From: Solobacterium sp.
GTDB taxonomy: Bacteria; Bacillota_I; Bacilli_A; Erysipelotrichales; Erysipelotrichaceae
Length of the DNA stretch: 13,890 nt
Assembly (NCBI GenBank): GCA_017536845.1
Contig: JAFWCP010000518.1
Coordinates: 1 to 13,890 of the forward strand
Direction: 5' to 3'
Position numbers and translations under genes: made by a program. The notes under the pieces were generated by a model. That model had not been told where the DNA came from. It was given only the letters and a program-made list of their open reading frames with translations, and did no database searches. Below, piece by piece: positions 1 to 13,890 of this stretch (positions are counted from its first letter, which is position 1; every line of letters begins with the position of its first letter).

Positions 1-2
1 CC

Positions 3-443
3 CCGGTGATGTACCTAGCCTGTTTCGGTTTTTCCTATTACAAGGCAGATCCGGAACACATCACGATGGACGTCTTTGACGGCATGATCAACGCCATCTG
101 TCAAAGTGACATGATGAAACGGTTCTATAAAGGAAAGAACTGTTTTGACAGGGCGGAGATTGACAGATATGTGCACGGTTCGGAAAGGTCGAAGAAAAGG
201 CAGTATCCGATGGACTGGGTATTTGATTTTTCCTATGACCTGTCTGTTCCGGAATATTACGTCACGCACCGGGAATGCGGTGTATGCAAGATTGCAAGGC
301 AGGAAAACCTGATGTTCCTGATGCCGCATCTTTGCTTGATGGACTATCCGACCATTGAATACAAAGGGGGAAAACTGCTGCGGACAAAGACGCTTGGCAA
401 CGGCAATGACTGCTGTGATTTCCATGTGGTGAAGAAAGCATGA
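3..443 (+). CDS. ATC-hydrolase-family protein (PF14196-like), 5' end outside window
   Basis: The C-terminal part resembles the L-2-amino-thiazoline-4-carboxylic acid hydrolase family, whose founding member opens the ATC ring on the route to L-cysteine in Pseudomonas. Counting from the GTG at 6, the family-like signature is C110-L-M-D113, then RTKTL and a terminal C136-C137-D138-F139. The frame is open to the left edge. Aligned with its downstream paralogue, about 65-70 N-terminal residues are missing, so the GTG/ATG codons at 6-11 are probably internal and the true start lies upstream. The stop overlaps the next start (ATGA, 440-443), which indicates translational coupling. Firmicute members are numerous and mostly uncharacterised, so the Pseudomonas reaction should not be assumed. 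Family call fairly sure; substrate unknown. Confidence 0.8.
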   Translation, partial: PVMYLACFGFSYYKADPEHITMDVFDGMINAICQSDMMKRFYKGKNCFDRAEIDRYVHGSERSKKRQYPMDWVFDFSYDLSVPEYYVTHRECGVCKIARQENLMFLMPHLCLMDYPTIEYKGGKLLRTKTLGNGNDCCDFHVVKKA

Positions 444-1162
444 GAGAAAAAGACCTGCCGATTGATCGGACAAAACACACCGTCTATTCGAAAAACGCGA
501 AGAAATGCGTCAGAAAACTTCTGCGTCGTTATTATGACCGCAGCAGGGCGGAAGAACTGTGGGAGAAGGTACAGCTGCAGTATGCGGCGTTTCTGAAAGA
601 TGAACCCGCCCTGAAGGATCTCAGGATCACAGCAAGCATCTATGATCCGATCCTGGTTTTTGCCTGGTACAAGGTGATTCCGGAAAAACCGTCGCTGGCA
701 GAGGTGCAGCAGGATATTTATCAGGCCTTCTTCGGCAGTTTTGATCTTCTGGGAAAGGTCTTCAGTCTCAACCGGAAGTTCGACATCTGTCTGGCGGAAA
801 AGATCTTCCGGAAAGCAAATGATATCCGCATTCAGGAGATTCAGCGCTTCCCGGCATCCTTCCGCATGGGTGCTTATGATTTTGATCAGGAGAACGGGGT
901 GATCCGTTACAGCTTTACGCAATGCCCCAATGCCGAATTCGCAAAGCGTCATCATATGGAGGATGTATTGCCGCTGATGTGCAACTGCGACCACCTTGCC
1001 ATGCGTAAAATTCATGCCTGCCTGATCCGGGAAGGCACGTGTGCGACTTCAAAGCGGTGTGATTACTGCATCGTCGGCGACAACAATCCGCTGGCAGGAG
1101 AATACGAACTGATCAAAGATGAGAGCGGCCTGCTGGTCAGCGTCAGGAAGGAAAAGACATGA
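440..1162 (+). CDS. ATC-hydrolase-family protein, second paralogue (PF14196-like)
   Basis: This 240-residue cytosolic protein has no signal peptide or membrane segment. It aligns with the preceding gene almost without gaps over the C-terminal core: residues 176-215 carry LPLMC181-N-C183-D184 and then T-C-A-T-S-K-R-C207-D208-Y209, matching C-L-M-D and C-C-D-F in its neighbour. It adds an acidic tail of about 25 residues after that core. The start at 440 overlaps the upstream stop by 4 bp, and its own stop overlaps the next start by 4 bp, so the three genes form one coupled unit. The two paralogues are clearly divergent. They may form a hetero-oligomer or use different substrates, which is inference. 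The cysteine-rich C-terminus is a striking common feature. Confidence 0.82.
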   Translation: MREKDLPIDRTKHTVYSKNAKKCVRKLLRRYYDRSRAEELWEKVQLQYAAFLKDEPALKDLRITASIYDPILVFAWYKVIPEKPSLAEVQQDIYQAFFGSFDLLGKVFSLNRKFDICLAEKIFRKANDIRIQEIQRFPASFRMGAYDFDQENGVIRYSFTQCPNAEFAKRHHMEDVLPLMCNCDHLAMRKIHACLIREGTCATSKRCDYCIVGDNNPLAGEYELIKDESGLLVSVRKEKT

Positions 1163-1638
1163 TTTTCCTGCAGCTGGTTTTATACTGCGCTGTGTTCATG
1201 CTGATGGTGAAGGCAGCGGTCAAAGACAATGCATTAAACGGGCTGTATTTTTATCCGAAACCCGTGCAGGAAAGGGCTTTTGCGCTTGGCCTGACAGACC
1301 GGGAAACTGTTGCCCGTAAACGGAAAGGATTCATGATCCCGTTCTTCCTGGTCATGGGAATCCTGCTTGTTCTGATCATCGGTCTCTGGAACGGGATTCA
1401 TGCCTTCAGACCGGCATATCTGCAGGCGCTTCTGTTTCTGGAAGTCATGAACTGGTATGACGGAATCGTCATAGACCGGCTGTGGGTCGGCCGCAGCCGG
1501 TTCTGGATCATCGCGGGAACCGAGGATATCCCGTTTGTGCAGACCTGGCCACAGGTGCTGAAAAAGCGGGGGATCCTGACCCTGGTCTGGCTTGCCGGCG
1601 CAGTGATTGCGGCCGGGCTTGTCGTCCTGCTTTTCTGA
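1159..1638 (+). CDS. Small integral membrane protein, probable 4 TM
   Basis: The protein has 159 residues and about four hydrophobic segments: 1-20, 58-79, about 86-105 and 138-159. Between the first two lies a basic soluble stretch (residues 35-57, including ARKRKG) that predicts a cytoplasmic loop. Between the last two lies a conserved-looking polar segment with IDRLWVGRSRFW and GTEDIPF (about 104-125). I cannot name a family. Its start overlaps the upstream stop (ATGA), and a terminator follows 82 bp after its stop, so it is the last gene of the operon with the two ATC-hydrolase-like genes. A role as membrane partner or transporter for their substrate is only a guess from position. Confidence 0.78.
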   Translation: MIFLQLVLYCAVFMLMVKAAVKDNALNGLYFYPKPVQERAFALGLTDRETVARKRKGFMIPFFLVMGILLVLIIGLWNGIHAFRPAYLQALLFLEVMNWYDGIVIDRLWVGRSRFWIIAGTEDIPFVQTWPQVLKKRGILTLVWLAGAVIAAGLVVLLF

Positions 1639-1719
1639 AGGAAATGATGCGATTCGAACAGATTCATCGCATGTAAACCCTGGCTGGATGCTGCCGTAAT
1701 TGAAGGATCTGTACAACAG

Positions 1720-1752
1720 TCCCGGAACATATTGATGGTTCCGGGATTTTTT
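1720..1752 (+). terminator. Rho-independent terminator of the ATC-hydrolase operon
   Basis: A perfect 9-bp stem, TCCCGGAAC (1720-1728) with GTTCCGGGA (1738-1746), encloses a 9-nt loop and is followed directly by six T (1747-1752). It lies 82 bp after the membrane protein stop. A weaker inverted repeat, ATGCGAT/ATCGCAT (1647-1653, 1666-1672), lies just after that stop and has no T tract. Confidence 0.9.
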
Positions 1753-1855
1753 CGTGAATGCGGATCAGACAGCTGCCTTTCATTCGATCTTTCATTCCCG
1801 TTGGGCTGAAAAGCCTGATCATCGCGGACAAGGCAGAAGATCTTTCTGAAGTATA

Positions 1856-1884
1856 TTGACATCATGTCAGAATAGATATACCAT
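1856..1884 (+). promoter_or_regulatory. Sigma-A-type promoter of the DUF4405-FGE-flavodoxin gene
   Basis: A perfect -35 box TTGACA (1856-1861) is followed after 17 bp by TACCAT (1879-1884), a 4/6 match to the -10 consensus. TATACC at 1877 is an alternative with a 15-bp spacer. The first operator palindrome overlaps the -35 box and the second begins where transcription should start. The layout is that of a promoter shut off by a repressor. Confidence 0.65.
1857..1869 (+). promoter_or_regulatory. Operator palindrome 1 (TGACAT-C-ATGTCA)
   Basis: This is a perfect 13-bp palindrome, 6+1+6, whose left arm lies inside the -35 hexamer. Its outer TGACA/TGTCA core is the same as in the palindrome centred 36 bp downstream, so both are probably bound by the same dimeric repressor. 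The TetR or MarR family is typical for this layout. No such regulator is encoded in the window. Confidence 0.7.
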
Positions 1885-1890
1885 ACTGTA

Positions 1891-1907
1891 GCTGACACTG
1901 TGTCAGC
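1891..1907 (+). promoter_or_regulatory. Operator palindrome 2 (GCTGACAC-T-GTGTCAGC)
   Basis: This is a perfect 17-bp palindrome, 8+1+8, located at the expected transcription start. It shares the TGACA/TGTCA core with operator 1; the centres are at 1863 and 1899. Because it has no T tract and lies 50 bp before the ribosome site, an operator is a better reading than a terminator. Confidence 0.7.
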
Positions 1908-1957
1908 ATAGCCTGAACAAGACTGGCTATGGAAAAAATCAAAGGAGGAATTTCAGC

Positions 1958-4123
1958 ATGTCCGGATCAGATACTGTTATCAAAAGAGTCATAGACATTC
2001 TCATGACTGCTGTCCTGCTGTGCCTGATGGCGTATCAGGTGACAGGCGAAATGGCACATGAATGGATCGGCATATCCATGACCGTACTGGTCATCATCCA
2101 TCAGATCCTGAACCGCAAGTGGTATGGTGTCCTGTTCAGGGGAAAATACAATCCATACCGGACCGTATCCACCGTATTGAACATCCTGCTTCTGATCTGC
2201 CTGGCCATGACCGCGTTCTGCGGAATGTCCATGAGCAGTTATGCGGTGCCGTTTCTTTACGGCATGGCCCCGGTCGCTTTTGTCCGGATGATGCATCTTG
2301 CGATGTCGCATTGGGCAATCGTCCTGATGGGTCTGCATCTGGGCATGCATATCCCGGCCATGACGGCAGGGCTGAAATGGCAGCCAGAGACCAGGAATGT
2401 TCTCACATGGGTTTTTGCCGGTTTCAGCGGTATCGGCCTGTACCTGTTCTTACGTAACAACATGCCGGATTATATGCTTTTCCGGGTTCTGTTTGCCTTT
2501 ATCGATTATGACAAAGCCAGCTGGCAGGTGTTCCTTGAAAATGTGCTGATGCTGGCATTCCCGGTATTTATCGGGACCCAGACAGCCCATCTCTGCCGGA
2601 ATGCGGCAAAAAGAACTTCCGCTCAGAATCTGCGGCCGGCAGTATCTGTGATCGTCATGGCCATCATCGGCATCCTGCTTCAGATCGTGGTTCCTTCCGG
2701 AAATGGGACATCATATATTGTCAATGATGACTGGTCTTCGACAGCTGATGACATCACCGTCAGTGAAACGGACAATATCAGGCCGACAGAGCATTCAGCT
2801 GCAGAAACGGTGGATGACGGGTTTGTGATGATTCAGGGAGGCTCCTTCCTGATGGGCAGTCCGGAAACGGAAAACTGGCGGATTGATGATGAAATCCGGC
2901 ATGAAGTCAGCGTCTCTTCCTTTTACATGGATCCTTTTGAAACCACACAGGCAGAGTATGTCCGTCTGATGGACGAGAATCCTTCCGCATTTATCTCAGA
3001 TGCTCTTCCGATTGAGAATATCTCCTGGCTGGATGCCGTTCGTTTTGCCAACGCCAAAAGCAAGGATGCATGCCTGACACCGGTCTATATGATCTCAGAT
3101 CAGGGTGTGACGTGGGATCGCTCGGCTGACGGCTATCGGCTTCCGACCGAAGCGGAGTGGGAATATGCCTGCCGTGCCGGTACGGAAACACCGTTCAACA
3201 CCGAGAGGTCCTTAAGCGCGGCTGAAGCGAATTTCTATGGCCATTATCCATATGAAATCGAAGAGAACTATTTCAACAATTCTGTCCTTGAAGCAAAACC
3301 GGGAGAATACCGGCAGACAACGGTTTCCGTCGGCAGCTTTGAACCGAATGCATGGGGCCTCTATGACATGCATGGCAATGTCAACGAATGGTGCTGGGAC
3401 TGGTACGGAACCTACGATACTGCGGCAGCGACGGATCCGACCGGACCGATTCAGGGAACAAGGCATGTCTATCGCGGCGGCGGATGGAATGATTTTGCAA
3501 AAAACATGCGCAGTGCCTACCGTGCGGCCGGGCAGGAAGATATGAAAAGCTTCAATCTCGGCGTGCGTCTTGTCCGCAATGCGGACCACAGTCCATCGGG
3601 ATTGGTGACGGCAGGGGAAACTTCACTGCAGGCAGAAACTGACGGGAAAGTCCTGATTGCCTATTTCTCCTGGGGTGGAAATACAAGGCGGATCGCCGGT
3701 GAAATCCAGACGCAGACAGGCGCTGACATCTTTGAAATCTCGCCCGTGCAGCCGTATTCTTCTGATTACAATACGGTACTGATGGAAGCACAGGAAGACC
3801 AGCACAGACAGGCAAGGCCTGCACTTTCCGGACATGTGGAAAACATGGAGGCGTATGACATCATCCTGCTGGGGTATCCGAACTGGTGGGCATCCATTCC
3901 GATGCCGATTGCTTCTTTCCTTGAGGAATATGATTTTGCCGGGAAAACGATCATTCCGTTCTGTTCCCATGGCGGCGGCCGCTTCGGCCAGAGCCTGACC
4001 GCAGTCGCGAAACTGGCACCGGATGCAGTGATCGGAAAGGGACTTTCCGTCCATTATTCCGGCGGTGCATCCCTGAGCTCAGATGTCACCGCATGGCTGA
4101 TGGAAAACGGCCTGGGCGAGTGA
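1958..4123 (+). CDS. DUF4405-like membrane domain + FGE/SUMF1-like domain + flavodoxin fusion
   Basis: This 721-residue protein has three parts. Residues 8-247 hold about seven helices (12-28, 35-52, 70-90, 112-133, 147-165, 188-208, 228-246). The first four resemble DUF4405, a cytochrome-b561-like fold with histidines H34, H48, H113, H118, H127 and H131 in or beside helices. Residues 288-540 form a formylglycine-generating-enzyme-like (SUMF1/EgtB/PvdO) domain: GGSFLMGS, RLPTEAEWEYACR (394-406), GLYDMHGNVNEW (467-478) and YRGGGW (505-510). It has no cysteine after C479, so the paired FGE catalytic cysteines are absent. Residues 562-719 form a flavodoxin with phosphate loop SWGGNT (571-576) and GYPNWW (639-644). 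Positive charges at the N-terminus and in the loops 53-68 and 214-226 put the N-terminus inside. Seven helices then place both C-terminal domains outside the membrane. The start is set by AAAGGAGG at 1941-1948. The gene stands alone between its promoter and a terminator. A transmembrane electron-transfer role is inference. Confidence 0.88.
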   Translation: MSGSDTVIKRVIDILMTAVLLCLMAYQVTGEMAHEWIGISMTVLVIIHQILNRKWYGVLFRGKYNPYRTVSTVLNILLLICLAMTAFCGMSMSSYAVPFLYGMAPVAFVRMMHLAMSHWAIVLMGLHLGMHIPAMTAGLKWQPETRNVLTWVFAGFSGIGLYLFLRNNMPDYMLFRVLFAFIDYDKASWQVFLENVLMLAFPVFIGTQTAHLCRNAAKRTSAQNLRPAVSVIVMAIIGILLQIVVPSGNGTSYIVNDDWSSTADDITVSETDNIRPTEHSAAETVDDGFVMIQGGSFLMGSPETENWRIDDEIRHEVSVSSFYMDPFETTQAEYVRLMDENPSAFISDALPIENISWLDAVRFANAKSKDACLTPVYMISDQGVTWDRSADGYRLPTEAEWEYACRAGTETPFNTERSLSAAEANFYGHYPYEIEENYFNNSVLEAKPGEYRQTTVSVGSFEPNAWGLYDMHGNVNEWCWDWYGTYDTAAATDPTGPIQGTRHVYRGGGWNDFAKNMRSAYRAAGQEDMKSFNLGVRLVRNADHSPSGLVTAGETSLQAETDGKVLIAYFSWGGNTRRIAGEIQTQTGADIFEISPVQPYSSDYNTVLMEAQEDQHRQARPALSGHVENMEAYDIILLGYPNWWASIPMPIASFLEEYDFAGKTIIPFCSHGGGRFGQSLTAVAKLAPDAVIGKGLSVHYSGGASLSSDVTAWLMENGLGE

Positions 4124-4161
4124 GGGTTCTCTGACGGTCAGGAACAGACAGATCCGACTAT

Positions 4162-4205
4162 AAAAGGCCCGGGAAACAGTCATGTGGCTGCAGCCCGGGT
4201 CTTTT
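4162..4205 (+). terminator. Terminator after the fusion gene
   Basis: AAAAGGCCCGGG (4162-4173) pairs with CCCGGGTCTTTT (4194-4205) through one G-U pair, with a 20-nt loop that can pair further through CAG/CTG. The stem ends in four T on the plus strand and four A on its left flank, so it could also work in the minus direction. It lies 38 bp after the fusion gene stop. Confidence 0.75.
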
Positions 4206-4618
4206 CCATGCTGTAAGGCGGCAGGGACTGAAGAGATGCAGAAGTGGGAATGAGAAAAAATCAGCCATGCTTTCTGAGCGATAGATGGAATACAGCGCGT
4301 GCCGGTGACAGGACGCAATGCCGCCTTCAATTCTTTCCTTGTCTTCTGACGGGAATCGGTAATATCGCTTCTTCCTGCATGTCTGTACAGGCTTCCATCA
4401 TGCCGTCTGCCTGTGCTTTTATCTTCTGTTTTTTCTTTGTTATCATAACCAAAACACAATGGCAGCCTTCTTCATCAGTTCAGGTATGCGGCCGGAACCG
4501 GCAGGAAAGGGCGATAAAGCGGTGTGTTACAATACGTAACAGCACCGTGACGGCACGTCCCTTGTGAACATGCAGGATCAGACCTGTCATACGGTCAGAA
4601 AGAAAAGCGCGTCTGTAT
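4206..4618. other. Gene-free stretch before the XRE pseudogene
   Basis: No reading frame here has a ribosome site or plausible protein composition. The stretch holds a T-rich run (about 4427-4441), an 11-bp palindrome GTTAT-C-ATAAC (4439-4449) and the inverted repeat described at 4525-4541. It may be the former promoter region of the broken XRE gene. Confidence 0.5.
4525..4541. promoter_or_regulatory. Inverted repeat TGTTAC-n5-GTAACA, possible XRE operator
   Basis: Perfect 6-bp arms flank a 5-bp centre, about 78 bp before the start of the XRE pseudogene. Small repressors of this class often bind their own promoter at such sites. There is no independent support, and the regulator itself appears to be dead. 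Confidence 0.3.
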
Positions 4619-5241
4619 ATGACATTTGGAGAAAAGCTTCGAAAAGCAAGGAAAGAAGCAAAGCTTTCACAGAATTTTCCGAAAAGGCAGGTGTTTCAAG
4701 ATCGCCGTTGCCAGGTGGGAATCGGACAGAGGCATGCCGGATGTGGAGAACCTGAAGGTGATTGCCTCCCTGCTCAACGTCAGCATCGACTATCTGCTTG
4801 CGGATGACAGCCGACTGACATTCAATGAAACAAGGGAACCGATCGACCTGGATTCCTATACGAAAACAGGAAAGTGCCGGGATCGGAAGGATGCCGCCTG
4901 CTATGCGAAATACAGCAGTGCGGATGCGATCTATCCTTTGATCAGAAGGAAGAAGCAGTCCCTGCTGGAAAAGACCGTGGACATTATCGTAAGGCCCGGC
5001 ATCGTGCAGCTTGCTGACTATATGAACAACTCTGACGGATATTTCCTTGTGGAAACAAAAGGGAAACAGCTTCTTGTCAGGGTCGGAAAGGATTTCATCT
5101 CGTCCTCGGAACCGGCAAACAGGGTGGATCCCAAGAAGTTTATCATCGGCAGCAATGTGTTCCGCAAAGCAGCTTACCGGCTTATCCGAAAAGGAAGGAT
5201 ATGTGATCAGGGCTGAAAAGCCCTTTTCAAAAGATGAATGA
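4619..5241 (+). pseudogene. XRE-family transcriptional regulator broken by three frameshifts
   Basis: The gene starts as a textbook XRE/Cro HTH protein (MTFGEKLRKARKEAKLSQ, 4619-4672). The frame then moves to EFSEKAGVSRS (4672-4704) and again to AVARWESDRGMPDVENLK onward. Each move is explained by loss of one G from a GG (CAG|GAA near 4672, TCG|GCC near 4704). The HTH ends normally with NVSIDYLLADD. A C-terminal domain of about 120 residues follows in that third frame up to about 5183. A third shift near 5175-5187, one base gained or two lost, would restore SEKEGYVIRAEKPFSKDE and a stop at 5239-5241. Reversing the shifts gives about 207 residues, normal for such regulators. Without repair the protein stops within the HTH. 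Three indels in 620 bp while every neighbour is intact favour true decay, but base-calling errors cannot be excluded. Confidence 0.8.
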
Positions 5242-5307
5242 AAACAGCAAACCGGTGGAAGAATGGAATTATTCTCTGTTCATCCAAGGCAAATCCTGAT
5301 AAACCTT

Positions 5308-5325
5308 TGCACTGAAAAAAGTGCA
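5308..5325. repeat. Short inverted repeat TGCACT-gaaaaa-AGTGCA
   Basis: Perfect 6-bp arms flank a 6-nt A-rich loop, 44 bp before the start of the hydrolase gene. It has no T tract on the plus strand, so an operator or a leader hairpin is as likely as a terminator. I found no clear -35/-10 pair here; a GTATAT at 5335-5340 could be a -10. Confidence 0.3.
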
Positions 5326-5368
5326 GTCAGGGTGGTATATGTCCGAACCGCAGTCAGGAGGAATTATT

Positions 5369-6190
5369 ATGAGTTACTTTACGCTGAAAAACGGCGAAAA
5401 ACTGTATTATGAGGACAAGGGAAACGGTCCCGAAACGCTGGTCATGATGCATGGCTGGACAAGCAGTCATGAAATCTATGAGAAACCGGTGGAAAGCCTG
5501 CAGAAACAGGCCAGATGCATCATCTATGACCATCGCGGCCATTCCTTCAGCAAGGATGCCAACCATGAAAACCCCACCATGGAAACACTGGCATCCGACC
5601 TGCATGAACTGATCGAGGGTCTTTCCCTTGCCGATATCACGCTTCTTGGCTGGTCAATGGGGGCCGGCGTTGTGTTCAACTATGTCAGGCTTTACGGCTG
5701 TGACCGCCTGAAGCGGATTATCCTTGTGGATATGACGCCTAAACAGCTCAACGACGCGGAATGGAAGCTGGGTCTGTATCAGGGCAGATACACGAAGGAA
5801 GATATGGAGCGTGATGCTGATAAGGACTTCTTCTCCCTGTACAAGGAATTTGCCGTCGGCGCAATTCCCAGGCTGAAGAAGATCCCCGGCTTCCTGTTAA
5901 GGAAACCGCTGAAAGAAAGGCTGGCAGGCTGTGACGAAGCAGTGCTGAAGAGTCTGGCAAAATCCATGAAGATGCAGGACAACCGTCCTGTTGTCGAGCA
6001 GATCACGGTGCCGGTGACATACTTCTACGCCGAACCCGGTTCCCTGTTCTCGCCGGCTCTTGCAGACTGGTACAAAGACCATGTCAGGACGCCCTTCAAG
6101 GCCGTCTGCTTCCCGGAAAGCACCCATATGCTGGTGAGCGACCATCCTGAGAAGTTCGCCGAAGAAGTCAGCAAGGTTCTGGGAAACTGA
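5369..6190 (+). CDS. Alpha/beta-fold hydrolase
   Basis: This 273-residue cytosolic protein has the complete fold signature: oxyanion motif MMHGWTSS (26-33), the DHRGHSFS strand (54-61), nucleophile elbow GWSMG with Ser96, and catalytic His253 in ESTHM. The acid is probably E222 (AEPGSLF) or D121 (LVDMTP). A cap of about 85 residues lies between strands 6 and 7. The start at 5369 is chosen because AGGAGG (5356-5361) stands 7 nt before it; a possible start at 5321 lacks such a site. The family covers esterases, lactonases and dehalogenase-like enzymes, and the substrate cannot be read from the sequence. The B3/B4 gene begins 28 bp downstream, so the two are probably cotranscribed. Confidence 0.9.
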   Translation: MSYFTLKNGEKLYYEDKGNGPETLVMMHGWTSSHEIYEKPVESLQKQARCIIYDHRGHSFSKDANHENPTMETLASDLHELIEGLSLADITLLGWSMGAGVVFNYVRLYGCDRLKRIILVDMTPKQLNDAEWKLGLYQGRYTKEDMERDADKDFFSLYKEFAVGAIPRLKKIPGFLLRKPLKERLAGCDEAVLKSLAKSMKMQDNRPVVEQITVPVTYFYAEPGSLFSPALADWYKDHVRTPFKAVCFPESTHMLVSDHPEKFAEEVSKVLGN

Positions 6191-6218
6191 TCTGCCGCTC
6201 ATTGCACAGGAAAAACGA

Positions 6219-6884
6219 ATGAAATACGAGGTTTCGATTGATCAGAAACTGTTTGATGTGTATCCGGATATCCGTCTGGGAGTACTGCGTTTCCAGGCGG
6301 ATGTCAGGGAACCGGAAGAACGGTTCTGGGCTTTTATGCATGAAGAAGTTCTGCCGCAGGCACTGGCTGCCATGGCAGGAAAAGAATGGAGTGAGATTCC
6401 CGGGATCAGAGGAAGCCGTGCTGCCTATAAGGCATTCGGCCGTAATCCCGGCAGGTACAGGGTTTCGTCGGAGGCATTGCTCAGAAGAGTCCGGCGCGGG
6501 GACGAGCTGTATCACATCAATTCCGTGGTGGATGTCAACAACCTGATCTCTGTAAGAAGCGGCCTGTCCGTCGGCTCCTATGACCTCAGCCGGATTCATG
6601 GACCGATCATCCTGCGCAAGGCGGAACACGGTGAAGGATATACCGGCATCGGCAAGGATTTCCTGGATATGGAAAACATGCTCGTGCTGGCGGATGAGGA
6701 AGGCATCTTCGGATCCTCCATGTCCGATTCCACCCGTGCCATGGTGACGGAGAAGGCAAAGGACATCCTTGCGGTGATCTACTGTTTTGAAAATGACATT
6801 GACCTTGCCGCATTGCTGGAAGAAGCAGGCAAAGCGTTTGCCGGTTATGCCGGTGCGTATGATATTGAATCCTGGATGGTATGA
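6219..6884 (+). CDS. Stand-alone B3/B4 domain protein (PheRS beta-chain-like)
   Basis: This 221-residue protein carries the B3/B4 fold found in the beta chain of phenylalanyl-tRNA synthetase, where it holds the editing site that hydrolyses mischarged Tyr-tRNA(Phe). Recognisable stretches are IPGIRGSRAAYKAFGRNPGR (60-79), the SVVDVNNLISVRSGLSVGSYDL core (102-123) and FGSSMSDSTRAMVT (164-177). Such free-standing proteins are common in Bacillota and lack the catalytic and anticodon-binding parts. A trans-editing role has been proposed by analogy but is not shown here. The ribosome site is weak (CAGGAAAA, 6207-6214). The gene follows the hydrolase by 28 bp and probably shares its transcript. Confidence 0.85.
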   Translation: MKYEVSIDQKLFDVYPDIRLGVLRFQADVREPEERFWAFMHEEVLPQALAAMAGKEWSEIPGIRGSRAAYKAFGRNPGRYRVSSEALLRRVRRGDELYHINSVVDVNNLISVRSGLSVGSYDLSRIHGPIILRKAEHGEGYTGIGKDFLDMENMLVLADEEGIFGSSMSDSTRAMVTEKAKDILAVIYCFENDIDLAALLEEAGKAFAGYAGAYDIESWMV

Positions 6885-7261
6885 GTTTCATGCCGTAACG
6901 TGACACCGATGCAGTGATATGAGGTGATCGATCCCTGTAAAGACGGGTATCCATACGATTCTGATCATTGAAGGGCTGCCAATGTGCTTTATGATGCTGC
7001 AGAAGAGCAGGCTGGCATGACACGGGACCGGGATAGTCCGGGAACCTGTGGGCTGAAGCCTTATATCCTTTGAAAGACGCTCATCGCACAATGGATCGGC
7101 ACCCCGTCTGTTCATCCCCTGTACGATGCTCTTGCTGCCGGTGACCTGAAAATGCCCCGCTGTTCGTAAGTCCGGGATGCCATCAGCCGCTGCATCTACA
7201 CAGGCCTGCATGGCGGTTCCATCATGAAAGGGTGGATGAAGGAAGAAAACACCATGATCTG
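6885..7261. other. Intergenic stretch, no convincing gene
   Basis: Plus-strand frames are broken by stops. On the minus strand one frame stays open from 7211 to 6888 (107 codons), but it has no ribosome site, and I recognise nothing in it. The stretch ends in a strong plus-strand terminator although the nearest upstream gene stops 377 bp earlier. It may be a remnant of a decayed gene, a long 3' untranslated region or a small RNA. Confidence 0.45.
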
Positions 7262-7287
7262 CTGCTGTTCCGGCGGCAGGTTTTTTT
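7262..7287 (+). terminator. Rho-independent terminator upstream of blaI
   Basis: CTGCTG (7262-7267) pairs with CGGCAG (7274-7279) through one G-U pair, with a 6-nt loop, followed by G and seven T (7281-7287). It insulates the blaI promoter, whose -35 box begins 2 bp later, from transcription coming from the left. It cannot be a blaI attenuator because it precedes that promoter. Confidence 0.75.
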
Positions 7288-7288
7288 G

Positions 7289-7317
7289 TTGACGAAAGAG
7301 ACTACAGACTGTAGAAT
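7289..7317 (+). promoter_or_regulatory. Promoter of the blaI-blaR1-like pair
   Basis: TTGACG (7289-7294) and TAGAAT (7312-7317) each match the consensus at five of six positions and are separated by exactly 17 bp. The first BlaI-type operator overlaps the -10 box, which implies direct repression. Confidence 0.82.
7302..7314 (+). promoter_or_regulatory. BlaI/MecI-type operator 1
   Basis: CTACAG-A-CTGTAG is a perfect 13-bp palindrome containing the TACA/TGTA half-sites known for BlaI and MecI operators. It covers the end of the promoter spacer and the start of the -10 box. Confidence 0.8.
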
Positions 7318-7322
7318 GCAAA

Positions 7323-7341
7323 AGACTACAGATAGTAGTCT
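7323..7341 (+). promoter_or_regulatory. BlaI/MecI-type operator 2
   Basis: AGACTAC-agata-GTAGTCT has perfect 7-bp arms around a 5-bp centre. It lies just after the expected transcription start and 24 bp, centre to centre, from operator 1. The paired arrangement matches the double operators of classical bla systems. Confidence 0.75.
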
Positions 7342-7355
7342 GAAGGGAGGCGCAT

Positions 7356-7718
7356 ATGTCTGAAATTCAGTTAGGCGTGATTGAAAGCCGTTTTGCGGAT
7401 ATGATCTGGGACAGGGAACCGGTCACTTCAACGGAACTGGTGAAACTGGCGGAAAAGGAATTCTGCTGGAAGCGGACAACAACGCATACAGTCATCAGAC
7501 GACTGTGTGAAAAGGGGCTGTTTATCAATCAGAAAGGAACGGTCACTTCCCTCATGTCACGGGAACAGTTCTATGCCAGGCAGTCAAGACAGTTTGTAAA
7601 AGATTCCTTCGGCGGCTCACTTCCGGCCTTTATTGCCGCTTTTACCAGGGGCGGGGACATCTCTTCTGAAGAAGCCGAAGAAATCCGGAAAATGATCAGT
7701 GAAGCGGAGGAAAAATGA
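7356..7718 (+). CDS. blaI: BlaI/MecI/CopY-family repressor
   Basis: This 120-residue winged-helix repressor begins with the family pattern IESRFADMIWDREPVTSTEL (9-28), followed by a recognition region with KRTTTHTVIRRLCEKGLF (39-56) and a C-terminal dimerisation region from about residue 68. The ribosome site GGGAGG (7345-7350) precedes the ATG by 5 nt. Two operators of the matching type lie directly upstream, so the gene very likely represses itself and its partner. In known systems the partner metalloprotease triggers cleavage and release of the repressor. The stop overlaps the start of the M56 sensor gene (ATGA, 7715-7718). Since no beta-lactamase is nearby, the symbol marks the family and not resistance. 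Confidence 0.9.
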   Translation: MSEIQLGVIESRFADMIWDREPVTSTELVKLAEKEFCWKRTTTHTVIRRLCEKGLFINQKGTVTSLMSREQFYARQSRQFVKDSFGGSLPAFIAAFTRGGDISSEEAEEIRKMISEAEEK

Positions 7719-9850
7719 TGGAAGCTGTCATGATCCGGATCCTGAATATGAGCATTTCTGCCGGCTGGCTGATGCTGGCGGTGATGGCTGCGCGTCTGCT
7801 TCTGAAAAAAGCGCCGCGATGGATCACCGTCATTCTGTGGGGACTGGTCGGCCTGAGGCTTATCATGCCGTTTTCCATCAGCAGTTCATTCAGCCTGATC
7901 CCGGCCTCGCAGGTCATCCGCCCCTCGCTTGTTTACAGCATGCACCCCACGGTCAGCAGCGCGGTGACGGTTATTGACGACACGGTCAGCCCCGTCCTTG
8001 AAACTTCGCTTGCGGCTGATCCTGCCGCAGGCGTAAATCCCATACAGATCTGGCCTGGCGTGCCTGGTGCAGTGTGGCTTGCCGGTATGGCCGTGATGCT
8101 GTCCTATGGCCTGATCAGCCATTTTCGGCTGCGTCGGAAAGTCGCGGAAGCCGCCTTCCTGAAAGAGAACATCTGGCTTTGCGACCGCGTGGAATCGCCG
8201 TTTATTCTCGGTGTATTTCATCCGCAGATTTATCTGCCGTCATATCTGGAAGGACAGGAAAGGAAGTTTGTCCTTGCCCATGAACATGCCCATCTGAAAC
8301 GGGGGGACCATCTCTGGAAGCCGCTGGGCTTTCTGCTGCTTGCCGTATACTGGTTCCACCCGCTTGTCTGGATTTCCTGGATCCTGCTGGGCCGGGATAT
8401 TGAAGCAGCCTGCGACGAAAAGGTCATCAGGGATATGGAAATGGAGGATAAGAAGGCCTACGCCAATGCGCTTGTTTCCTGCAGCCTGCACCATCGGCTG
8501 ATCTTTGCCTTTCCGCTGGCCTTTGGGGAAACAGCTGTAAAGCGGCGAGTCAAAGACATCCTGAATTACCGCAAACCGGCTTTGTGGCTGGGGGTAACAG
8601 CGCTGCTTGCCTGTGCGGCCATTGCCGTATGTTTCCTGAGCGATCCTGAAGATGAAGAGCAGGATCTTTCCTTTCTCAACTATAAAATGGCTGTCTCCCT
8701 GATCGGCCAGAACGGTACGCAATATGCCTTGCACTGTCCTGCCGAAGTCAGCGAGATACAGGTCGGCGCCGTCGATGACTGGGAACTGGTGCGGTATCTG
8801 GAAAACTGCCGCTGGACGAAAAAACGGTTTCCCCCTCAGCAGCCTGCTTCTCCCGGCTCGGTGGAGTTTGTGATTGAAGAGGGGTATCGCATTACGGTTT
8901 ATCAGAAGCCAGTGCTTGCCCGTGTACAGTCTGAAGAAAAGACCAGGTATTACCGGACAGGACCGGACGACTATGAAAAAGCACTGGAATTGTTCCATCC
9001 GGAAAGCCCGTCAGGGATGACAATGTTCAAAGGCAGGGTACTGAATCTCTTTGTCCAGGAAGGAAAGACAGCCGGATTTCTTGCGGAGGTAACAGAAGAC
9101 ACAGCTTCTTTCAAGGCCGGGACACAGGTGACGGTGCCGTATGAAGAAAACAATCCTTCACCTGATCCTGCCGTTGGGGACATGGTTGAAGTGGCCTTCA
9201 CCGGTGAAATCATGGAAACCAGGCCGCTGCAGATTTCAAAGGTCATCTCTGTTCGCGTGCTGCCGGATACAGGTGTTTCCGCTGCACCTTTATCTGACCG
9301 CATTCCCTGCGTGAAAGCCGAGGGGAAACTGTATCTGGACACCGGCAAGGATGCTTCCGGCATGATTCCGCTGACGCCTGATTCCAGCTTTGACGGAGCA
9401 ATTGTATCCGAAGTGGACGGTAGTGAACTGCCGGCTGAAAACGGCCAGTCGAATTTTGGCGCCGGATATGGATACAAGATCATTGACGAGAACAATATCG
9501 CCGTTTACATCAATCAGAAATGGCAGCTGTTTACCGCTGAAGAGCCTGCCTCCGCAAAGGAAAACAGCACTTCTTTCTACCTGACCATCGGGGCTGACGG
9601 GGTGAAATCCATTGAAGTAAAAACGAAGTATATGAGCGGCGGCTGTGAGAATGCGGACGGCTCCCCGTACAGAAAAGGGGAAAGCATCTGGCTGGAACCG
9701 CTGGATGGACTTTCTGACCTTGGCGGTGTGACCGTATCTGCCCTGGATGCAGGCGGGAACGTGATCTGGACAGTGTCTGTCCCAGACGATCAGGGCCTGA
9801 AACGATGGAGCGATGAAGGCTGGGCCATCATGAATACATCTGAAAGATGA
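7715..9850 (+). CDS. BlaR1-like M56 membrane metalloprotease sensor without a penicillin-binding domain
   Basis: The 711-residue protein has helices at about 10-30, 36-54, 112-135, 202-226 and 289-308. Between the third and fourth lies the zinc site H189-E-H-A-H193, with the distal E230/E235 in DIEAACDEKV. This is the M56 (BlaR1/MecR1) peptidase. The part after residue 310 is extracytoplasmic but has no SxxK beta-lactam-binding motif. Instead it shows three segments: about 318-430; a likely OB-fold (DUF3221-like) at 435-515 containing KGRVLNL and DPAVGDMVEVAFTGEI; and a glycine-rich module at 530-606 (IPCVKAEGKLYLDTGK, QSNFGAGYGYK, INQKWQLF). A final beta-rich stretch follows at 619-704. Similar cassettes occur in gut Firmicute M56 sensors. 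The start may be 7715 or 7718, since GGAGG at 7706-7710 suits the latter better. The signal sensed is unknown. It is coupled to blaI and closed by a terminator. Confidence 0.87.
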   Translation: MMEAVMIRILNMSISAGWLMLAVMAARLLLKKAPRWITVILWGLVGLRLIMPFSISSSFSLIPASQVIRPSLVYSMHPTVSSAVTVIDDTVSPVLETSLAADPAAGVNPIQIWPGVPGAVWLAGMAVMLSYGLISHFRLRRKVAEAAFLKENIWLCDRVESPFILGVFHPQIYLPSYLEGQERKFVLAHEHAHLKRGDHLWKPLGFLLLAVYWFHPLVWISWILLGRDIEAACDEKVIRDMEMEDKKAYANALVSCSLHHRLIFAFPLAFGETAVKRRVKDILNYRKPALWLGVTALLACAAIAVCFLSDPEDEEQDLSFLNYKMAVSLIGQNGTQYALHCPAEVSEIQVGAVDDWELVRYLENCRWTKKRFPPQQPASPGSVEFVIEEGYRITVYQKPVLARVQSEEKTRYYRTGPDDYEKALELFHPESPSGMTMFKGRVLNLFVQEGKTAGFLAEVTEDTASFKAGTQVTVPYEENNPSPDPAVGDMVEVAFTGEIMETRPLQISKVISVRVLPDTGVSAAPLSDRIPCVKAEGKLYLDTGKDASGMIPLTPDSSFDGAIVSEVDGSELPAENGQSNFGAGYGYKIIDENNIAVYINQKWQLFTAEEPASAKENSTSFYLTIGADGVKSIEVKTKYMSGGCENADGSPYRKGESIWLEPLDGLSDLGGVTVSALDAGGNVIWTVSVPDDQGLKRWSDEGWAIMNTSER

Positions 9851-9860
9851 CAATCACTGG

Positions 9861-9892
9861 AAAAGCTTCCCGGAAACGGAAGCTTTTGTTTT
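9861..9892 (+). terminator. Bidirectional terminator between blaR1-like gene and lysR
   Basis: AAAAGCTTCC (9861-9870) pairs with GGAAGCTTTT (9878-9887) around a short loop containing GAAA. TTTT at 9884-9887 and again at 9889-9892 serves the plus strand. The AAAA at 9861-9864 gives the minus strand a T tract as well, so the convergent lysR transcript, which ends at 9929, can stop here too. Confidence 0.82.
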
Positions 9893-9928
9893 GCCGTCAT
9901 ACATGTTCATGGCTGCCTTCAGGCGATG

Positions 9929-10816
9929 TTACAGCGGGAAAGCGACCGCTTCCTGATAAAGGTTTTTCAGGATGGCAAGGAATGTCTTCAGGCTTTCCCT
10001 CTGGTCATCCCTGTGCGTGCAGAGCACACAGGAAAAGCTTTCTCTGCAGTCAAACGGAATCCAGGCAAACTGGCCGCTGTGGTCATTCAGGAAACCCGGC
10101 GCCAGGCAGACGCCGCGTCCGGCGGCCACATTTGTCAGCGTCGTATCATGGTCCGCGCTGTTGAAATAATCGATCTTTCCGGAGCTGATCAGCCGGTGCT
10201 GGACGGTCCTGAGCGCTGAGGGAGAACCGCCGCCGACCATCAGTGTCCGGCCATAGAGATCTTCTTCATGCACAAGGTTCTTTTCAGTCAGGGGATCCTC
10301 CTTGTCCGTGATCAGGTAGATGCGGCTTTCAAACAGATCATGGACCTGGATGCCGGCGACCTGCCGTGTCTGTTCCTGCAGGGCAAAAACGACATCCGCC
10401 TCATGGCGCAGGAACAGGTCCATGCTCGAGGCGTAATGAAACAGAGGCGTGACCTGTACGTCCGGCATGGCTGATGCAAACAGGCGCATGGCTTCCGGCA
10501 GGAAATACAGCGACTGGCGGACGGACATGCATACGGAGATACTGTCCCGGTATTTCGCGCTGAAGTTCTGCCCCTGCTCGATAGCCCGTTTGAGATCCTG
10601 CCGCATTCCGGTCAGGAAGGAGACAAACTGGGCACCGGCCGGGGTTAAGGCTGCCCCCTTGCCGCTGCGGTCAAAGATCGTAAAGCCGACCTCTTCCTCA
10701 AGAAGACGGATCTGGTAGGAGAAGGTTGGCTGGCTGACAAACAGGTTTTCCGCTGCCCGGCTGAAATTCAGCGTATGGGCAAGCTCAATGCAGTAATCAA
10801 TCTGTCTGGTATTCAT
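9929..10816 (-). CDS. LysR-family transcriptional regulator
   Basis: This 295-residue regulator has the typical N-terminal winged HTH: MNTRQIDYCIELAHTLNFSR, then AAENLFVSQPTFSYQIRLLE (21-40) and FDRSGKGAALTPAG (48-61). An effector-binding domain follows from about residue 90. The start at 10816 is chosen because AGGGAG stands 7 nt before it on the minus strand; a start 33 nt earlier has no such site and would run into the operator. The gene is divergent from the flavodoxin operon and shares with it a symmetrical operator at 10844-10887. It is therefore the probable activator or repressor of that operon and its own autoregulator. The effector is unknown; an electrophile or redox signal fits the target genes but is inference. 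Confidence 0.92.
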   Translation of the reverse strand: MNTRQIDYCIELAHTLNFSRAAENLFVSQPTFSYQIRLLEEEVGFTIFDRSGKGAALTPAGAQFVSFLTGMRQDLKRAIEQGQNFSAKYRDSISVCMSVRQSLYFLPEAMRLFASAMPDVQVTPLFHYASSMDLFLRHEADVVFALQEQTRQVAGIQVHDLFESRIYLITDKEDPLTEKNLVHEEDLYGRTLMVGGGSPSALRTVQHRLISSGKIDYFNSADHDTTLTNVAAGRGVCLAPGFLNDHSGQFAWIPFDCRESFSCVLCTHRDDQRESLKTFLAILKNLYQEAVAFPL

Positions 10817-10843
10817 TTTTCGCTCCCTGCTATTTAAAAATTC

Positions 10844-10887
10844 AATCAATTATAGCGTCTTTCAATTGGATTCGGCAATAATTGATT
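10844..10887. promoter_or_regulatory. Nested symmetrical operator between lysR and the flavodoxin operon
   Basis: AATCAATTAT (10844-10853) and ATAATTGATT (10878-10887) form a perfect 10-bp inverted repeat. Midway sits the palindrome CAATTG (10863-10868), and all share the axis at 10865.5. AATTG-type half-sites thus occur at the outer and central positions. LysR tetramers contact two spaced palindromic sites near divergent promoters, which suits this region. Confidence 0.65.
10849..10854 (-). promoter_or_regulatory. -10 box of the lysR promoter
   Basis: On the minus strand this is a perfect TATAAT, 33 nt before the lysR start. It lies inside the left arm of the operator, which suggests autorepression. 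No good -35 box was found. Confidence 0.5.
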
Positions 10888-10889
10888 CC

Positions 10890-10895
10890 TATAAT
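10890..10895 (+). promoter_or_regulatory. -10 box of the flavodoxin operon promoter
   Basis: This is a perfect TATAAT, 33 nt before the start of the flavodoxin gene and immediately right of the operator arm. The best -35 candidate, TTGGAT (10866-10871, 18-bp spacer), matches only three positions. A good -10 with a poor -35 box is typical of promoters that need an activator such as LysR. Confidence 0.6.
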
Positions 10896-10928
10896 AATCA
10901 CGGATCAAGACAACAGGAGGTTAAGGAT

Positions 10929-11450
10929 ATGAGTAAAACACTGATCGCATTCTTCTCAAGGGCGGATGAAAACTACTTCGGCGGCGCCATGCGCTATGTC
11001 AAGGTCGGCAATACGGAAATCGTCTGCGGCATCATCAATGAACTGATCAATGCCGACAGCTTCAGAATCGAGATGAAGAATCCGTATTCTCCGGTCTATA
11101 TGACCTGTATTGAGGAAGCCAAAAAGGATCTGCGCACAAAGGCAAGGCCCGAACTTGTTTCCCTGCCTGAAAATATTGATGCATATGATACGGTCATTCT
11201 GGCCTATCCGAATTACTGGGGCACCATGCCGATGGCAGTCTTAACCTTCCTGGAAGCGTTCGACTTCAGCGGCAAGACAATCCTGCCGCTTTGCACAAAC
11301 GAAGGCAGCGGCATGGGAAACAGTAAACGCGATATCAGAAAGGCCTGCCCGGGTGCGCAGGTCAGAAGCGGCCTTTCCGTCACCGGCAGCGAAGCGGCCT
11401 ATGCGAAAGAAGATGTGCAGGCATGGCTCTCCGCGAGCGGCCTGCTGTAA
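10929..11450 (+). CDS. Flavodoxin (flavodoxin_4-like), cytosolic
   Basis: This 173-residue protein has the flavodoxin fold: strand LIAFFSR (5-11), phosphate-binding VGNTEIV (26-32) after an insertion of about 14 residues typical of this subfamily, ILAYPNYWGTMPM (90-102) for the FMN ring region, and GKTILPLCTNEGSGMG (115-130). There is no signal peptide. AGGAGG (10915-10920) stands 8 nt before the ATG at 10929 and fixes the start. It is the first gene of the LysR-controlled operon, and the acetyltransferase follows after 12 bp. Members of this group bind FMN and are reported as quinone- or electron-carrying flavoproteins; the partner here is unknown. It is related to the flavodoxin domains of the fusion protein (1958-4123) and of the lipoprotein at 13527. 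Confidence 0.9.
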   Translation: MSKTLIAFFSRADENYFGGAMRYVKVGNTEIVCGIINELINADSFRIEMKNPYSPVYMTCIEEAKKDLRTKARPELVSLPENIDAYDTVILAYPNYWGTMPMAVLTFLEAFDFSGKTILPLCTNEGSGMGNSKRDIRKACPGAQVRSGLSVTGSEAAYAKEDVQAWLSASGLL

Positions 11451-11462
11451 GGGGAGGAAATC

Positions 11463-12023
11463 ATGAACGTATTTGAAAAACTGAAAAACGGTGTACCTGT
11501 CCACATGCGGTCGGAAGAATACCGTCCGGTCATTGCCGAGCTGCACCGGGCAGACAAGGCACTGTTTCATTTAAACCATGCCGAACCGCAGTCTGAAGAA
11601 CAGAAGAAGGCATTTGAAGAACTCTTTGACGGATCGATACCGGAAGGCCTGGGCATCTTTACGCCGACCCAGATTGATTTCCCGAAACAGATCACCTTCG
11701 GAAAGCATGTGTTTATCAACCACAGCTTTACGGCGATGTCGATCGGCGGCATCGAATTCGGCGACAATGTCCAGATCGGGCCGCATGTCACGATTGTGAC
11801 GGACAATCACGATCTCAAAGACCGTTATGTGCTGAACTGCCGTAAGGTTGTCATTGGCAATAACGTCTGGATCGGTGCTTCCGCCAGCATCATGCCGGGC
11901 GTGCATGTCGGCGACAATGCCGTCATAGCCGGCGGGGCGGTTGTGACCAAGGATGTGCCGGCCGATACGATCGTCGGCGGCAATCCGGCAAAGGTGATCC
12001 GGAAGATTGAGGCAGTCGCATGA
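11463..12023 (+). CDS. Hexapeptide-repeat O-acetyltransferase (maltose/galactoside acetyltransferase type)
   Basis: This 186-residue protein has an N-terminal helical region of the Mac type and then a left-handed beta helix built of hexapeptide turns from about residue 64 to 178 ([47 protein letters not shown]). The catalytic histidine is H116 in [10 protein letters not shown]. It ends with the family signature [11 protein letters not shown] (172-182). It would transfer acetyl from acetyl-CoA to a hydroxyl of a sugar or similar acceptor. GGGGAGG (11451-11457) precedes the start by 5 nt. Its stop overlaps the lipoprotein start (ATGA, 12020-12023). Its presence in a redox operon is not explained by any obvious pathway. 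Acetylation of a toxic or stress-linked metabolite is one possibility. Confidence 0.92.
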
Positions 12024-12550
12024 GGAAGGCAGCGCTGTCATTTGCAGTGATGCTCCTGCTGGCATCCTGCGGGAGGGCTGGCCGGATGGACGACACTTCA
12101 GGGGCTGAAAACAGGAAAGGAGAAGACAGCATGTACGGTTATGACCTGACGGGGTTTTCAAATGTAACGATCACCGGGATTGATGTTTCTTCTTTGAATG
12201 AGGAAGAAACGGCGCTCCTGTCTGCCCAGGCAAGATACTGCCAGGCAATGACCGAGGCGGATGTTGATGCCATGCGGCAGCTGGTTTGCGAAGATATGGT
12301 CTATGTCCATATGAGCGGCATGCGCCAGACCAGGGAAGAATACTTCGCGGACATTGCCCACGGCAGCCTGCGCTATTTCACCATCGGCATTGAAGACCCG
12401 GTCATTGCGGTGGATGGAGAGAAGGGATCGATCACCTGTACATCCGTTCTCAATGCCGATGCCTATGGGGCAAGAGGTACCTTCCGCATGAAGGGGACGC
12501 ATCACTATGAGAAGCGTGACGGCAGCTGGATCGCCGTCAACGCGTCATAA
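12020..12550 (+). CDS. NTF2-like (SnoaL/DUF4440-type) protein with lipoprotein signal
   Basis: The 176-residue protein starts with a lipoprotein signal: basic MRK, hydrophobic [11 protein letters not shown] and lipobox LASC with Cys17. After a polar linker, an NTF2-like cone fold spans about residues 50-175, with [20 protein letters not shown] (69-88), MVYVHMSG (92-99) and a final strand [18 protein letters not shown]. Proteins of this fold are ketosteroid-isomerase-like enzymes or ligand-binding proteins; H97 and the HH pair near residue 160 are candidate functional residues. The start overlaps the upstream stop (ATGA). An in-frame ATG at 12131 (M38) has the strong ribosome site AAAGGAGA at 12116-12123. 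A cytosolic short form from the same gene, or a mis-set start, must therefore be considered. It belongs to the LysR-linked operon. Confidence 0.85.
12116..12133 (+). promoter_or_regulatory. Internal ribosome site and alternative ATG in the NTF2-like gene
   Basis: AAAGGAGA (12116-12123) stands 8 nt before an in-frame ATG at 12131 inside the lipoprotein gene. It is stronger than anything before the outer start at 12020, which relies on the ATGA overlap. Translation from here would give a 139-residue protein without a signal peptide. Confidence 0.5.
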
Positions 12551-12561
12551 GGAGGAACAGG

Positions 12562-13524
12562 ATGAAAACAAGACTGCTGAAGGATATTGAAGTCAGTGAA
12601 GTTGGCATGGGATGCATGGCCTTTTCCCATGGCTATGGAAGAATCTCGGAAGAACAGTACAGCATCGAAGCAATCAGGAATGCTTTTGACCATGGCTGTA
12701 CCTTCTTTGATACGGCTGAAGTCTACAGCCCGAACCTTTCCGGCATCGGCCACAATGAGCTGATCGTCGGCAAGGCCCTGAAAGATGTCAGGGACAATGC
12801 CGTCATCGCCACCAAGCTGATGCTGCATGGGTCTGGATCCGGGAATGTATATCAGACAATCCGGAAACATCTGGAAGGATCACTGGAAAGGCTGCAGACC
12901 GATTATGTGGATCTCTATTACCTGCACCGCATGAGCAGTGTGCCGGTTGAAAAGGTTGCGCAGGCCATGGGCAGGCTGGTCGATGAAGGCCTGATCCGCG
13001 GCTGGGGCCTTTCCCAGGTGGATGTGGATGTCATCGAGAGAGCCCAGCGTGTCACCCCGTTGTCTGCCATCCAGAACATCTATTCCATGGTGGAACGGGA
13101 TTCGGAAGAAAAGATTATCCCTTACTGCATGGAACACAATATCGGCTTTGTGCCGTTCTCGCCGATCGCCAGCGGCCTGCTGTCCGGCAGGATTACGCCG
13201 CAGACGCAGTTTGAAAGGAATGATGATGTACGCAACTGGGTGCCCCAGCTTTCCCGAAGGAACATTGAAGGAAACCAACCCATCGTCGAAATGCTGAGGG
13301 AGTTTGCGGAAAAGGAACAGGCCACGCCGGCCCAGATCAGCCTGGCCTGGATGCTTCACGAATACCCGAACGTGGTTCCGATCCCGGGATCCAAAAACAA
13401 GGAAAGGATCCTGGAGAACCTGGCTGCCGCCGATGTCGTGTTGACCGATGAGGAAGCTGCAGCTCTGGAAAAGGAACTGAACAGTCACAGAGTTTTCGGC
13501 CATCGTGGCCTGGGAGGATTCTGA
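12562..13524 (+). CDS. Aldo/keto reductase
   Basis: This 320-residue TIM-barrel NADPH-dependent oxidoreductase has the full catalytic tetrad: D50 and Y55 in FFDTAEVYSP, K85 in IATKLML and H122 in YYLHRMS. The cofactor region GFVPFSPIASGLLSG (195-209) and the IPGSKNKERILENL motif (274-287) are also present. Length is normal. AAGGAGG (12549-12555) precedes the start by 6 nt. Such enzymes reduce aldehydes, ketones or quinones in the cytosol, and the exact substrate cannot be read. The tight spacing, 11 bp after the NTF2-like gene and 2 bp before the lipoprotein flavodoxin, shows shared transcription. Together with flavodoxins and a LysR regulator it suggests carbonyl or quinone stress. Confidence 0.93.
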   Translation: MKTRLLKDIEVSEVGMGCMAFSHGYGRISEEQYSIEAIRNAFDHGCTFFDTAEVYSPNLSGIGHNELIVGKALKDVRDNAVIATKLMLHGSGSGNVYQTIRKHLEGSLERLQTDYVDLYYLHRMSSVPVEKVAQAMGRLVDEGLIRGWGLSQVDVDVIERAQRVTPLSAIQNIYSMVERDSEEKIIPYCMEHNIGFVPFSPIASGLLSGRITPQTQFERNDDVRNWVPQLSRRNIEGNQPIVEMLREFAEKEQATPAQISLAWMLHEYPNVVPIPGSKNKERILENLAAADVVLTDEEAAALEKELNSHRVFGHRGLGGF

Positions 13525-13526
13525 TC

Positions 13527-13890
13527 ATGAAAACGAAGATGAAAAAACTGTCCTGCCTGCTGTTTGCCGGCATGCTTATGACGAATACCGGATGCAGCAG
13601 CCGGGAAAGTGCGGCTTCTTTGCAGGAAGCGGAAAACAGCAGTCTGCAGTCTGATGCAAGGCCTGACGCAGAAACAGCAGACAGCCTGAGCGAGCAGACG
13701 GAAGAAACATCTGATGCATCTGAAACAAAGGCTTCCGACATCCTGGTTGTATACTTTTCCCGTACCGTCGAGCAGTATACGGTCGGCGTGATCGACAAGG
13801 GCAATACGGCCATCGTCGCGGAAATGATTGCGGAAAGAACCGGTGCGGACCTCTTTGAAATCCTGCCGGCGGATGACCATTACCCGACGA
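13527..13890 (+). CDS. Lipoprotein flavodoxin, 3' end outside window
   Basis: The frame runs open from the ATG at 13527 to the window edge (121 codons). It starts with a lipoprotein signal, MKTKMKKLSCLLFAGMLM, followed by lipobox NTGC with Cys23. Then comes an acidic, Ser/Glu-rich linker of about 48 residues (24-71). The flavodoxin domain begins at about residue 73 with DILVVYFSRTVEQY, then DKGNTAIVAEMIAERTGAD (phosphate loop GNT, about 95-97), and is cut at DDHYPT. The domain is of the same subfamily as the cytosolic flavodoxin at the head of the operon. The ribosome site is GGGAGG (13512-13517), inside the end of the aldo/keto reductase gene, whose stop is 2 bp before this start. The protein should be tethered outside the membrane, an unusual place for a flavodoxin. 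Confidence 0.88.
   Translation, partial: MKTKMKKLSCLLFAGMLMTNTGCSSRESAASLQEAENSSLQSDARPDAETADSLSEQTEETSDASETKASDILVVYFSRTVEQYTVGVIDKGNTAIVAEMIAERTGADLFEILPADDHYPT

Follow-up and report, generated by a model that had tools for sequence, protein, structure and literature searches.

The question raised by this locus is whether a single protein joins a membrane module, an FGE-like domain and a flavodoxin and, if so, what such a protein does. The window, by which we mean the whole stretch of 13,890 nucleotides analysed here, carries on its forward strand a gene at 1958..4123 that is open over 721 codons (721 aa), preceded at 1943..1948 on the same strand by an AGGAGG ribosome-binding site read from the sequence. 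A preliminary description had proposed that this one frame combines a DUF4405-type module, an FGE-like fold and a flavodoxin, and this was borne out, since the open reading frame spans exactly 1958-4123 and Pfam matches were obtained for all three parts. These matches are DUF4405 (PF14358) at residues 73-131, which at 26.9 bits barely passes its cut-off of 26.7, FGE-sulfatase (PF03781) at residues 288-540 (E 7e-47), and Flavodoxin_4 (PF12682) at residues 564-699 (E 1.3e-29, 103.1 bits). The earlier placement of DUF4405 at residues 8-135 had pointed to the right module; the Pfam match covers 73-131, and the Pfam model itself has 66 positions. The full-length AlphaFold model reached a mean pLDDT of 79.0 and a pTM of 0.57, and an acidic linker at residues 249-282 (2702..2803, forward strand) is probably disordered (pLDDT <50).

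Homologues with the three domains as separate genes had been named beforehand as the result that would point to an assembly error. Such genes were seen in Klebsiella, and in part on Citrobacter and Microvirga plasmids, yet fused genes are also found repeatedly. When 5.8 billion proteins were searched, 6827 of the 7998 candidates scored were matches, and in the best 120 of the 6827, the window's own protein included, PF03781 and PF12682 are both present (120/120), with PF14358 also annotated in the precomputed column for 8 of these 120. The 119 other proteins among these best 120 are 61-81% identical to the window protein, and 117 of them align over 92-100% of the query, the remaining two (P0005 and P0020), each in one piece, over 64-65%. 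Of 338 candidate stretches in the genome collection, 332 contain a gene for a relative; among the best 80 (L001-L080), 69 carry an intact full-length fusion according to our filter. Loci whose best open reading frame covers just part of the fusion (L001, L024, L029, L041, L059, L064 and L073 among them) were left unchanged. The presence of both soluble domains in all of the 119 other listed homologues, together with these intact loci, rules out an assembly error. The titles of L001-L080 refer mostly to metagenome-assembled genomes of Clostridia, Lachnospiraceae, Ruminococcus or Erysipelotrichaceae, many from ruminants, with a few labelled Flexilinea, Anaerolineaceae or planctomycete; the isolates include Ruminococcus flavefaciens, Sarcina and Hungatella. 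Since the fusion recurs across loci, yet the full fusion was present in only 2 of 398 genomes evenly sampled from the phylum of R. flavefaciens, one of them being the centre genome, we conclude that it is a real but uncommon architecture. It was not found in the open-access literature searched. For the residue-level analyses we used alignment A1 (n = 78), made of the window protein, 64 of the 69 filtered loci and 13 of the 119 listed homologues; alignment A2 contained 43 of the 69 filtered loci and the window.

Pfam, alignment and structure prediction agree on a DUF4405-type membrane module of seven helices at residues 1-246 (1958..2695, forward strand). When modelled alone, it gave seven helices with a pLDDT of 93.1 and a pTM of 0.89, and the full model shows the same helices. 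Five histidines, H34, H48, H113, H127 and H131, are invariant in the 78 aligned sequences, window included; within the pairs 34/48 and 113/127, the residues are 14 positions apart and lie on the second and fourth long helices. In b-type cytochromes, a 14-residue spacing of histidines on helices corresponds to two haems stacked across the membrane. A structural search with the module found no significant match among solved structures, and its top VIA rows, which include haem proteins (haem A synthase, hydrogenase cytochrome b and STEAP), fall below a meaningful level. As for the assignment to DUF4405, the window protein passes the curated Pfam cut-off, the fused relative in L060 scores 32.0 bits, and the transmembrane bundle is present with four conserved central histidines (H34/H48/H113/H127) in addition to H131. 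The family is described in PMC11334425 as having six helices, compared with the seven predicted here, and four central histidines, and the same article reports haem-b spectra for a purified member. The haem-type nature of the module, proposed earlier, is thus supported by the invariant histidines and by haem b in another DUF4405 protein. The genome of L060 (G003:C4) also has a stand-alone DUF4405 frame of 241 aa about 9 kb upstream of the fusion (96733 and 105557).

The mean number of K+R per loop in the 78 sequences, with loop limits taken from the model, was 2.1/0.0/3.8/0.4/3.4/1.7/4.8. These alternating charges, together with the seven helices, place the N-terminus inside and the C-terminus outside, so that both soluble domains are predicted to be outside the cell. 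The flavodoxins encoded next to the fusion were also considered. A flavodoxin open reading frame ends less than 200 nt upstream of the fusion in 67 of the 80 loci, and none is found there in the window. Among these 67, a hydrophobic stretch is followed by a lipobox in 55 and stands alone at the N-terminus in 8; 4 have neither, of which L015 has a short start and L021, L064 and L072 look cut by the contig end or masked. The homologues of one upstream flavodoxin showed the lipobox pattern in 112 of 120 cases and an ApbE-like motif in none of the 120. A cruder pattern, applied to all 88 genes of the flavodoxin cluster (87 from the 80 loci, one from the window), assigned a lipobox to 50, another N-terminal extension to 21 and a short N-terminus to 17. 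In L019, one protein combines a signal-like start with an Ig-like Big_2 domain and a flavodoxin. L020:1596-3653 encodes a secreted flavodoxin-FGE-flavodoxin protein from which the membrane module is absent and in which a dockerin-like stretch was seen by eye behind the signal; L029:4899-6959 is similar to it, as judged from blastp and the start only, with a dockerin-like stretch also recognised by eye. Pfam detected Dockerin_1 only in the protein at L032 6481, with an E of 0.0038 that is below the cut-off.

The FGE-like domain (PF03781; residues 288-540; 2819..3577, forward strand) was delimited by Pfam and structure comparison. It has the SUMF1/FGE-like fold, as the preliminary description had stated, and belongs to PF03781 by both fold and Pfam match. 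It is nevertheless not a catalytic FGE, because the cysteine pair present in FGE/SUMF1 is absent. The expected place of this pair was obtained from human C336 and C341 (named in entry titles), which we take to be the catalytic pair of FGE, by counting back from the aligned end (370/543); no cysteine occurs at residues 500-530 in any of the 78 aligned sequences. Other cysteines of the domain are C405, kept in 77/78, and C479, kept in 62/78. The domain also differs from PvdO (5hha), being fused to membrane and flavodoxin modules and scoring 72.1 bits with the PvdO equivalog model, far below the cut-off of 500.

The C-terminal Flavodoxin_4 domain (PF12682; 3647..4054, forward strand, for the Pfam match at residues 564-699; about 562-720 by structure) shows both the Pfam match and the FMN phosphate loop, SWGGNT. 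Residues S571, N575 and T576 of this loop are kept in 78/78 sequences, a conservation that supports the FMN type suggested at the outset, and the best sequence match of this part is 3klb, an FMN complex by its entry title. According to PMC11334425, flavinylated Flavodoxin_4 proteins carry the ApbE site within an insert that separates strand 1 from helix 1, and covalent attachment by ApbE is proposed there to prevent the loss of flavin outside the cell. In the fusion, the ApbE motif was found in 0/78 aligned sequences and in 0/120 fusions, and the insert in 0/78, with a 16-residue segment between strand 1 and helix 1 in all 78. The gene apbE is not among the recurrent neighbours named around the fusion, names being taken from one Pfam-scanned member per cluster. 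ApbE is encoded somewhere in 37 of 40 genomes, and in the four genomes where both places are known (G001-G004) apbE and the fusion lie on different contigs (4/4). The 87 flavodoxin genes of the 80 loci include three matches to an ApbE-like motif: two in secreted flavodoxins, L032:6481-7254 (DAVSAAT) and L039:3514-4287 (DAVSAST), right after the signal peptide, and the third in L079, within a linker. A looser pattern also matches in L028, again within a linker.

Upstream of the window gene, two palindromes surround a predicted promoter, at 1857 and 1893, 65 bp before the ATG. Operator 1, TGACATCATGTCA (1857..1869), overlaps the predicted −35 hexamer TTGACA (1856-1861); the predicted −10 hexamer TACCAT (1879..1884, forward strand) follows 17 bp from it, giving 10/12 consensus matches; and operator 2, TGACACTGTGTCA (1893..1905), lies 36 bp from operator 1. 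The promoter scan alone is not evidence, as it returned 3 promoter-like sites where 3.0 were expected. As for the palindromes, with one mismatch allowed, two matches were found in 0 of 200 shuffles, and the pair TGACAYNRTGTCA occurs in 48 of the 80 loci and some site in 56 of the 80, whereas three simulated sets contained none. The pair is absent from 32 loci, in 15 of which less than 2.4 kb of sequence precedes the fusion, against more than that in the other 17. Restricting the spacing to 30-40 leaves 49 pairs, each of them upstream of the fusion, in 48 sources, of which 47 are loci and one is the window. TTGACA is present at the first palindrome in 49/49 pairs, and the hexamer 17 bp past it is TATAAT in 17 and TATACT in 9 (26/49 pairs). 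Across eight whole genomes, the pair is present once in five, twice in one and not at all in two (those of L057 and L060), and the reversed pattern was absent from all eight.

The first recognised gene after the pair (n = 49) encodes TetR in 22 cases, flavin reductase in 9, flavodoxin in 4, AKR in 2, the fusion itself in 2 (the window and L068) and an amidohydrolase in 1; for 9 pairs no gene was recognised. From this order and from the position of the palindromes, a TetR protein would be the one binding the pair. With the operator pair present at its predicted promoter, the window gene, though standing alone, appears to belong to the TGACAYNRTGTCA regulon. No TetR gene was seen in the window, and therefore its regulator would have to lie elsewhere. 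A possible terminator noted by eye at 4163..4205 on the forward strand, a GC-rich inverted repeat with a long loop followed by TCTTTT, would make the fusion a single-gene transcript; the terminator scan, whose loop limit was 8, found none at the end of the fusion.

We also counted the genes that accompany the fusion in 85 sources (80 loci, four plasmid regions and the window), naming each cluster from one Pfam-scanned member. The recurrent neighbours were AKR (43), TetR (41), CMD or CMD-cupin (28), FMN_red (27), a DUF362 lipoprotein (19), flavin reductase (19), an ArsP permease (18) and amidohydrolase (9). An ABC-type ATP-binding protein cluster recurs in 9 sources, and several recurrent antisense clusters are probably artefacts of calling open reading frames. 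More can be learned about function from the twin operator and the relatives' operon than from the fusion alone. At L060:5681-7706, the DUF362 lipoprotein and ArsP-type permease genes adjoin each other. In the window, a second flavodoxin/AKR cluster without the twin palindromes occupies 9929-13889, where a LysR gene on the reverse strand and a flavodoxin gene (10866) point away from each other. Behind this flavodoxin come genes for a hexapeptide acetyltransferase, a DUF4440/SnoaL protein and an aldo/keto reductase; a lipobox flavodoxin-like protein (13527) comes after the latter and runs off the window end. At 7356-9850, the gene of a BlaI-type repressor (PF03965) adjoins that of an M56 BlaR1-type membrane peptidase.

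The separate-gene relatives on Klebsiella, Citrobacter and Microvirga plasmids show 31-36% identity. In Klebsiella and Citrobacter, flavodoxin, DUF4405, cupin and CMD are adjoining separate genes, followed in Klebsiella by a second flavodoxin and an FGE-like gene. Judged by eye, the cupin, CMD and FGE proteins there have signal-peptide-like starts, the Microvirga FGE protein has a signal-like start, and the flavodoxin beside FGE in Klebsiella and Microvirga has a twin-arginine-like start; from these starts, an exported flavodoxin-FGE pair recurs in distant bacteria. The cluster thus resembles the fusion loci in having the same parts with CMD and cupin, signal-like or membrane-type starts and, in Klebsiella, AKR. 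It differs from them in its separate genes, in one flavodoxin with an ApbE-like motif, and in having a two-component system, with no TetR in the stretch examined. The motif, DGFSGAS, is near the N-terminus of the Klebsiella flavodoxin beside DUF4405 (L081:5308-5919), where PMC11334425 puts the flavinylated insert. Kinship of the Klebsiella two-component system with HprRS would have pointed to chlorine stress; the comparison did not support such a link, as the kinase is nearer CusS (40%) than HprS (30%), and the response regulator is about equally near CusR (53%) and HprR (51%).

The closest published system is the pairing of DUF4405 cytochromes with flavinylated Flavodoxin_4 (Huang, Meheust, Barquera, Light 2024, PMC11334425), in which the same two families occur with an extracytosolic flavodoxin. 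For this reason, the earlier view of the fusion as an undescribed system is only partly true. The systems of that article are genes in apbE clusters whose flavodoxins have the ApbE-site insert, whereas here one fused chain has an FGE-like domain between the two parts and a flavodoxin without the insert; FGE is not mentioned in the article's main text. As a carrier, the fusion would work like the published pairs; it belongs to both domain families but stands outside the flavinylated subclass and the formylglycine-generating enzymes. What is new is the fusion, the FGE-like partner, the presumably non-covalent flavodoxin and the operator. MsrPQ likewise consists of a membrane cytochrome feeding an external reductase, and PMC11334425 compares DUF4405 and MsrQ structures; however, blastp gave no meaningful MsrQ match to the membrane module, and the external part of the fusion is a flavodoxin.

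From the architecture, its conservation, the predicted topology, the operon and the operator, all read from the sequence, we infer that the fusion is probably, though far from certainly, an inducible transmembrane electron carrier that contains haem and FMN and acts on the outer side of the cell. Electron transfer across the membrane, suggested in the preliminary description, thus stands as the likeliest role. The N-terminal module would be a DUF4405-type b cytochrome whose seven helices bind two haems, most likely through H34/H113 on the outer side and H48/H127 on the inner side, the ligand pairs being assigned from spacing and helix positions. Electrons may come from menaquinol in the membrane or, on the cytosolic side, from flavin reduced by the flavin reductase of some related operons, and the cytochrome would hand them to FMN held non-covalently in the external flavodoxin domain. 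This domain, and in the relatives the separate, mostly lipoprotein-type upstream flavodoxin, would then reduce a target bound at or near the FGE-like domain, which would serve as a binding or docking module rather than as a formylglycine-generating enzyme. Carbonyl reductases and a CMD-cupin protein are among the products of the related operons, which makes an oxidised or electrophilic compound, or else a damaged surface protein, the probable target. The overall task would be reducing and protective; any given target is much less probable than the outward carrier as such. A TetR repressor very likely acts on the two palindromes and shuts the promoter whose −35 lies within the first.

The same parts could also be connected in other ways. 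Electrons might flow in reverse, much as in a respiratory dehydrogenase: the external domains would oxidise a substrate, and the cytochrome would deliver the electrons to the quinone pool. The low potential of flavodoxins favours this inward direction, but the recurrent neighbours are mostly of the reducing type (AKR, flavin reductase and FMN_red), and we regard reverse flow as rather unlikely. Less probable still is that electron transfer serves only signalling, with the FGE-like domain binding a ligand and the flavodoxin and cytochrome reporting the redox state, given that Pfam finds no cytosolic output domain and that the operon repeatedly has a regulator of TetR type already.

Three further readings concern individual parts of the protein. 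An inverted topology, with the C-terminal domains in the cytosol as an ordinary flavodoxin on a membrane anchor, would agree with the 17 of 88 flavodoxins of the same loci whose short N-termini lack a signal; the loop charges in 78 sequences, the seven helices and the export of the split relatives make it very improbable. We give as little credence to the idea that haem or another cofactor takes the place of FMN in the flavodoxin domain and that the protein handles haem or iron. The strong PF03781 match could be taken to indicate a genuine formylglycine-generating enzyme with a reductant supply of its own in the same chain, but the missing cysteines leave this reading barely credible.

With the outward carrier as the preferred reading, the fusion and its relatives may tentatively be seen, at a likelihood well short of probable, as a class of extracytoplasmic flavodoxin redox systems without covalent flavin. 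In this joint proposal, FMN would be held non-covalently in lipoprotein, secreted and membrane-fused flavodoxins that form a relay outside monoderm cells; the fused DUF4405 cytochrome would drive the relay and the FGE-like docking domain would aim it; a TetR switch would induce it on electrophiles or plant-derived oxidants; and some Ruminococcus would secrete a flavodoxin-FGE-flavodoxin body that lacks the membrane module and bears a dockerin-like tag. Exported flavodoxins that lack an ApbE site, are fused to a cytochrome and have their own promoter switch would make the retention and function of external FMN testable, and an isolate genome with the fusion, that of Ruminococcus flavefaciens 007c (L032), is available. 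For the recently recognised DUF4405 cytochrome family, the fusion loci give a function-rich context.
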